Position numbers and translations under genes: made by a program
The notes under the pieces: model-generated
Told to the model about the DNA's origin: nothing
Seen by the model: only the letters and a program-made list of their open reading frames with translations
Database searches by the model: none
Shown here: one piece after another, positions 1 through 64,000 of the stretch
Layout: the number at the start of each line of letters is the position of its first letter
Numbering within the stretch: the stretch's first letter is position 1
IMG/VR virus record: IMGVR_UViG_3300010883_027240
Span: 1-64,000 of that record
Length of the DNA stretch: 64,000 nt
Reading direction: 5' to 3' (one strand)
Source of the DNA: a virus

Positions 1-1
1 C

Positions 2-319
2 TTGCTTGCGCTTTATGGTAGATCCACAAAGTTCATCCATCTTGCATACTTAGATCACTGCCCAAATGTAGTAGTAGATGCACAAGCTTGCGGCTGCGAA
101 GTAGTATGTAGCTCTACAGGTGGGACAAATGAAATTGTTTATAGCGGCCAAATAATAAATGAAAAAGAATGGAACTTTGAACCAATAAAACTATATGAGC
201 CACCAAGTTTTGATTTTGACAACATAGACGTAGTAAGTATAAAAAATGATGTAGAACATAGTAAAATATTTGATAAGTGCTTAGAAGCTTATAAAGATAC
301 ATTTAAAAGTATAATATAG
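2..319 (+). CDS. glycosyltransferase, GT4-like, C-terminal part (5' partial)
   Basis: This is the C-terminal end of a GT-B fold glycosyltransferase; the start lies before the window, so the first codon seen is not a real start. Residues 13-45 carry the donor-binding signature of GT4 enzymes: a run like 'DHCPNVVVDAQACGCEVV' followed by 'STGGTNEIV', that is, the acidic/aromatic turn, the small-residue helix and the Gly-Gly-x-x-Glu element that grips the nucleotide-sugar. It should transfer a sugar from a nucleotide donor onto a surface glycan in the cytoplasm. The next gene follows after 20 bases and is a GT9 enzyme, so both belong to the glycan island. The specific sugar cannot be told. Confidence 0.8.
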   Translation: MLALYGRSTKFIHLAYLDHCPNVVVDAQACGCEVVCSSTGGTNEIVYSGQIINEKEWNFEPIKLYEPPSFDFDNIDVVSIKNDVEHSKIFDKCLEAYKDTFKSII

Positions 320-339
320 AGAGTATTGAAAGGATTTTT

Positions 340-1188
340 ATGGGATTAGGTGGGTATCTATCTTGGACTGCAACGGCAAGAGAAATTAGAAAGAGAGCAG
401 GAGCCAATGTCAAAATGCTTCCTGTTGAAAGCGTTGGAAATTTTATAAAAATAATTAACAGCGAGATATTTCAAGACAATGACGATTTTTGCTTAGACTT
501 TAACGAAGCATCAGAAAAAGGTTTTCACTTGTTTCCGTTAATTCTTAATAACCCATCGGCAAACTATTGTAAGAAAGATACTCCAGACAAAGCATTCCAT
601 AGACAAGATAGGCATATAATAGAGCAGTATTGTGAAATTTACGGAATCGACAGCCCTGATCTCAAATGCTATCTATCAACAACAAACAATTGTTGGTCAA
701 GTCAAAGAGTACAGAAAGAAGTTGGGAATAAAAGTTTTATTGTTATTGAACCAAATACTAAAACTAACTATACACCCAATAGAGTGTATCCATTTAAAAA
801 ATGGCAAAATATAGTCAATGAACTAAAAGATAAAATAAATTTTGTTCAGGTTGGGGTAGCAGGATCAAAACTACTAAGTAATGTTATTGATTTAACAGGA
901 AAAACAAGTTTTAGAGACACAGTAAAAATTATAGAATGTGCCTCTTTATTTATTAGCTCAGAGGGTGGTTTAGTACACGCAGCTACAGCTGTAGAAACAA
1001 AAAGCATAGTTGTTATAACAGGCTATCAATCAGAAAGAATGGTAGCTTATCCACAGAATATTAATATAAACATATCAAACCATGAAGTTTGCGGTTTAAA
1101 GGTAAGCTGTCAACAATGCGAAAGCGATGCTAACATACATAACTGGAAAGAAATAACTGAGATTATAGAGCAAGAACTATGTCTGTAG
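340..1188 (+). CDS. GT9-family glycosyltransferase (heptosyltransferase-like)
   Basis: Family GT9 contains the ADP-heptose:LPS heptosyltransferases. The N terminus 'MGLGGYLSWTATAREI' matches the family's glycine-rich acceptor-side loop and first helix. The second Rossmann half starts near residue 130 ('FIVIEPN', then a conserved Lys-Trp, 'FVQVGVAG'), and the nucleotide-sugar site 'SSEGGLVHAATAV' is near residues 208-220. At 282 residues it is somewhat shorter than LPS heptosyltransferases (about 320-350). It overlaps by 10 bases the HldC-like nucleotidyltransferase that would make its donor, which strongly suggests heptose transfer. The role is inferred from family and neighbours; another hexose donor is possible. 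Confidence 0.85.
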   Translation: MGLGGYLSWTATAREIRKRAGANVKMLPVESVGNFIKIINSEIFQDNDDFCLDFNEASEKGFHLFPLILNNPSANYCKKDTPDKAFHRQDRHIIEQYCEIYGIDSPDLKCYLSTTNNCWSSQRVQKEVGNKSFIVIEPNTKTNYTPNRVYPFKKWQNIVNELKDKINFVQVGVAGSKLLSNVIDLTGKTSFRDTVKIIECASLFISSEGGLVHAATAVETKSIVVITGYQSERMVAYPQNININISNHEVCGLKVSCQQCESDANIHNWKEITEIIEQELCL

Positions 1189-1571
1189 TTTTTACAAACG
1201 GATGCTTTGATATTCTTCATAGGGGACACATAGAACTATTTTCATTTTGTAGAAGTCTGGGTGCAGAAGTTGTTGTAGGTATTAACAGTGACGAAAGTAT
1301 AAAAGTCTTAAAAGGAATTGAAAGACCAATAAATAATCAAAATGATAGAAAATTTTTATTAGAATCAATAAGATACATTGACAGGGTAATTGTATTTGAC
1401 GAAGAAACACCTTATAATTTAATAAGCAAAGTAAAGCCCGACATCATTGTAAAAGGTGGTGATTATAAAATAGAAGAAGTTGTAGGCAAAGAACTTGCAA
1501 AAGTGGTAATATTTGATTATGTCGATGGATACTCAACAACAAAGTCAATTCAGAATATTAGTCGTCGGTGA
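1179..1571 (+). CDS. hldC: HldC-like heptose-1-phosphate nucleotidyltransferase
   Basis: This is a stand-alone version of the C-terminal domain of bacterial HldE (RfaE), which joins ATP and D-glycero-beta-D-manno-heptose 1-phosphate to give ADP-heptose. The 130-residue protein carries the cytidylyltransferase-fold signature 'TNGCFDILHRGH' (HxGH nucleotide-binding motif, residues 6-17), 'GINSDES' near residue 33 and 'VKGGDYK' near residue 95. The end has the 'DGYSTT' ISTT-type motif. The match to the Escherichia coli HldE domain is close throughout. The ATG start overlaps the GT9 gene by 10 bases, and the 3' end overlaps the heptokinase gene by about 50 bases, so the three are probably translationally coupled. 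Whether the nucleotide is ADP or another cannot be read from sequence. Confidence 0.88.
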   Translation: MSVVFTNGCFDILHRGHIELFSFCRSLGAEVVVGINSDESIKVLKGIERPINNQNDRKFLLESIRYIDRVIVFDEETPYNLISKVKPDIIVKGGDYKIEEVVGKELAKVVIFDYVDGYSTTKSIQNISRR

Positions 1572-2310
1572 CGCGTGTTTAGACATATACTATTTTGGAA
1601 CGTGTGATAGATTAAGCCCAGAAGCACCAGTGCCCATCTTTAAGCAAGTCAGTATTACTACAAAACATGGAATGTGTTTAAATGTTAAAGCAAACTTAGA
1701 ATCTATGGGTTGTGAAGTAAGAGCAGAGAGAAATTTAGAAAAAATAAAAAAAATAAGAATTGTTGATCAAAGATCTGGACAACAAATATTAAGAGTAGAT
1801 GAAGAACCCGGTATAACAAGAATCAATACTGGCCTTTTTACAAAAAAACTATTATCACACTTTGATGCAATGATAATATCAGACTACAATAAGGGTTTTA
1901 TAAAAAAAGGTGATATCTTAGATATTATAGAACCCGCGAGATTGTTAGGGATTCCAATATTTGTAGATTCAAAAAAAATAGATTTAAGTAATTTTGAAGA
2001 ATGCATTATAAAGATAAATGAAAAAGAACATCAGGAGATTACTAAATTACCTAAAAAGTACGAGCTCATAGTTACGAAAGGTTCAAGTGGGTGTATTTGG
2101 AAAAACAGTACTTATCCAACGAAAAAAGTTGAAGTCCATGATGTATGCGGCGCAGGCGACGTATTTTTATCATCACTTGTTGTGAGATGGTTAGAGACAA
2201 AAGATATGAAAAGAGCTATAATGACTGCAAATGCATGTGCAACGCTTAGTGTTACTAAATTTGGTACTTATGTTTTAACGAGAAGAGAATATGAAGACTT
2301 ATGTGTTTGA
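1519..2310 (+). CDS. hldA: HldA-like heptose-7-phosphate kinase (PfkB/ribokinase fold)
   Basis: This is a PfkB-family sugar kinase resembling the kinase half of HldE. The N-terminal 'VGDACLDIYYFG' and 'RLSPEAPVPIF' are HldE hallmarks, 'SDYNKG' lies mid-protein, and the C-terminal catalytic loop 'DVCGAGDVF' holds the anion hole and catalytic Asp. It should phosphorylate heptose 7-phosphate at C1. It is only about 264 residues against about 320 for the E. coli kinase domain, and the usual Gly-Gly-Ala-Ala-Asn loop reads 'KHGMCLNVK' here, so part of the substrate lid seems reduced. ATG 1519 is chosen; TTG 1513 and ATG 1525 are alternatives. In HldE kinase and transferase are fused kinase-first; here they are separate and transferase-first. 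Confidence 0.85.
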   Translation: MSMDTQQQSQFRILVVGDACLDIYYFGTCDRLSPEAPVPIFKQVSITTKHGMCLNVKANLESMGCEVRAERNLEKIKKIRIVDQRSGQQILRVDEEPGITRINTGLFTKKLLSHFDAMIISDYNKGFIKKGDILDIIEPARLLGIPIFVDSKKIDLSNFEECIIKINEKEHQEITKLPKKYELIVTKGSSGCIWKNSTYPTKKVEVHDVCGAGDVFLSSLVVRWLETKDMKRAIMTANACATLSVTKFGTYVLTRREYEDLCV

Positions 2311-2623
2311 CATAGACGGCACAATTTGCAAAAAACAAAAAGATGAAGATTATTCACTGTCCTTGCCGATTGTCTCTAGAATTAAAAAAATAAATAAGTT
2401 ATTCGATGACGGCAACAAAATTATTTTTTTTACTGCCCGCGGTATGGGAAGAAATTATGGTGATGTAGATAAGTGTTATAAAGAATTTTACGATCTTACA
2501 AATAAACAATTGGTTGATTGGAGAGTAAAATATCACAAGCTTATTCTAGGTAAGCCGTCAGCTGACATCTATGTAGATGACAAAGGGATTCAAGATATAA
2601 AGTTTTTTGAATCATTGGATTGA
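2291..2623 (+). CDS. HAD-superfamily sugar phosphatase, EcbF/BcbF-like
   Basis: A 110-residue HAD phosphatase. Motif I is 'DIDGTIC' (nucleophile Asp 7 and acid/base Asp 9), motif II is the Thr in 'FFTARG', and the C-terminal 'IYVDDKG' supplies the metal-binding Asp pair. The overall look is that of small capsule-biosynthesis phosphatases (EcbF/BcbF group). It overlaps the heptokinase gene by 20 bases. Because GmhB, the heptose-1,7-bisphosphate phosphatase, is otherwise missing, this protein may do that step, though it is clearly shorter than GmhB (about 190 residues). The fold assignment is solid; the substrate is inferred from context. Confidence 0.82.
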   Translation: MKTYVFDIDGTICKKQKDEDYSLSLPIVSRIKKINKLFDDGNKIIFFTARGMGRNYGDVDKCYKEFYDLTNKQLVDWRVKYHKLILGKPSADIYVDDKGIQDIKFFESLD

Positions 2624-2624
2624 G

Positions 2625-3014
2625 ATGAGTAAAAAAGAAATAAAATTTTTACCAAGAAAGATAGAGCTTCCAATGAAGCATGTTGAAAAAGGCTGGGGTT
2701 GGGAGCGATGGATATGTAATGGACCAGAATATTGTGGAAAGTTATTATTTTTTGAAAAAGGCAAAAGATGTTCATGGCATGTTCACAGGTTAAAAGATGA
2801 AGTATTCTACTTACACTCAGGAAAGATAATAGTTTATTACTCTGATAAAGATGATATAACACAAGGTGAACAGAAAATACTGAATCCTGGTGATAATTTT
2901 CATGTGTATAGAGGGCTTCGTCACCAAATGTATGCCCTAGAAGATTCAGAATTGTTTGAATTTTCAACTCAACACTTTGATAGCGATAGTTACAGATTAA
3001 TAAAAGGAGACTAA
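2625..3014 (+). CDS. cupin-domain protein, mannose-6-phosphate isomerase type II-like
   Basis: A single-domain cupin of about 129 residues. 'EKGWGWERWI' near residue 20 resembles the start of the phosphomannose-isomerase/GMP cupin module. 'SWHVHRLKDEVFYLHSG' is the first cupin motif with metal-ligand His and Glu residues, and 'LNPGDNFHVYRGLRHQM' is the second. It may isomerise or bind a sugar or sugar phosphate in the heptose branch, but such cupins have many activities. ATG 2625 is chosen because it sits one base after the preceding stop; a TTG at 2607 would add six residues and overlap. Substrate unknown. Confidence 0.8.
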   Translation: MSKKEIKFLPRKIELPMKHVEKGWGWERWICNGPEYCGKLLFFEKGKRCSWHVHRLKDEVFYLHSGKIIVYYSDKDDITQGEQKILNPGDNFHVYRGLRHQMYALEDSELFEFSTQHFDSDSYRLIKGD

Positions 3015-3016
3015 TA

Positions 3017-3718
3017 ATGAAGCGGGTAATGATACAAGAAAAACTAAAACAACTTCAAATAGATGTTGATAAGATTGTTTTGGGCGATTTTGATGCAATA
3101 GGAGAATATACAGCAAAGAAAACAAGAGATCAAGGAACTGACAACTATAATAAGATTGGCTGTTTTTTTAGACCAAACTATGAACGAGGAATATTAATGT
3201 ATCACATGATACAAAAATTAAAGTTTGAGTCAGTTTTAGAAATTGGTTTTGGAAGAGGATACTCAACATTTTGTATGGCAAAAGCTATGTGTGATTTAAA
3301 TATTGATGGAAAGATTACAACTGTAGACCCAAGTATAAGCGAAGAATTTTTAAATCAGCTGACAACAGTTTTTCCAGCTGAATGGTTTGGAAAAATTAAT
3401 TTTGTCAGGGCCACGTCTTCAGACTACTTTAAAGACCTCGGAGAAGAAACTTTTGATTTTATCTACATAGACGGCGATCACAGATACGAATTTGTAAAAA
3501 AAGATTGGGAAAATACAAAAAATAGATTTAAAACAGCACTTCTTTTTGATGATTACACAGAAGATAAAAACATTCAAGATATTGAATGTAGCAAGCTAAT
3601 TGATCAAATAGAAGATTACAATAAAGAGTTGATAATCGGCGACCGGAGAATATTTTTTGATGATAGAGGAATACCAGATGAAAAAATTAATTATGGACAA
3701 GTTTTAATAACAAGGTGA
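3017..3718 (+). CDS. class I SAM-dependent methyltransferase (Methyltransf_24-like)
   Basis: The SAM-binding motif I is 'VLEIGFGRGYST' near residue 74; 'TTVDPS' follows as the acidic ribose-binding strand, and 'FDFIYIDGDHRYEFVKKD' near residues 147-165 is typical of the Methyltransf_24 group found in polysaccharide and rhamnosyl O-methyltransferase clusters. The 233-residue length fits. A clear AGGAG lies just upstream of ATG 3017. It most likely methylates a sugar hydroxyl of the glycan being built by this locus. The acceptor is not known. Confidence 0.85.
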   Translation: MKRVMIQEKLKQLQIDVDKIVLGDFDAIGEYTAKKTRDQGTDNYNKIGCFFRPNYERGILMYHMIQKLKFESVLEIGFGRGYSTFCMAKAMCDLNIDGKITTVDPSISEEFLNQLTTVFPAEWFGKINFVRATSSDYFKDLGEETFDFIYIDGDHRYEFVKKDWENTKNRFKTALLFDDYTEDKNIQDIECSKLIDQIEDYNKELIIGDRRIFFDDRGIPDEKINYGQVLITR

Positions 3719-3725
3719 GGAATTT

Positions 3726-4679
3726 GTGAACTTTGATGCATACTACTCAAAAGTAAGATTTAATTATATTGATAGGGAACTCGAAAAGTCGGGAAAGTTT
3801 TCATATAAAGGCGAAGAAAGAATAAAAAAAACCGCCTCGTTCTACGGTGACAAACTTAATGTTTACATAGATACATCAGATGGTGTAAATGAAGACTTAA
3901 GAATTCAAGAATATTGTGGAAGGATGTATAACATTATTAGAGATTCAAACGAGAAACCTTTTTTGTTTTTTAAATCAGCATACTCAGATATCTGGTCTAA
4001 AAATATTGAAAAGATGGCTGAAGAAAATGGAGGAAAAGTTTATCCGTTTTTTAAGTGGTCATTTAATAATAATTTTTATAAACATGTACTTGGAAAAAGA
4101 GAAGAAATTTTAAAAGCTTACAAGTCAACAAAAAAAGAATTTGACGTTGGAGTATTTTGTGGGCTAAATCCTTACACATACCCGAAGCCAAGCGAAGAAA
4201 ATAGTTTAATTTCATGGTCAGATCATGAAAAATTTAATGTTCCAGGAAGTAGTAAAAATACTGGGACTTACACAAACGATTCTAGAAAAAAAATATATGA
4301 CAAATTAAAAAAATCTAATTTTAAAATATTGCATATTGACAAAGTACCGTATTTAGATTATATCAGCGAAAGCTTTAAATGCAAAACAATACTTAATCCC
4401 CCTGGAATGGGAGAGTATACGTCACGAATGGTAGATCAATCTTACTTAGGCGGATGCATATTTTTGAGAAAGAACTCTTATGACAATGGTCTTACATGGA
4501 AAAATCACATACCTGAAGTAGACTTTAAATCAGGAAATTGGGAAAGTGAAATTGAATTATTGATAAATAATTACAAAATTCACGGTGATGCTTGTCAAGA
4601 ATATTTTGATAAATGTTGGACGCCCCAGGCAATTGTTAGTTTTATTATTAGCACTATAGAAAAAAATGAGGCAAAATGA
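3726..4679 (+). CDS. glycosyltransferase-like protein, family unresolved
   Basis: I do not recognise a named family. The C-terminal half ('LNPPGMGEYTSRMVDQSYLGGCIFL', split around residues 222-246) resembles the end of GT-B or exostosin-like transferases: a loop, a run with conserved Gly and Arg, then a 'GG' turn and a 'W..HIPEVDF' strand. The N-terminal half has alternating strand and helix without clear motifs. The GTG start at 3726 follows a good GTGAGG. The gene ends with a 4-base ATGA overlap with the next methyltransferase gene. Position in the glycan island supports a transferase role; that is inference. Confidence 0.55.
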   Translation: MNFDAYYSKVRFNYIDRELEKSGKFSYKGEERIKKTASFYGDKLNVYIDTSDGVNEDLRIQEYCGRMYNIIRDSNEKPFLFFKSAYSDIWSKNIEKMAEENGGKVYPFFKWSFNNNFYKHVLGKREEILKAYKSTKKEFDVGVFCGLNPYTYPKPSEENSLISWSDHEKFNVPGSSKNTGTYTNDSRKKIYDKLKKSNFKILHIDKVPYLDYISESFKCKTILNPPGMGEYTSRMVDQSYLGGCIFLRKNSYDNGLTWKNHIPEVDFKSGNWESEIELLINNYKIHGDACQEYFDKCWTPQAIVSFIISTIEKNEAK

Positions 4680-5341
4680 AGAAACTTGGTATAACCAGAG
4701 AAGAGCATGATGCTCATGAGAAAGCAAAAGCAAAGAACAAGACCTCAAATACTGAGAGCAGAAAAAAATATGAAAAAAGAAAAAGAGACGCCGAGATTAT
4801 AAAAAAACATTTCGCTTCAAGCGGAAAAATAATCAAAAGATTGCTTTGTGTTGGGGCAAGAAGCGAAAAAGAAGTAACTCAACTTAAAGCTGAGTTTGGT
4901 GAAGCGGTAGGTATAGATATTTTAAGTCCTACTGCTAATATTTTAAAAGTAGATGCACATAATCTAAAGTCTACTTTTGGTAAAAATGAATTTCATTTTG
5001 CATATGCCAGTCACTGTCTTGAGCACATGGTAGACCCAGAAGTTGTAATGGAAGGCATTAGACATGTTTCAAGGCTAGGATGTTTTATTACCCTACCTGT
5101 ATTTGATGTGCTTTATAAATCACATTGCAGCATGTTTGATATGTGTGAATTTATACATAACTTAGAGTATGCGAAGAGTGAAAAAATATTTGACATCTTA
5201 AAAGAAAATAACCATCTTTTTGATGATTTTTCATATTTTGGTGATTTTGAAGTTAGACACTTCGATTGCGAAACAGATGTCAAAGAAGTTGACAATAAAA
5301 AAATAATAAAAGAATTTAATCTTTTACTGGAGTGGGTGTGA
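4676..5341 (+). CDS. class I SAM-dependent methyltransferase (Methyltransf_11-like)
   Basis: The Rossmann core starts at about residue 54 ('RLLCVGARS'), a variant of motif I in which the usual G.G.G is Gly-Ala-Arg. 'AVGIDI' follows as the acidic loop, 'DAHNL' as motif II, and 'FAYASHCLEHMVDPEVVM' near residues 104-121 is the strongly diagnostic Methyltransf_11 stretch. The first 50 residues are Lys/Glu-rich and probably helical. It overlaps both neighbours (ATGA upstream, 10 bases downstream), so it is tightly coupled to the glycosyltransferase-like gene and the radical SAM gene. Acceptor unknown. Confidence 0.82.
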   Translation: MKKLGITREEHDAHEKAKAKNKTSNTESRKKYEKRKRDAEIIKKHFASSGKIIKRLLCVGARSEKEVTQLKAEFGEAVGIDILSPTANILKVDAHNLKSTFGKNEFHFAYASHCLEHMVDPEVVMEGIRHVSRLGCFITLPVFDVLYKSHCSMFDMCEFIHNLEYAKSEKIFDILKENNHLFDDFSYFGDFEVRHFDCETDVKEVDNKKIIKEFNLLLEWV

Positions 5342-6393
5342 GTTTTTTAAAATCAAATAAAGTTTTAAATCACCCTCAGAAATACAAAGAGTGGCATGAC
5401 AAAGGAGACACGCTAGGTCCTGTAACAGTTAAGATTGACTTGACTAATGTTTGCAATCATGACTGCCCTGGGTGTATAGACTATGACCTTATTGCAAATG
5501 ATAATAATAGTTTAAGTTTTGACTTATTTGAACAATTATTAGATGCACTAACAGCATGCGAAGTAACAGGCATTAACTATACTGGTGGTGGAGAGCCAAC
5601 AGTTCATAAAAACTTTGATAAAATAATAAGACTTACACATCAAAAAGGTTTTAAAATAGGACTAATATGTAATGGCTCTAGCTTTCACAAATGGCCAATG
5701 GAAGAGTTACTACCAATGTTTGAGTGGATTCGTGTGTCGTTGGATGCATATGATGCTGAAACTCACATAAGAACACATGGAAAGACTGCAAAGTTTGAAC
5801 CAACAGTAAGCAACTTAAAAATGCTTGCTAATATAAAAAAATCACAAAACTTAAGCACCACCCTGGGCGCAGGATTCATAACAAATCAACACGCAGACAT
5901 GGATAGAAGCTTGCATAAGTTTGTTGAAGTTTGTAAAGATTGTGGCTTAGACTATGCTCAATTACGCCCAAGCTTTGGATTTCTATATGACTACAAATCT
6001 ATTGATCCTTCAGAACTAAGAGCTTTATTTAAAAAAGCCAGATCATATGAAAATAAAAACTTTAAAGTTGTAATAGACGAAGGCAAATACGAAAAAATAT
6101 TATCCGGTCAAGGCACGAGTAGAAGTTACGATTACTGTCATGCACAATCTTTCAAGGCAACTACAATTACTGCTACAGGTGATGTATATATTTGCTGCTC
6201 TCTTACGGGCAAATCTGAAGGATGGATTGGTAATATAAAAAATAAAAGCTTTTTTGATATCTGGCATGGTGAAGCAAGAAGAGATACACTTAATAAACTA
6301 AATGTTAAAAAATGTCCACATTTATGTGTTGGTGACAGCCTAAATGAATTCTTAGACAAAGTAAAGAGTGTTTCCCATAAGGACTTTTTGTAA
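5332..6393 (+). CDS. radical SAM enzyme with C-terminal SPASM-type domain
   Basis: The protein (353 residues) carries the radical SAM cluster motif CxxxCxxC as 'CNHDCPGC' (residues about 41-48). It is followed by the 'YTGGGEPTVH' GGE motif that contacts SAM and by 'RVSLDA'. The C-terminal part has cysteines arranged like a SPASM/twitch domain: 'YDYCHAQ', 'VYICCSLTG', 'WIGNI' and 'CPHLCVG', which would hold auxiliary Fe-S clusters. Such enzymes oxidise or rearrange small molecules or peptides by 5'-deoxyadenosyl radical chemistry. Start GTG 5332 (GTG 5338 is possible). Lying between methyltransferase and GT4 genes, it may modify a sugar; the substrate is unknown. One of three radical SAM enzymes in the island. 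Confidence 0.85.
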   Translation: MGVSFLKSNKVLNHPQKYKEWHDKGDTLGPVTVKIDLTNVCNHDCPGCIDYDLIANDNNSLSFDLFEQLLDALTACEVTGINYTGGGEPTVHKNFDKIIRLTHQKGFKIGLICNGSSFHKWPMEELLPMFEWIRVSLDAYDAETHIRTHGKTAKFEPTVSNLKMLANIKKSQNLSTTLGAGFITNQHADMDRSLHKFVEVCKDCGLDYAQLRPSFGFLYDYKSIDPSELRALFKKARSYENKNFKVVIDEGKYEKILSGQGTSRSYDYCHAQSFKATTITATGDVYICCSLTGKSEGWIGNIKNKSFFDIWHGEARRDTLNKLNVKKCPHLCVGDSLNEFLDKVKSVSHKDFL

Positions 6394-7328
6394 TGAAAAT
6401 TTACATCAACAGGGAGTATGTTCCAGGACCATGGGGTGGAGGAGCAAAACCGCTAGGCAGAATGATTGAAATGCTTAAGGCAAAAAATCACGAAGTAGAC
6501 TTCGATTTAAAAAATCAACGCTATGATGTGTATGTTTGTTGGGACCCTAGACCAAATAGTAGAGGTGTCTGGTATGGGACACTTCATGATCATAGATTTA
6601 AATTTGGTGGAAAAATAGTTCAAAGGGTAGGCGATGTCGGAACACATGGAAAGCCGGAGCTAACTAATATTGTAAAAACTTCAACACTGTACTCAGATCA
6701 TGTAATATTTGTAAGTGATTGGGCGCTAGATTATGCAGGAAGAACTAATATTGAAAGAGCAACAAACGTAAGTGTGATCCCGAATGGTGCACTCAGTATA
6801 TTTTTTAAAAATAGAAAAGCTTTAAGTAGTGTAGGTAAAAGACTCAAAGTTGTAACGCATCATTGGTCAAATAATGAAAAAAAAGGGTTTGATGTATATT
6901 CTAAAATTGATGATATGATAACTAATAATGAATTAGATATCAGCTTTACTTATATTGGAAGAATACCAGAGGGGCTTAGATGGAAAAATATTAAACTCAT
7001 CTCACCAAAAGATGTATCATACTTATCAAAAAACTTACCAACTTATGATGTTTATTTAACTGCATCCAGAGAAGAGGCAGGCGCTAATCATGTACTTGAA
7101 GCCATGGCTGCAGGATTGCCAATTTTGTATCATATAGGCGGCGGCAGCATACCTGAATACTGTAGAGCATATTCAAACTATCAGTACAAAGATGATGAAA
7201 CTTTAAAAAATGTAATAGCAAAATGCGCAGCGGATTACAAAAGAGCACATTTGGATATATTAAAATTTAATAGAACTACAGACAGTGCTATTAAAGAGTA
7301 TGTTAAAATTATAGAGAAAATGCAATGA
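6393..7328 (+). CDS. glycosyltransferase, GT4-like
   Basis: A GT-B fold transferase of 311 residues. The N terminus 'VPGPWGGGAKPLGRMI' has the glycine-rich loop of retaining GT4 enzymes. A linker strand 'VSVIPNGA' near residue 128 precedes the donor domain, which begins at 'LKVVTHH'. The donor site 'REEAGANHVLEAMAAGLPIL' (residues about 227-246) has the conserved E..E/D and Gly-Leu-Pro turn. It shares its first base with the previous stop codon region and ends in a 4-base overlap with glf. It may use the UDP-galactofuranose made by the next gene, but donor specificity cannot be read here. Confidence 0.85.
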   Translation: MKIYINREYVPGPWGGGAKPLGRMIEMLKAKNHEVDFDLKNQRYDVYVCWDPRPNSRGVWYGTLHDHRFKFGGKIVQRVGDVGTHGKPELTNIVKTSTLYSDHVIFVSDWALDYAGRTNIERATNVSVIPNGALSIFFKNRKALSSVGKRLKVVTHHWSNNEKKGFDVYSKIDDMITNNELDISFTYIGRIPEGLRWKNIKLISPKDVSYLSKNLPTYDVYLTASREEAGANHVLEAMAAGLPILYHIGGGSIPEYCRAYSNYQYKDDETLKNVIAKCAADYKRAHLDILKFNRTTDSAIKEYVKIIEKMQ

Positions 7329-8437
7329 AAAAGTATGATTATCTAATTGTTGGATCAGGACTTTTTGGATCAACGTTCGCGCGCCAAGCACTAGATGATG
7401 GTAAGAAAGTCTTGTTAATTGACAAAAGAAGCCATACAGCAGGTAACTGTTATACTGAAAAAATTAAAGGAATAGAAGTCCACAAATACGGACCTCATGT
7501 TTTTCATACAGACAATAAAAAAATATGGGAATATGCAAATAGATTCGCAAATTTTAATAATTTTACCTATAGACCCAAGGTAAGATTTAAAGATAAAATT
7601 TATTCATTTCCAATCAATCTAATGACATTGTACCAACTCTGGGGAGTTAAAACACCAGAAGAAGCAATGAAAAAATTAGAAAGCGTAAGAGTAAAAATAA
7701 AAAATCCTAAAAACTTAGAAGAATGGATTTTATCCCAGGTAGGTCAAGAGATTTATGAGACTTTTATAAAAGAGTATACAACAAAACAGTGGCAAAGAGA
7801 TCCTAAAGAATTACCATCATTTATAATTAAAAGATTACCAATAAGGTTAACTTATAATGATAATTATTTTGACGACAGATACCAGGGTGTCCCAATAGGC
7901 GGCTACACAAACATGTTAAAAAAAATGACAGATGGCGCTGACTTACAGCTAAATGTTGACTATTTTAGTGATAAAAAAACGCTTGACAGAATCGCTGAAA
8001 AGACAATATTTACAGGCAAGATAGATGAATATTTTAACTATGACTTAGGGCTTCTTGAGTATAGAACTATTAGATTTGAGCATAAACAAATGAAAGGTGA
8101 CTTTCAGGGCAATGTTGCTATTAATTACACAGACAAAGATACACCCTATACAAGATCTATAGAACACAAACATTTTGAGTTTTTAAATACAGAAGATACG
8201 ATTGTGACTTTTGAGTACCCGGACGAGTGGGAAAAAAGTAAAATACCATTGTATCCAGTTAATGACAGTAAAAATTCAAAAGTTTATAAAGCTTATAAGA
8301 CACTATCTGAAAGTCACTGTAAAAATATAATTTTTGGTGGTAGACTAGCAGAATATAAGTACTATGATATGCATCAAGTAATTGGTTCAGCAATTCATAA
8401 AGCAAAAAAATATGAGAATCTTTTAGGGGTAAAATGA
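7325..8437 (+). CDS. glf: UDP-galactopyranose mutase
   Basis: Glf converts UDP-galactopyranose to UDP-galactofuranose with reduced FAD. The FAD-binding GxGxxG is at residues 10-15 ('VGSGLFG'). 'HKYGPHVFHTDN' near residues 57-68 is the Glf active-site signature; 'EYTTKQWQRDP' (about 150-160) and 'DDRYQGVPIGGYTNM' (about 183-197) are characteristic family stretches, and 'RTIRFEHK' and 'GGRLAEYKYYDM' complete it. The 370-residue length is normal and nothing appears missing. Overlaps on both sides are 4 bases. It implies galactofuranose in the product glycan. Confidence 0.96.
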   Translation: MKKYDYLIVGSGLFGSTFARQALDDGKKVLLIDKRSHTAGNCYTEKIKGIEVHKYGPHVFHTDNKKIWEYANRFANFNNFTYRPKVRFKDKIYSFPINLMTLYQLWGVKTPEEAMKKLESVRVKIKNPKNLEEWILSQVGQEIYETFIKEYTTKQWQRDPKELPSFIIKRLPIRLTYNDNYFDDRYQGVPIGGYTNMLKKMTDGADLQLNVDYFSDKKTLDRIAEKTIFTGKIDEYFNYDLGLLEYRTIRFEHKQMKGDFQGNVAINYTDKDTPYTRSIEHKHFEFLNTEDTIVTFEYPDEWEKSKIPLYPVNDSKNSKVYKAYKTLSESHCKNIIFGGRLAEYKYYDMHQVIGSAIHKAKKYENLLGVK

Positions 8438-9339
8438 GTTTAGTTTTTGTCATAGATAACATGCATGCAGGCAATGCTTACATAAGAGGCATTTTACCAG
8501 TAATGGGCATGACAAAAGATAGTATTGATGCAAAATATGTAGTTGCTTCAAATTTTGATTTAAATAGTGTTGACAGTAATGACACTGTAATCTTTGTAAA
8601 ATATGACAGACTTGGACAGTCAAGAGGTGTAAAGAAGACAGGTGCAAAAGTTATTCTAGATGTTGTTGATTCAAAAAAACACTGGAAGCAGCACAGAGAA
8701 AGCTTAGATGCTCTAATAGTAAATACAGATACGCAAATAAAAATTATAAGTGCTAGGGATAAATTTAAAAAGCCAATCATTAAAATACCGCATATAATAA
8801 CAAATTTTTCTAAAGACTTGGCCGGCCAAACAAGAAAAAAGCTTCCAGAGAAAATTAAAAATGTGGGCTACTTAGGCGTCGCAGATACTTTTTCATGTAT
8901 GCCTGATTTTTCAAGTTTTTGCAAAAACAATAATTTAAATTGGCAAACATCACAACCCACAATTAATTCAAATGAGCATGATACTTTAAAAATAGATTTG
9001 GGCTGTATCTTTTTTGTAGGAGATAAAGAAAGAATTGGCGGCACCCTTTCAATATCAAAACCTAGCGCAAAGTTAATAAATTTATTTTCTTATGGTATAC
9101 CCGCATTATTTTCACCATACGAGTCTTACTTAGATGCAATAGCAGCATCAGGATACACAGACTTGTTGTGGTGTTGTTGTAATACAAAAGAAGCAATGTT
9201 TGATAAAATAAAAGTTTTGATGGAAAATCATGACCTTTACAAAGAACTATCAAGTCAAGCATATGAAATGTCAAAAAATTACCATATATCAAATACTTCA
9301 AAAATATACAAAGACTTAATTAAATTTTCGGATCAATAA
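8434..9339 (+). CDS. probable GT-B fold glycosyltransferase
   Basis: The 301-residue protein has a Rossmann-like N-terminal half with no strong motif, a strand 'KNVGYLG' near residue 142 that looks like the start of a donor domain, and 'SAKLINLFSYGIPALF' near residue 208, which fits the helix and Gly-Ile-Pro turn of GT4-like donor sites. The usual acidic pair is less obvious, so the family is uncertain. It follows glf with a 4-base overlap, making it a candidate galactofuranosyl or related transferase; that is inference. Codon 130 region contains a GGCCGGCC palindrome (8820-8827). Confidence 0.6.
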   Translation: MSLVFVIDNMHAGNAYIRGILPVMGMTKDSIDAKYVVASNFDLNSVDSNDTVIFVKYDRLGQSRGVKKTGAKVILDVVDSKKHWKQHRESLDALIVNTDTQIKIISARDKFKKPIIKIPHIITNFSKDLAGQTRKKLPEKIKNVGYLGVADTFSCMPDFSSFCKNNNLNWQTSQPTINSNEHDTLKIDLGCIFFVGDKERIGGTLSISKPSAKLINLFSYGIPALFSPYESYLDAIAASGYTDLLWCCCNTKEAMFDKIKVLMENHDLYKELSSQAYEMSKNYHISNTSKIYKDLIKFSDQ

Positions 9340-10827
9340 ATGAATAAAATATGCCTTATTACTCCACCATCACCCTTTTTATTAGACGAGCGTGTATTTA
9401 TGCACATTGGGATTTTAAAGGTTGCATCTTCATTAGAGTCTAGAGGTTACAGTGTAGACTTTTTAGACTTGAGTGGGATTGATAATTATTTAACAGTAAT
9501 CGAAGATTATTGTAAAGAAAATACAGTTAAGGTGTTTGGTCTGACAGCTTCAACACCACAAATTCCGTTTGCAGCAAACATTACAAGCAAAATCAAAGAA
9601 ATAGTAAAAGATGCAAAAGTAATACTAGGCGGTCCTCATGTCACACTCATGAACACAGCAGCAAAACGAGAAAAAGTAGCCGGCTTATTGAAGTCTGATA
9701 GGGCTTCAAAAGATGTTGATAAGCTAAAGTCAATCTTTGATGTGCTTGTCTGTGGTGATGGAGAGCTTACAATTTTTGAAGCCATGAAGATTGACAAAGG
9801 CATCGTAGACGCTGATGACAGGAAGTCACCATACTTTCTATCAAATCAACAATTTTCAAGTTTACCTTTGCCCGCAAGACATCTTGTAGACGTTGACTCT
9901 TACAAGTATACCATAGAAGGAAAAAAATCAACAAGTCTTATAGCTCAGCTAGGGTGCCCATTTAAGTGTTCTTTTTGTTCAGGTCGCAACTCTCCGTTTT
10001 TAAGAAAGATAAGACAGCGAAGTTCAGAATCAATAATTGAAGAAATGAGAATGCTCAACAAAGACTACGGATTTACAGGTTTTATGTTTTATGATGATGA
10101 ACTTAATGTAAATAAAAACTTAATAGATTTATTGAATAGAATAACAAGATTACAAGATGAAGTAGGTCAAGAATTTAGACTTAGAGGTTTTGTCAAAGCA
10201 GAGCTTTTTAATAATGAGCAAGCAGAAGCTATGTATAGGGCAGGTTTTAGATGGCTACTTACTGGGTTTGAGTCTGGTGATGAAAGAATTCTTAAGAATA
10301 TCAAGAAGATGGCAAAGAGAGATGACAACACGCGTGCTGTCGAAATAGCAAAAAGTAATAACCTTAAAGTAAAAGCGCTTATGTCGATTGGGCATGCAGG
10401 TGAAAGTTTTGAAACTATAGAAAATACAAAAAAGTGGTTACTGGAAGCACAGCCGGAAGAGTTTGATTGTACTATTATAACAACTTATCCAGGTTCTCCA
10501 TACTTTGATGATGCAATAAAAAGTGATGATCACTATGTATATACATCAGATCTTACAGGTGATAAGCTGTATCAGGCATCAATTGACTATTTGTCTGAGC
10601 TGGACTATTACAAAGGCGACCCAGACGGCGGCTATGTTTCTTATGTGTGGACAGATCACATTACACCGAAAGAGCTTGTGTCTGCAAGAGATAATTTAGA
10701 AAAAGAAGTTAGAGAAAGCCTGGGAATAAATTTTAATTCAGCGCGCCCAGCTCTAAAATATGAACATTCTATGGGTATGGGAAATATAGAAATACCTGAT
10801 TTTATTCTAAGGAAATCTTCAAAATGA
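9340..10827 (+). CDS. B12-binding-domain radical SAM protein
   Basis: A 495-residue enzyme with an N-terminal cobalamin-binding-like domain (residues about 1-140: 'ICLITPP', 'KVFGLTAST', 'VILGGPHVTL', 'VLVCGDGE') and a radical SAM domain with CxxxCxxC as 'CPFKCSFC' near residues 207-214. 'FMFYDDEL' and 'WLLTGFESG' are typical later strands, and 'DNTRAVEIAKSN' and 'STIITTYPG'-like stretches continue the barrel. This architecture is common in enzymes that methylate unactivated carbons or rearrange polyketide, sugar and lipid precursors, and is rare in phages. It ends in an ATGA overlap with the kinase-like gene. Confidence 0.88.
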   Translation: MNKICLITPPSPFLLDERVFMHIGILKVASSLESRGYSVDFLDLSGIDNYLTVIEDYCKENTVKVFGLTASTPQIPFAANITSKIKEIVKDAKVILGGPHVTLMNTAAKREKVAGLLKSDRASKDVDKLKSIFDVLVCGDGELTIFEAMKIDKGIVDADDRKSPYFLSNQQFSSLPLPARHLVDVDSYKYTIEGKKSTSLIAQLGCPFKCSFCSGRNSPFLRKIRQRSSESIIEEMRMLNKDYGFTGFMFYDDELNVNKNLIDLLNRITRLQDEVGQEFRLRGFVKAELFNNEQAEAMYRAGFRWLLTGFESGDERILKNIKKMAKRDDNTRAVEIAKSNNLKVKALMSIGHAGESFETIENTKKWLLEAQPEEFDCTIITTYPGSPYFDDAIKSDDHYVYTSDLTGDKLYQASIDYLSELDYYKGDPDGGYVSYVWTDHITPKELVSARDNLEKEVRESLGINFNSARPALKYEHSMGMGNIEIPDFILRKSSK

Positions 10828-11495
10828 AACTCACATTAAAGACTATAAATTTTGAAGATTTTACAAAAGAAGCAACATCAGACAAGATCATTCAAGTTAA
10901 AAAGAAAAGAGAAAGAGCTGTTTATTACTTGCCAAAGAAGAGGCTTTTTTTCAAGACTTGGGTTAAAAACTGGACACAGTCTGAGATAACTAATTACGGA
11001 GTAGAGACAGGTTTTTATAATCAAAAAAATGCTAACTCTCTTTGTGCTGTGTTGTTTGATGAATCAGGTCCGAGGGGTTATGTGCAACATGCAGGAGAAT
11101 CAGCTGTTGCGAAAGGAAAAAGTGATAAATGCTGGGAGTATTTTGTAACTAAGACAACGCTAGATCAGCGAAAAAAATTTATCCATAACATTCTAGAAAA
11201 TTCAATTAGAGTAAAGGGTACGTACACTGATCTTGCGCCTTCCAATGTAATTTTTTATCAAGACAGGATCAATCTTATAGACTTCGAGTCATTTAGAAGT
11301 TTTGATCTTATATTCAATAGTAAAAGAGCAGACTTTGAAAAATTCGAACTTGATGCTTGGTGGAAGCCTGTTGAGACTGCAAAAAGAGATGCTAATAAAT
11401 ATATTAAAGAATATTTTGAAAAGTGCTTGGACATAAAATTTGATTTTAATATGAATTCTGAAGTCAACTTTAAGAAAGCCATGAACTTAATATAA
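10824..11495 (+). CDS. protein-kinase-fold phosphotransferase-like protein
   Basis: The region 'TDLAPSNVIF' followed by 'INLIDFESF' near residues 133-156 matches the catalytic Asp...Asn loop and the DFG-equivalent metal-binding Asp of small-molecule and LPS kinases (aminoglycoside phosphotransferase, WaaP/Kdo-kinase type). The His usually two residues before the catalytic Asp is Thr here. 'KKRLFFKTW' near residue 40 could hold the ATP-binding Lys. At 223 residues it is compact. It may phosphorylate a sugar of the glycan core. The fold call is a motif-level judgement. Confidence 0.6.
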   Translation: MKLTLKTINFEDFTKEATSDKIIQVKKKRERAVYYLPKKRLFFKTWVKNWTQSEITNYGVETGFYNQKNANSLCAVLFDESGPRGYVQHAGESAVAKGKSDKCWEYFVTKTTLDQRKKFIHNILENSIRVKGTYTDLAPSNVIFYQDRINLIDFESFRSFDLIFNSKRADFEKFELDAWWKPVETAKRDANKYIKEYFEKCLDIKFDFNMNSEVNFKKAMNLI

Positions 11496-11510
11496 AGATA
11501 GGAAAGTACT

Positions 11511-12602
11511 TTGAAGTTAGCTTTTTACATATTTGGAACTACAAATTTTCAAGACATGTTTCCAATAATATTTTCATCAATAAGAGATGAAGAAGCTTGC
11601 TGGGTTTGTTTTTTTGATATTTTTAATGCAAAAAGACAGCTTTATAATTATTCAGAAGAAGAAGTGAAAGTATTTTTTGAAGAAAAATGCAAAGAACTTA
11701 ACTTAAAAGTACCAAAGATAAATTTTTATCGTCATAATGATCAAGAAAAATTAAATAGAGACTATCAATCTTTTAGTCCTGACTTTATCTTTGCTCAAGA
11801 AATTAAGCCAAAGTCAACTTACTGGTACCCGCCAACAAAAGCAAAAGTTATTCATCTTGCGTGGTGGGATGAGTCACACCATTTGAAAGATAATAAGCAT
11901 TTAAAGCCACACATATCAATACTAAAGCAGAAAGAAGACAAAAGGTTTTATCAAAAATACCATACAAGATATTTTGGTGATCTTAGACTAGAACACTTGA
12001 AATATAGCAAAGCATCTGTAGGCAATAAAAAAAGATGCTTTATACCAGAAACTTATATGAGAATCAATCAAGACTATGCTGAAATAAACAAAGAGCTTAT
12101 CAGTTTCTATAATCAGCTTTTTAAATTCTTAAAAAACAAAGACATTGAAATAGTTTGGAAAAAACGAGAGAAGGGATTCCCTAAGGGTAAATGGGCTAGT
12201 CCTTTAGACTTTACAGACACTCAGCCAGACAAGGTAATTGAGAAAGATCTAATATTTCCTTCATCCCTTGTAGATGAAGCATACCAAGCAGACTTTTGTT
12301 TTATCGTAGATGATAGCTTTGCATATTTTGACATAATAAACGTTAATTCAAATTGCTATATTCTTTACGTAAACAAGAAAAGAAAATATAAAATTGATGA
12401 ATTTTTTTTAGAATATAAAAATAAGATAATAGAAATAAATGCTAAAGATAGTTGGAAAAAAATAGAAGAAGTTTGCAATCTTAAAAATAACTTTAAAAAA
12501 GAAAATTTAGTCTTAGACAACCCATCTAATAAAATTTTAAAGTACTGTAGAGAAATTATAAAAAATGAAAAAAATAGCAGTAATACCGATAAAGACAAAT
12601 AA
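11511..12602 (+). CDS. hypothetical protein, possibly glycosyltransferase-like
   Basis: A 363-residue protein without a motif I can assign with confidence. Its plan is two alpha/beta halves: an N-terminal part opening 'KLAFYIFGTTNF', with 'PDFIFAQEIKP' and 'KVIHLAWWDESHH', and a C-terminal part with 'QADFCFIVDDS' and 'SNCYILYV'. This resembles CDP-glycerol phosphotransferase or GT-B proteins in outline only. The TTG start at 11511 follows AGGAAAG. The 3' end overlaps the CMP-sugar synthetase gene by 38 bases. The Lys/Asn-rich tail reads like a linker. Function unknown. Confidence 0.5.
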   Translation: MKLAFYIFGTTNFQDMFPIIFSSIRDEEACWVCFFDIFNAKRQLYNYSEEEVKVFFEEKCKELNLKVPKINFYRHNDQEKLNRDYQSFSPDFIFAQEIKPKSTYWYPPTKAKVIHLAWWDESHHLKDNKHLKPHISILKQKEDKRFYQKYHTRYFGDLRLEHLKYSKASVGNKKRCFIPETYMRINQDYAEINKELISFYNQLFKFLKNKDIEIVWKKREKGFPKGKWASPLDFTDTQPDKVIEKDLIFPSSLVDEAYQADFCFIVDDSFAYFDIINVNSNCYILYVNKKRKYKIDEFFLEYKNKIIEINAKDSWKKIEEVCNLKNNFKKENLVLDNPSNKILKYCREIIKNEKNSSNTDKDK

Positions 12603-13215
12603 CCAAAGACTCCAGGGTAAAAATACCATGGTGCTGGGTGAAAAACCCCTTTATCAACATTTGTTTGATACGATTACAAGTTGTCACAATATAGATGAAG
12701 TATACGTAGATAGCTCAGATAAATCAATACTTAAAATCGCAAAAGATTTTGGTTTAAGCACTTTTTTAAGAGACGAAAGTTTAAATGGCCCAGCTACGTC
12801 TGGAAATGATCTTATTAAAAATTTTTTAAACCAAATTGACTGCGATATACTGGGTCAATTTTTTGTAACTACACCTTTTTTAACTGCGAAAACAATAGAC
12901 AGATCTTTTGAAATACTTGAAGAAAATGATCATATGGATTCTTGCTTTGGTCTTTATGAAGTCCATGATAGATTTTGGATTGATAATAAGCCTGTTAATC
13001 ATGAAATGAAAAAACTTGTAGGTACACAGTACATGAAACCACTTAAACGCGAAGCAGGATTCTATGTGTTTAGAAAAAGACCGTTTCTGAAAGAGTGTTC
13101 AAGAATAACTGATAGCTTCTGTACATTTGATGTAAAACCTAACGAGTGTATTGACATTGATACAATAGAAGATTTTTTATATGCAGAAACAATTTACAAC
13201 AACATTGCGAAGTAA
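12565..13215 (+). CDS. CMP-sugar synthetase-like nucleotidyltransferase (NeuA family)
   Basis: Cytidylyltransferase of the NeuA/KdsB superfamily, which activates a keto-sugar acid with CTP. 'KIAVIPIKTNNQRLQGKN' (residues 3-20) is the nucleotide-binding P-loop-like motif, with Lys where NeuA usually has Arg. 'VYVDSSD' (about 47-53), 'FLRDESL' and 'FFVTTPF' follow the family order, and 'ECIDIDTIEDF' near residues 194-204 holds the metal-binding Asp residues. The 216-residue length is normal. It starts the 12565-16202 module with the aminotransferase, cyclase and radical SAM genes, directly abutting the next start codon. No NeuB-type condensing enzyme is present in the window, so the acid it activates is unknown. 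Confidence 0.8.
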   Translation: MKKIAVIPIKTNNQRLQGKNTMVLGEKPLYQHLFDTITSCHNIDEVYVDSSDKSILKIAKDFGLSTFLRDESLNGPATSGNDLIKNFLNQIDCDILGQFFVTTPFLTAKTIDRSFEILEENDHMDSCFGLYEVHDRFWIDNKPVNHEMKKLVGTQYMKPLKREAGFYVFRKRPFLKECSRITDSFCTFDVKPNECIDIDTIEDFLYAETIYNNIAK

Positions 13216-14373
13216 ATGAAAATTAGAAGATACAGATTAAAATACTCAAAAAAAGATATTGAATTTGTTAATAAACATGTAAAGAAGTTGCTTAATTCTG
13301 GGTATCTCACAGACGGTGGTCCCTATGTTGCAAATCTTGAAAAAATGTGGAAAGATTTTAACGGATCTAGTAATGCTATTGCAGTAAGTAGCTGTACTTC
13401 AGGTCTGGAGTGTATTCTTAGGGCAGTTGGAATAGAAGGTCATAGTGTGATTGTACCTGCTTATACTTTTATTGCCTCTGTAATGTCAATACACAATTGT
13501 AACGGAACACCAATATATGCAGATATTTCAAAAGATACGTTAGGGTTAAGTTTAGAAAGTATCAAAAAAGCTATCAGGAAAGATACAAAAGCTGTAATGA
13601 TTGTACATGTAGGCGGTATTATCACAGATGAAATTAATAAAATTAGAAAGTACTGCGACAATAAAAATATATTCTTAATAGAAGATGCAGCATGCGCGCA
13701 CGGAGCAGAATTTAATGGCACGAAGTCTGGAAATTTTGGCCATGCTGCATGTTTTTCTTTCCACCACTCAAAAGTTTTAACGTCAGGCGAGGGAGGTATT
13801 GTAACAACAGCCTCAGATGACTTGGCAGAAAAAATTAGAAGGAACAGGGCTATTGGTCTAGATCGATCTATTAACAACTGGGAGTCGTTTAATGTGGGCA
13901 GTAATTCAAAGATGTCAGAGCTTACTGCTATTTTAGGAATACTACATGTTAAGAATGCAGAAAAAATAATTAATGAAAGAAGAGAAATAGCAAAAATGTA
14001 TGATTCTTTGATAGCTTTTAAAAGTGACGTTTCAGCTTTCAAAATACCTCAAAAAACAAAGTCAGGATATTATAAGTACTTTTTAAGAACTACTCCTGAA
14101 ACTGGCATTTCATTGTCATTATTTCTAAAAAGTAAGGGAATTGATCTTCCTCCAAAAGCGTATAGCTATACTTGTGACCAGCAAGGGGTGAGCAAAATAA
14201 TGAAGTGTTCAACTTCTGGTAATTTAGAAAATTCAAAACATATGGTAGCAAATCATATTTGTCTACCAATGTATAACGGTCTAAAGAAAAAAGAAATTAA
14301 GTATATTGTTAGATGCATAAATCAATTTTTAGAGGAATCAAGTGAAGATAATTTCAACAATAAAAAATTATGA
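13216..14373 (+). CDS. DegT/DnrJ/EryC1/StrS-family PLP aminotransferase
   Basis: A sugar (or cyclitol) aminotransferase of 385 residues. 'GYLTDGGPYVANLE' near residues 29-42 is the family opening, 'SSCTSGLEC' binds the PLP phosphate, 'VPAYTFIAS' and 'LIEDAACAHGAEFNG' (Asp pairs with the PLP nitrogen) follow, and the Schiff-base lysine is Lys 186 in 'HHSKVLTSGEGG'. It would transfer an amino group from Glu or Gln to a keto-sugar or keto-cyclitol. It begins at the base after the CMP-sugar synthetase stop and overlaps the cyclase gene by 32 bases, so the two are probably made together. Confidence 0.92.
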   Translation: MKIRRYRLKYSKKDIEFVNKHVKKLLNSGYLTDGGPYVANLEKMWKDFNGSSNAIAVSSCTSGLECILRAVGIEGHSVIVPAYTFIASVMSIHNCNGTPIYADISKDTLGLSLESIKKAIRKDTKAVMIVHVGGIITDEINKIRKYCDNKNIFLIEDAACAHGAEFNGTKSGNFGHAACFSFHHSKVLTSGEGGIVTTASDDLAEKIRRNRAIGLDRSINNWESFNVGSNSKMSELTAILGILHVKNAEKIINERREIAKMYDSLIAFKSDVSAFKIPQKTKSGYYKYFLRTTPETGISLSLFLKSKGIDLPPKAYSYTCDQQGVSKIMKCSTSGNLENSKHMVANHICLPMYNGLKKKEIKYIVRCINQFLEESSEDNFNNKKL

Positions 14374-15403
14374 AGTTCACTTTGGTGAAAGCCTACCCCT
14401 TGATGAAGACTACTTTATAATAGACAAGAATGTCTATAACTTGCATAGAAAAAAACTATCAAGTATAAATAAGAATAGAATTTATCTAGTTGACGCTGAC
14501 GAAAAAGAAAAGTCTTTTAGAAGGTGTGCTGACCATATTGAAAGTCTTATTTCTTTGGGCTTGCGAAGAGGGCACACAGTTGCCGCCATCGGCGGTGGGA
14601 TCATTCAAGATCTTTCTGGATTTGTAGCATCAATAATATACAGAGGTGTTGACTGGAATTTTTATCCAACAACGCTTTTGTCACAATGTGATAGTTGTAT
14701 TGGTGGAAAAACATCAATAAATTTATCAGGTTCTAAAAATACTGTAGGAAATTTCAACCCACCTAACAAGGTAATACTGAATAAAAAGTTTTTAGATACA
14801 CTTGCAACACAAGAAATACAGTCTGGACTCGGTGAGATTTTAAAAGTGATGGTAATTGACAAAAAAGATAGAATAAAAACAAATGAGTTTTTGTTATGTG
14901 TTGAAAATTCTAGAATAAAAACAGGTGTATTGAAAGCGGCCCTTAAAATAAAAAAAGAGATTATTGAAAAAGATGAATTTGACAAAGGTGAAAGAAACGT
15001 TATGAACTACGGCCATACATTTGGTCACGCAATCGAGTCTATAACTAGTTTCAATGTACCTCACGGAATCTCAGTCGGTATCGGGATTAAAATAGCAAAC
15101 AGTATCTCTGAACATTTAAACTTAGTAGACAAAGAAAAAATCAAAGAAATCAATAATAGTGTTAACTTTTTTGTAGAAAATAATCAACACCACGTAGACT
15201 ATTTTTTAAAAAGCTTTGATACAACAAGATACTTAAAGTGTTTATCAAAAGATAAAAAGAATACAGATAATGATAATTTAACATGTATTCTTTTAGATTC
15301 AAACGGGTCACCATTTAAAACAAAAATAAGCAACGTAAGATTAAATGGAATTCTAGAAAAAAATATTAAAAGCTGGCTCGGAAACAAAAATGAAGATACC
15401 TAA
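14342..15403 (+). CDS. dehydroquinate-synthase-type sugar phosphate cyclase
   Basis: An AroB-superfamily enzyme of 353 residues. 'AIGGGIIQDLSGFVA' is the NAD loop. The metal ligands line up as Glu 165, His 225 and His 241, with the same 16-residue spacing between the histidines as in true DHQ synthases. Catalytic residues of DHQ synthase are present by motif: Asp 117 and Lys 123 ('CDSCIGGKT'), Lys 132-Asn 133, Lys 204, Arg 218, Asn 222 and His 229 ('NYGHTFGHAIE'). It therefore looks active and of the DHQ/amino-DHQ type rather than the scyllo-inosose or valiolone type. The GTG start follows GAGGAA. Why a phage needs it is unclear; the flanking aminotransferase and radical SAM genes suggest a carbasugar route. 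Confidence 0.88.
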   Translation: MKIISTIKNYEVHFGESLPLDEDYFIIDKNVYNLHRKKLSSINKNRIYLVDADEKEKSFRRCADHIESLISLGLRRGHTVAAIGGGIIQDLSGFVASIIYRGVDWNFYPTTLLSQCDSCIGGKTSINLSGSKNTVGNFNPPNKVILNKKFLDTLATQEIQSGLGEILKVMVIDKKDRIKTNEFLLCVENSRIKTGVLKAALKIKKEIIEKDEFDKGERNVMNYGHTFGHAIESITSFNVPHGISVGIGIKIANSISEHLNLVDKEKIKEINNSVNFFVENNQHHVDYFLKSFDTTRYLKCLSKDKKNTDNDNLTCILLDSNGSPFKTKISNVRLNGILEKNIKSWLGNKNEDT

Positions 15404-16202
15404 ATTTAAAAACTTAAGAATTGAAATAAATTCTGACTGTAATAGAAGGTGCCAGTTTTGCCCAAGAGACAAAGATGATACAAGATGGAAAGTTGATAAA
15501 AATAACAAAAAAAAGCTAGTATACAAACTAATGAAAGATGAGTTAGTTTATTCAATTTTAGATCAAAATGTCTCTCAAGGCTTTAATGCAGCTGTAGGGT
15601 TTGATTTTTATAATGAACCTACTATGGACGACCGCCTTTTTAAATTTTTAGAATTTACATTAAACACCGGCTGCAAAACAGAAATTGTAACAAACGGTGA
15701 TACAATCAAAAAAGACAAAGACTATGCTCATGAATTTTTTAAACGTGTATCATTCACTAATATATCACTATACGATTATAGAGATCTGGAGGGCAGAAAA
15801 AAGCTCATGTCTTGGTGGGAAGATTATCTTGCAGACTTGAAAATTTCAAAACATAGGTATAGACTAGTAGGAGAATATTTTAACTTTGGGAATAGGGCTG
15901 GTACTGTAGATCGTAAAGATAAGTTTATGAATGGAGCACACTTAGATAGTAAAGTACCTCTCAGCGCAAATTGCGCAAAAATTCATGCAAAGATGAATAT
16001 AAGATACGACGGTGAGATACCTATTTGCTGTGAAGATGCACTAGTTCAACACTCACTAGGTAATGTTAATAAAAATACACTATCGGAGATATGGTATGGT
16101 CCAGAAATGATTAATGCAACAATGTTATTAGCAAAAGGCAAAAGATCAGCCATTAGCCCATGTGACAAATGTGTAAAGAGCATAAGACCCATAATACTCT
16201 AA
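15390..16202 (+). CDS. radical SAM enzyme with SPASM/twitch-type C terminus
   Basis: A short (270-residue) radical SAM protein. The cluster motif CxxxCxxC is 'CNRRCQFC' (residues 17-24). 'GFDFYNEPTMDD' takes the place of the GGE motif, and 'KTEIVTNGD' is the next strand. The C-terminal cysteines 'SANCAKIH', 'IPICCEDA' and 'SPCDKCV', with 'SLGNVNKNTLSEIW' between, are a SPASM/twitch arrangement for auxiliary clusters. Size and layout recall radical SAM alcohol dehydrogenases of aminocyclitol pathways (BtrN type), but also many unrelated SPASM enzymes. It overlaps the cyclase gene by 14 bases. Substrate not known. Confidence 0.85.
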   Translation: MKIPKFKNLRIEINSDCNRRCQFCPRDKDDTRWKVDKNNKKKLVYKLMKDELVYSILDQNVSQGFNAAVGFDFYNEPTMDDRLFKFLEFTLNTGCKTEIVTNGDTIKKDKDYAHEFFKRVSFTNISLYDYRDLEGRKKLMSWWEDYLADLKISKHRYRLVGEYFNFGNRAGTVDRKDKFMNGAHLDSKVPLSANCAKIHAKMNIRYDGEIPICCEDALVQHSLGNVNKNTLSEIWYGPEMINATMLLAKGKRSAISPCDKCVKSIRPIIL

Positions 16203-16211
16203 GGGATAAAA

Positions 16212-16799
16212 ATGGAAATTGATTTTGAAGACATAGAAACAAAATGCAAAGAAGCGTCAGCAACAGACGAATATGAAATTTTAGTTAATAAAGTAAACAA
16301 AGCAAAGCGAATATTCTTAATAGGGAATGGAGGTCTTCATTTTGTTGCTAGTCATATGGCGACAGACTTATCTAGACTGATACCTGACAAAGTTGTATAC
16401 TCATTTGATAGTGTAGGATTTATCACATCAAATTCAAACGATCACGGGTTCGAGCAAGTTTTTGTAAGATGGTTAGCGACAGTTGCTGAAATTGAAGATC
16501 CCAGTGAATGTTTAGTAGTGGGCCTTTCATGCTCAGGAAACTCTTCAAATGTTATTAATGCACTACACTGGGCTGATAGTAAAAAGATGTCAACATTTTT
16601 AATAAGCGGGGAGGAGTCTGAAAATTTAAAGAAAGAAATTGATGAATTGCCAATAAGGTGCAAATATTTTCACACAGTTGAAGTATCAATTTTGATGATT
16701 TTTTATGATCTTATTCACAGAACAGGCAATCACTGCCCAGCAATTAGAGACGAAAAAGATAGATTATCTGGCTCTCCCCTTCGTAGTCTCAAGGTCTAG
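16212..16799 (+). CDS. SIS-domain phosphosugar isomerase, GmhA-like
   Basis: GmhA turns sedoheptulose 7-phosphate into heptose 7-phosphate, the first step of ADP-heptose synthesis. The SIS signatures are 'FLIGNGGLHFVASH' (residues about 36-49), 'NDHGFEQVF' and 'GLSCSGNSSNVINAL', all placed as in GmhA, and the length (195) is normal. Compared with E. coli GmhA the zinc site is partly changed: the first His (in 'ASHM') stays, the following Glu appears as Asp, and the C-terminal Gln/His pair reads His/Met. It could thus be a GmhA variant or another SIS isomerase. It sits about 14 kb from the other heptose genes but in the same unidirectional island. Confidence 0.8.
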   Translation: MEIDFEDIETKCKEASATDEYEILVNKVNKAKRIFLIGNGGLHFVASHMATDLSRLIPDKVVYSFDSVGFITSNSNDHGFEQVFVRWLATVAEIEDPSECLVVGLSCSGNSSNVINALHWADSKKMSTFLISGEESENLKKEIDELPIRCKYFHTVEVSILMIFYDLIHRTGNHCPAIRDEKDRLSGSPLRSLKV

Positions 16800-16801
16800 A
16801 A

Positions 16802-17584
16802 ATGAAAAATTTAGATTTTAATAAGATAATGATTGTTAATTTTGCTGTTGAAGAACGGACAGTAGAATTAAGTAATTATTGTTTTGAAAGACTGGGTTTT
16901 AAGAATGTCATTACTTTGCAAGGTACTGATGGCTTTCGTGATAAATTTTTAAATTTTGCTAAAATTGCTGTTGAGAGTGATTGTGATTGTTTTATAAGAA
17001 CTGATGCTGACAGGCTTGTTTTTGACGGGATATTTGACTTAATTCTAAAATATTATCAGAATAATGATGCTATGTGTGTAGAAGGACTTTGTTTTGACTA
17101 CTTTATGAACAAGTTGAGAGGGGCGACACCGCATGTTTTTTCTAGAAGCATACTAGAAATGCTAGATAATGATAATGAATTGATGCCAAATAGTCAAAAA
17201 CCTGAATCACACTTTGTTGCAAAAGTAGCCCCGACAGATAGTAAAAAGTTTCTCAGTGTAAAAACTTTAACAAATCTTCATGAGTATGAACAGTATCCTA
17301 GCAAAGTATGTAATGCCTACTTAAACAGAATTTACAGAGGTCATAAAGGATACTATGATGAGTCACACTTGAAATCTCTGCCTGAAGTATATCAAAATGC
17401 GATAAATCAGGCAAAGTATTTTGCTCTTAAACATGAAAGCAAAAATACAATGGATCATATTGACTTTAAGTTTTTAGACGAAGGATTTCATAAAATTTCA
17501 AGTGATCAAATAGAATCACTTTATGAACATTATTTAAACCTTTATAAGCATATCAATAAAGGTTTAGAAAACAAGAAAGGATAG
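16802..17584 (+). CDS. GT-A-like glycosyltransferase (DxD motif)
   Basis: No close family is recognised. The first 90 residues look like a GT-A Rossmann half with 'CFIRTDADRLVFDG' near residue 60-73, where Asp-Ala-Asp would be the metal/nucleotide-sugar DxD motif. 'ATPHVFSRSILEML' near residue 105 resembles the acceptor-side strand and helix seen in GT-A enzymes. The C terminus is helical ('YEHYLNLYKHINKGLENKK'). It follows the SIS gene after two bases. A transferase role is inferred from the DxD and context. Confidence 0.55.
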   Translation: MKNLDFNKIMIVNFAVEERTVELSNYCFERLGFKNVITLQGTDGFRDKFLNFAKIAVESDCDCFIRTDADRLVFDGIFDLILKYYQNNDAMCVEGLCFDYFMNKLRGATPHVFSRSILEMLDNDNELMPNSQKPESHFVAKVAPTDSKKFLSVKTLTNLHEYEQYPSKVCNAYLNRIYRGHKGYYDESHLKSLPEVYQNAINQAKYFALKHESKNTMDHIDFKFLDEGFHKISSDQIESLYEHYLNLYKHINKGLENKKG

Positions 17585-17589
17585 TTAAG

Positions 17590-18438
17590 ATGAAATTAGG
17601 AATAGTAGGAAACGGGTTTGTAGGCTCTGCAATACTTCATGGGTTCATACTTCACGTCGACGACGTAATAATATATGACAGCAATCCAAAGAGATCAACA
17701 CACTCTTTAGAAGATCTGGCAAATGAAGCTGATGTAATTTTTATTTGTGTTCCGACACCAATGTTTGAGTCTGGAGAATGCGATTTATCAATTGTTAAAA
17801 ATGTTACGAGTGAACTAACGAAATATGAAAATGCAAAAAATAAAGTTATTGTTATAAAATCAACAGTAGTACCTGGAACAGTTGAATCAATTGCAAAAGA
17901 ATATCCAGATATGAACTTTGTATTCAATCCAGAGTTTTTAACAGAAAGAAAAGCACGTCTAGACTTTATCAATACTTCAAGAATTGTTCTAGGCAGTAAT
18001 AAACCAGAAGCTCTGCAAGTTGTAGAAGCTTTGTATAGACTAAGATTCCCGTATACAAAGATCATCAAAACAGACTTTGGAACAGCACAGCTAATAAAAT
18101 ATATGGCCAATTGCTTCTTCGCCACAAAAGTTTCTTTTATGAACGAGATGTATCAAGTATGTGAAGCGATAAACGGAGACTGGAACACAGCTGTTGAGGG
18201 ACTAATTACAGATGGAAGGATAGGAAATTCTCACATTGATGTTCCAGGTCACGATGGTGATTTTGGTTTCGGTGGTAAATGCTTTCCAAAAGACTTAAAC
18301 GCAATGATTAAGAAGGCCGAATCATTAGGGGTCAAGCCTGTTGTTATGAAAGGTGCATGGAAAAAGAACGAAGAAGTTAGAAAAGACTTAGACTGGTTTG
18401 ATATACCCGGCGCCGTGTCAAAACAAGATGAAAGCTAA
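17590..18438 (+). CDS. UDP-glucose/GDP-mannose dehydrogenase family protein, short form
   Basis: Oxidises a nucleotide hexose at C6 to the uronate using two NAD+. The NAD loop is 'GIVGNGFVGSA' (residues 4-14); 'FICVPTPM', 'KSTVVPGT' and 'NPEFLTE' follow; the central helix carries 'GTAQLIKYMANC'; and the catalytic Cys 231 lies in 'FGFGGKCFPKD'. At 282 residues the C-terminal nucleotide-sugar-binding domain of the usual 390-450-residue enzymes is absent, while all catalytic residues are present. It ends cleanly, with normal spacing to the epimerase gene, so this is a natural short form rather than a broken gene. AAGGA precedes ATG. Confidence 0.88.
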   Translation: MKLGIVGNGFVGSAILHGFILHVDDVIIYDSNPKRSTHSLEDLANEADVIFICVPTPMFESGECDLSIVKNVTSELTKYENAKNKVIVIKSTVVPGTVESIAKEYPDMNFVFNPEFLTERKARLDFINTSRIVLGSNKPEALQVVEALYRLRFPYTKIIKTDFGTAQLIKYMANCFFATKVSFMNEMYQVCEAINGDWNTAVEGLITDGRIGNSHIDVPGHDGDFGFGGKCFPKDLNAMIKKAESLGVKPVVMKGAWKKNEEVRKDLDWFDIPGAVSKQDES

Positions 18439-18458
18439 AATTAGGAGCGGAAAGTAGG

Positions 18459-19352
18459 ATGATAGCATTAGTAACAGGAGGGTGCGGATTTATAGGAAGT
18501 CACGTTGTTGACAAACTTGTCGAACTAGGTCATGAAGTAAGAGTTATTGATGATTTATCAGCAAACGAAAATGAAAAATTTTATTTTAATGAAAAAGCCA
18601 CATATTACAAAAAAGACATAGCTAAAGACGATTGCTCAGACTGCTTTATTAATGTTGAATGTGTTTTTCATTTAGCAGCAAGAAGTAGAATACAACCTAC
18701 AATAAAAGAACCAAGTGAATGTTTTGAAGTTAACGTAGTTGGTACGCAGAGGGTGCTAGAATGGTCTCGGTTGAACTCTGCAAAGAGAGTAGTATATTCT
18801 AGCACGTCTTCGCTGTATGGCCAACAGAATACAATCCCATTCCAACCAAATATGCCAACAGATTGCTTAAATCCATATTCAATGTCAAAATGGATGGGAG
18901 AGCAAGTATGTAAACTCTATAATCAGATGTATAATCTTCCATGCATAGTACTAAGATACTTTAATGTTTTTGGTCCTAGAGAACCAGTTAGAGGCGTCTA
19001 TGCTCCAGTAATAGGCCTATTTAAAAGACAGCATGCTGCAGGCAAAGAAATGACAATTGTGGGAGACGGCCTACAACGTCGAGATTTTACATTCATAGAT
19101 GATGTAGTGAGTGCAAATATTTGTGCAATGAATGCTGATGCAAAGCTTATCCCATACAACATTTATAATATTGGTACAGGAAAAAACTATTCGATAATTG
19201 AAGTTGCAGAAATGATAGGGGACAAACTTAAGCTTATTGAAAAAAGACCTGCTGAAGTTCGTGAAACATTAGCAGACATCAAAACAACATTGAAAGACTT
19301 GAACTGGCGCCCCTCTTCTAGTTCGCTAGAATATTTTATAAATTCTTATTAG
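18459..19352 (+). CDS. NAD-dependent sugar epimerase/dehydratase (GalE-like extended SDR)
   Basis: An extended short-chain dehydrogenase of 297 residues. The NAD motif is 'VTGGCGFIGSHV' (about residues 5-16), 'HLAARS' follows, the catalytic Ser-Thr-Ser is in 'VYSSTSSLYG', and Tyr 140/Lys 144 form the YxxxK pair in 'PYSMSKWMG'. 'RYFNVFGPRE' and 'GDGLQRRDFTFIDDV' are typical of UDP-glucose/UDP-N-acetylglucosamine 4-epimerases. With the dehydrogenase upstream it may work on a UDP-uronate. It is the last gene of the glycan island; a 48-base gap with a promoter-like element follows. Confidence 0.88.
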   Translation: MIALVTGGCGFIGSHVVDKLVELGHEVRVIDDLSANENEKFYFNEKATYYKKDIAKDDCSDCFINVECVFHLAARSRIQPTIKEPSECFEVNVVGTQRVLEWSRLNSAKRVVYSSTSSLYGQQNTIPFQPNMPTDCLNPYSMSKWMGEQVCKLYNQMYNLPCIVLRYFNVFGPREPVRGVYAPVIGLFKRQHAAGKEMTIVGDGLQRRDFTFIDDVVSANICAMNADAKLIPYNIYNIGTGKNYSIIEVAEMIGDKLKLIEKRPAEVRETLADIKTTLKDLNWRPSSSSLEYFINSY

Positions 19353-19362
19353 ATTTTAAAAA

Positions 19363-19384
19363 AAATACTATTTTGTAGTAAGAT
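19363..19384 (+). promoter_or_regulatory. possible promoter (T-tract, TG, TAAGAT)
   Basis: In the gap before the nuclease gene, TTTT at 19371-19374 is followed by TG, three bases and TAAGAT at 19379-19384, ending 17 bases before ATG 19401. The layout resembles elements in five other gaps of this window. The -10-like hexamer is weak and the region is very AT-rich. Confidence 0.3.
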
Positions 19385-19400
19385 TTAAAGAGGACTAAAA

Positions 19401-20237
19401 ATGAAAGATTTTCCAACTGGCAAAAAGCATGTTTCTTTTTCTGAGATAAAAGAATGGGCAGAATGCTCATGGCGACACAAGCTAGCAAAAATAGACAAAA
19501 TTGATATGTTTGAGCCATCACCATATCTTGGTTTTGGAACTGCAGTACATGAGGGCTGCGAAAATATGTTAGAAGGAAAAGATCTAAATAAAGATAAGTT
19601 ACTAAATGATATCAGGAATGATTTTAAAAAGCACGGATTTGATGATCCTGAATGGGTTGCAAAACAACCCGGGTGGTATAAAAAATCATCTAATGTCGGC
19701 GTAGAGAAATGGTGTGAATGGGCCGAGAATATGTGGGCCGAAGTCCCCAGCTATCTTGATAAAGAGTTTCCGGGATGGGAAACAGTAAAGGCAGAAGAAT
19801 ATCTTTATGAAGAGATCGAAGGTAAACCTGTAAAATTTAAAGGATTTGTTGATGCTATTATTAAGGTTCCAAAAAAACGAGGCGAGGGATACAGTTACTG
19901 GATTCTTGACTGGAAGACAGCAGGAGCGTACGGCTGGCGAAGAGATAAAAAACAAGATTTCAAACTTCAGGCTCAGCTAGTTCTGTATAAATATTTTTAT
20001 TCAAAGAAATATAGCATTGAGCTTAAAGATATTCGCTGTGCTTTTATTCTTCTTAAACGTGGTGGAAAGATTGGTAATATTGTTGATATTGTCCCAGTTT
20101 CTGTCGGACCCAAGACACTAGAAAAGGGCATAAAACTAATGAATAATATGATAACATCTGTTTCTAATGGAATGTTTTTAAAAAATAGAAATTCTTGTAA
20201 GTTTTGCACGTATCAAGACACTGAGTACTGCACATAA
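19401..20237 (+). CDS. PD-(D/E)XK nuclease with Fe-S cluster signature, Cas4/RecB-like
   Basis: A 278-residue exonuclease-type protein. 'GFGTAVHEGCE' near residues 45-55 is the RecB-family His motif. The catalytic core is Asp 151 ('GFVDAII') with Asp 170-Trp-Lys 172 ('ILDWKTA'), and 'FKLQAQLVLYKYF' is the Gln-Tyr helix. Cys 22 plus the C-terminal Cys 266, Cys 269 and Cys 277 form the four-cysteine Fe-S set of Cas4 and AddB nucleases. In phages such enzymes process DNA ends in recombination or degrade host DNA. It starts a new transcription-like block after the glycan island and is separated from other replication genes in this window. Confidence 0.9.
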   Translation: MKDFPTGKKHVSFSEIKEWAECSWRHKLAKIDKIDMFEPSPYLGFGTAVHEGCENMLEGKDLNKDKLLNDIRNDFKKHGFDDPEWVAKQPGWYKKSSNVGVEKWCEWAENMWAEVPSYLDKEFPGWETVKAEEYLYEEIEGKPVKFKGFVDAIIKVPKKRGEGYSYWILDWKTAGAYGWRRDKKQDFKLQAQLVLYKYFYSKKYSIELKDIRCAFILLKRGGKIGNIVDIVPVSVGPKTLEKGIKLMNNMITSVSNGMFLKNRNSCKFCTYQDTEYCT

Positions 20238-20261
20238 TAATTCAATTTTAAATTATTTTTT
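20236..20261 (+). terminator. weak hairpin plus T-run
   Basis: AATAATT at 20236-20242 pairs with AATTATT at 20251-20257 around an 8-base loop, followed by further T residues to 20261. The layout is that of an intrinsic terminator after the nuclease gene, but the stem has no G-C pairs, so it would be weak. The same T-run is part of a promoter-like element. Confidence 0.25.
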
Positions 20262-20274
20262 ACATGTATATAAT
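20256..20274 (+). promoter_or_regulatory. possible promoter (T6, TG, TATAAT)
   Basis: TTTTTT at 20256-20261, TG at 20265-20266 and TATAAT at 20269-20274 precede ATG 20295 by 20 intervening bases, with AGGAG in between. TATAAT is a perfect -10 hexamer. Closely similar arrangements occur at 52591-52608 and 60309-60327. Confidence 0.4.
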
Positions 20275-20294
20275 ACGTTTCTAGGAGCAAATTC

Positions 20295-21557
20295 ATGACT
20301 GAAGACGGAAAGTTTAAAGTTTTAGTTTTGTCAGACCACGCACTTTCAACTAGTGGTGTTGGAACACAAACTAGACATTTAATAGAAGGGCTTTTGGCTA
20401 AAGGCAGCTGGTCATTTAGACAGTTTGGTGCAGCATTAAAGCACAATGATTATAACACTATTGTTGTAAATAGTGATTTTATAATCAAGCCTATCGATGG
20501 TTTTGGAGACGAAAATCTTATTAGACAAACTTTGATTTCTGAAAAACCTGACGTGCTTTTTATCTTTACAGACCCAAGATTTTTTACATGGCTTTTTAAA
20601 ATAGAAGATGAAATTCATCAAGTTTGTCCTATAGTATGGTGGCATGTTTGGGATAATTACCCATATCCTAAATTTAATAATAACTTCTATCAATCGACTG
20701 ATACAATTAATTGCCACTCTCATATGACTTATACTATGATTAATGAAGAAGGCACACATTCTGACAAGGTTAATTTTATTCCACATGCAATCCCAGATAA
20801 CCACTACTTTAGAATGACAGAAGAAGCAAGGGCAAGTAATAAAGCAGTACTATTAGGTAAAGATAAAAAAGATAACTTTGTAGCCATTTGGGTAAATAGA
20901 AATGCTAAAAGAAAACGCCCAGCAGATGTCCTTCTATCTTGGAAAATGTTCTTAGATAAGCTTTATGAAAAAGAAGGTCATAGAAATGCAACTTTAGTCA
21001 TGCATACAGAGCCTCTAGATCAAGAAGGTCCAAACTTATTTGCAGTGGCAGAAAACTTAAACTTGGGAGACAGTGTATTTTTCTCTAGAGATAGAGTTGA
21101 CTTTGATCAAATGAACACACTTTATAATATAAGTGATTTTTGTTATAGTTTGTCATATGCTGAAGGGTTTGGGCTTTCAACTTTGGAATCAATGATGACA
21201 GGTACACCGATAATAGCACCCTGTACGGGTGGTTTAACAAGGCAGGTAGTCGATCATAGAGATGGGTCACATAATGGTGTTGCACTTCCTATAGAATGCA
21301 AAACTTTAGTAGGCAGTCAGTCTGTTCCTTATATATATGAAGATTATGTATCCAACGAAACGGCATCATCAGCCATACTTGATTTTTATGAAAAATCTAA
21401 AGTCAAAGAGTTTAAGGAAGAATTAAGTAAAAAAGTGCTTAGCTACGTAGCAGAAGAATTTTCATATCAAAAAACAATAGATTTGTGGCATGAAAGTATG
21501 CTTTCTTCTATAGAAGCATTTAAGACAAGAAAAAATTGGGACAATATTAGTCTTTGA
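20295..21557 (+). CDS. glycosyltransferase, GT4-like
   Basis: A 420-residue GT-B transferase. The N terminus 'SDHALSTSGVGTQTRHLIEGL' (split about residues 13-33) is the GT4 acceptor loop. 'NFIPHAIPDNHYF' near residue 160 is the inter-domain strand, 'FVAIWVNRN' opens the donor domain, and 'AEGFGLSTLESMMTGTPIIAP' near residues 293-313 holds the E..E donor signature followed by Gly-Thr-Pro. It pairs with the next GT4 gene seven bases on. The two lie outside the main glycan island, between the nuclease and sigma genes, so they may serve a separate purpose such as virion or DNA glycosylation; nothing in the sequence decides this. Confidence 0.88.
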   Translation: MTEDGKFKVLVLSDHALSTSGVGTQTRHLIEGLLAKGSWSFRQFGAALKHNDYNTIVVNSDFIIKPIDGFGDENLIRQTLISEKPDVLFIFTDPRFFTWLFKIEDEIHQVCPIVWWHVWDNYPYPKFNNNFYQSTDTINCHSHMTYTMINEEGTHSDKVNFIPHAIPDNHYFRMTEEARASNKAVLLGKDKKDNFVAIWVNRNAKRKRPADVLLSWKMFLDKLYEKEGHRNATLVMHTEPLDQEGPNLFAVAENLNLGDSVFFSRDRVDFDQMNTLYNISDFCYSLSYAEGFGLSTLESMMTGTPIIAPCTGGLTRQVVDHRDGSHNGVALPIECKTLVGSQSVPYIYEDYVSNETASSAILDFYEKSKVKEFKEELSKKVLSYVAEEFSYQKTIDLWHESMLSSIEAFKTRKNWDNISL

Positions 21558-21564
21558 GGTTTAA

Positions 21565-22743
21565 ATGAAAAAAGTTTTATTAAGAGCACCATTACTAACA
21601 AATAGTGGTTATGGAGTGCATTCTAGACAGATATACATGTGGCTTGAAGAAAAAGAAGACATAGAACTATATGTTGAATGTCTTCATTGGGGTTTAACGT
21701 CATGGGTAGTTAATACTGAAACAGAAGAAGGGCTATTTGGCAGAATAGTATCACGATCACTTTCAGACCTGTCAACGATAGACTTTGATTTATCATTCCA
21801 AGTTCAACTTCCAGATGAGTGGGATAGTAAAATAGCTAAGAAGAATGTTGGTGTTACGGCGCTTGTTGAGACAGACATATGTAATCTTGAGTGGATTAAA
21901 AAAATAAATGAGATGGATCATATTATAGTTCCATCTACGTTTACAAAAAATGTAATCAAAGATACAGCAAAATTTATTAGTGCAAAAACTCCAATATCAG
22001 TTGTTCCAGAATGGTTTAATCAAGCTTTGCTAAATAAGCAAGAGCTTGAATCTTGTTACGATAGTAGATATAATTTTACTACACAGAAAAACTTACTGCT
22101 TGTTGGGACTTTAACATCTCAAAACGTCGAAGATGATAGAAAGAATTTGGTCAATACAATTGCTTGGACCCTTGAAGCATTCAAGGACAATCCAGACGTT
22201 GGAATTATTGCAAAGGTTTGTGTTGGAAAATCAACTTCAGAAGACAGAAGTATTACTTTAGACTTTTTTAATAAAATAATTAATACTTTTAGACAAGGAC
22301 CCTTTCCAAGAGTACACTTAATCCACGGGCACATGACTGACAAAGAGATTGCCGCACTCTTTGCTCACAAGTCTATAGTTGGTTACATTTCAGCAACAAG
22401 AGGCGAAGGGTATGGTCTACCTCTTGTTGATGCAGCAGCAGCAGGAGTGCCTGTTGTGGCAACAAACTGGTCAGGTCACTTAGACTTTTTAGATAAGAAA
22501 TTTATAAAAGTTGATTATGACTTAGTTAAAATAAGCGATTCTCGAGTAGACGGGAGAATATTTGTTACAAATGCACAATGGGCAGAGCCAAGAAAAGAAA
22601 GCTTCCAAGAAGGTATATTAAAACTTTTAAAAGGCAGAGAAAATTGTTTAAAAAAATCTGCAGAATTAAAAAAGAAGGTTAGAAAGAAGTTTTCTAAAAA
22701 ATCAATAACACAACTTTACGATAAAGTATTACAAGAGGTATAA
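21565..22743 (+). CDS. glycosyltransferase, GT4-like
   Basis: A 392-residue GT-B transferase. It opens 'VLLRAPLLTNSGYGVHSRQI', the glycine-containing acceptor loop. 'ISVVPEWFNQ' marks the domain linker, 'NLLLVGTLTSQN' begins the donor domain, and 'GEGYGLPLVDAAAAGVPVV' near residues 275-293 is the E/D donor site. A conserved-looking 'NWSGHLDFL' follows. The C terminus is strongly basic ('KKKVRKKFSKKS'). It ends two bases before the next start codon. Acceptor and donor are not known. Confidence 0.88.
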   Translation: MKKVLLRAPLLTNSGYGVHSRQIYMWLEEKEDIELYVECLHWGLTSWVVNTETEEGLFGRIVSRSLSDLSTIDFDLSFQVQLPDEWDSKIAKKNVGVTALVETDICNLEWIKKINEMDHIIVPSTFTKNVIKDTAKFISAKTPISVVPEWFNQALLNKQELESCYDSRYNFTTQKNLLLVGTLTSQNVEDDRKNLVNTIAWTLEAFKDNPDVGIIAKVCVGKSTSEDRSITLDFFNKIINTFRQGPFPRVHLIHGHMTDKEIAALFAHKSIVGYISATRGEGYGLPLVDAAAAGVPVVATNWSGHLDFLDKKFIKVDYDLVKISDSRVDGRIFVTNAQWAEPRKESFQEGILKLLKGRENCLKKSAELKKKVRKKFSKKSITQLYDKVLQEV

Positions 22744-22745
22744 AA

Positions 22746-23057
22746 ATGGGTTTATCAGAAATACTTATTCTTTGTATAATAGTCTTGTTTGCGTTTTGTT
22801 CAGTTGTGACATGGAAATTAATTAAGTTTTCACTACTTCTACTTGAAGTTGAGGAAGCCATTGACGAGTGCGTTGAATTGTTAGATACAAAATACAGAAC
22901 TATGGGAGCAGTATTAGAAACTCCTGTTTTTTTTGACTCTATTGAAGTAAGAAAAGTAATTTCTGATATTAAAGATTGTCAAAATGCTGTTGTTGTAGTT
23001 GCTAACAAACTTACAAGAGACATAGGGTTGAAGGGTGAAGTTGCAGAAAAAAATTAA
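22746..23057 (+). CDS. small single-pass membrane protein with coiled-coil tail
   Basis: A 103-residue protein. Residues 4-24 are strongly hydrophobic and would span the membrane. The rest is predicted helical and acidic ('LLEVEEAIDECVELLDTKY'), with a conserved-looking 'PVFFDSIEVRKVISDIK' and 'VVVVANKLTRDIG'. I recall similar small proteins in T4-related marine phages but cannot name a function. It overlaps the sigma-factor gene by 23 bases. Topology is probably N-out with a cytoplasmic helical domain; that is inference. Confidence 0.75.
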   Translation: MGLSEILILCIIVLFAFCSVVTWKLIKFSLLLLEVEEAIDECVELLDTKYRTMGAVLETPVFFDSIEVRKVISDIKDCQNAVVVVANKLTRDIGLKGEVAEKN

Positions 23058-23763
23058 GAAGAAAATTATAAAAAAAGAACCTTACTTTGGTAAGGCTGCT
23101 CACAAAGCGATAGTTGAGTATCAATTGTCAAATTGTATAAAAGAAAAGCATCTAATTTATGACAATACAATAAAAAGATCATTTGAAAAGCTTGCTGAAA
23201 ATCTTATTTACATTTATCGCTTTTCAAGAGATCCAGAACATTTTAAAGTATTAAAGTTAGATTGTGTGTCTTTTTTATATGAGACATTGGAAAAATTTGA
23301 TGCTGAAAGAGGCTCAAAAGCATTCTCTTACTTTAATGTTTGTGCTAAGAATCATTTATTGATGAAAAGCAAAAAGACAACAAAGCGAAAAATAAGAAAT
23401 GTTTCTTTAGAAGATATTTCTCAATTAAATAGCGTTGAAAAAGATATGGTCGAAAAATATAAAATGATTCCGGCCCAAGATTCAATTCTAATAAGAGAAG
23501 AAGATAAAGAGCTGCTTAAGGAAATTTTAGGAAAGATAAAGGTTAGGGTTAATAATGAAAATGAAAAATTATGCATAAATTCTGTCATTACTCTTTTTGA
23601 AAATATTGATGATTTAGACTTTTTAAACAAAAGAGCAATTTTTGTTTATTTGAGAGAGATTTCAGGGCTTAATCCAAAACAATTAAGTGTTTCACTGTCT
23701 AGTATAAGAAAACATTATCGCGATATAGTTAAGTCTGACGATATGTTTTTGCTATTTGGGTAA
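23035..23763 (+). CDS. late-transcription sigma factor, T4 gp55-like
   Basis: In T4, gp55 replaces host sigma on RNA polymerase and reads late promoters with a single TATAAATA element. Here residues about 40-125 match a sigma region-2-like domain: 'NLIYIYRFSR', 'FLYETLEKFDAERGSKAFSY', 'FNVCAKNHLLMKSKK'. The protein (242 residues) is somewhat longer than T4 gp55 (185). It ends in 'KSDDMFLLFG', an acidic-hydrophobic tail like those that bind the sliding clamp. Start GTG 23035; TTG 23041 is an alternative with AAGGG five bases upstream. It lies just before the structural block it would switch on. Confidence 0.8.
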   Translation: MKLQKKIKKKIIKKEPYFGKAAHKAIVEYQLSNCIKEKHLIYDNTIKRSFEKLAENLIYIYRFSRDPEHFKVLKLDCVSFLYETLEKFDAERGSKAFSYFNVCAKNHLLMKSKKTTKRKIRNVSLEDISQLNSVEKDMVEKYKMIPAQDSILIREEDKELLKEILGKIKVRVNNENEKLCINSVITLFENIDDLDFLNKRAIFVYLREISGLNPKQLSVSLSSIRKHYRDIVKSDDMFLLFG

Positions 23764-23767
23764 TTTT

Positions 23768-24106
23768 ATGACTAAAAAAAAGACTTCTGAAGAGAAAATA
23801 AAAGATTTTGCAGACCTGTTAGACTCTCTAGAGACCACAAAAGATAAAAAGAAATTGCTTTGGAAAGAAGCTTATAGAAATGCAATTGATGATAGAGTTA
23901 GTGCTTCTATTCTTGTAGATGATTTACTTTTACAAATTCAAGGAAACTTAACAAATCATCAAACATATGGAACAATAGTCTCGAAGTACCTTGAAAGAAT
24001 GGCAAAATCAAATGACCAGGTACTGAAGCTCGCAGAGCTTGTTTCAAAAGAGCAAGAAGATGAAACCATATCATCTGATGATATTTTTAGTGAGATAAAT
24101 TCATGA
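23768..24106 (+). CDS. small acidic helical protein next to the sigma factor
   Basis: 112 residues from ATG 23768 (an upstream TTG at 23756 would add four). Entirely helical in character: a Lys/Glu-rich start, a central 'WKEAYRNAIDDRVSASILVDDL', 'TYGTIVSKYLERMAKSNDQVLKLAELV', and an acidic C terminus 'SSDDIFSEINS'. I do not recognise a named family. Size matches T4 gp33 (112 residues), the late co-activator that also ends in a clamp-binding tail, and the tail resembles that of the preceding sigma factor, but sequence identity to gp33 is not evident. A small terminase subunit is another possibility. Confidence 0.7.
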   Translation: MTKKKTSEEKIKDFADLLDSLETTKDKKKLLWKEAYRNAIDDRVSASILVDDLLLQIQGNLTNHQTYGTIVSKYLERMAKSNDQVLKLAELVSKEQEDETISSDDIFSEINS

Positions 24107-26058
24107 GTTTTAAAAAGATAAAAAAAGCAATTGAAAATCCAGATGTTATTGATAAAGAAGATTTATTAGATTTACAGCGCGTAATTGGAACACTCAAGTC
24201 AGAAGCTAGTTCAGGAACAGAAACACATACAGGCGTTGTACTCGAAGTAATATCAAACCCAGATAACTATCTTAAAAGACCTTTTTATGTAGCGGGCGCA
24301 CAAGCAAAAATGTTAGTTGATCCACTTGACCCGGCTTCTTCTCAAGTAGACATTTTAGTAGGTGATGTTTTATCAGGAAGAGCAAAAAAAGACGAAGTGT
24401 CTGGAACACCACTTCAGACACTTTATATCAACTCATCAGCAACAGATGTCATGCCTTTAAATTCTTGCATAGCATTTCTTTCTGATGACGTAGACGGCAC
24501 AACAGCATCAAAACCTGTGTTATGCTATCCCTTTTTCCCACCTCACTTATCATTACCTTTGAAGCCTGGCGAACATATCTGGATTATGAAAGAAAGTTCA
24601 ACCGTTGCTGATGCAAATTATTATTGGATGTGTAGGAAGCCTGCAATTAGACAAGTTGACGATTTAAATATTACTCATCATGAAAGAGAAAGAGAAGTTT
24701 CAAATGCTCTTACTTCATTGCACGCCCCCGGCTCACCTGGCGCGCCACTGAAAGATGAAAATATACATACAGTAAATAATTTTGGACCTGCCGCTGCCGG
24801 CAATTCATTTTCAATGGAAGAATTTGATAGGATTCACCAGGGGTCGGTGGCTTATAGAGAAGAGTTTACTGGCGAAGTAGTACCTAGACAAGCAAAGCGT
24901 TGCGGAGACTTGTTAATTCAAGGCTCGAATAATTCTCATATAATGTTGGGAACTGAAAAGTTTCAAACTGCTAGGCTTTCTGTAAGAGGCGGAGGAAGCT
25001 TTGAAGATTCAGGACTAGATCCTACTGACATGACTCCTCACAGTTCTGCAGCGGACACAATTTCATCAAGAGGTCCTTTGGGACCTGCAATTGATATTTG
25101 TTTATTTAGAAAGTCAAGAGAAATTTTTGATATAAGAAATACACTTGTCCCGGCTGCAAGAGCTACTGATGCTAATGTAGTAGCATCTGAGCCTGGGACT
25201 GGACATGCAGGGTTAGGATACGGATTAGGTGCTGTTAAAGGAAAAAGAACAGGAACAGGAAAAAGGCTAGAGCATTTTGAAGTTGATAAAACAAGAGAGT
25301 TAAACAAAGATCGAGCAGATAACCTTTTTGTAACAGAACTAGAAGATAGTGATATCTACAATGTTATTGGTCGAATTTATATGTCAAATTTAAAAAATAT
25401 TGACAAGCTTCTTCTCTTAGAACCTCATACAGGTGGAGGCATGCCCGCTTGGGGTACAGGAAAGGGCATTCCTGAAGACTTGCTAAGCTTAGGAAACTTC
25501 GGGTCAACTGTCGTTATAGGACCAAATACACGTGTTATCGGTACCGAGTCAGTTAAAATTCAGCAAATTAACTGCCAGGGATTAATACAAATTTCACAAG
25601 ATGGTTCTATTGTTCTGGCTGCAGGAACTGGTACAGGGGACGCAACCCGAGGCAATGGTGCAAAAATAACACTTACTGCCGGAGGTGATATTATCCTATA
25701 CGCCCCCGGACACATTAAATTAATTCCCGATGCAGGGTTTGTCCACTGCGGTGCAGATTTTGGTGCAACCGATGCCGGCGCAAAAGGAACAATTCCTGTG
25801 GGTGGTGTACCAGCCGGCGGCGGCGCATCAATTGGGGTAGGGTCAGGCGATGAAGCCGACGGCGATGGTCGCGGCAACCCGCTAGGTACAGGAATTGGTG
25901 TACCGACTAATCCTTTCCACGGATTTACACCTGAGGCATGTTTTACTTCAACTTCCGGAGAATTGGAAGAGTTTATTGGGGGTGTGCCTTTCCATTACCC
26001 AGGCAAGCCACCTCCAATGACATCAACTAGATACGCTAAGAAAGTTATAATGAGGTAA
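24103..26058 (+). CDS. baseplate central spike / hub protein, gp5-like
   Basis: 651 residues. After a helical start, residues about 40-190 form an OB-fold-like domain with 'FPPHLSLPLKPGEHIWIMKE' near residue 148-167, the stretch typical of baseplate assembly V/gp5 proteins in T4-like marine phages. 'GDLLIQGSNNSHIMLG' follows near residue 270. Residues about 480-560 repeat short beta strands ('SVKIQQINCQGLIQISQDGS', 'AKITLTAGGDIILYAPGHI'), as expected for the trimeric beta-helix needle. Residues about 566-606 are Gly-rich. No lysozyme domain is visible. It would form the membrane-piercing tip. ATGA overlap with the previous gene. Confidence 0.8.
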   Translation: MSFKKIKKAIENPDVIDKEDLLDLQRVIGTLKSEASSGTETHTGVVLEVISNPDNYLKRPFYVAGAQAKMLVDPLDPASSQVDILVGDVLSGRAKKDEVSGTPLQTLYINSSATDVMPLNSCIAFLSDDVDGTTASKPVLCYPFFPPHLSLPLKPGEHIWIMKESSTVADANYYWMCRKPAIRQVDDLNITHHEREREVSNALTSLHAPGSPGAPLKDENIHTVNNFGPAAAGNSFSMEEFDRIHQGSVAYREEFTGEVVPRQAKRCGDLLIQGSNNSHIMLGTEKFQTARLSVRGGGSFEDSGLDPTDMTPHSSAADTISSRGPLGPAIDICLFRKSREIFDIRNTLVPAARATDANVVASEPGTGHAGLGYGLGAVKGKRTGTGKRLEHFEVDKTRELNKDRADNLFVTELEDSDIYNVIGRIYMSNLKNIDKLLLLEPHTGGGMPAWGTGKGIPEDLLSLGNFGSTVVIGPNTRVIGTESVKIQQINCQGLIQISQDGSIVLAAGTGTGDATRGNGAKITLTAGGDIILYAPGHIKLIPDAGFVHCGADFGATDAGAKGTIPVGGVPAGGGASIGVGSGDEADGDGRGNPLGTGIGVPTNPFHGFTPEACFTSTSGELEEFIGGVPFHYPGKPPPMTSTRYAKKVIMR

Positions 26059-26062
26059 TGCT

Positions 26063-27028
26063 ATGGGAACTCTTACTTACTTGGAATTGATAGATCCAGA
26101 AAGTAATATATTTACAGAAAGGGTACAAGAAGCACTAAGGACAGATGGCGATAGTGCTTCTTTAGGCGTTCCTGGTATCGCGGCAGTTGGTCCAGCTGCA
26201 GAGTTTCCTGTATGGTATACTGAAGAAAGTCTTGATCAAAAAGCTGATAATTTAGAATTTGCTACACAGCAAGCAGTATTTTGGAATGCCTTTCATTCTA
26301 GTACAATGGCAGCGCTCGATGTAATTCCAATGGCCGGTGCACTAAACCCTTTTGGTGTTATTGATCCGACTTTTCCAATTCCAGCACCGAAAATAATTGC
26401 AATACTGACTGATCTTGGGATAGATCCAATCCCAGAGTGGTTGGAGACAAATTTGCCTGCACTTGCAACACCCGATCTTATTCCTGCATTTGCAGGCTTT
26501 GCTATATGCGAAAACGATAAGCTTGCAAAAGCTTTCGTTGATATTGATTCCACTTTAGATGAAGACACAGTAAAAGAAAAACTTTCAAATCATTGCGGCT
26601 TTAACATTCCAGAGCTCCCCAGTCTGGATTTTGAAATACCAATACCAGGCCTAGATTTAGAACCCTTGTTTGGCCCACCAGAGTTTAACGGTCTTTTGTG
26701 GAAACTTATTGCAGTATTTGAAAAAATCCCAGGTCTCTTAATCAGCTTCATGACGCCTTCTTTTGATTTAGCAGCAGAGCTCTTGAAAGGAATTCCTGGT
26801 TTTATTATGTGGATAATAGAATTTTTATTTGAGACAATTTTAGAGCTCTTCATGGCGGTCTTTGAGTTTCTTAAACAGTGTGTCATATTAATTGCTTGCG
26901 TAATTGTCTGGATTAAAGATGTCGTCGCAGCAATTGTAGTATCAATAATAGGCTTTCTTGTAGGTCCTGGGCTCATAGTAACTTTTGCAGCTGTCTTACT
27001 AGGCTTGATAGGTCTTCCGGGTTTATAA
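26063..27028 (+). CDS. highly hydrophobic protein in the baseplate block
   Basis: 321 residues, family not recognised. Residues 1-190 are soluble-looking with many Pro/Ile pairs ('IPAPKIIAILTDLGIDPIP', 'IPELPSLDFEIPIPGLDLEP'). Residues about 208-321 are almost continuously hydrophobic with at least three membrane-span-length segments ('FIMWIIEFLFETILELFMAV', 'VILIACVIVWI', 'AAIVVSIIGFLV...FAAVLLGLIGL'). Such a protein between spike and gp25 genes is unexpected; it may be a virion protein that enters the host membrane during DNA delivery, but no direct evidence exists. Its stop codon overlaps a TATAAATA element. Confidence 0.75.
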   Translation: MGTLTYLELIDPESNIFTERVQEALRTDGDSASLGVPGIAAVGPAAEFPVWYTEESLDQKADNLEFATQQAVFWNAFHSSTMAALDVIPMAGALNPFGVIDPTFPIPAPKIIAILTDLGIDPIPEWLETNLPALATPDLIPAFAGFAICENDKLAKAFVDIDSTLDEDTVKEKLSNHCGFNIPELPSLDFEIPIPGLDLEPLFGPPEFNGLLWKLIAVFEKIPGLLISFMTPSFDLAAELLKGIPGFIMWIIEFLFETILELFMAVFEFLKQCVILIACVIVWIKDVVAAIVVSIIGFLVGPGLIVTFAAVLLGLIGLPGL

Positions 27029-27046
27029 ATACTTTAATTTATAAAC
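27021..27046 (+). repeat. 10-bp inverted repeat containing T4-late-type TATAAATA
   Basis: GTTTATAAAT (27021-27030) and ATTTATAAAC (27037-27046) are a perfect inverted repeat around a 6-base spacer. TATAAATA at 27024-27031 is the exact T4 late-promoter -10 box and would start transcription about 12 bases downstream, ahead of gp25. Because of the symmetry the minus strand also carries TATAAAT. It may act as promoter, weak hairpin or both. Confidence 0.5.
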
Positions 27047-27053
27047 AAGCCAC

Positions 27054-27075
27054 TTTTTAAAAAGAGTGATATTTA
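27054..27075 (+). promoter_or_regulatory. possible weak promoter element (T5, TG, TATTTA)
   Basis: T5 at 27054-27058, TG at 27067-27068 and TATTTA at 27070-27075, ending 16 bases before ATG 27092. It has the same distance to the start codon as elements in other gaps, but the hexamer is degenerate. Confidence 0.2.
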
Positions 27076-27091
27076 TTAACAGGAAAATGTT

Positions 27092-27592
27092 ATGGGCAGT
27101 GATTTATTTAAATTTAAAAGTTCTGGCACAAGACGTACGGACAGGCAGAACAAGCGCGCTGAGCGAATTACGCTAACACAAGACATAGGTATTAAAACAC
27201 CCGTGTCAAACAAAACGGGCAGAACATTTTTTGATATGACAACAGACGCACAAGTTCAACTTAAAGATAATATGAAAAACTTTATTATGACAAATGCCGG
27301 CGAAAGACTGGGTTTACCTCAATTTGGCGCAAATCTTTACCCGCTATTATTTGACTTTACGTCTAGAGAAGATTTTATTCAAGCAGCTACAAAAAATATA
27401 ATAGAAGGCGCAGCAATATATTTTTCAGCAGTCCACATTGAGAATATAATAATTTTAGATGTTGATAGAAGTGAAATTGCTGAAATAAACAAAAAATCAA
27501 TGGCAAAAGTAAAACTTAGGGTAGTTTTTGGCGTTCCCTCGCTACGAATAGCAAATTTGGCTGTAGACGTAATACTGGTTCCAGGAGGATAA
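27092..27592 (+). CDS. baseplate wedge protein, gp25-like
   Basis: Member of the GPW/gp25 family that forms the sheath-initiating part of contractile-tail baseplates. After a basic, disordered-looking 35 residues, 'QVQLKDNMKNFIMTNAGERL' (about residues 54-73) with 'LPQFGANLYPLLFD' is the family signature: a helix, then the Gly-Glu-Arg turn and 'FG..L...LF'. 'KVKLRVVFGVPS' near residue 140 is the later strand. It sits directly before the gp6-like gene, the normal partner in wedge assembly. AGGAAAA precedes ATG. Confidence 0.9.
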   Translation: MGSDLFKFKSSGTRRTDRQNKRAERITLTQDIGIKTPVSNKTGRTFFDMTTDAQVQLKDNMKNFIMTNAGERLGLPQFGANLYPLLFDFTSREDFIQAATKNIIEGAAIYFSAVHIENIIILDVDRSEIAEINKKSMAKVKLRVVFGVPSLRIANLAVDVILVPGG

Positions 27593-27593
27593 G

Positions 27594-29438
27594 TTGGCAA
27601 GAAATATTAAAAAAGAAGTAAGGGTTCACAAAGAAGTGAATTATTCAAATAAAGACTTTGAAAGTCTTCGCCAAGACTTAAGAAGATATGCAGCAGTTCA
27701 TTTTCCAAATGTCATTGTAGACACTAGCGATAGTTCTATGGCCGGCCTACTAATGGATTTAGCAGCATATGTTGGTGACAGCATGGCATATTATTTAGAT
27801 CATCAATTTAATGAAAATTCTCTCGAGCGCGCAGTAGAAATAGAGAATATACAAAGGTTTGTTAGAGAGGCAGGAGTCGAAATTAGAGGTGCTTCAGCAG
27901 CAATTGCACCAATAAGAGTAACAATAATAGTGCCATCAACGTCAATAACGGGTGAGTACTTACCAAACAAAAGCTATCTACCTGTTATAAAAAGGGAGTC
28001 TGTTTTTACATCTACACCGGGCATAGACTTTTATTTACTTGATGATATTGACTTTACAGCGACTGACATAAACGGTGATATCAAAGCAACAATTGAAATA
28101 AACAGAACATCAAATAATCGCCCGGTAGACTTTTTATTAACATTACCAGGATTTGTAACATCAGCAAAGTCAGATACACAAGTTGTCCCTATGGGCAGTA
28201 CATTTAAACCATTTAGATCTATAACATTATCGAGCCAGAATATTCATGAGATTATTAGTGTAAAGGACTCTGACGGTGACGAGTACTACGAAGTCGAATC
28301 CTTGACTCAAAGTACAGTATTTCAAAGAATGGTAAATTCAAGAGGTGACTCAGAACAGTCTCCTGAGCGTCTTAAGCTTGCGCATGCCCCTAAGCGTTTT
28401 ATGAGAAATAGGGATGCAACAAGCGGCCTAACATCATTAAGATTTGGGTCAGGAAATGAAAATGTTTTTGATGAAGACATTATTCCAGATCCCTCAGACC
28501 ACGCTATAAGGCTGTTTGGTGATAAGAAAACATTAAACAAGATAACAATCGATCCAAATAGTTTTCTTACAACACAGACATTAGGGATAAGCCCAACAAA
28601 TACAACCTTAACAGTGAGATATCGCCATGGCGGGGGATTGAGTCATAATGTAGACGTATCTCAAATAAATGGAGTAAGAACGTTAATAACTAATTTTAAA
28701 TCTTCAGTGCCTACTTCAATTGCAACTAGTATTAGAGCATCTATGGGGATACTTAATACTTCACCTGCTGCCGGCGGTGAAGATGAACCATCGATTGAAG
28801 AATTGAGGGGAATAGCTTTGTTTAATAAAAACGCGCAAAACAGAGTTGTAACAAGGGAAGATTTAATTGCAAGAGTATATTCAATGCCTGCAAACTTTGG
28901 TAGAGTTTTTAGAGTTGCTGTAAGAGACAATCCAAACAATCCACAAGCAGCAGAGCTTTATGTAGTATCTAGAAACAACTTGGGAAATTTAACAATGTCT
29001 TCAGACACACTTAAGCAAAGCTTGTCAAGGTATCTGAGCAAGTTTAGATTAATATCAGATGCTGTAGACATGCTCGATGCAAAAATTATCAACATAGGAA
29101 TAAGATACAAAGTTACAATAGATCCAACTGCTAATTCAGACGTAGTACTAGCTTCAATAAATAAAAAACTTGCTAAATATACAGAGTTGAAGAATTTTCA
29201 CATAGATCAACCAATAAGTATGGGTGATCTTGAAAATATGATATTAAACACTCAAGATGTAGTTAATATAATTTCACTTAGATTCTTTGGCAGGTTTGGT
29301 GTGCAGGATGGTAACGTATATTCAGGCTTTGCTTTTAGTCCAAGAAGGTTCATCGATAGAGGCTATCTATTTCCACCTCGAGGCGGAATTTTTGAACTAA
29401 AGTATCCTGATCAAGATATCATAGGAAGGATTTCGTAA
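27594..29438 (+). CDS. baseplate wedge protein, gp6-like (Baseplate J family)
   Basis: 614 residues. The N terminus 'NYSNKDFESLRQDLRRYAAV', with 'TSDSSMAGLLMDLAAYVGDSMAYYLD' split about residues 43-68, is characteristic of gp6-type proteins of T4-like phages. 'ENIQRFVREAGVEIRG' follows. The central beta-rich part leads to the conserved 'NKNAQNRVVTREDLIARVYS' near residues 409-430, and the end has 'IDQPISMGDLENMILN'. gp6 proteins link wedges into the baseplate inner ring. The TTG start at 27594 is supported by AGGAGG eight bases upstream. A GGCCGGCC site lies at 27740. Confidence 0.9.
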   Translation: MARNIKKEVRVHKEVNYSNKDFESLRQDLRRYAAVHFPNVIVDTSDSSMAGLLMDLAAYVGDSMAYYLDHQFNENSLERAVEIENIQRFVREAGVEIRGASAAIAPIRVTIIVPSTSITGEYLPNKSYLPVIKRESVFTSTPGIDFYLLDDIDFTATDINGDIKATIEINRTSNNRPVDFLLTLPGFVTSAKSDTQVVPMGSTFKPFRSITLSSQNIHEIISVKDSDGDEYYEVESLTQSTVFQRMVNSRGDSEQSPERLKLAHAPKRFMRNRDATSGLTSLRFGSGNENVFDEDIIPDPSDHAIRLFGDKKTLNKITIDPNSFLTTQTLGISPTNTTLTVRYRHGGGLSHNVDVSQINGVRTLITNFKSSVPTSIATSIRASMGILNTSPAAGGEDEPSIEELRGIALFNKNAQNRVVTREDLIARVYSMPANFGRVFRVAVRDNPNNPQAAELYVVSRNNLGNLTMSSDTLKQSLSRYLSKFRLISDAVDMLDAKIINIGIRYKVTIDPTANSDVVLASINKKLAKYTELKNFHIDQPISMGDLENMILNTQDVVNIISLRFFGRFGVQDGNVYSGFAFSPRRFIDRGYLFPPRGGIFELKYPDQDIIGRIS

Positions 29439-30976
29439 TGCATAGAATTTTATCTGCTTCTAAAGATACATACATAACTAATAAAGTGATCAATAATAAC
29501 TTTAGAGCAACCGACGCAAACGTAGGACAAGCAGGTACTCTTGATCTTTTTAAGCTTTATGAAGAGTCAACGTGGGTATCTGGTTCAACAAAAGTAACGG
29601 GATCTGTTAAAGAAATTTCTAGAATCTTGCTGAAGTTTGACTTAAGTGCTATTAATAGAATGCAAGCTGCCGGAAAGATTGATATGAACAGCAGCAATTT
29701 TATTTGCAATTTAAAATTACACGATGTTTATGGCGGACAGACAACACCAGATAAATTTAACATAATTGTGTTTCCTCTTTCTAAATCTTTTGATGAAGGC
29801 TCTGGATACGATGTTAAAATGTTTCAAGACTTAGACGTAGTTAATTTTATAACTGCATCATATAAAAATGGTATTCTGTCAAAATGGAACTTACCCGGCG
29901 CCATGGCTTCCGGGACACTAAATGAAAACAATATTGATGTGATATCAAGCGGCACAATTGCAGGCCCTGCGGGCAGCGCTTTAACGTCACTGAGCCCAAT
30001 TCAGTATTTTGAAAACGGAACAGAAGATTTAGAAATTAACATTACTAAAATAATATCAGGAACTGTCTCTGGGCAAATTCCTGACTTAGGGCTACTTGTA
30101 GCATTTTCTGGATCGTATGAAACAGACAGAAATACTTACTTTGTTAAGCGATTTGCGTCTAGAAATTCTGCGAATACAGCAATAAGACCAAAAATTATTG
30201 TTAAGTATGACGACAGTATACATGATAATCATGAAGACTTTATTTTTGATAGTACAGGATCACTTTACTTAAATAATTTTTCTTTTGACAGTACATCAAA
30301 TATAAGAACTGGGCTTGGCGGCACAGAGTTGACTGGTGGAAATGTAATGGTATTAAAGTTAACAACGGGCAGTTTTAAGAAAACATTTAATGTTTCACAA
30401 GCTTTAAGGGGTGATAACAAAATAACAGGACTTTACTCTTCATCATTTGCAATAAGTAGTTTTGAGACAGACTTGCGATCGCACATACTTGCATCCGGCA
30501 GTGTAACATTCGATCAGGTTTGGTCAAATTCAGCAGAGACAATTACTTACTTGTCATCTTCATTAATTGTAAAACCTAATAAGCGGACTGCATTTGACAA
30601 CTTTCATCAAAATCTACTAGTAACTGTTACAAACTTAAGAGAGTCATATAAGACAGGTGACGTTATTAAATTAAGAGTATTCTCTGAAGATAGAGAACGA
30701 GATATTAAATTTAAAAAATTACCATATGAGAAAAAATCACAAGTCTATCATCAAATGTTCTATCGAGTAAGAGACTTTAAATCAGGTGACATATTGATTA
30801 ATTTTGATACAAAGTATAATTCAACAAGGCTGTCAACAGACTCTGGCGGCATGTATTTTGAATTTTATGTCGATTCTTTACCAATAGGTCGAACATACGT
30901 TTTTGATTTTTTAATTAAGAAAAATGGATTTGATACAGTTATCACAGACGCCGCGTCAAAATTTAGGGTTGAGTGA
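29438..30976 (+). CDS. baseplate/tail structural protein with DNRLRE-like N-terminal domain
   Basis: 512 residues. The opening 'ILSASKDTYITNKVINNNFR', then 'DANVGQAGTLDLFKLY', and 'ISRILLKFDLSAI' resemble DNRLRE-like beta-sandwich domains, in which a run of short strands ends in a conserved L..FDLS. The remainder is beta-rich, Ser/Thr-rich and lacks catalytic motifs. It starts on the last base of the gp6-like gene. Position after gp6 suggests a wedge-associated or fibre-connector protein. No membrane segment or signal peptide. Confidence 0.7.
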   Translation: MHRILSASKDTYITNKVINNNFRATDANVGQAGTLDLFKLYEESTWVSGSTKVTGSVKEISRILLKFDLSAINRMQAAGKIDMNSSNFICNLKLHDVYGGQTTPDKFNIIVFPLSKSFDEGSGYDVKMFQDLDVVNFITASYKNGILSKWNLPGAMASGTLNENNIDVISSGTIAGPAGSALTSLSPIQYFENGTEDLEINITKIISGTVSGQIPDLGLLVAFSGSYETDRNTYFVKRFASRNSANTAIRPKIIVKYDDSIHDNHEDFIFDSTGSLYLNNFSFDSTSNIRTGLGGTELTGGNVMVLKLTTGSFKKTFNVSQALRGDNKITGLYSSSFAISSFETDLRSHILASGSVTFDQVWSNSAETITYLSSSLIVKPNKRTAFDNFHQNLLVTVTNLRESYKTGDVIKLRVFSEDRERDIKFKKLPYEKKSQVYHQMFYRVRDFKSGDILINFDTKYNSTRLSTDSGGMYFEFYVDSLPIGRTYVFDFLIKKNGFDTVITDAASKFRVE

Positions 30977-33900
30977 TGGGAAAAAAGAAACTTTTAGATA
31001 GAAGTATTCCTTCTACACTTTTTAAACCTAAATTTAGAAATAGTGACGATATATCTGCAGATCAATTCTTAAAGCCTGCACAGAATATTAATAAAAATAA
31101 TATGCTGTTAAAAGACACAGATATTCAAAGTTCTAGCTCTTATAGATACGGAGATAAAAAAGTTCTTGTATCTACGCAACAACTTAGAACAGATTTTTCA
31201 AAATTTCAAAATCATACTTTTTTCCATTCAGCAGTTGCAAAAGTAAACGAAGCAATGGATAAAATAGTTAACTTCTATCCGATAGATGGAACTAAAAAAG
31301 AATTTGAAAAATATGAAGATAATTTAACTGGATATGAAAAATACGTACTTGATAATTTTCCTAAAAACATAGGCTATTTAAATTTTTCAGGTACAAAGAC
31401 GGGAGAAGTGGGTGGTACAGGAACTTCAATTACTGTTCTAGATAGTGAAGGTACAATGTACAAAGAACTTTCTTCTAAAATAACAGCAAGAGCAGTACTT
31501 GATCCAAAAACTAGCCCATTCTCAATAAGTTTTCATTGCAAGCTTCCTGCAATTGCAAATGACAATCAAGTTATTTTTCAAAAAAGAGGAACACTTGCAA
31601 ATAACTTTACCTTGATACTTTCTGAGTCAAGTTCTACGGAGAAAGCTAGCCTAGTATTTGGAATAACATCAGGATCGCAATATTCATTTGTTACTAGTTC
31701 TATTAGAAAAGGATCGTTTACTAATGTATCAGTAGTTTACGACCCAGATGGCGACGGAAAGACAAAAATCTGTGTGGGCGATACATTTGTATCTTCAAGT
31801 ATGACAACTTTTTTTGATAATCTTTATTATGATGCAGCAGACTTTACAATAGGCACGGGCAGCCAAGTAAGATTAAACAATGTATTATTTGATCAAAAAG
31901 AGACTTTTTCAGGATCGATAGACGAATTACGGTATGAACACAAAGCAATAAACATTAAAGATATAGAAGACACGCGTTACGAAACAATTTATTCTTCTGA
32001 CGATTTAAAACTTTACTTTAAGTTCAACGAACCAAACGGTACCTTTAGGGGTAAAAAGATGGTTCTAGATAGTTCAAAGTCTGGTTTGCACTCAAAAATT
32101 CACAACTATATCGACACGCACACAAGAGTAACTGGTTCTGATGTACCTGTAAAAAATGAATTAATTGAAAGATCTCCAATACTCTTTCCAGACTTTGCAA
32201 ACGTAACTACATTAAACACCACTTTGTTTGCGTCAGCAAGTATGTATGATTCAGTAAATCCTAACTTAATAACTAAATTAGTTCCTCCTCACTATTTTTT
32301 GGAAGCAAACGACGAAGAAGGATTTACAAAAGTACTAGGAAATTTAAGCGATAAATTTACAACAGTTACAAATAATTTTCCTAATAAACAAACCTCAGAA
32401 ATACCAAGTGCTGCACTCATGGTTAAGTTTTTACTATCTTGGGCGAAACTTTTTGACGAACTTAAGCTTCTAATAGATGCTGTAACTGCAATAAAGCACA
32501 CAGACTACGAAGAGCTTGAAACAACACCAGACGTATTTCTCGAAGAGCGAGCAAGACAATTAAATTTGTTATTGCCACCTCTTTTTGCAAATGCAAACTT
32601 TTCTCAATTACTTTCTGGAATAAATCTTACTGAAGACTATGAAAATGGTGTACAGTCACTAAATCAAATAAAAAACTTAGTCTGGAGAAGAATTATATCA
32701 GACGCCACACACTTAAAAACATCAAAAGGTACTATAGACTCAATTAAAAGTGTATTTAGATCAGCCGGTATTGAACCTGATAATATTCTAACATTTAGAG
32801 AGTATGGCGGTGCAAAAGCAAGATCTCTTGAAACTTCAAGAGAAATAAAGCTTGATGTGCTTGGTTTTATTAATTTTTCAGGTTCTATCGGCGCAGCAGT
32901 AACACCGCTAGACTATCAAGGTTTTCCAACATCACAAAACCCAAAGCTTAAATCAAGCTTTTTAAGTGCTTCAAGAATTGAAGTTGGAAACCCTCTGATA
33001 GACGGCACGATGATTGCTAGTAGTGACAAATTTATGCACGGCATAAGTAATGATGCAAGTGACGGTCTTCTTACAAGCGGTTCTTTCACATATGAGGGAC
33101 TATACTCTTGGGATAACTATCGAGGAAGAGAAGAGAGTTTAGTTAGGCTAAACACAACAGGCTCTGGGACAGCGGCTTCAAGAGGCGCAGTTATAACAAA
33201 CTTAGTTGCATCAGATCAAAAAGTATCTTTATTCATTAGAGACTCGCGGTCAGCCTCAGCTGGAATTGTAAACCAGCTTTTTTTAACGGGGGTAAATATT
33301 TTTGATAAAGATGAATGGCATGTATCTTTTGGTAGACAAAATGTACATGATAACGCATCAAAAAATAGATCCACATACTTTTTAAGAGCAATAAAACAGG
33401 AAAACGGAGAGATGATACATTATCACAATACATCATCACACTTTGTCAACTCCTCAGACAGTAATTTTGACAATGTCACAACAGCATATAATACTTCTGG
33501 TTCTTTTTTAACAATAGGTTATCAGTCTTTTCTAGGCGGCTCAGCAGGCAGATTCTTGAATGCATCTGCATTCTCAGATACACTCTTCCAGTCATCAAGT
33601 TTTACCGGCCATGTATCTGGATTTAAGTTTTGGTCAAAAGCACTTACAGAGAATGAATCGAAGAATCATGCAAAAAATCCACTTTCTCACGGTGTGCTAG
33701 ATCCAAAAGTAAATTATAACTTTACAGAAACAACAACAGGCTCTTTTGAAAGAATAAGGTTAAGGACAGATCCCAAGCAATCAACAACAGGATCTGACAC
33801 TTCAGGCAATATTACAATATTTGACTTTTCACAAAACAGTAATCACATTATGGGATCGGGATTCGAACCAAGTATAACTGTAATGAAACCTAGACAAGTA

Positions 33901-34479
33901 ATGTTTGAGATGTTGTCAGATAAGTTTGATTTAAATATTGCAAAAACAAAAATTAGAGTAAGAAGCTATCAAAATGACGATCTTTTTGATGAAGCAGGAT
34001 ATGCAACAACAGCGCCAGTTTACAGTACACCCTTAAATGAAGAGGTCGTAGATGATAACAGATTTTCAATAGACATGTCACTACAAAAAGGCCTTAATGA
34101 AAATATAATGAGAATGTTTTCAGACTTTTCAGCACTTGATGACGCATTGGGCCGGCCAAATAATCTATTTGGTGCTTCATATAAAGATTTAGAGCAACTT
34201 AGAAAAGTATACTTTAATAATGTTTTAGAAAAAACAGATCTTGGTAAATTTAGAAATATATTTAAATGGATTGATAATTCATTCACTGATCTTGTTTTTT
34301 CTTTGATACCTAGATCTACAAACTTCATGGGAATAAACTTTATTTATGAATCACATGTTTTAGAAAGACACAAGCTTAAGTATCTTTTTGATGAAATATA
34401 TTTAAAAGCGTTACCAAGAAGCTCAGATAGAGGCAACTTGCTATTGAGTCAGTTTGTTGCTAAAGTTAAAAAGTATTAG
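30976..34479 (+). CDS. large baseplate protein with two LamG-like domains, gp7-position
   Basis: About 1167 residues. LamG/concanavalin-like beta-sandwich domains are seen at residues about 130-355 ('SPFSISFHCKLPA', 'FTNVSVVYDPDGDG', 'FSGSIDELRYEHKAI') and about 690-905 ('SGSFTYEGLYSW', 'DEWHVSFGRQN', 'FTGHVSGFKFWSKAL'). The segment between them is helical, with 'VFLEERARQLNLLLPPLF', and the C terminus ('ALDDALGRPNNLFG', 'RHKLKYLFDEIYLKAL') looks conserved. By order and size it may replace T4 gp7, though no gp7 similarity is visible. LamG folds could bind host glycans. ATG 30976 overlaps the previous stop; GTG 30973 is an alternative. Confidence 0.72.
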   Translation: MGKKKLLDRSIPSTLFKPKFRNSDDISADQFLKPAQNINKNNMLLKDTDIQSSSSYRYGDKKVLVSTQQLRTDFSKFQNHTFFHSAVAKVNEAMDKIVNFYPIDGTKKEFEKYEDNLTGYEKYVLDNFPKNIGYLNFSGTKTGEVGGTGTSITVLDSEGTMYKELSSKITARAVLDPKTSPFSISFHCKLPAIANDNQVIFQKRGTLANNFTLILSESSSTEKASLVFGITSGSQYSFVTSSIRKGSFTNVSVVYDPDGDGKTKICVGDTFVSSSMTTFFDNLYYDAADFTIGTGSQVRLNNVLFDQKETFSGSIDELRYEHKAINIKDIEDTRYETIYSSDDLKLYFKFNEPNGTFRGKKMVLDSSKSGLHSKIHNYIDTHTRVTGSDVPVKNELIERSPILFPDFANVTTLNTTLFASASMYDSVNPNLITKLVPPHYFLEANDEEGFTKVLGNLSDKFTTVTNNFPNKQTSEIPSAALMVKFLLSWAKLFDELKLLIDAVTAIKHTDYEELETTPDVFLEERARQLNLLLPPLFANANFSQLLSGINLTEDYENGVQSLNQIKNLVWRRIISDATHLKTSKGTIDSIKSVFRSAGIEPDNILTFREYGGAKARSLETSREIKLDVLGFINFSGSIGAAVTPLDYQGFPTSQNPKLKSSFLSASRIEVGNPLIDGTMIASSDKFMHGISNDASDGLLTSGSFTYEGLYSWDNYRGREESLVRLNTTGSGTAASRGAVITNLVASDQKVSLFIRDSRSASAGIVNQLFLTGVNIFDKDEWHVSFGRQNVHDNASKNRSTYFLRAIKQENGEMIHYHNTSSHFVNSSDSNFDNVTTAYNTSGSFLTIGYQSFLGGSAGRFLNASAFSDTLFQSSSFTGHVSGFKFWSKALTENESKNHAKNPLSHGVLDPKVNYNFTETTTGSFERIRLRTDPKQSTTGSDTSGNITIFDFSQNSNHIMGSGFEPSITVMKPRQVMFEMLSDKFDLNIAKTKIRVRSYQNDDLFDEAGYATTAPVYSTPLNEEVVDDNRFSIDMSLQKGLNENIMRMFSDFSALDDALGRPNNLFGASYKDLEQLRKVYFNNVLEKTDLGKFRNIFKWIDNSFTDLVFSLIPRSTNFMGINFIYESHVLERHKLKYLFDEIYLKALPRSSDRGNLLLSQFVAKVKKY

Positions 34480-34488
34480 GGGTTAATT

Positions 34489-36114
34489 ATGTCTTCACCA
34501 GCTACAAACGTTGTAGAAAGTACAGATTTGCAAAATGATATATGGTTTGTAGATAGACCTGGGGGTACATTTGTTGATATTGTATCTCGAGACGGGGAAG
34601 GATTATTAAGAATACCATCTTCTGTAAATACAGCAGCAACGCTAAGACTTAATCAGTCTGTTCATAGAATAACTGCGTCTTTCCAGCAGATGGAATCATC
34701 GGGAGTTGGAGGCGCAAGAGTTGGAAGAGTGACTGTTTTTACAGAAGGTTCAGTTGTTGATCACTTTGATTCTTTTCGACAGGGTAAAAATATTCAAAAT
34801 CTAAGACAGTTTTCAAAGACTTTGCTGCCACAGATAACAGTCAATAGGTCTGACTTCTTAACAAGAAAGAATCGATTTAACTACAGAGTACAACAAATAG
34901 AATATGGACAAAGTACAAACTATAAAACTTATGATGAAAATAAGAAAAAGTTTATACCTTTTGAAGATTTTCCAGGAAAATTAAATCCTGTTGATTTAGT
35001 TAAAGCGGGCGACTATACACTTCAGTATATGATAATAACAGACTTGACAAGAGATATGAATCAATTTGTCAATCCTGATAATTTAGATGGTGCAATAGAA
35101 GTTTTTGAGTCAAAAGAAAGTTTTGCAAATACAGGTTTTAGTGATATTCAAGTTAGAGGATTCAAGGCCAGCTTAACAAATCAAAATTATTTTGAAACTG
35201 GTTTCGGGGCTTCACCTATTGAAAACAGGTATGAACTAACTCAAAAAAAGCATAGCTTTTTTGAAGACTCAGCAGACTTACTATTTACAGACGAAACATT
35301 TTCAAATAAGCTAGGTTATGCAATAGCAACAGCATCACTTGCTTTGCCAGGATTTGTTTCAGATACTCAAAGAGTTATGTCACCGTTTAGCGAGCAAGGT
35401 CCAGATATAAAATTTCAATACAATAGACACTTGAGAGACTTTGTTGAAACAACAACATATCCGCAAGAAGCCGCAATTGCAGCTTTTGAAATTGCTCAGC
35501 ATGCAACAGGTGCAGTAGTCATTACTGATTCGTTTGGAACAGTAAAATCTTATCACTTTAATTCATCTTCTAATGGTACAACACATGTCTCATTTACTAA
35601 CACAGCAGGACAAGTAGTCCCTGCCGGAATTTGCGTTCAGTCCAATGGTATTTCAGCAACCACTATGGCGTCCGCATTCATAGCACAAGTAGCAAGTTCT
35701 ACAGGTCACAACGGTACAATTTTAGGATCATCAGGTAATACATCTATTGGTGTGTATGCACAATTAACTCAATCTATACTGCCTGGAATGAACGGAAATA
35801 CTGGCAACACTATAATAAGCTATATTCCTGCGACAGCAAGCACAGGCCCAATAGCTGGTTCAGCAACGCTAGGACCAAATATAGGACCAAACGGAGGAGA
35901 TTCAGCCTTTAGATCAGGATCTAGTACACCATTTACAAGCTCAATAGGCAGGCAGTTGACTGCGCCAGAAATGGGAACAAGATTCAGGTCTTCAAATAGT
36001 GGTTTTATAATGTCACCAAATTACAGTAAGATTACAGGTGTATCATTTGCAGATGAGGTTATAACTAACCCAGGGACAGATTCAATTGCTTTTATTGGAA
36101 CAAGTAGATCATAG
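34489..36114 (+). CDS. tail/baseplate structural protein with inserted duplicated domain
   Basis: 541 residues, no enzyme motif. Residues 1-330 include 'WFVDRPGGTFVDIVSRDGEG' and 'AGDYTLQYMIITDLTRDMNQ'. Residues about 337-480 form a Ser/Thr/Gly-rich domain ('TGAVVITDSFG', 'GGDSAFRSGS') that recurs in the next gene at residues about 673-826. The end 'FIMSPNYSKITGVSFADEVI' looks conserved. The 47-base gap after it holds a palindrome. Structural role inferred from position. Confidence 0.7.
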   Translation: MSSPATNVVESTDLQNDIWFVDRPGGTFVDIVSRDGEGLLRIPSSVNTAATLRLNQSVHRITASFQQMESSGVGGARVGRVTVFTEGSVVDHFDSFRQGKNIQNLRQFSKTLLPQITVNRSDFLTRKNRFNYRVQQIEYGQSTNYKTYDENKKKFIPFEDFPGKLNPVDLVKAGDYTLQYMIITDLTRDMNQFVNPDNLDGAIEVFESKESFANTGFSDIQVRGFKASLTNQNYFETGFGASPIENRYELTQKKHSFFEDSADLLFTDETFSNKLGYAIATASLALPGFVSDTQRVMSPFSEQGPDIKFQYNRHLRDFVETTTYPQEAAIAAFEIAQHATGAVVITDSFGTVKSYHFNSSSNGTTHVSFTNTAGQVVPAGICVQSNGISATTMASAFIAQVASSTGHNGTILGSSGNTSIGVYAQLTQSILPGMNGNTGNTIISYIPATASTGPIAGSATLGPNIGPNGGDSAFRSGSSTPFTSSIGRQLTAPEMGTRFRSSNSGFIMSPNYSKITGVSFADEVITNPGTDSIAFIGTSRS

Positions 36115-36127
36115 AAACTGCGTAGGA

Positions 36128-36139
36128 ATATACGTATAT
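36128..36139. repeat. 12-bp perfect palindrome
   Basis: ATATAC followed immediately by GTATAT forms an uninterrupted 12-bp palindrome in the 47-base gap between two tail genes, 22 bases before ATG 36162. It could be an operator-like site or chance in AT-rich DNA. Confidence 0.4.
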
Positions 36140-36161
36140 GTTAAAGTTAACGAGAGTGTAG

Positions 36162-39100
36162 ATGCCTAGAGTCACAAGATCAAATAAATTAGCTTATAGC
36201 CTGCTGACAGAAATGACAAGTCTAGAAGGGGATATCTATAAAAGTTTTAGTTCATTGTACGCATGGTATCAATTTGGTACTGACATTTCATCAAGCGGCA
36301 ATCTAGTAGATCTCTCTGGGAACAGTAGAGATCTTCAGCCAGAAGACGCCGACGACAGACCTTTGGCTCCTACAGGTGATTCACCCGCAGGCCCAAGAGC
36401 GCCGACAACATTTCCGTCAAAAAGTTCTGTTTTCTCAGATGATATATTAGAAGACAAGAGTGGTACTGCATCAAACTTTAGTTTTGGAAATGCCGCCTCA
36501 GATACTGATTCACCCTTTTCAGTGTCTGTATGGATTAAGACAACAGACGCAACAACAACAGACCAGTATGTTATCAGTAAGTTTGACTGGTCATCTAATA
36601 ACGATAGGGAGTGGATCCTTTTTCTAGACAATGGCCAGCCTAGATTTAAATTGACAAATACAGGCGCATCTTGGGGGAGTAATTATATAGAGTTTAGGCA
36701 CTCTCAAACAATGAAATCAAATACGTGGTATCACATATGCGCTACTTATGATGGATCAACATTAGCAAGCGGCTTAAAAATATACTTAAATGGTTATGCT
36801 GATTCTGACATAAATGAAAAAAACGGCACCTACAACGGGATGACCGGAGTCTCATCTGCAAAGTTTGCAATAGGCAACGCAGATAACGAGGAACCCACCG
36901 GCGATGTTATAGGTCCGTACGCTGAAGCTGCAGTCTGGTCTTCAAAGCTCACTCATGAAGAAGCCCGAGCACTTTACTCACTTCATAAGGGCATTGCTAA
37001 GCGTTCTTCTGGATATTTAAATATTCCGCCAAGACTAATTATAGGTGAAAGAGACTGCGCAACTGGATCGTATCCCACTGTTCGTAGAATGGGAGACTTT
37101 TCCAGGTCAGGTAATTATAAAATACACTTTGATGATACAAAAACTATACCTTATAATAATAAGATAGAAGATTCATTTACTCTGACAAATAAGAAACCAG
37201 GTTACACGTCATACTCAACAGCAATCAATGAAGATTATTGGGTTTCGTCTGGGAAGCTTATAATCAAAGAAGAGAGTTATGTAGCTAGTGAAGGCGGCGA
37301 AACATCCAAAGACGGCGCACTTTGTTTTTCAGGCCCGCTGACAAGTAGCAAAGATACGTCAATCGACCCTGGCGGAAGGTGGATTAGAACAAAAAATAGA
37401 CTAAGAAGCCCTACTTTGAGATTTGATGCTATAGTCGGCCCTTACAATCTTGACCCGGAAGGCCTAAACTTATACGCACCGACAATTTTTGAAACATTAA
37501 AAGTTCAAGCATCAATTGATCTTGTGTTATGGAAGACTGTTTTAGAGTTGTCACCTTTTACACTTTTTAATTATTTTGCAGATAGAGATAAGGTATCGAT
37601 CAAAGAGATAGGTTTTGAACAAAATAGTAGAAAAAGAATACAAGTTGTATTAGGAAGGCAGGATTTTCTTACAGGCAGTGCATCAACACTTTCAGGCTCT
37701 TACATAAGAATCAAGCAGGAAAGAATTGATAATGAAAATGGTCCAGTGTGGGCCCTTGGAGGAATTGAGATAGATTCTTACGATCAAAGAAACATAGCTT
37801 ATCCGCTTCTTTTACCGGCCCACACAAAAATTGCAAAAGATGCAGAAAGAAATATTATTGCAACACCTCACTTAACAGGAGGCATAGTTGTCCAGCATGG
37901 TAGAACAGTGTCTGGGTTAAGCGACAATCATATAGCTTTTACACCCGGAGAAAACTTTACACCGTTCAATGAGGATTCTGACTTTTTTAAACCAGACAAT
38001 GTATTCTACAGACAGGGAACACCTTCAGAAATCATGCAAGGGTTCACATCGCCTGTTAGATCAAAAACAATAATTGACATTCCTTTAGCATGCACTGAAC
38101 CGACAACTTTCAATTTTACAAAATTGACTGGCGTCCCGGACTCATCAACAGGCCGAGCCGAATTTGGATTCAGAATTGCTACAGGCATCACCGGCGCCGT
38201 ATCATTTTTGTCTATGACAGGATCTATGTACGCGCTTCATCTCGGCACTTATGGTTCAAGTGGCGCCGGCGCGATTATTGGACAAAATCATAGCGTCCTG
38301 CTCGGAGCTTGCCCAGCTGGGGTAAGAGTTAAAACAGATGGTATAGCTGTAGACACTATCGGTGCCGATATTGTTACACGCCTGAGAGGGTTAATTAGAT
38401 CATCGGATGGTTTACATCCGCATGGGACTCTTATTCCTTCATACAACACAACAACAAAAATTGTTACAATAAAAGCAACACTACCGGGTGTAACACCTGC
38501 ATTATATCAATCTCCGGTTTATCATATAGCACACCTGGCTGGCACCCCAGCTTCTGTGCTCGGTGGCTCGGCCGCAACCACAGCCGGCAAAAATGCAGAA
38601 GGCGCAGACGCACGTTTTAGATCAGGATCAGACGAAGTTCTCAATTATAATATTACATCAAGTCAGATGATTGAGCAAAGCACAAACAGCCCTGAAACAA
38701 GACATCAAGTAATGGGCTATTTTAACTTTAGATTGAATAAATGGGAAAAAATAGCTAAAGGGTACGGCGCAAATGTATGTGCCACACCGCTTTCCAGACT
38801 TCAGGAAGGCGATCCTGTAGCTTACAATACAGGGACAACAGACTTTCAAAGTAACCTGACAGCTAGCTTTTTAAGAGAGGCAGCAGTAGGTTTTGGGCCA
38901 ATTTGTGCAATAAGTACTGGGTCAAGCGCGAATGATCTATCTGATCAAAAATTATATGACGATAGAATACTAAACACATATGTTAGACCCGTTGAACAAT
39001 TTGGATTTCCTCTAGCAGCAAAATTTCATGCAACAGGAAGCCAAACTGTCAAAGCTAGAGACTTAGGTATAACAAGCCCATTTCTTTTAGAAAAGGTGGT

Positions 39101-41726
39101 TTTAGACTTTAACGCAAAGATTCAGAGTAGCAATCTTGGAATATTCCCGCCAGGAGATGATGGTCCTCATACAATTATAGGAACAGGAAGCGCAAGATTT
39201 CAACACTCATTTGCTTTTACCCCTCCTATCGCAGCAGGTAGTTCTTCAAGGTCGGAGTACGAAGCACTAATTGCTGGAGAATCAAAGACGTATCTAAGCC
39301 CACTAAATAAAGTGATGAGAATTAAAATACCGACATTTTTTATCATGAGGCAATTCCAGAACAGAAGAAAAGTTTATACTAGAGTTAAAATAGGAGTAAA
39401 TGATCTAGGTTCACAATCAACCAAGAGTCATACTGAATTTCAAGGATTAGAGTTTAAAGTGCCCGATACTGCAAAACTATCTTCTGCAAGTAATGCGGAG
39501 TCATATGTTTCAACAGATAGGGATTTAATAACTTACGGCCAGCTCACTGTAGTATATTCAGGATCGCAATCAGATCTCGTAGGAATTAAAGCCTGGCCGC
39601 ATATAATTGATGATATTACCAATTCGTCGCTCAGAAGAGATGCCCTTACTGTTCTGCCTTTGAATGATAATAGTGGTGCAGCAATATTATCACATACAGG
39701 CTCTTTTAGAATAGAATTTCCTTGTAGACAAACAGGAAGATATCCAAACATGCTAAGACTAAAAGTCTGGCACCCAAAGTCAAACGTTGTCAATGCTCCA
39801 GGCGGAGCATCAGCCCGGGCCATCAATCAGTTCTTCATAAATAGTGCTGCCGGGGCAACTGCAGCATATACTTTAGCAAGAATTGGTCATGTTATGCTAG
39901 GATCAGAAAATCATGCCGGCCGCAGCTTCGGAAAGTTAGAAGCTTCTAGAGCGTATGCCGGCGGCCATCCTGTTAGAAGACCTTCATTTGATAGAATAAG
40001 CTACATAGGACAATCAAATGGTTCTAGTCCGTATACAAACTTAGTTGGCAATTCAAGTTTAACAGGCGCTATAGAATTCCCAGAAGCGGAAACGTTTGAC
40101 AGAATATCACCTTACTTAATATTACCAGATGATGACTTGGTGATAGGTTTCCAATATCCAATAACTTCAGAGCCTGTATTTGTACAGCCAAAACCCACAG
40201 ATGTAGAATTTGGAATGACGTTGTACGGCGCCGGCAAGATAAGACTAGTAGGCTCACTTTTGCAAGATAAAAAGGAGATACATGACGGATTAAATCAAAA
40301 TATATCTTCAGACGCAATACATGAGATGATAGGGTCTGAAATTATTCAAGATCAACATGATCTCGCAGAAAGAGGAGAGCTTGAAGGTACGTTTATAGAT
40401 CAACTCAATACATCACAAACAAAGTCACCATTAAGCAGGATTGGATCTAAGAATTACTCTGTTAATGAATTTGGCGATTCTGGAAAATCAAAGTTACCAA
40501 GCGTAGCTTACTATGCTCTAGTATTTGGAAGTAATAAGAGTTATTTTCAGCCTAGGATTGACTGGTCTGGTATCAGTGGTGGTACGTATCACGGTGACAT
40601 GATATCAATCCCTAGAAGTAATAATAGGTCAGAAGATATAGTGTTTGAAGCTAGCTATTACTCCTTTGGCGCATACTCACCAGTTGGAGCAGGTAGAATA
40701 CCAATGCCGGGAGGATTAATATATCAAGTACTTGCTAACTTGATTCCTGCAAGCTTTTTTGGTACAAATTTTGCTCCGAGTTATTGGACAGCGTTTAATT
40801 TCTTTTTAGCACTCTTAGATCCAAGAGCGTGGTATACACACGGTTGCTTTGCTGTGACGCCTCCAATACCCGATTTTTTACAATTGATTAATGGAACACC
40901 AGTAACAACTTTGATAATAGGGGTAGCAGGCGCAGATCCTTCTGTGGAAGGTGAAAGAATAAAAGTTTTCCAGTCTCCTGTACCATTGGGATTAGATTAT
41001 CTCGCCGGCATCACCACAAACTTAGACGGTGACGGCACAGTCACCTTCCTCGATAGTAATGAAATTTATGATGCCCCAGACCGGACTGGTAATCCGCTCG
41101 GCCTCGGAGTCGATGGAGGCGTCGGCGGCGGTCCATTTTTAAGTCTCGGACCTTTAACGGGTAGCTCTGGTGGCGGATCTGGTCTGTATTCATCAGCTGC
41201 AACAGCTCCAGGCTATTCCGGAAAATATTCTTTAGGTAGATTTTTTAATCTACAAGATAATAAGCGAGCCTACATAGACTCGTTATTTAAACAAGGTCAC
41301 TTCAGACCAGGCACTTCGACCGGCGAGGGTACAATAGGTACAATGCAATCAGACTTTAATGATAGCTACGGTGTTTTAAGACCAAAGTTCTATTTTAATC
41401 ACAAAAAGTATGGTAACTTTTCTGATCTAATAGGGGGAGGCAGGGACTCAACTGCATGGCCGTTAGGATACACTAAAAATATGGGTTTGTCACTAGGGTC
41501 ACCCGTTAAAGGGATATTCGTATCAGGTTCAAATATTGATGGAACAATCATTAGACAATATTCTAGATTACCGCTCTCAGCAGACGGAACGCTACTTATT
41601 TCTAGTACAGCAAGTAGCCAAAATAGATCACCAACATCACTTCTGACGTCCTCTCATGACGACAGACCTGACCACAGAGGAACAGGCGACAACTATTTTG
41701 TCACGCTTGTATCAGGCTCAGCATAG
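36162..41726 (+). CDS. giant tail/fibre structural protein with LamG-like N terminus
   Basis: 1854 residues, the largest gene in the window. Residues about 20-278 form a LamG-like sandwich ('SSLYAWYQFGTD', 'DSPFSVSVWIKTTD', 'SNTWYHICATYDGST', 'AAVWSSKLTHEEARALYSLH'). Residues about 673-826 repeat the inserted domain of the upstream gene ('TGAVSFLSMTG', 'GADARFRSGS'). The part around residues 1500-1590 is hydrophobic and aromatic ('GGLIYQVLANLIPASFFG'). Gly-rich linkers follow near residue 1640-1680. No membrane segment or protease motif is clear. It is likely an extended baseplate or fibre component contacting the host surface. Confidence 0.72.
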   Translation: MPRVTRSNKLAYSLLTEMTSLEGDIYKSFSSLYAWYQFGTDISSSGNLVDLSGNSRDLQPEDADDRPLAPTGDSPAGPRAPTTFPSKSSVFSDDILEDKSGTASNFSFGNAASDTDSPFSVSVWIKTTDATTTDQYVISKFDWSSNNDREWILFLDNGQPRFKLTNTGASWGSNYIEFRHSQTMKSNTWYHICATYDGSTLASGLKIYLNGYADSDINEKNGTYNGMTGVSSAKFAIGNADNEEPTGDVIGPYAEAAVWSSKLTHEEARALYSLHKGIAKRSSGYLNIPPRLIIGERDCATGSYPTVRRMGDFSRSGNYKIHFDDTKTIPYNNKIEDSFTLTNKKPGYTSYSTAINEDYWVSSGKLIIKEESYVASEGGETSKDGALCFSGPLTSSKDTSIDPGGRWIRTKNRLRSPTLRFDAIVGPYNLDPEGLNLYAPTIFETLKVQASIDLVLWKTVLELSPFTLFNYFADRDKVSIKEIGFEQNSRKRIQVVLGRQDFLTGSASTLSGSYIRIKQERIDNENGPVWALGGIEIDSYDQRNIAYPLLLPAHTKIAKDAERNIIATPHLTGGIVVQHGRTVSGLSDNHIAFTPGENFTPFNEDSDFFKPDNVFYRQGTPSEIMQGFTSPVRSKTIIDIPLACTEPTTFNFTKLTGVPDSSTGRAEFGFRIATGITGAVSFLSMTGSMYALHLGTYGSSGAGAIIGQNHSVLLGACPAGVRVKTDGIAVDTIGADIVTRLRGLIRSSDGLHPHGTLIPSYNTTTKIVTIKATLPGVTPALYQSPVYHIAHLAGTPASVLGGSAATTAGKNAEGADARFRSGSDEVLNYNITSSQMIEQSTNSPETRHQVMGYFNFRLNKWEKIAKGYGANVCATPLSRLQEGDPVAYNTGTTDFQSNLTASFLREAAVGFGPICAISTGSSANDLSDQKLYDDRILNTYVRPVEQFGFPLAAKFHATGSQTVKARDLGITSPFLLEKVVLDFNAKIQSSNLGIFPPGDDGPHTIIGTGSARFQHSFAFTPPIAAGSSSRSEYEALIAGESKTYLSPLNKVMRIKIPTFFIMRQFQNRRKVYTRVKIGVNDLGSQSTKSHTEFQGLEFKVPDTAKLSSASNAESYVSTDRDLITYGQLTVVYSGSQSDLVGIKAWPHIIDDITNSSLRRDALTVLPLNDNSGAAILSHTGSFRIEFPCRQTGRYPNMLRLKVWHPKSNVVNAPGGASARAINQFFINSAAGATAAYTLARIGHVMLGSENHAGRSFGKLEASRAYAGGHPVRRPSFDRISYIGQSNGSSPYTNLVGNSSLTGAIEFPEAETFDRISPYLILPDDDLVIGFQYPITSEPVFVQPKPTDVEFGMTLYGAGKIRLVGSLLQDKKEIHDGLNQNISSDAIHEMIGSEIIQDQHDLAERGELEGTFIDQLNTSQTKSPLSRIGSKNYSVNEFGDSGKSKLPSVAYYALVFGSNKSYFQPRIDWSGISGGTYHGDMISIPRSNNRSEDIVFEASYYSFGAYSPVGAGRIPMPGGLIYQVLANLIPASFFGTNFAPSYWTAFNFFLALLDPRAWYTHGCFAVTPPIPDFLQLINGTPVTTLIIGVAGADPSVEGERIKVFQSPVPLGLDYLAGITTNLDGDGTVTFLDSNEIYDAPDRTGNPLGLGVDGGVGGGPFLSLGPLTGSSGGGSGLYSSAATAPGYSGKYSLGRFFNLQDNKRAYIDSLFKQGHFRPGTSTGEGTIGTMQSDFNDSYGVLRPKFYFNHKKYGNFSDLIGGGRDSTAWPLGYTKNMGLSLGSPVKGIFVSGSNIDGTIIRQYSRLPLSADGTLLISSTASSQNRSPTSLLTSSHDDRPDHRGTGDNYFVTLVSGSA

Positions 41727-41760
41727 GACTTAAACAAGCTTATCTATTTAGCTTTAGGTT

Positions 41761-41783
41761 TATAAAATTTTCAGGATTATAAT
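41761..41783 (+). promoter_or_regulatory. possible promoter (TATAAAAT; T4 then TATAAT)
   Basis: In the 76-base gap, TATAAAAT (41761-41768, two mismatches to the late box) is followed by TTTT and a perfect TATAAT at 41778-41783, ending 19 bases before ATG 41803. AGAGG lies between. It fits the spacing of other gap elements. A weak AAGCT...AGCTT hairpin lies upstream at about 41737-41755. Confidence 0.35.
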
Positions 41784-41802
41784 TATTAAAAGGTAGAGGT
41801 AT

Positions 41803-42852
41803 ATGGCAGGCATTTTAGATAGCAAGACTAGATTTATAGATCTAGTAGTCACGCAAGAAGGCAAACGACAGATAGCGTCAGGAGAATTAAGAGCTGTCTA
41901 TGCCTCTATCAGCGATGCATCTGTCTTCTATGACACATCAGACCCAACGTCGATTAATGATAAAATATATTTTGAAGTTGCTGAATCTCATTCAAACACA
42001 ATTGTTATTGAGAAGGACGACAGCGGAAAACTTTTTGATTTTAATTTTTCACCAACAGGAAGTATCGTTGGAAATAATATTTTTGATAAAGACGCAACTG
42101 CAACAAATAGTTTAAAGCTAAAACCAGTAACAGGCAGTGCATTTTCTTCTACATCAACTTCTTTAATGCAAACTTTCTTGACACACTTTAAGTCACATCA
42201 AATCGTCGGATCTAAAGAAGATGACGAAGCAAAGTTCAAACTAAGCAAAAACACTATTCATTTTGCAATATCAAACTCTGTACCGTGGAAAGATGGCCCA
42301 ACTAATGAAACAGTTGATGTAGATGACGCAGAACCATTCTTTTTCGATTCTAAGCTAACTCATTTAAATAATTTTAAATTCTTACCACCTGTTAATACAA
42401 ATGGATCAAATTATGGTATTCATAGAGACTTTAGATCATTAAAACGAGAGACGCTTGACGACATAAAGCGAGACTTAGGGTATTTTGGCTTCGCCACAAT
42501 TGGAGACGACCAAAATGGCGGCAATACCTATGCACAGCGAAAGTATAGATCAGATAAAGCCGGCGATTTTGATGTTTTAAATAGAAAAAACAAAGTATCT
42601 GCCAGCGAGATAAAGCAATATCAGACAGTATATTTTGAAAAGACTTCAAATAATAATAATTTACTTATGCAGATTTTTGAAGACGGACCAAACTCAAAAC
42701 TAGCAAAACTTGATATTGTCGATGCAGGATCTTTCCACGATAAGGATGATAATAAACACCCGGAAAAAAGGATCTTCTATGTTGGGAAGGTATTTTTTGA
42801 TAGTTTTAATACACCAACTTTTATAAACATATTTACAATAGTATTTGAGTAG
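41803..42852 (+). CDS. virion structural protein with shared N-terminal module
   Basis: 349 residues. The N terminus 'GILDSKTRFIDLVVTQEG' followed by a Gln-Ile-Ala-Ser-Gly turn and 'ASISDASVFYDT' is similar to the start of the 52629 gene, and defines a module of about 50 residues. The rest is mixed alpha/beta without motifs: 'HRDFRSLKRETLDDIKRDLG' is basic and helical, and 'RKYRSDKAGDFDVLNRKNK' follows. It may be a small fibre, neck or baseplate-edge protein; structural role inferred from the block. Confidence 0.7.
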   Translation: MAGILDSKTRFIDLVVTQEGKRQIASGELRAVYASISDASVFYDTSDPTSINDKIYFEVAESHSNTIVIEKDDSGKLFDFNFSPTGSIVGNNIFDKDATATNSLKLKPVTGSAFSSTSTSLMQTFLTHFKSHQIVGSKEDDEAKFKLSKNTIHFAISNSVPWKDGPTNETVDVDDAEPFFFDSKLTHLNNFKFLPPVNTNGSNYGIHRDFRSLKRETLDDIKRDLGYFGFATIGDDQNGGNTYAQRKYRSDKAGDFDVLNRKNKVSASEIKQYQTVYFEKTSNNNNLLMQIFEDGPNSKLAKLDIVDAGSFHDKDDNKHPEKRIFYVGKVFFDSFNTPTFINIFTIVFE

Positions 42853-42856
42853 TAAC

Positions 42857-45580
42857 ATGTCACTAATCTGCACAACTGAAAAATTAGAAATTTTTGCACC
42901 CGGTACACCCAGTGACCTTGTGCCTCGAATAATTTCAACAAATAAAATTACATTTAAAAAGTCTCCTAATGACGAACCTCAAGTATTTGATATTGTAGAT
43001 GTAGAGTTTTATTCTTTCGTAGATCAGCGAAAAATACTAGCAAATGATCTTAGTAAGATAGAAGTTTTTCTTTCAAAGAAGCCTTTGGAAGAATATAAAA
43101 CTAACTTTACACCATTTGATCAGGTAGATATCAGAAGTCAAAAAGAAATAAATGACATATTATATGACTACTCGTATACAATGCACGATTTAATAAGCTC
43201 GCACTTCAACGGGATACACAAGCTTTCAAATATGGATCCACAGCAACATATTAGAAAACCTGGAGTTAAAGTATCTACTATTAATAAGCAGACTGATAGA
43301 GAACTCTTCGGAGTTAGAAAAGTTTATAAAACAAAACAAAAAAGAAGACATTCTAGATTTAACAAGCGAAGATCCGACACGCTGAGCATTTTAAATCAAG
43401 AGCTTCAGAATCCAGTAAGCAATGATGGAGGCTTTGAAGAAAGGTTTAAAAGACAGTATAGAAGGGCAGTAAAAAAAGGTATTGATCCAATGATTTACTT
43501 GCAGGATCAAGATCATTATGTATCTATGGAAGAGCGTGTAAGAGGTCTTGGTAGGTTTAGAAAGCCAAGAAAAAGTAGGCTGAGAAATTATTTTAAAAAT
43601 TATATAAATACTTCTTACGATGACGACAGAGGCGTAAATTTTGAGATTACTGTAAGTGAAGAATCAAGAAGGATATCAAGGATAAAGACCAAAATTAAAA
43701 TGAATTCAGTATCGTTAATAGGGCTTTTTTCTGCAGGCTTTGAGTATGTTATTATGTTTGCATATGATAGATTTGGAAATAGAGTAGACTCGTCAGGCTA
43801 CAAAATTGACCTACAACAAATGTTTGATGATTTTATAAATCCAACACTTGATTTTGACTTGATTGCTTCTAAAAATAAATACAACAATATAATATCAAAG
43901 ATAATGAATGCAGAATTCCAGCCTGGTTTTTATAACTTATATCAAAAAAGATTTAATTTTAACTCCCCTCCTTTGAGAACAGGGTTTGAAAAAAAGGGCT
44001 CGGGTCTTGTAGGCGCTAGAACATCTAAGAGAATAATTAATGGTACTCAAAATACCAAACAAAGACAGCGGGGCTATTGTAATACTAAGTCAGTTTTTCA
44101 TAGAGTGACATTTAATCATCTAGGTCGTGAAATTGCAAATACAAAAGCAGCTTCTGTAAGAGCAACAGAAACACCAGCAACACAAATTAATTGCAAGGTT
44201 ATTGCAAGGGTTGATAATCAAAATGGAAAGATGATAGTAAGAGTATATGATTTTACAGATGAGGTTTCTTCATTCCGAGTTGTTAAAAGAATAGTAAGAG
44301 GCTTAAGAGGTTCAAACTTTAAGCCTGTCAAACAAATGGAACAAAATAGACTTGTTGAAGTACCCAGAGTTATTATACAAGACAAGCCTAATGAATCTTA
44401 TTCTTATGATGATGACGATGTTGAAGATGATGAAATGTATGAATATGCAGCAATCCTTTATGATTCATCAGGTACAAAACATATGTCAGCAAGTAGTTTT
44501 TATGAAGAATACGTTAATAGAGACGAAATTGTCGATGTAAAAATGCTAGCATCTGCAGCGAGAGCAATGCCACCGTCAAACTCAAGCGATTCATCTGCGC
44601 TAATTAGTCAAAAATTTGAAATTATTTTAAGAAAAACTGAAGATGACATTGAAAAGGTAATCAATGCACTGTTTGGAGACAATAGGGCGCTTTTTGACGA
44701 CGATCTTAAGGAAATAAGAGAGGGATCAAATCTTCTTTACGGTGCACGAGTAACAAGGATTGACTATTACACAGGCGAGGCAGTTTTTGTTGGAACATTT
44801 AGGGCACATAAACAATCCTCTAAGTCAGAAACTGCGAACACAGACATTCCAAAAAATCATAAAATTAGTTTTGTAGATTCAATACCTGCGTACTCTAGAC
44901 AGTTGTACAAAATTGAACCTTACGCCGTTCCACCCACTCAAATACTTGACAAGCTTATTGATACTTTAAAATACAAAGTTGCTAAAGATATGGGAAAAAG
45001 AACAGCATATGGAAGATTGTTGTTATCAAAAAATAAAATACTAAAAAGTGATGCAATTTCAAAAATTGGAAGTAAGTATGGATCAACATCGAAGAAGAAA
45101 GGTAAAATAACTGAAGATCTTTCATTTGTTGAGATTAGCAGAGGCGACATATTTCACGAAGGTTATACAGGCGATATCAGGTATTATCAACACAATGCTA
45201 TGGAAAATATACCGCCCTTCGATGAAATAAGCCTTAAAGATAAGAGTGTAACTCAGTTTTATGCACTTGAAAGAGCTGATAGAGAAACAAGAAGTATATC
45301 AAAGAATTTTATGAAAGTCAACTTTCAAGTTGGAGCTGCTAATAACTTGGTTGATTTTTATGTAATTCTAAGAGTTGAAAACAATAACCCACAAGTTGTT
45401 ATTGACGGTGTTGTTCACAGTAAAGACAGCGATACAGCTTCATCAAATAGTTATGCTTATAGCTATTTGTCTGAGACTAGAACCACAGTAGGATATATTA
45501 GCTATTTTGCTGTAGCTGTTTCTAAAATAGGGCAGCTCAGTAATCTTTTATATATTGATGATATTCATCTAAGGAATTAG
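42857..45580 (+). CDS. large baseplate-region structural protein
   Basis: About 907 residues from ATG 42857 (a TTG at 42845 would overlap the previous stop). No known domain is certain. Residues about 150-245 are very basic ('KTKQKRRHSRFNKRRSD', 'RFRKPRKSRLRNYFKNY'). Beta-sandwich-like stretches follow ('VSLIGLFSAGFEYVIMFAYD', 'AASVRATETPATQINCKVIA'). An acidic patch 'YDDDDVEDDEMYEY' lies near residue 515-530. The C-terminal domain has 'VNFQVGAANNLVDFYVILRV' and an immunoglobulin-like end. Basic and acidic patches suggest subunit contacts. Function beyond structure unknown. Confidence 0.68.
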   Translation: MSLICTTEKLEIFAPGTPSDLVPRIISTNKITFKKSPNDEPQVFDIVDVEFYSFVDQRKILANDLSKIEVFLSKKPLEEYKTNFTPFDQVDIRSQKEINDILYDYSYTMHDLISSHFNGIHKLSNMDPQQHIRKPGVKVSTINKQTDRELFGVRKVYKTKQKRRHSRFNKRRSDTLSILNQELQNPVSNDGGFEERFKRQYRRAVKKGIDPMIYLQDQDHYVSMEERVRGLGRFRKPRKSRLRNYFKNYINTSYDDDRGVNFEITVSEESRRISRIKTKIKMNSVSLIGLFSAGFEYVIMFAYDRFGNRVDSSGYKIDLQQMFDDFINPTLDFDLIASKNKYNNIISKIMNAEFQPGFYNLYQKRFNFNSPPLRTGFEKKGSGLVGARTSKRIINGTQNTKQRQRGYCNTKSVFHRVTFNHLGREIANTKAASVRATETPATQINCKVIARVDNQNGKMIVRVYDFTDEVSSFRVVKRIVRGLRGSNFKPVKQMEQNRLVEVPRVIIQDKPNESYSYDDDDVEDDEMYEYAAILYDSSGTKHMSASSFYEEYVNRDEIVDVKMLASAARAMPPSNSSDSSALISQKFEIILRKTEDDIEKVINALFGDNRALFDDDLKEIREGSNLLYGARVTRIDYYTGEAVFVGTFRAHKQSSKSETANTDIPKNHKISFVDSIPAYSRQLYKIEPYAVPPTQILDKLIDTLKYKVAKDMGKRTAYGRLLLSKNKILKSDAISKIGSKYGSTSKKKGKITEDLSFVEISRGDIFHEGYTGDIRYYQHNAMENIPPFDEISLKDKSVTQFYALERADRETRSISKNFMKVNFQVGAANNLVDFYVILRVENNNPQVVIDGVVHSKDSDTASSNSYAYSYLSETRTTVGYISYFAVAVSKIGQLSNLLYIDDIHLRN

Positions 45581-45581
45581 C

Positions 45582-48500
45582 ATGGCAGTAAATCTAGTTA
45601 AGTCAAACATAAAATGTAAAGTTGACTTAAAAGAAGTTGAAAAACCTACAACTTTAATAATATCAAGTACTATTGATGAATTTGATAATCTTGACAGTGA
45701 ACAGGAAATTGCATTTAATAGTGTTGATTCGTCAGCACAATTTAAAATCTTAAGTGAGGTGGGCATGAGCCCGCTTAAGGCAGTTCTCTTAGCAAGTACA
45801 GAATATATTCCAATCGGCGCCGGCGAAGATTTTTCAAATAATACAATAAAAGTAAAGTTGGGAGAAGATAAGACAGCTGTATCAGTTAATAACATTGCAA
45901 GATTAATGGTATTACATAGACAAATTCGTGCAGTAACACTCCGCTCAGCAGACAAGCTTATGAACGAAGCGAAAGGTTACGATGTTCATAAATTTTATAA
46001 AGTTTCTAGACCTCTTATAAAAAAGATGTATCGTTCGATAGTGAAAGAAACTATAGAGAAAACTGTAGATGCTGCAATTTATGAGCTTAAACGAACAGGA
46101 CAAACTTTTATATTCCTCAACAGAGGCCTACCTAGAAACTTTTCGATAAAAACGGCCTCAGCAACTGATACAGCCTATGATGCAGCATTTTCAAACTCTA
46201 GCACCACTACTTCTAGCACCTCTACTATCCAGCCGGCCCAAACGATCACCGCTGCCGTCACTAAGCTTGCAAGTAGCAATCCCAGCAATGGGTTTGTAAG
46301 GGCTCTAGCAAAAGATAAAGAAAGGGATGCTTTTTTCAGGACGCTTGTTGAATATACAATTCACGAAGTCTTGATTGCTGATGTTATTAAATACTTATCT
46401 GGCATTTTTAGAATGAAGTTTTTTTTAGAATCAAGATATTCTATAGACAGAATCACTGATAAGCATATGGATTCAAATGTTTACATTCCATACGCGATAA
46501 GAGACGCAATGAAAGAATTTGTTGGAACATACACACTAAATGATAGAACATTTAAAAACGGCGACGAAGATTATAAAGAGAGTATACAAGAAAAATTATC
46601 TTCTTTGATAGCAGCACAGTCCTTGGAATTATCCAAAGAAAATTCTGAATTATCGTCAGAAGTAGGTTCATCTATCTTAGCAGTACAAGCAGGGCTTAGC
46701 ACACTAAAGTCAGTTTCTGGGTATAGATCACAGCTTTCAAGAGTGGCTGGAGTTGACTCATATCAAGCATCACCAGAACCTGGAAAACTTTGGAATTATA
46801 GTGTTGGTAACGACATCGCGATCGCGATGTTATATATTAAGAGGTTATCATTATTTACGCTAGCACACGGTGGTATGGCTACAGATGAGCATCGCAGTGG
46901 GCAGCTCACAAACTTTCAAAATATAAGAGCTTTTTTACCTTACAACGTTAGATCAGCAGCAGCGAAGATAGGAAATACAGATGGCTCTGTAGTTCGTACA
47001 GGTACAGATGATCGTCGGGCTTGGGCAGAACTCTTAGTTGCATCAATATTTGATACACTTACATCAATACAAAAAGAAAACTTACAAGAAGGTAAAAAGA
47101 AAAAAGCAATTAAATTTCTACGCGGAAGTGCAGGTACCGCCGGGTACAGAGGACATCCAATAGGTATAAAGAAATACTTTAAGGTAATGTTTGGAGATTA
47201 TGCAGAAGAAATGATGATTAGTCCAAAAAGAGCATTCGGCGAATTGGACATGATTTCTAAGCTAGATACCATGGACAAGCATATAACATTTGAAAACCCA
47301 TCGATTAATCCTGATAAAGATTTGGGATTGTTTACAGAAAAACTTAACAAAGCGAACTTTCAAAATAATAAAAGATTTATTCCTTTTGAGTCAAAGTCAG
47401 GATTATTTGGTACTAAAAATGCACTAACTGGCCCAGAGTATTTTTTGGATGAAGCAATACACAGAGGCGACTTCGAGTTAACAGAAGCGTTTGAATTTAT
47501 AGAGCAGTATAAAAAATTTGGGGAATATTACTTTGAAGATATTATCGCCTTGTCAGGGGTAAACTATGCAGAAGAAGTTTTTGAAAAGATTTGTCATGAT
47601 ATTTCAGAAGAGTTTTACGCAGCTTCAACCAGTAAAGAAAAGTACAGGGAATCTATGCCTTTTATTGCAATGCTAGTTGGAGATGACACTTGGGAAGGTA
47701 AGGATCTTTTTCCTTCTGCATTTTTTGGTCTAAAAGTAGACAGTGGTAATGCAGGTGCAGAGGTTAATACTTTTCATCGACCGAAGGTTCCCGGCACTTA
47801 TCCGTTTGACTCAACAGATAATACAGAACTCGCGAGAAAAATACAAGATGGTCCTGGGGATCTCGAACCCGCGTATGATATAATTAGAGAGGAAGGTGCA
47901 AGACGTGCCATGCGATATAGAAACAATGAGGCACTAAAGTATTTTTTAAGAACTACTTGCGATATCAACGATCAACACCTAGCATACTTTAGACCGTCAA
48001 AAGTTCGAGCTTCGAATAAATCAACTGATGATAGCACAACTAATTTTACTAACAATGCGTACTTTTGGGATTGTGCAGGAGAAAAATACAAAGGTCTTAA
48101 TGGTCAAAAATATACGTCAAACGATAATGAATTTGCAAGGATAGACTTAAAAAGAATAAATAGTTATACTGGAAACAGGCGAGGCAACATTAGTTTTAAA
48201 AAAGAGACTGATCTTATAAAAGTTGCAGCAGGCTCACAATTTATCGCTCCTTATCTAATACCTAGATATAATGGTTCGAGCGACAGCATGAACAATCTAC
48301 AGACTTCGCTTGACAAATATGGTATTAGATTCACTGCAGGCGCGCCAACCTCACTTAGAAACTTTGTAAAATTTAAGCACTTTAATAAACCTATTAATGA
48401 AAAAGGCAGGCTAAACAGCATTGGAGACTTCAGGAGTACTTTAAAGAAATCAACTGTCCAGCCGGTCGGCGGCGAACTCAATGTTGCAGACCGCGCTCCA

Positions 48501-50396
48501 AATTATATGCCTGGGCAGGCAGCTCACTATCTTTCCGAAAAGAATTGTGGAGAGTTTTTTAATCTTGGAGAACACCACAGAGCATTGATATTTTTTAGAT
48601 GGATTCAGTCAATAATGAAGAAATCATTAACAGTAGCAATTGATTCTGTCAATCCTGTAGGTGAAAGAAATTCAATGATTAGAATTTCCGGGCTCGCTTT
48701 CGAGATGCAAGGAATTGCACTTGCTTTTGATAGAGCATCAACTGGCATGAGGCTTGGAGGGCTCAAAAACAGTGATATAAAGTGGATTCAAGAGGATGGA
48801 GTTGGGCAAACCGGCTGGGGAGACAATCCAAGACTTGCCGTCAAAGAAACTGCAATTGAGACATGTAATCACCTTAAAATGGCTAGAAATTTATTGATAA
48901 AAAGAAAGAGGCAAATATATGCTTCAGCACTTATCTATTACACGCATGCGCTGTACTTGGAAGAAAGCTTTAAGAGAATGAGAAGTTTTCTAAAAGGAGA
49001 TACAGGGATGAAAAGTACAGAATTAATAAAAAATACGCTCTTTCAAGCAACAGACTATAACAGACTAATGACAATGCTGTCTCCTGAAGCAATTGAACAA
49101 ATTCTTAATAGTCATGTCAATACATTTGTTTCATTACCTAATAAGCTTTTCACGCCGGAAGACCAGTTCTTTCAAAGAAAATTTGATCTTTGCTTTAAGA
49201 TACTCACCCAGCCCGGCTTCGGTCTTTTGAGTACAGAAAAAAGAGGAAATAAGACAGCGCTCCATGTCGGAATACCAAACTCTATGATAGAGATCATGAG
49301 AAAGAAAGCAGTCCAGTATACAGGCAATTCTAAATTTGCAACAAGTAAGAACATTTGTATTAATGTTTTTAAAAAAAATGAACTAAACGCAGCAGAGGCA
49401 TTGTATCCAAAAGTCTTTACTTTTGATACATCAAAATACATACATGACTTTGATGTAAGGGGAAACCTTCACAAGCATATTAGAAATTTTAGCAAGTCTT
49501 GGTCAGCAAAAGAAGCTATTGATAACTTAGTGTTTACAAGCATGACAAAATCGGGCAGCAAGAAACGGAGTGACAATAGTTTAACTAATGACACGAGAAT
49601 TGTTTCATTTTCTCAGAAAGAAGCTAATGATGCTGGGAAAATGCCAGATGCAGTTATTTCAAATCACGCAATGGACTATGCACTTAAGGCCTATTATAAG
49701 CTTTCGTTGGGCGTAGACTTTGGAGAATATAACTTTCCAATAGATTCTGAAGCGAATAGTCTTCACGGCCAGGGCGGCGGCTTTTCTGATGCAAAAAATG
49801 ATATGCAAGATGACTTTGACTCGGTTATAACACAATTAAAATCATTGTATCCTGCAGCTAATGTTGATGATGATCTTGCTAGAGAATTATTTAAAAATAT
49901 TGAAACAATGGGCTCAAATCCTGTTTACACTCTGGCAAATAGATTTAAAAGAGTCGTAGAACCTAAAAAGTTTGATAGAGTGTTTTCGTTTCTAGTAAAT
50001 GATAAAGACTTTATAATACACCCAGACAGCGTAGGTAAAGACTTCAATAGTATATACGCGCAAACGCCCAATTTTAATCTAACTTCTGAAATTGAAATAT
50101 TGACAGGCGACGGATTATATACCTCAGGGCCGTTTGTTTCTGATTACAGTTATGGTGGCTTCGATGGAGTATTGGGCGGCCGCACTTTTGCAGATCAGAG
50201 TGTTTTAAGAAAATACAAAGATTCTACCAGAGAAGATTTTCCAGAAGTTTATAGCTATTATATCACTGTGTCACTATTGACAGATGATGCTCACAATCCT
50301 GAAGAATTCGTCGACCCCACAAAGATGGAAGCAGTTTCATCACCTACTAATGCAAATCAATTTAATAAAAAAAGTCAAATACATAAAAACTTTTAA
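45582..50396 (+). CDS. giant baseplate-region structural protein
   Basis: 1604 residues, mostly helical, no recognised domain. Residues about 130-180 are helical ('YKVSRPLIKKMYRSIVKETI'). A Ser/Thr linker lies at about 203-232 ('SSTTTSSTSTIQPAQTITAA'), and residues 338-375 look coiled-coil ('KLSSLIAAQSLELSKENSEL'). Blocks such as 'LDEAIHRGDFELTEAFEFIE', 'RMRSFLKGDTGMKSTELIKN' and 'RKFDLCFKILTQPGFGLLS' look like folded conserved segments. It starts two bases after the upstream stop. Its size and position suggest a major baseplate scaffold; no tape-measure-type long heptads are seen. Confidence 0.68.
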   Translation: MAVNLVKSNIKCKVDLKEVEKPTTLIISSTIDEFDNLDSEQEIAFNSVDSSAQFKILSEVGMSPLKAVLLASTEYIPIGAGEDFSNNTIKVKLGEDKTAVSVNNIARLMVLHRQIRAVTLRSADKLMNEAKGYDVHKFYKVSRPLIKKMYRSIVKETIEKTVDAAIYELKRTGQTFIFLNRGLPRNFSIKTASATDTAYDAAFSNSSTTTSSTSTIQPAQTITAAVTKLASSNPSNGFVRALAKDKERDAFFRTLVEYTIHEVLIADVIKYLSGIFRMKFFLESRYSIDRITDKHMDSNVYIPYAIRDAMKEFVGTYTLNDRTFKNGDEDYKESIQEKLSSLIAAQSLELSKENSELSSEVGSSILAVQAGLSTLKSVSGYRSQLSRVAGVDSYQASPEPGKLWNYSVGNDIAIAMLYIKRLSLFTLAHGGMATDEHRSGQLTNFQNIRAFLPYNVRSAAAKIGNTDGSVVRTGTDDRRAWAELLVASIFDTLTSIQKENLQEGKKKKAIKFLRGSAGTAGYRGHPIGIKKYFKVMFGDYAEEMMISPKRAFGELDMISKLDTMDKHITFENPSINPDKDLGLFTEKLNKANFQNNKRFIPFESKSGLFGTKNALTGPEYFLDEAIHRGDFELTEAFEFIEQYKKFGEYYFEDIIALSGVNYAEEVFEKICHDISEEFYAASTSKEKYRESMPFIAMLVGDDTWEGKDLFPSAFFGLKVDSGNAGAEVNTFHRPKVPGTYPFDSTDNTELARKIQDGPGDLEPAYDIIREEGARRAMRYRNNEALKYFLRTTCDINDQHLAYFRPSKVRASNKSTDDSTTNFTNNAYFWDCAGEKYKGLNGQKYTSNDNEFARIDLKRINSYTGNRRGNISFKKETDLIKVAAGSQFIAPYLIPRYNGSSDSMNNLQTSLDKYGIRFTAGAPTSLRNFVKFKHFNKPINEKGRLNSIGDFRSTLKKSTVQPVGGELNVADRAPNYMPGQAAHYLSEKNCGEFFNLGEHHRALIFFRWIQSIMKKSLTVAIDSVNPVGERNSMIRISGLAFEMQGIALAFDRASTGMRLGGLKNSDIKWIQEDGVGQTGWGDNPRLAVKETAIETCNHLKMARNLLIKRKRQIYASALIYYTHALYLEESFKRMRSFLKGDTGMKSTELIKNTLFQATDYNRLMTMLSPEAIEQILNSHVNTFVSLPNKLFTPEDQFFQRKFDLCFKILTQPGFGLLSTEKRGNKTALHVGIPNSMIEIMRKKAVQYTGNSKFATSKNICINVFKKNELNAAEALYPKVFTFDTSKYIHDFDVRGNLHKHIRNFSKSWSAKEAIDNLVFTSMTKSGSKKRSDNSLTNDTRIVSFSQKEANDAGKMPDAVISNHAMDYALKAYYKLSLGVDFGEYNFPIDSEANSLHGQGGGFSDAKNDMQDDFDSVITQLKSLYPAANVDDDLARELFKNIETMGSNPVYTLANRFKRVVEPKKFDRVFSFLVNDKDFIIHPDSVGKDFNSIYAQTPNFNLTSEIEILTGDGLYTSGPFVSDYSYGGFDGVLGGRTFADQSVLRKYKDSTREDFPEVYSYYITVSLLTDDAHNPEEFVDPTKMEAVSSPTNANQFNKKSQIHKNF

Positions 50397-50410
50397 TGTG
50401 AGGAGAAATC

Positions 50411-52582
50411 ATGCCCGCCAACCCGACTCACGGCAGCAAAGGAAAAGCAGTATCCACAAAGTCTGCATCGAAAGCCTCTGTTGCCAAGCCAGCCCATCCA
50501 ACAATAATAATTCCTGGAATACATCATGAGGCTCAAGAATTAGCAGGTCTTGAAAATGCAATAGTAGAAAAACATTCTGAACAATTAGGCGCATATCAAA
50601 CTGCACAGACTTACGACTCTTATGCATCTTTGTCTGCCTTGAGAATTAATGTACCTGAAGTTACAAATCAAAAAGCATCATTTGTTTACAACTACTTTAC
50701 TGCAGACGAGAGGATAAAATTCGATCCTGAAAACAAGGTCTTAGATATTTCTAAAAGCAATCACGATGAGCTGTTTTTTCAGATAAAAAATGACAATATT
50801 CCAAGATTTGTAAAGTTATCTTTTACTCCACCTAAAAAACACGGTTTGATCAAAAGCGAAACAGACAAAGACGTAATTTTAAGTAACATCGATAAAATTT
50901 TAATTGAAGGCTCTTCTACAAATCAATTCTATACAGGCTTTGAACTTCTTGATACAGGCGCAGAATCTGAACTTTATAAGCGCTTAAACGGCGGAATGTT
51001 TTTTATGGAAGTTGATACACCGAAAAATTCGCCTGCCGACTCACTAGATGCACTTCTGGATAAGTTAAATGAAAATGCAGACATCGAAGATACGGGTACG
51101 CTAACCGGCCAGGATAAGAAACTTTTAAAATCAGCGCTAAGAAATATTCAACCATCCGGCGGAGTCGCAGGAAAACTATCAACAGCACCTACAGATGTTT
51201 CTCCAGAAATAGCAAATTTTGCCAATGACCCGGTTCAAAGGCAGAGTTTTTCACTTCAGTTTGACAATATAATTTTAAGACAATTGACAGAATCAGCTAC
51301 TAGAATTCCAGATACAGTTTTTCAAGACGAATTTTTTAGTATTAATGAAGTATCAAAAGACCTAGAGGCGTCAAATTTAAAAAGGCATGACCCGAATGCA
51401 GTCGGCGAAAAGTATAGTTCTTTTACTGTTATTCCAATCAAGGTAAGACCCTATGGGAAATCAATGCATGGAAGACGACCTCGCCCGTTTCAAGAAGCTG
51501 AATCAGAGAAATCCAAAGTACCAATGGCTGCTTTTGCAGAATACCCAAAAATAAAAATAGTAGGATACGTTGTACAAAAATTCGAAACAAACGAAGAGGG
51601 CACATTAATAAATCATGGAATGTTATTTTCAGATAACCCTGACGGCTTGTATATTATTGATAAAAAAATTAGATACGGAGGCTCTTATACTTACAAGATA
51701 AGATCGCTTTACGAAATTGAAATGTTTTCAGAAATTCGTTATTCAGGAGATGCATCGCTAACTGATAGTGCGATTTGCAATATTTTAGTCGCATCAGAAG
51801 GTAAGTTAACATCTGTTAGCTGCGTTGAAAATATTCCACCGCCCCCACCTCAAAACCTTAGAGCAAGTTTTAACTTTAGAGAAAAAAAGCCTCATCTATC
51901 ATGGGAGTTTCCTATCAATCCTCAGCGTGACATAAAAAGATTTCAAATCTTTAAGCGAAAAAACACTAATGTTCCATTTAGACTAATAATGGAGTATGAC
52001 TTTGATAATTCTGCCATTAGATCAGGTGTACCTGAAGTAGCAACAAATGATAGAATAAAGCGTTTTGACTCACCGCGAATTACTTTTCTTGATGAAGAGT
52101 TTGAAATAGGTGAGTCACCTATCTATACAATAGCATCTGTAGATGCACACGGAATGTCTTCCAACTATGGCGTCCAAATGAGAGTATCTTATGATGAAAG
52201 AAAAAACAAAGTCAAAAAAGAATTTATTAGTCCACCAGGCGCCCCAAAACCGTATCCTAACTTATTATTAGCGGTAGACGCATTTGAAGATTCAATAAGA
52301 GTTAGTGATTATGATAGGATGAGGATTTACTTCGATCCAGAATATTATAAGGTTTACAAGACACACGGGCAACTTGCAAATCAGCAAGTACAAAATGATT
52401 TAAATTTTTTAAGGATTGATCCTAACAAAGATACGTATAAGATACATATGATTAACTTAGATCTACAAAAAGACAAAATATTAAATATTAAGCTTGCTGA
52501 CAAGAGCGGTTCACCAAACACTTCTGCTACGCCGGCGACATTTTCAAAAAATAGTTTAAACTTTGAATTTGGCACTGATTGA
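50411..52582 (+). CDS. structural protein with fibronectin-type-III-like domain
   Basis: 723 residues. The first 30 are Ala/Lys/Ser/Pro-rich and disordered. The middle holds 'TFTVIP'-like beta stretches, including 'KIKIVGYVVQKFETNEEG', and an FN3-like array: 'GGSYTYKIRSLYEIEMFSEI' near residue 420, then after 'IPPPPPQNL' at about 475 a domain with 'PHLSWEFPINPQRDIKRFQI' and 'SPIYTIASVDAHGMSSNYG' ending near 590. FN3 modules are common in tail proteins as spacers or host-surface binding units. ATG 50411 follows GAGGAG. Structural role inferred from context. Confidence 0.72.
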   Translation: MPANPTHGSKGKAVSTKSASKASVAKPAHPTIIIPGIHHEAQELAGLENAIVEKHSEQLGAYQTAQTYDSYASLSALRINVPEVTNQKASFVYNYFTADERIKFDPENKVLDISKSNHDELFFQIKNDNIPRFVKLSFTPPKKHGLIKSETDKDVILSNIDKILIEGSSTNQFYTGFELLDTGAESELYKRLNGGMFFMEVDTPKNSPADSLDALLDKLNENADIEDTGTLTGQDKKLLKSALRNIQPSGGVAGKLSTAPTDVSPEIANFANDPVQRQSFSLQFDNIILRQLTESATRIPDTVFQDEFFSINEVSKDLEASNLKRHDPNAVGEKYSSFTVIPIKVRPYGKSMHGRRPRPFQEAESEKSKVPMAAFAEYPKIKIVGYVVQKFETNEEGTLINHGMLFSDNPDGLYIIDKKIRYGGSYTYKIRSLYEIEMFSEIRYSGDASLTDSAICNILVASEGKLTSVSCVENIPPPPPQNLRASFNFREKKPHLSWEFPINPQRDIKRFQIFKRKNTNVPFRLIMEYDFDNSAIRSGVPEVATNDRIKRFDSPRITFLDEEFEIGESPIYTIASVDAHGMSSNYGVQMRVSYDERKNKVKKEFISPPGAPKPYPNLLLAVDAFEDSIRVSDYDRMRIYFDPEYYKVYKTHGQLANQQVQNDLNFLRIDPNKDTYKIHMINLDLQKDKILNIKLADKSGSPNTSATPATFSKNSLNFEFGTD

Positions 52583-52590
52583 TAGGACTA

Positions 52591-52608
52591 TTTTTTCTTG
52601 AGTATAAT
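52591..52608 (+). promoter_or_regulatory. possible promoter (T6, TG, TATAAT)
   Basis: T6 at 52591-52596, CT, TG at 52599-52600 and a perfect TATAAT at 52603-52608, ending 20 bases before ATG 52629, with AAAGGAGA between. TTTTTTCTTG is shared exactly with the element at 60309-60318. No -35 hexamer is evident. Confidence 0.4.
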
Positions 52609-52628
52609 TATAAAAAAAGGAGAATTTT

Positions 52629-53321
52629 ATGGGATTTCTTGACCACAGCACGAACAACATTATAGTCGATGCTGTTTTAACAGATCTGGGAAGACAATCT
52701 TTAGCTAAAAATGATGGTTCTTTTCAAATATATCAGTTCGCGCTAGGCGATGATGAAGTAGACTATACGATAGTCCAACAGTTTGGAAGAACCGTAGGTA
52801 GGGAAAAAATTGAAAAAAATACACCTGTTATTGAGGCTTTAACAGCAGGAAGTTTAGGGTTAAAACATAAGCTATTGAGTATTTCAGATGAATTTTTATC
52901 TCACTTGCCAGTTTTAGAGCTTTCTGTTGAAAATGATACATCTGGAATTACAGTAATGGATAGATCTAATATGACAACAAGGAAGATAACTGTAACTGTA
53001 TCATCAAAAGTTAATGCAGGAATAGAGCCTGATCTTCTAGATGGAGAATTTAGAATTGAACTTAACGACCTATTCTTTAGAATACAAGGCGAGACACCCG
53101 ATGTCCAGTTTACAGACAATATGGCTATTTATAGATTTCCTGCAACATTCGGTAGTCTAGGAGCTTCTGTTACTACAACTTTACCTATTGAACTAAAAGG
53201 TTTTTCACCTGCTGTATTTAAAGCATATAGTATTTCTGGTGGTAATAAGATTAGAACTTTTATTAAAGTGACAGGCGTAAATTCAGGCCTCACTCAGAAC
53301 ATAGAAGTTCAGATAACTTAA
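52629..53321 (+). CDS. virion structural protein with shared N-terminal module
   Basis: 230 residues. The start 'GFLDHSTNNIIVDAVLTDLG' with 'RQSLAKNDG', 'YQFALGDDEVDYT' matches in plan the opening of the 41803 gene: Gly-x-Leu-Asp, a helix with Thr...Gly-Arg, then a strand ending in Asp-x-x-Val-x-Tyr. The remainder is beta-rich ('NMTTRKITVTVSSKVNAG', 'NKIRTFIKVTGVNSG'), like a small sandwich. Probably a minor tail or neck component. A strong AAAGGAGA ribosome site precedes ATG. Confidence 0.72.
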   Translation: MGFLDHSTNNIIVDAVLTDLGRQSLAKNDGSFQIYQFALGDDEVDYTIVQQFGRTVGREKIEKNTPVIEALTAGSLGLKHKLLSISDEFLSHLPVLELSVENDTSGITVMDRSNMTTRKITVTVSSKVNAGIEPDLLDGEFRIELNDLFFRIQGETPDVQFTDNMAIYRFPATFGSLGASVTTTLPIELKGFSPAVFKAYSISGGNKIRTFIKVTGVNSGLTQNIEVQIT

Positions 53322-53336
53322 TTCTTAGAGGAAACA

Positions 53337-54515
53337 ATGGCAACATTTAAAACGATATCAAGTGCAGACATCAAGACAACAAGAACAACACTAAATCAAT
53401 TAGTTGATTTTATTGAAGAAGATCTTTCAGGATCTTCGACAAGGAAAAGGTATGAGGTTTTTGTTACTTCTTCTGGGGGTAAAGCACTTACGTCATCTCT
53501 ATTTCATACTGTATATGATCAGCAACATAATTTGCAAACTGCAAATGAAATTATGGATTTGACATATGGAGTATTTTCAGGATCAGGACATGTTTCTTCT
53601 GCATCAATAGGTGTAGATACAAATGGAAAAATTCTATTTAATGTTTCTTCGTCTATGATGAGAGAAAAAATTAACATCTATAGACAATATTCACAGACCC
53701 TTCTTGGCGATGCAAATATACAATTTTCTGCACCTTTTGCTAGTTCAACATCGTCTGACAAGATTGAAACAGCACTATTCTTGAACTTTAAGAGACTTTT
53801 TGTAAGAGACGGTATTAAACGAGAATCTTTTGCAATGAGATTTTATCAGTCATCTTCAGGCCCAGGCAACGACAATATTTCGCAATTGACAGCTGTACAC
53901 CCACCTTCAGGTGCTGTTATCTTTACTGATGTAGGGTCTGCAGCTGCTCTAGAAAGATCACAGTACGGAGGCGATGTAGGAAATCTTGTACTTGCTTCAG
54001 ACACATCAAGAACTGTAGGGCTTCTATTTTATCAACAAGGGATAGCGATCCTCGATTTGAAAAAAGCACTAGACGCTGATCAGAAATTGACTGGATCGAT
54101 TCCTACATGCATTAGTTCTGCTGATTCTGTAATAAGCGCATCTTTTGTTCCTCACTTTGTTAATTCTGCGTCTATTGATACAATCTTGGATCATATCGCA
54201 ACGTCAAGATTTAGCAGCGGTTCTAATACATGCATAACATTTCAAAACAATACACAGATAAATTCAACGCTTGTTTTCTGTCGTGCAACAGCTGATGAGT
54301 TTAACTATTCTTCAAATCCGACGTTCACGAATGCAGCAGGCAGAATCTTGGTGAAGGATGAGTCTGAAGCGGGAACTCAAAAGTCATTCTCTTTCGTTAC
54401 GACAATCGGTCTTTACGATGCTAACGAGGAGCTACTTGCAACTGCTAAGCTCTCAAGGCCCGTTGAGAAAAACGACGAAAAGGATTTGACATTTAGAGTC
54501 CGCCTAGACTTCTAA
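53337..54515 (+). CDS. virion structural protein, shared C-terminal module
   Basis: 392 residues. The opening 'FKTISSADIKTTRTTLNQLV' is helical; the middle is Ser-rich and beta, with 'NFKRLFVRDGIKRESFAMRF' and 'GLLFYQQGIAILDLKKAL'. The C terminus from about residue 355 ('TTIGLYDANEELLATAKL', then 'SRPVEK' and 'TFRVRLDF') matches the end of the next gene. Such a C-terminal module may be the attachment point to a common partner. AGAGGAAAC precedes ATG. Structural role inferred from position and composition. Confidence 0.72.
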   Translation: MATFKTISSADIKTTRTTLNQLVDFIEEDLSGSSTRKRYEVFVTSSGGKALTSSLFHTVYDQQHNLQTANEIMDLTYGVFSGSGHVSSASIGVDTNGKILFNVSSSMMREKINIYRQYSQTLLGDANIQFSAPFASSTSSDKIETALFLNFKRLFVRDGIKRESFAMRFYQSSSGPGNDNISQLTAVHPPSGAVIFTDVGSAAALERSQYGGDVGNLVLASDTSRTVGLLFYQQGIAILDLKKALDADQKLTGSIPTCISSADSVISASFVPHFVNSASIDTILDHIATSRFSSGSNTCITFQNNTQINSTLVFCRATADEFNYSSNPTFTNAAGRILVKDESEAGTQKSFSFVTTIGLYDANEELLATAKLSRPVEKNDEKDLTFRVRLDF

Positions 54516-54525
54516 CGAGGCGATT

Positions 54526-56922
54526 ATGTCATTTGTCAAGCTTGACAAAAAAAATTCAGAATATACTTCTCTGATTCTTCGACCAAGTAATCACTTTATT
54601 TCATCATCGAAGGGCGGAGGGGTTACTGGATCACAGTATGTGAGCCCAGTTAGATCTAAGTGTATAAAACAAGTAATTGATTGGTCTGCGGCGGCTCATA
54701 ATCTTGCCGATGACGCCAGTGACGGCGATTCTAATATTAGTCAATTTAATATAGACAATGTAATAAGAGCATTAGCGCTAGAAACAGCGCTTGCATTAAA
54801 AAAAGCAGGAAATACGAATATTAGTAATGCAATGGATACTTATCTTTCTTTAATCGATGAAGCACCAAAAGATGTTAGGTTTGATAAACAGTTAGATATT
54901 TTTAGATTTGACATGCCTTTCAAGTACACAAAAAATACTACTATCAAGAATGTTGTTAGAAATGTATTGATGCCTTACCACGAACACAAGTATGAGAATT
55001 GCGGTTTTCACTATACAAACTATCATACATTAAATTTCTTCGATAATACTGATAAGATTACAACAGGTTCTAGTATTTTATATCCTAATATTAGCGGATC
55101 ATATAATTTACCTGATGACTTTACAATTAACTTTTGGATTAACCCAAGATACTCAACAGCGGCAAGAGATTATAGAGCTGGAACAATTCTTCATATGTCT
55201 TCTTCCATTTGTATTTCAATAGTATCAGGTTCTACTGTTGATAAAGATGGCGCAGAAGATACGTTTAAAATACTTTTGCAGCTGAGTTCTAGTGCTGATA
55301 AGGCTCCGTCGACTATAGATCTACAAAGCCCGGCAAGTTCGGCACCAAATGATTTAATTTTTACATCTTCTAATTTGCTCAACAAGAATAGCTGGCATAA
55401 TGTTTACATTACATGGTCAAAAATTAATCAAAACGGAACAGGCTCATTGTTCGTAGATGATATTGAGACAACTTTCGAAGCGCCTCACAACTCACTATCA
55501 TCTTCAATAAAGCACTCAGCAATTGTTTTAGGTAATTATTTTGATGCTAACTATGTAACATTAGGTAAGCTTGTAGGAGATTCTTACTCGTCAAACGAGG
55601 GTTTTGTACCAGAGTCTTCTGGGTTGGGAACAGTAACACCTGGTGCTAATGTATTTTCTCATCCTCTCAATGCAGAAATTCATGATATTAGAATTTACAG
55701 TAAGATTATTAATAAAAAATTAAAAGCAAATAGAGAGATTACAGCTGTGAGCCCTAAAAGACTTGATAATTTAATTTTTTATGTACCGCCCTACTTTTAT
55801 CCCTCATCATCAAATAGACAAGTACTTGTAACACCGTTTCAAACCATTAGCAGTACAACAAATGATCCGTTCAATGTACAATATTCATTTGGTGTAGGCG
55901 GAAAAATGATAAATCTAGAAAACTTTACACTAGATTTTGTTAATATGAGACAACCCAGACTGCTCGAGTTAACACCTAATACGATTAATTCAACAATACA
56001 AAATATTACTGCAGATGAATTTACATACGGGTCAATTTCTGAAGCAAAATTGATAACAGCAGGACACCCGGTTAATCATAATTTGTATCATGGGTTGAAA
56101 AGAAATTTCACAATTTTGCCAAATGATAATGGACTACACAGACCACAATATGATATTTTACAAAACTCAGCAATGTCAAGCAGCGCAATGTTTCAAAAGA
56201 GAAATAAAGTATCAGACTTTTCAATTATAAGTCTAAATAATTTAATTCCAACTGCTTCACTATATCCAGGCCTAGTATTTGTAACAGGGTCTATTTTTCA
56301 AGATATATGTGGAACTGCACCAGAAAATCCGGGCGTCGCGCCAGGATCGGTATTAACAATTGCGCAAAGAACAAGAGACGTAAGTTCTAATGAAATATCT
56401 ATAATTGATATATCAAATATTTATTATGGGTCAAAAGTACATCCAACGTCAATCGTGGCTTATGAAGAAAATCTAACTGGATCAAGCGGAGATATAAGCA
56501 TTACTTTGAAAGATAATGGCCGCGGAGGATTGTTTAGGGCAGACTGTCTTACAAAACAAGCTGACTGGAACAATGTGGGAAATGTGCTTTATGAAGATGG
56601 GGTGGTTGTAATAAAGACACCACACTTATTCTTTTATGGAAAAGATAAGTTAGACTTGAAATTTAGAGGAGAGCAAAGCTTACATAGTATGATCTTGAAC
56701 ATACCTTGCCCTATGAATAAGTTTATGTCATCATCTAATAAAACATATCAAAAAATTAAACCTGACAATACGCTAAGCAATAAAGGTCTTACAGCTATTT
56801 ATGTTTCAAATATCAACATACATGATGAAAACTTAAATGTTATTATGAAAGCAAATCTATCCCAACCGATCCAAAAGACAGAAGAAGATGAGTTTATTAT
56901 AAGACTTAAGCAGGATTTTTAG
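54526..56922 (+). CDS. virion structural protein with LamG-like domain and shared C-terminal module
   Basis: 798 residues. Residues about 175-400 form a LamG-like sandwich ('LPDDFTINFWINPRYS', 'KNSWHNVYITWSKINQNGTG', 'HDIRIYSKIINKKL'). Later parts repeat short Ser-rich strands ('TVTPGA', 'ISSTTNDPFNVQYSFGVGG', 'GLVFVTGSIFQDICGT'). The C terminus ('VSNINIHDENLNVIMKANL', 'SQPIQK', 'FIIRLKQDF') matches the end of the 53337 protein. It also overlaps the resolvase gene by one base, marking the border from structural to replication genes. Probably a tail protein with carbohydrate-binding potential. Confidence 0.75.
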   Translation: MSFVKLDKKNSEYTSLILRPSNHFISSSKGGGVTGSQYVSPVRSKCIKQVIDWSAAAHNLADDASDGDSNISQFNIDNVIRALALETALALKKAGNTNISNAMDTYLSLIDEAPKDVRFDKQLDIFRFDMPFKYTKNTTIKNVVRNVLMPYHEHKYENCGFHYTNYHTLNFFDNTDKITTGSSILYPNISGSYNLPDDFTINFWINPRYSTAARDYRAGTILHMSSSICISIVSGSTVDKDGAEDTFKILLQLSSSADKAPSTIDLQSPASSAPNDLIFTSSNLLNKNSWHNVYITWSKINQNGTGSLFVDDIETTFEAPHNSLSSSIKHSAIVLGNYFDANYVTLGKLVGDSYSSNEGFVPESSGLGTVTPGANVFSHPLNAEIHDIRIYSKIINKKLKANREITAVSPKRLDNLIFYVPPYFYPSSSNRQVLVTPFQTISSTTNDPFNVQYSFGVGGKMINLENFTLDFVNMRQPRLLELTPNTINSTIQNITADEFTYGSISEAKLITAGHPVNHNLYHGLKRNFTILPNDNGLHRPQYDILQNSAMSSSAMFQKRNKVSDFSIISLNNLIPTASLYPGLVFVTGSIFQDICGTAPENPGVAPGSVLTIAQRTRDVSSNEISIIDISNIYYGSKVHPTSIVAYEENLTGSSGDISITLKDNGRGGLFRADCLTKQADWNNVGNVLYEDGVVVIKTPHLFFYGKDKLDLKFRGEQSLHSMILNIPCPMNKFMSSSNKTYQKIKPDNTLSNKGLTAIYVSNINIHDENLNVIMKANLSQPIQKTEEDEFIIRLKQDF

Positions 56923-57479
56923 TGATACTTGGAATTGACATATCTACAAGCTGTACTGGATTCTGTGTCATGAATGAAAAGGGTGAAGTTGTTGACTTTT
57001 CTTTTGTAGACTTAAAGAAGGTTGAAAATTTTTTTGAAAAAGTAAAAAAGATAAAGTTTCATATGACACATATCATAGTGAATTATCATATTAGCGAGAT
57101 TGCAGTAGAAGAATTTTTACAAGCGTTTAGAACGGGATTTTCTTCTGCATCTACACTTTTTAAATTAGCAAAATTTAATGGAATAATACAGTGGTTGTGC
57201 TTTGATCACTTTGATATTGAAGTAAGTAGCTTGAATGTTAACACAGCTAGAAAGCTTGCGGGTATAAAGATTGATAGAAAGTCAGACAAAACAACAAAAG
57301 ATCAAGTACTTGAACAGGTTAGTAAAGATATCGGTGACGTATACAAGTGGCCAACAAAGGTTTTAAAGTCAGGTCCTAGAAAAGGTCAGACAATTATTGA
57401 TAAAAATAGCTATGATATGGCAGATGCATTTGTAATAGCAAAAGCACGATGGGTTGAAAAAACACAATTAATTGATTAA
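56922..57479 (+). CDS. RuvC-like Holliday junction resolvase
   Basis: A 185-residue RNase H-fold nuclease. The catalytic acids fit RuvC: Asp 6 in 'ILGIDISTSCTGF', Glu 63/64 in 'IAVEEFLQAF', and Asp 165 and Asp 168 in 'NSYDMADAFVIAKAR'. 'FKLAKFNGIIQWLC' is the typical helix between. It would cut branched recombination or packaging intermediates. T4 itself uses endonuclease VII for this, so a RuvC-type enzyme is a non-orthologous substitute, as in many other large phages. GTG start at 56922 overlaps the TAG of the preceding gene. Confidence 0.88.
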   Translation: MILGIDISTSCTGFCVMNEKGEVVDFSFVDLKKVENFFEKVKKIKFHMTHIIVNYHISEIAVEEFLQAFRTGFSSASTLFKLAKFNGIIQWLCFDHFDIEVSSLNVNTARKLAGIKIDRKSDKTTKDQVLEQVSKDIGDVYKWPTKVLKSGPRKGQTIIDKNSYDMADAFVIAKARWVEKTQLID

Positions 57480-57491
57480 TATTCACTGTAG

Positions 57492-58457
57492 ATGAGCATT
57501 ATCACAACAAAAGAAAAGATTGACACAATTGCAGCAATCTTTGGAGAAGTTCAACAGTCAAGTGACTGTAAAAACATTTCAACATACTGCCCAGTTTGCG
57601 CAAAGTCTAGCAAAACAAAAAAGAAAAGAAAGTTATCAATATCACTTGAGACAGGTGTCTTTCACTGTTGGGTCTGTGAATCAAAAGGAAGAAATGTTTA
57701 TTCTTTTGCTAAAAAAAATTGCATAAAAAGTAGCGACATAGATAGGCTAAAAGCAATATTTGGAAACATAGACACAAATAAAAATAAAGAAGAAGAAACA
57801 TACGCAAGGCTTCCAGACGACTTTAAACTCTTATCACTTACTAATTCTAGAATCTCTAAAATGATCAAAAGATATCTGAGAAATAGAGGCCTTACTGATG
57901 ACGACCTGCTAAAGTACAAAGCAGGCTTTAGTGAAAAAAGAGAATTCAAAGATAGCGTAATATTTCCATCTTTTGATGACAAGCTTTGTTTAAATTATTA
58001 CCTTGCAAGGGTCATAAGAAAAGATGCATATATCAAATATAAGAATTGTGGTGTATCAAAGAAAGATATTATTTTTAATGAAAATACAATCAACTGGAAA
58101 AATGAAGTAATTCTAGTAGAAGGTATATTTGATGCAATAAAAATCGGAGATAATGCTATTCCAATACTGGGTAGCTGGATAGACGAAGACTACTATTTGT
58201 TTCAAAAAATAATTCAAGAAAATGCCAGTGTTATCATTTGTTTAGACTTAGATGCAAGAAAAAAGCAAATTAAACTTTTAAGAAAATTCTATGAATATGG
58301 AATAGAAGTAAAAACAGTGGACTTAGAATCAGATAAAGATATAGGCGACTTTTCTAAAAAAGAAGTATTTGATATTATAAGTCAAGCTAAACGTTTTGAC
58401 AATACACAGAGAATGAGATACTTAATAAGCGGAATTAAATCAGGGTCCGTTTTTTAA
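57492..58457 (+). CDS. DNA primase, zinc-ribbon plus Toprim (gp61/DnaG-like)
   Basis: Makes RNA primers for lagging-strand synthesis. A zinc ribbon is formed by Cys 33, Cys 36, Cys 59 and Cys 62 ('TYCPVC' and 'FHCWVC'). 'RNRGLTDDDLLKYKAGF' near residue 128 is the DnaG-type linker. The Toprim part has 'VILVEGIFDAIKIG' near residue 202-215 and 'VIICLDLDARKKQI' near 247-260, providing the metal-binding Glu and Asp residues. At 321 residues it is close to T4 gp61 (342). The matching helicase is not in the window. Confidence 0.92.
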   Translation: MSIITTKEKIDTIAAIFGEVQQSSDCKNISTYCPVCAKSSKTKKKRKLSISLETGVFHCWVCESKGRNVYSFAKKNCIKSSDIDRLKAIFGNIDTNKNKEEETYARLPDDFKLLSLTNSRISKMIKRYLRNRGLTDDDLLKYKAGFSEKREFKDSVIFPSFDDKLCLNYYLARVIRKDAYIKYKNCGVSKKDIIFNENTINWKNEVILVEGIFDAIKIGDNAIPILGSWIDEDYYLFQKIIQENASVIICLDLDARKKQIKLLRKFYEYGIEVKTVDLESDKDIGDFSKKEVFDIISQAKRFDNTQRMRYLISGIKSGSVF

Positions 58458-58467
58458 GAGGAACCAT

Positions 58468-59010
58468 ATGAAATTTAAAAAAGAAGCATTTAGAAAGATG
58501 ATTAAAAATGAAATCAGGAAACTGCTAGATGATGACATGATAAGAGAACCACCCGTTGTCGGCGATCCTAATTTTCTAGCATATGCTTCTAGAGAAAAAA
58601 CTTGCAAAGATTGCGGGAAATCACCTTGCACATGCCAAGATGACCCATCTATATGCGGATCTTGTCGTGTTAATCCTTGCGAGTGCGGATATGCAGACAT
58701 CATGGAACAAAAACTAACTTGTACGGCTTGCGGCGGCATTCTATTTTTAGAAGGCGACTGCGGCTGTAAAAAACAAGTATCGATGTTTACGCCGCACGAT
58801 GCTGAAGAAGATGATAACGATGCGCCTATTGCTTATATGGCAAAGTCCCAGTTGATGAAAATTACAAAATATTCACAAAAGCTTCAACACATGATACACG
58901 ATGATCATAATTTAGACGATTGGATGAGAAGCCATATTGCTCAAGCTGCAGATGATATTGGTGAAGTTTATCACAAATTAGATTATCAGTTTTCAATCGA
59001 AGAAGACTAA
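58468..59010 (+). CDS. protein with three tandem zinc-type Cys modules and a helical tail
   Basis: 180 residues. After a basic start, three CxxC...CxC modules lie between about residues 46 and 102: 'CKDCGKSPCTC', 'CGSCRVNPCEC' and 'CTACGGILFLEGDCGC'. The first two are near-copies, each with a 4-residue spacer. An acidic link ('DAEEDDNDAP') leads to a helical tail, 'MAKSQLMKITKYSQKLQHMI' and 'DWMRSHIAQAADDIGEVYHK'. I recall such tails on various T4-like marine phage proteins, but without a defined role. The protein may bind nucleic acid or a protein partner; unproven. AAGAGGAACC precedes ATG. Confidence 0.75.
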   Translation: MKFKKEAFRKMIKNEIRKLLDDDMIREPPVVGDPNFLAYASREKTCKDCGKSPCTCQDDPSICGSCRVNPCECGYADIMEQKLTCTACGGILFLEGDCGCKKQVSMFTPHDAEEDDNDAPIAYMAKSQLMKITKYSQKLQHMIHDDHNLDDWMRSHIAQAADDIGEVYHKLDYQFSIEED

Positions 59011-59028
59011 ACTATAAAGGATTGCCAA

Positions 59029-60291
59029 ATGTCTCTTTTGAAATCTCTTTTTAACGAAACATCAGATCATGGTGTAGCAAAAAAACATTTAAAAAGAATT
59101 TCTAGAAGATATCCAGAATTAGAAGGCTTTGAAGAAGTAATTCCATCTTTAAACTATCCCAAGCAAGGGACGAGTGACTTTGAAGATGACATTAGCGAGG
59201 TAAGGAGATGTCTTAGTGACAAGTCACTAAGCGATGTTTTTTTAAAATCATCAAATACTTCAGTCGAGTCAGTTTTTAAAAAGTATCTAAAAGACAATAA
59301 CTTAGATTTTAATTGGGATGTTGCTGATAGATTAGTTGAAGATTTAGATACAGTAATCTTAAGGTTAAAATATAGTTATAACAGACAGCGACCAAAAGAA
59401 TACTTTTCAAGCAATGGAGAAGCAAATCTAGATATCGTCGATGCAACTTCGCCTTCGTTTCCAAGCGGCCATACTGCTATAGCCTTTTTGTTGTCTTCTA
59501 TTATCTCAGATAAGTTTCCAGATCATAGAATGACATTACAAACGCTGTCTGAAATGATCGGTCAGTCAAGATTAGAAAATGGGGCACACTTTCCGTCAGA
59601 CATAGTTATAGGCAGATTTTTAGGTGAAGCAGCATTTGACTTTTATTTAATAAAATCAAAAGATTCTCCATCAATAAAAGATAGTCACAAAAACCTTCGA
59701 TTAGAGTTTGAAAACACAGCAATGAATTCTAGATCTACAGTAGAATGTGAAAAAGCTATATCTTTATTTTGTAATGACCTGGGAGAGTTTTTAAATGATT
59801 GCACAAGAGCAAATGAAAAAGAGTGTCACGAATGTGCAAATGATTATATGGCCGGACTTTCACCTGAGTTTGCAACAAATGATATTTCAGTAAAAAGAAT
59901 CTTAGACTTTCTTGCTGAAGTTAATTTATTGAAAGATGACGACTACTTAGGTATTGTTTCATGTCAAAAAATACTAGAAGATTCTAGCAGTGTTGTTTTT
60001 AGAAATCAAAAAAAGAATAGTAAACTAGGCGTTTCTCACCCAGACCCAGAAAATATTTTACCGATGATAAAAAAGTGCTTTGAAATAGATCAAAGACCTT
60101 ATATAAAATTCTTATTAATAAACTTTATCAAACCTTTTTCGAATGGTAATAAAAGATTTTCTAAGGCAATTCTTGCTAAAGACTTGGAATACAATTTTGA
60201 TATTGTAAATCAACTTTTAGATAGAGACATAGATACAGAAGTTTCACTTCTTTGTGAATCATATGATATTAATATCTTGTTATCTTCGTAG
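59029..60291 (+). CDS. PAP2-family phosphatase fused to a degenerate Fic/Doc-like domain
   Basis: 420 residues. The N-terminal half holds all three PAP2/haloperoxidase motifs: K-x6-RP (Lys 114 to Arg 121-Pro 122, 'KYSYNRQRP'), PSGH (145-148) and SR-x5-H-x3-D (Ser 180-Arg 181, His 187, Asp 191). These remove phosphate from lipids or nucleotides. The C-terminal half resembles a Fic/Doc fold: 'VVFRNQKK' with 'SHPDPENILPMIKKCF', then 'FIKPFSNGNKRFSKAI' at about 366-381. That is the Fic loop with Lys 368 in place of the catalytic His and Asn 372 in place of the usual Asp/Glu. Fusion of the two is unusual. No signal peptide or membrane span is seen. Confidence 0.75.
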   Translation: MSLLKSLFNETSDHGVAKKHLKRISRRYPELEGFEEVIPSLNYPKQGTSDFEDDISEVRRCLSDKSLSDVFLKSSNTSVESVFKKYLKDNNLDFNWDVADRLVEDLDTVILRLKYSYNRQRPKEYFSSNGEANLDIVDATSPSFPSGHTAIAFLLSSIISDKFPDHRMTLQTLSEMIGQSRLENGAHFPSDIVIGRFLGEAAFDFYLIKSKDSPSIKDSHKNLRLEFENTAMNSRSTVECEKAISLFCNDLGEFLNDCTRANEKECHECANDYMAGLSPEFATNDISVKRILDFLAEVNLLKDDDYLGIVSCQKILEDSSSVVFRNQKKNSKLGVSHPDPENILPMIKKCFEIDQRPYIKFLLINFIKPFSNGNKRFSKAILAKDLEYNFDIVNQLLDRDIDTEVSLLCESYDINILLSS

Positions 60292-60308
60292 CGGACTCGT
60301 GTAATTGA

Positions 60309-60327
60309 TTTTTTCTTGTATTATACT
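60309..60327 (+). promoter_or_regulatory. possible promoter (T6, TG, TATACT)
   Basis: T6 at 60309-60314, CT, TG at 60317-60318 and TATACT at 60322-60327, ending 18 bases before GTG 60346, with AAGAGGTGAT between. Shares TTTTTTCTTG with 52591-52600. No clear -35 box. Confidence 0.4.
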
Positions 60328-60345
60328 ACACTTAAGAGGTGATAA

Positions 60346-60804
60346 GTGGCCAATACGAAAATTCCAAATTCAAAGTTAAGTGATATTAGGCAAAAGTACA
60401 ATAAAGCCAAGAACGATGCATTTGTTGAGGATACTGAAAATGACAAAGACACCACACTTAAAACATTAGAAGTCATAAAAGAAATTGCACGAGATAATAA
60501 AATTAACGAAACAGGCTTATCTCCAAAAGAAATGGCTGCCAACAAAAAAGAAGAATTAGCAAGTATAAAAAGAAGTTATAAGTCTGATAAGAAAATTGAA
60601 GCAAAATGGAATTTTGAAGTAGGTGATCTTGTCGAATTTCAAGATAAGAGTAACTCTACAAAACATATAGGTATAGTTGTTGACTTGATGCTGAAGGACA
60701 AGCACAACTCTAGAAATAGCGCTAAAAAAGCAGGTCAAGCACTGGTTTTTTCATCGGCCGGCCGCATCTGGAAAAATCCTGCCGCATTAAGAAGAATTGA
60801 TTAA
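60346..60804 (+). CDS. hypothetical protein with small beta-barrel-like C terminus
   Basis: 152 residues, no named family. Residues 1-85 are charged and helical ('SDIRQKYNKAKNDAFVED', 'MAANKKEELASIKRSYKS'). Residues about 90-150 look like a small SH3-type barrel ('NFEVGDLVEFQDKSN', 'HIGIVVDLMLKDK', 'ALVFSSAGRIWKNPAALRRI'). The GTG start is supported by AGAGGTGAT. A GGCCGGCC site lies at 60756. May bind nucleic acid, but this is only a guess from the fold outline. Confidence 0.65.
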   Translation: MANTKIPNSKLSDIRQKYNKAKNDAFVEDTENDKDTTLKTLEVIKEIARDNKINETGLSPKEMAANKKEELASIKRSYKSDKKIEAKWNFEVGDLVEFQDKSNSTKHIGIVVDLMLKDKHNSRNSAKKAGQALVFSSAGRIWKNPAALRRID

Positions 60805-60865
60805 TTCGTGCAAATTAAAAAATTATATTTTATTATAAACTGAAACTTACAGGAGCTAGCAAAAA

Positions 60866-61918
60866 TTGGATACTAAAACTTTTATTAATGTTGCAAAAAA
60901 CTTACCTTCACACATTTCTATACTCGCAAAAGGCGAAACTGGAATAGGGAAATCAGATATATTTAAGCAGATAAGCAAAACGCTGGGTTTAGATGTTATT
61001 GATAGAAGGCTTTCTCAAATGCAAGAAGGTGATCTAATTGGTCTACCTGAGCTTGTCGACGGCGTTACAAGATTCGCGCCGCCCGATTGGTATATGAGAG
61101 CATGCAGGGAGCCAGTCGTCGTTTTTCTTGATGAATTAAATAGAGCTGTTCCAGAACTTCAACAATGTGCATTTCAAATCATTCTCGATAGAGAGCTGAA
61201 TGGTCATAAATTGCACCCAGACACTAGAGTCTATGCAGCTGTAAATGAAGGCAGAGACTTCCAGGTGAACGAAATGGACCCAGCATTACTAAGAAGATTT
61301 TTTGTTGTTGATTTAGAACCTACAACAGAAGACTGGCTAGCCTGGGCAGCTACAGCAAAAATTGATGATACAATGATTGCGTTTATTAAAAAGTACCCAG
61401 CACATCTTAAGCACGATGGGTCTAGACACCCTGGCCAAGTCTATCCTTACCCAGCTTCTTGGCATCGCCTAGATACTTCTCTTAAATATGCAGAGATATC
61501 GCCTTCAAAATATGCAGGATCAAGACCTCCAGACATGATGTTTTCGATGGCTTCAGGGTTCGTTGGTGAAGTTACAGCAATTGCATTTATAGATTTTGTT
61601 AAAAATTATATAACTAGATTCAATGCAGAAGATGTATTAGATAGATTTGATGAAAATAAAGAAGCATTAGAAGCACTTTCAAGTGATAAGCGAAATGATA
61701 TTCTATCTCAAGTTATAACTTTTTGTGAAACAAATACTCTTATTCTTGACCAGGCAAAAAATTTAGATCTTTTTCTAGATATTTGTGGTGATGAACCTCT
61801 TGTTAATTTTATAAACTCTTTGATGTCAACAAAACATAGAGATAATATCAAGATTGTTCACAAGTTAGTTGGACAAAAAGTTGTTGCAGCAGTAAGCGCA
61901 TCAATGAAAATAAAATGA
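60866..61918 (+). CDS. MoxR-family AAA+ ATPase
   Basis: 350 residues. Walker A is 'GETGIGKSD' (Gly 23-Asp 31), Walker B 'VVVFLDELNRA' near residues 84-94, and the MoxR insert 'QCAFQIILDRELNGHKLHPD' follows. Sensor 1 is 'VYAAVNEG', and 'MDPALLRRFFVVDL' holds the Arg-rich second region. MoxR ATPases remodel or load metal ions onto partner proteins together with VWA proteins. The next gene overlaps by 4 bases and encodes exactly such a partner. TTG start at 60866 with AGGAG ten bases upstream; the next in-frame Met is too far inside the Walker region. Confidence 0.92.
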   Translation: MDTKTFINVAKNLPSHISILAKGETGIGKSDIFKQISKTLGLDVIDRRLSQMQEGDLIGLPELVDGVTRFAPPDWYMRACREPVVVFLDELNRAVPELQQCAFQIILDRELNGHKLHPDTRVYAAVNEGRDFQVNEMDPALLRRFFVVDLEPTTEDWLAWAATAKIDDTMIAFIKKYPAHLKHDGSRHPGQVYPYPASWHRLDTSLKYAEISPSKYAGSRPPDMMFSMASGFVGEVTAIAFIDFVKNYITRFNAEDVLDRFDENKEALEALSSDKRNDILSQVITFCETNTLILDQAKNLDLFLDICGDEPLVNFINSLMSTKHRDNIKIVHKLVGQKVVAAVSASMKIK

Positions 61919-63162
61919 AAATAGAAGATAACAAAAATCATATTTCTGAAAAAAGATTTGATAGTATTTTATTAAAGTTTCTAATAGATGAACCTTTCTT
62001 TGCTACAATAGTTAGGTCATTTTCTAAACATAGGACAAGAGAAATTCCGACAGCAGGCGTTATGTGTTCAGAAGAAGAAATAAATCTTTTTTGGAATCCT
62101 GATTTTTTAAGTGAATTAGAAGTAAAAGAAGTCTTTGGATTATTAAAACATGAGTGTTATCATTTAATTTTTGGTCATATAACTTCTAGAAAGCAAGAGC
62201 CACACGTTTTGTGGAATATTGCAACTGACTTAGCAATCAATAGCTTGATACCGATATCTGAGCTTCCAAAGTCAGGATTAATACCTGGAATACGACCTGA
62301 GATTGAAATTAATAAAGATGCTAAAATTTCCCAAGAAAGAATGAAAAAAATTGAAAATCTTGCTGATTTTATTGAAAGTCTACCCACAAGAAAAGCATCT
62401 GAGTGGTATATGCATCAAATTAAAAATAACAAAGAGATTGCAAAAGACTTTGAAGATCTTTATGGTACAAAATCTGTCGTAACGCTTGATGAACATATGG
62501 ATTCTGACCTTTCTGAAGTTGATGCAAAAATTACAAATGCAAAAGTTGAAAAAATTCTTAAAGATGCAAGAAAGATTGGAAGACAAAGAGGGTTTGGCTC
62601 TTTAGACGTAGGGACTAAGACTCTAATTGATGAAAAACTATCTGTAAGGGTTGATTGGAAAAAAGCCTTGTCATACTTCTGCGGAACTAAGCAAAGAGCA
62701 AATAAGTCAAGAACATTTAGGAGAATCAATAAGAAGTATCCTTATATACATGCAGGAACAAAAAAGAGAAAGACTTCAAGCTTAGCTGTTTATATTGATG
62801 AGAGCGGAAGTGTTAGAGACGACGAAGTTGTAAAGTTCTTTAAAGCTTTAGAAAAATTATCGTCAACTCATTCTTTTACTGTTTATCCTTTTGATTCAAA
62901 AGTTTCTGAAGATAAAAGCTTTGTTTGGAAAAAAGGAGAAAAGGTTAAGCTAGTTAGGCACATGTGCGGCGGAACAAGTTTTCACGCAGTAGAAAAGCAC
63001 TATAGAAAAGTCTCTAAAAACTACGATGGGTACATTGTTATGACAGACGGAGGCGCTGACAAACCAAAAACTTGTATTTCTAAGAGATGTTGGGTATTAT
63101 TACCAGATACGCTGTTAGCATTTCTGCCAGATAAAAGAGACACTATTGTCAAGATGAGATAA
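61915..63162 (+). CDS. VWA-like protein with N-terminal metallopeptidase-like domain (DUF2201 type)
   Basis: 415 residues. The N-terminal domain (about 1-200) carries HExxH as 'HECYH' at residues 79-83, with another His at 88, and 'WNIATDLAIN' downstream supplies a likely third ligand region. The C-terminal VWA-like domain has the MIDAS motif DxSxS as 'DESGS' at residues 295-299, Thr/Asp 'MTDGGAD' near 377, and 'CGGTSF' near 347. This pairing is the DUF2201 arrangement seen beside MoxR ATPases in bacteria. The two probably act as one chaperone-like or metal-dependent complex. Substrate unknown. Confidence 0.88.
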   Translation: MKIEDNKNHISEKRFDSILLKFLIDEPFFATIVRSFSKHRTREIPTAGVMCSEEEINLFWNPDFLSELEVKEVFGLLKHECYHLIFGHITSRKQEPHVLWNIATDLAINSLIPISELPKSGLIPGIRPEIEINKDAKISQERMKKIENLADFIESLPTRKASEWYMHQIKNNKEIAKDFEDLYGTKSVVTLDEHMDSDLSEVDAKITNAKVEKILKDARKIGRQRGFGSLDVGTKTLIDEKLSVRVDWKKALSYFCGTKQRANKSRTFRRINKKYPYIHAGTKKRKTSSLAVYIDESGSVRDDEVVKFFKALEKLSSTHSFTVYPFDSKVSEDKSFVWKKGEKVKLVRHMCGGTSFHAVEKHYRKVSKNYDGYIVMTDGGADKPKTCISKRCWVLLPDTLLAFLPDKRDTIVKMR

Positions 63163-63168
63163 TATAAT

Positions 63169-64000
63169 ATGAAAATTGTTCATATAGCTGATGTGCACTG
63201 GCGAGGTTTGTCAAGGCACGAAGAATATGTGCTTGTTTTTAACAAGCTATTTAAGCAAATAAAAAAGTTATGTCCAGATGTAATTTATATCGGTGGAGAC
63301 ATAGTACATTCAAAGACACAAGGGATATCGCCTGAGCTTATAGAAAACTTAGCTTGGTGGTTTACTGAATTTGCAAATATTGCTCCAACACATATAATAT
63401 TAGGTAATCACGACGGTCTTTTGCACAACAAAGACAGGCAAGATGCAATTACACCAATTGTTCAAGCCTTAGACAATGATAATATATTTTTGTATAAAGA
63501 GTCAGGAGTTTATCCGACAGGCGTACCAGGTTTCGACTGGTGTGTTTTTTCATGTTTTGATGAAGAATCTTGGAAAAATTTAAAAAGATCAGACAATATA
63601 TCAATTGCACTTTTTCATGGTGCAGTAAGAGGCTCATTAACTGATGCTGACTGGTCCATGGAAGGCGAAGTTCCAATAAGCTTTTTTGATAGTTTTGATT
63701 TTGCTCTATTGGGTGACATTCATAAGCGCCAATTCTTAAATGAAGAAAAAACAATAGCTTACAGCGGCAGTACAATTCAGCAAAACTATGGCGAAGATTT
63801 AGAAAAAGGATTTTTATTTTGGGATATTCAAAGCAAAGATAAGTTTACATCTAAATTCTATAAAATAGAAAACAACTTTTCTTTTGTAACAGTCGATTGG
63901 CGTGGGACCGTAGAGAAAACATTAAAAGCATGCGCAGACTACCCAAGGCAATCTAGATTTAGAATAAAATCTGATAATTATGTTACGCAAGCTGAAGCAA
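63169..64000 (+). CDS. SbcD/Mre11-like nuclease, T4 gp47-like (3' partial)
   Basis: The window ends inside this gene; about 277 residues are seen from ATG 63169. The metallophosphoesterase motifs are in order: 'HIADVHW' (residues 5-11), 'YIGGDIVHS' near 42, 'ILGNHDG' near 81, 'LFHGAVRGS' near 149 and 'LLGDIHKRQF' near 182. 'AYSGSTIQQNYGED' follows as the family's late signature. With its SbcC/gp46 partner, expected just downstream, it processes DNA ends in recombination and host DNA breakdown. It follows the VWA gene after six bases. Confidence 0.92.
   Translation, partial: MKIVHIADVHWRGLSRHEEYVLVFNKLFKQIKKLCPDVIYIGGDIVHSKTQGISPELIENLAWWFTEFANIAPTHIILGNHDGLLHNKDRQDAITPIVQALDNDNIFLYKESGVYPTGVPGFDWCVFSCFDEESWKNLKRSDNISIALFHGAVRGSLTDADWSMEGEVPISFFDSFDFALLGDIHKRQFLNEEKTIAYSGSTIQQNYGEDLEKGFLFWDIQSKDKFTSKFYKIENNFSFVTVDWRGTVEKTLKACADYPRQSRFRIKSDNYVTQAEA

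Follow-up and report, generated by a model that had tools for sequence, protein, structure and literature searches.

Two described pathways come closest to the gene set studied here. The 2-deoxystreptamine pathway (BtrC, BtrS and BtrN) leads from glucose 6-phosphate through DOI to an aminocyclitol, and the Kdo8N pathway (KdsB, KdnA and KdnB) yields an amino-ulosonic acid without a carbocycle. The known CMP synthetases of the family concerned use ring-oxygen ulosonic acids, and their substrates carry an alpha-hydroxy acid group; we know of no precedent for esterifying CMP to a tertiary alcohol on a carbocycle. For the cyclase, the nearest described family is NCBIfam TIGR04425 ('putative sugar phosphate phospholyase', AroB-related, cyclizing), for which we are aware of neither a product nor a member with an assayed function.

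A preliminary description of the window (the whole stretch of 64,000 nucleotides analysed here, from IMG/VR virus record IMGVR_UViG_3300010883_027240) reported a compact unit of four genes, encoding a CMP-sugar synthetase, an aminotransferase, a cyclase and a radical SAM enzyme. All four open reading frames were confirmed on the same strand, with junctions of 0, −32 and −14 bases, and their coordinates and Pfam families agree with that account (table 1). The boundaries of the unit have shifted, however. The synthetase, aminotransferase and cyclase genes recur as a core, but the full four-gene order was found in only one other phage, and the radical SAM gene is present in two of seven set-carrying phages. 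The gene for a SIS isomerase, which had been overlooked, lies behind the cyclase gene in all seven, directly or after the radical SAM gene, making CMP-AT-CYC-SIS the conserved unit.

Table 1. Genes of the cassette in the window.
Feature	Position	Strand	Remarks
Protein with GT-B fold; candidate transferase acting on the CMP-activated product	11511..12602	+	38-base overlap with CMP gene
CMP-sugar (ulosonate-type) synthetase, subfamily 'CMP1'	12565..13215	+	PF02348/CTP_transf_3, E 6e-21 (Pfam)
DegT/DnrJ/EryC1/StrS PLP aminotransferase (AT), in the usual SDR place	13216..14373	+	PF01041, E 7e-87
AroB-paralogue sugar-phosphate cyclase (CYC), TIGR04425 type	14342..15403	+	GTG start; DHQ_synthase 1e-33 and DHQS_C 2e-28 (PF01761/PF24621)
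Short SPASM/twitch radical SAM enzyme (RS), BtrN-like, accessory	15390..16202	+	SPASM 2e-10; Radical_SAM match sub-threshold (Pfam)
GmhA-like SIS phosphosugar isomerase (SIS), core member	16212..16799	+	9 bases 3′ of RS gene

The best family match of the cyclase was TIGR04425, at 375.4 bits against a curated cut-off of 400 bits. As the Pelagibacterales members also score below that cut-off (350–399 bits), we name the protein TIGR04425-type and do not count it as a formal member. The aroB equivalog was not reached either (257 bits, cut-off 305). Bacterial members of the clade to which the window cyclase belongs score 427–472 bits against TIGR04425, and in a tree with characterised families, a check that had been suggested earlier, this clade with its above-cut-off members stands beside AroB and separate from it (support 100/100). 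On this phylogeny, the window protein falls in a clade sister to AroB; it is no host AroB and probably no DOI synthase. The clade is widespread: members turned up in roughly 60 phage contigs and in a similar number of bacterial genomes (about 60) from many phyla, and they sit in glycan-type loci where the loci were inspected. INPHARED phages gave only distant AroB-like matches (all <34%), and a plasmid search gave no match. The cyclase had been described as having DHQ synthase (DHQS) residues, and every residue checked was present: it retains AnDHQS E194, H271, H287, D146, K152, N162, K197, K250, R264, N268, H275, K356 and R130, which we take to be the Zn ligands and substrate residues. Among 119 clade relatives, 14 of 15 DHQS active-site positions are invariant or nearly so; K250, R264, N268 and K356 are kept in all or nearly all of them, whereas EEVS-like and EboD-like relatives have lost these four. 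Such conservation is no proof of substrate: 2-epi-valiolone synthases reportedly resemble DHQS in a tree (PMC5133447).

Six further IMG/VR phage contigs have the CMP-AT-CYC order, one of them with CYC-RS as well, so the gene set is more than a chance arrangement. All seven phages (window included) carry CMP-AT-CYC(-RS)-SIS, with AT in the position, immediately before the cyclase gene, that an SDR occupies in 101 of 118 loci. No SDR was found in these seven AT-type loci, save for a weak 72-residue match in an epimerase-like gene of locus L007. Within IMG/VR, the CMP1 and AT subfamilies were found only alongside the AT-type cyclase set and always adjacent; the CMP and RS relatives there came from alignment-based scans, single-protein scans with RS and CMP having given nothing. 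The AT-type cyclases are polyphyletic. That of L031 groups with SDR-type L029 and L034 (84 and 83% identity), that of L008 with bacterial L063 and L085, and that of the window with four phages; a single clade for all of them was rejected (p-AU 3.7e-8, AU test on a 41-row tree). By these groupings, the SDR/AT exchange has occurred at least three times. In L031, an SDR-type cyclase and an SDR-type SIS (70% identity) are combined with an AT, and the CMP synthetase is 49–52% identical to the AT-type group versus 28% to its counterpart in L029. The CMP gene thus switches jointly with AT/SDR, and its product probably acts after both. Among SIS loci, 46 of 49 also have a CMP gene. A gene for a pyruvate- or PEP-using aldolase or a NeuB-like protein lies nearby in 53 of 118 loci, which would fit a 3-deoxy-ulosonate substrate; the HpcH/NeuB genes belong mostly to a TPP-type architecture, which has neither SIS nor CMP, and not to CMP-type loci such as that of the window. 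No AT-subfamily member above 36% identity was detected in 197 Pelagibacterales genomes, so no cellular source was found there. The preliminary description knew of no such gene set in a phage, and we likewise found none described in the literature; searches on quinate or cyclitols in polysaccharides and on the family name gave nothing useful.

The partner proteins have recognizable relatives. For CMP1, a profile built from six relatives has its top match among NeuA structures (E 1.4e-14); the N- and C-terminal motifs of PF02348, RLxGKN and DID...D, are invariant in six sequences, and the score against the PseF equivalog is 67 bits (cut-off 206). L007 and L008 each have a second, separate CMP gene, followed in L007 by a KdsA-like gene. 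The PLP-lysine motif of AT, HHSK (K186), is invariant in six sequences, and the nearest solved relatives are perosamine synthase (nearest by score) and scyllo-inositol/scyllo-inosose transaminases. SIS scores 64 bits against gmhA, below the cut-off, while its profile matches GmhA structures with E 9e-14. The GT-B protein has no Pfam match. Its AlphaFold model (pLDDT 75) gave the Kdo transferase WaaA (2xci) as best PDB match in Foldseek (E 7.6e-7, TM 0.47), which is a generic GT-B resemblance; the gene is also the upstream neighbour in L002, L006 and L138.

RS has CxxxCxxC at C17/C21/C24, the four C-terminal auxiliary-cluster cysteines C195/C213/C258/C261 and an NRAG motif, all aligned with BtrN, and its R169 aligns with BtrN Arg152. 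Among solved structures, BtrN is its sole clear relative, over the full length (profile E 1.4e-22); the structure model of RS was weak (pLDDT 53), and a fold search with it gave no significant match. The gene is shared by the window and L138 (72% identity) and absent from the other five phages, and is accessory to the cassette. RS-like genes also occur in 14 of 197 Pelagibacterales genomes, only one of which has the cyclase too, so the RS-cyclase neighbourhood in that case (L103) is probably incidental and the RS link weak outside the two phages.

CYC, AT and the CMP synthetase probably form one functional unit, making an amino-carbasugar for a glycan. An amino-carbasugar or a modified sugar acid for a phage-directed glycan had already been suggested as possible, and both the recurrence of CMP-AT-CYC and the exchange of CMP1 and AT as a pair favour a shared unit. 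We infer a pathway in which a keto-cyclitol would be aminated, linked to CMP and added to a glycan, and give an even chance to this overall explanation. The cassette would serve glycan building in a T4-like phage, as a version of a widespread cyclase module in which an aminotransferase takes part. Its cyclase would use AroB chemistry (transient NAD oxidation, phosphate loss and intramolecular aldol reaction), most likely on a DAHP-like 3-deoxy-heptulosonate 7-phosphate, giving a six-membered keto-cyclitol acid that is probably dehydroquinate-like. In most relatives the neighbouring SDR would reduce the ketone that AT would aminate here. The NeuA/KdsB-like enzyme would then attach CMP through the hydroxyl adjoining the carboxylate, and the GT-B transferase would pass the activated product to the glycan. 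The GmhA-like isomerase would supply or adjust the sugar phosphate, and in two phages RS probably oxidises a further hydroxyl, which would allow a second amination. The resemblance of SIS to GmhA suggests a heptose 7-phosphate and speaks against DAHP as substrate. Tentatively, the product may be a CMP-activated carbocyclic ulosonic acid analogue (an aminoquinate-like carbasugar acid) serving as a regular glycan block in phages and many bacteria, with a hydroxyl form where SDR replaces AT; we know of no such class of activated sugar.

In a C7-cyclitol route, sedoheptulose 7-phosphate or a heptose 7-phosphate on which the GmhA-like isomerase acts would instead give a valiolone-like ketone, then a validamine-like aminocyclitol and its CMP derivative. 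The alpha-hydroxy acid group needed by known CMP synthetase substrates argues against this, as do K250/E260/R264/N268/K356, kept in the clade and lost in EEVS-like and EboD-like sequences. We consider the route rather unlikely, even though SIS resembles phosphoheptose isomerase and moves with the cyclase (L031/L029) and the superfamily includes many sedoheptulose 7-phosphate cyclases (PMC5133447). Alternatively, the genes could be neighbours with no common pathway, CMP1 making an ordinary CMP-nonulosonate, AT acting on a nucleotide sugar and the cyclase serving a separate product. Genes of each of these three families are frequent in glycan loci and perosamine synthase is the top-scoring solved relative of AT, but the confinement of CMP1 and AT to the AT-type cyclase set, their trade as a unit with the SDR-type pair in at least three cyclase lineages and the second CMP gene in L007 and L008 make this unlikely.

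The earlier comparison with 2-deoxystreptamine synthesis held for the three enzyme types and the BtrN-like nature of RS, not for the pathway. A true pathway of this kind would suit the AT-BtrS match (148.7 bits) and the full-length RS-BtrN alignment with its Arg152 and cluster cysteines; it is very unlikely given a TIGR04425-type cyclase that scores higher with DHQS (157 bits) than with BtrC (105 bits) and has its own clade, the lack of RS in five of seven phages and a CMP synthetase without a role. With all DHQS residues present, the cyclase might be an auxiliary shikimate gene, a DHQ synthase raising host aromatic synthesis. That is highly improbable in view of the clade's separation from AroB, the glycan locus with SDR or AT and the seven host genomes checked, each with at least one AroB-like paralogue besides the clade member. 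The parallel with Kdo8N had to be abandoned: a CMP synthetase and a DegT enzyme (AT-KdnA match, 147.8 bits) would fit, but the third gene encodes a PF01761/PF24621 (DHQS_C) protein with cyclase residues and not a KdnB-type iron alcohol dehydrogenase, so that an amino-ulosonic acid lacking a carbocycle is scarcely to be expected.

Exchange of SDR for AT on similar cyclases suggests the order cyclase, amination or reduction, then CMP, and this natural enzyme swap points to the likely site of nitrogen addition; L031 and L029 provide a matched natural enzyme pair for testing that order. If the product is indeed a carbasugar, it would be a building block of bacterial and phage surface glycans, perhaps missed by structural surveys.

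Set beside known systems, the cyclase shares best family and clade with TIGR04425, but the window copy is without the usual SDR partner. With AroB it has the domain family and the mapped active-site residues in common; it differs in its separate clade, in W105 and in having DSCIG-KTSIN where AroB has DS/AS-V/I-GGKTG, and it is not a substitute for AroB, an AroB-like paralogue coexisting with it in the checked genomes. Compared with BtrC/BtrS/BtrN, RS is BtrN-like and AT BtrS-like, whereas the cyclase is nearer DHQS than DOIS, the CMP synthetase and SIS are extra and RS is optional. The KdsB/KdnA/KdnB set has a similar CMP synthetase and DegT aminotransferase, with an iron alcohol dehydrogenase where the cassette has a cyclase. 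Finally, CMP1 shares PF02348 and a NeuA-like profile with NeuA/PseF/KdsB, but falls far below the equivalog cut-offs and forms a subfamily of its own, tied to AT.

Baseplate wedge genes mark the 70 842-base virus record, of which the window covers bases 1–64000, as a T4-like virus. The four consecutive genes for a CMP-sugar synthetase (CMP1), a DegT aminotransferase (AT), a cyclase and a radical SAM enzyme (RS) were confirmed in the window, with junctions of 0, −32 and −14 bases, and the enzyme assignments made in the preliminary description stand. A glycan locus (approx. 3.0–22.7 kb) encoding UDP-galactopyranose mutase, a nucleotide-sugar dehydrogenase, an epimerase and GT4 glycosyltransferases surrounds them.

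Features of the window and of related phage contigs (L002, L007)
Feature	Position	Remarks
CMP1	window 12565-13215 (+)	CMP-sugar synthetase
AT	window 13216-14373 (+)	DegT aminotransferase
Cyclase	window 14342-15403 (+)	
RS	window 15390-16202 (+)	BtrN-like SPASM/twitch radical SAM
SIS	window 16212-16799 (+)	GmhA-like isomerase
Further SPASM radical SAM protein of 353 aa	window 5332-6393	same glycan locus; adjoins methyltransferase and glycosyltransferase genes
B12-binding radical SAM protein	window 9340-10827	PhpK/BchE/HpnR-like, all scores far under cut-offs
Kinase-like protein	window 10824-11495	by eye (YTDLAPSN ... IDFES); kept in L002, L006, L138
Second CMP synthetase-like, KdsA-like and small HAD-like genes	L007 9321-11077	family by eye
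Adenosylhomocysteinase-like gene	L002 9988-11304	by eye; related phage genome

The cyclase has DHQ_synthase and DHQS_C domains and scores 375 bits, slightly below the cut-off of 400, against TIGR04425 (AroB-related putative sugar phosphate phospholyase (cyclizing)) versus 257 bits against aroB. In the tree its clade stands apart from AroB with full support. Sequence scans placed the clade in approximately 60 loci in IMG/VR and 60 in 84 980 bacterial and archaeal genomes, with hosts including Pelagibacteraceae, Desulfobacterota, Bacteroidota, Cyanobacteria, Magnetospirillum and Verrucomicrobia; the loci were chosen non-randomly, by sequence patterns, and since some viral loci duplicate one another (identical rows), locus counts do not equal counts of independent events. 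A single search for the family and its paralogue in seven host genomes gave 427–472 bits for the family (390 in Pelagibacteraceae) and an additional, lower-scoring AroB-like match in six; the seventh, G002, had just a single match above threshold.

Neighbour clustering of 118 cyclase loci revealed a short-chain dehydrogenase (SDR) immediately upstream of the cyclase in 101, and two nearly exclusive architectures. In type I, an acetolactate-synthase-like TPP enzyme and an HpcH/HpaI aldolase or NeuB-like enzyme (36 loci) accompany the SDR and cyclase; SIS is found in 0 of 40 TPP loci and CMP synthetase in one. In type II, the SDR and cyclase are accompanied by SIS and CMP synthetase, which occur together in 46 of 49 SIS loci; phages add a class-III aminotransferase, and cells a 2-hydroxyacid dehydrogenase, an IolG-like dehydrogenase and an HpaI-like aldolase. 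The window is type II, with the DegT aminotransferase substituting for the SDR.

This CMP-AT-cyclase-SIS cassette is present in seven phages (the window, L002, L006, L007, L008, L031 and L133/L138). Alignment scans with CMP1 and with AT each recovered the remaining six contigs, neither turning up any additional close relative, and a search for the SDR family in the seven loci found none save a weak 72-residue match to an epimerase-like gene in L007. The cyclases of these loci are polyphyletic: those of L002, L006, L007 and L138 group with the window, that of L008 with bacterial L063 and L085, and that of L031 with the SDR-type phages L029 (84% identity) and L034 (83%); a single clade was rejected (p-AU 3.7e-8). 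The L031 SIS (70%) also sides with SDR-type phages, while its CMP synthetase and AT side with the window group (48–54%, versus 28% to the CMP synthetase of L029). These mixed affinities indicate that {CMP, AT} and {CMP', SDR} interchange on a retained {cyclase, SIS} pair. The simplest reading of this exchange is that cyclase and SIS would supply one ketone on which either AT or SDR works, with the CMP synthetase placed last because it is matched to AT or SDR.

In cassette phage L007, the genes at 9321-11077 are additional to the cassette and possibly form a separate CMP-ulosonate route. The window's B12-binding radical SAM protein shares 81–82% identity with the L002 and L138 copies, a conservation far above that of the cassette, and a Pfam search of the kinase-like protein yielded no match.

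Fourteen of 15 fungal DHQS active-site positions are (nearly) invariant across 119 cyclases, and the window carries all 15; at K197, 70 sequences have lysine and 48 histidine. In the fungal enzyme, E194, H271 and H287 are the zinc ligands, and K250, R264, N268, K356 and R130 bind carboxylate and phosphate. K250, E260, R264, N268 and K356 are missing from one EEVS-like and one EboD-like sequence. Retention in the clade of residues absent from these sequences argues for, but falls short of proving, a DAHP-like substrate bearing a carboxylate. The EboD paper warns that 2-epi-valiolone synthases would pass as DHQS (PMC5133447).

The nearest structures are NeuA for CMP1 (E 1.4e-14), phosphoheptose isomerases for SIS (9e-14), and perosamine synthase and the scyllo-inositol and scyllo-inosose transaminases for AT. 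RS, present in two of the seven cassette phages, has BtrN as its sole convincing match (E 1.4e-22; runner-up 0.02), with the cluster cysteines and the counterpart of BtrN Arg152 aligned; its distant relatives in Pelagibacterales showed no tie to the cyclase. Upstream of CMP1 lies a gene for a GT-B-fold protein that in structure most resembles WaaA, a Kdo transferase (E 7.6e-7, TM 0.47), a weak hint, from modelling, of a CMP-sugar donor.

Most likely, the cyclase would convert a sugar phosphate, favouring a DAHP-like one, to a keto-cyclitol acid that AT would aminate; CMP1 would then put CMP on the hydroxyl adjoining the carboxylate, and glycan assembly would follow CMP transfer. RS may oxidise another hydroxyl, so that amination could occur twice. 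A dehydroquinate-like acid corresponds to a 3-deoxy-ulosonic acid in carbocyclic form, and this mimicry would be why a NeuA/KdsB-type enzyme belongs to the set. The general amino-carbasugar idea is upheld; the likenesses previously drawn to 2-deoxystreptamine (BtrC/BtrS/BtrN) and Kdo8N synthesis do not hold at the level of pathways. The set represents a novel version of a cyclase module that is widespread but uncharacterised.
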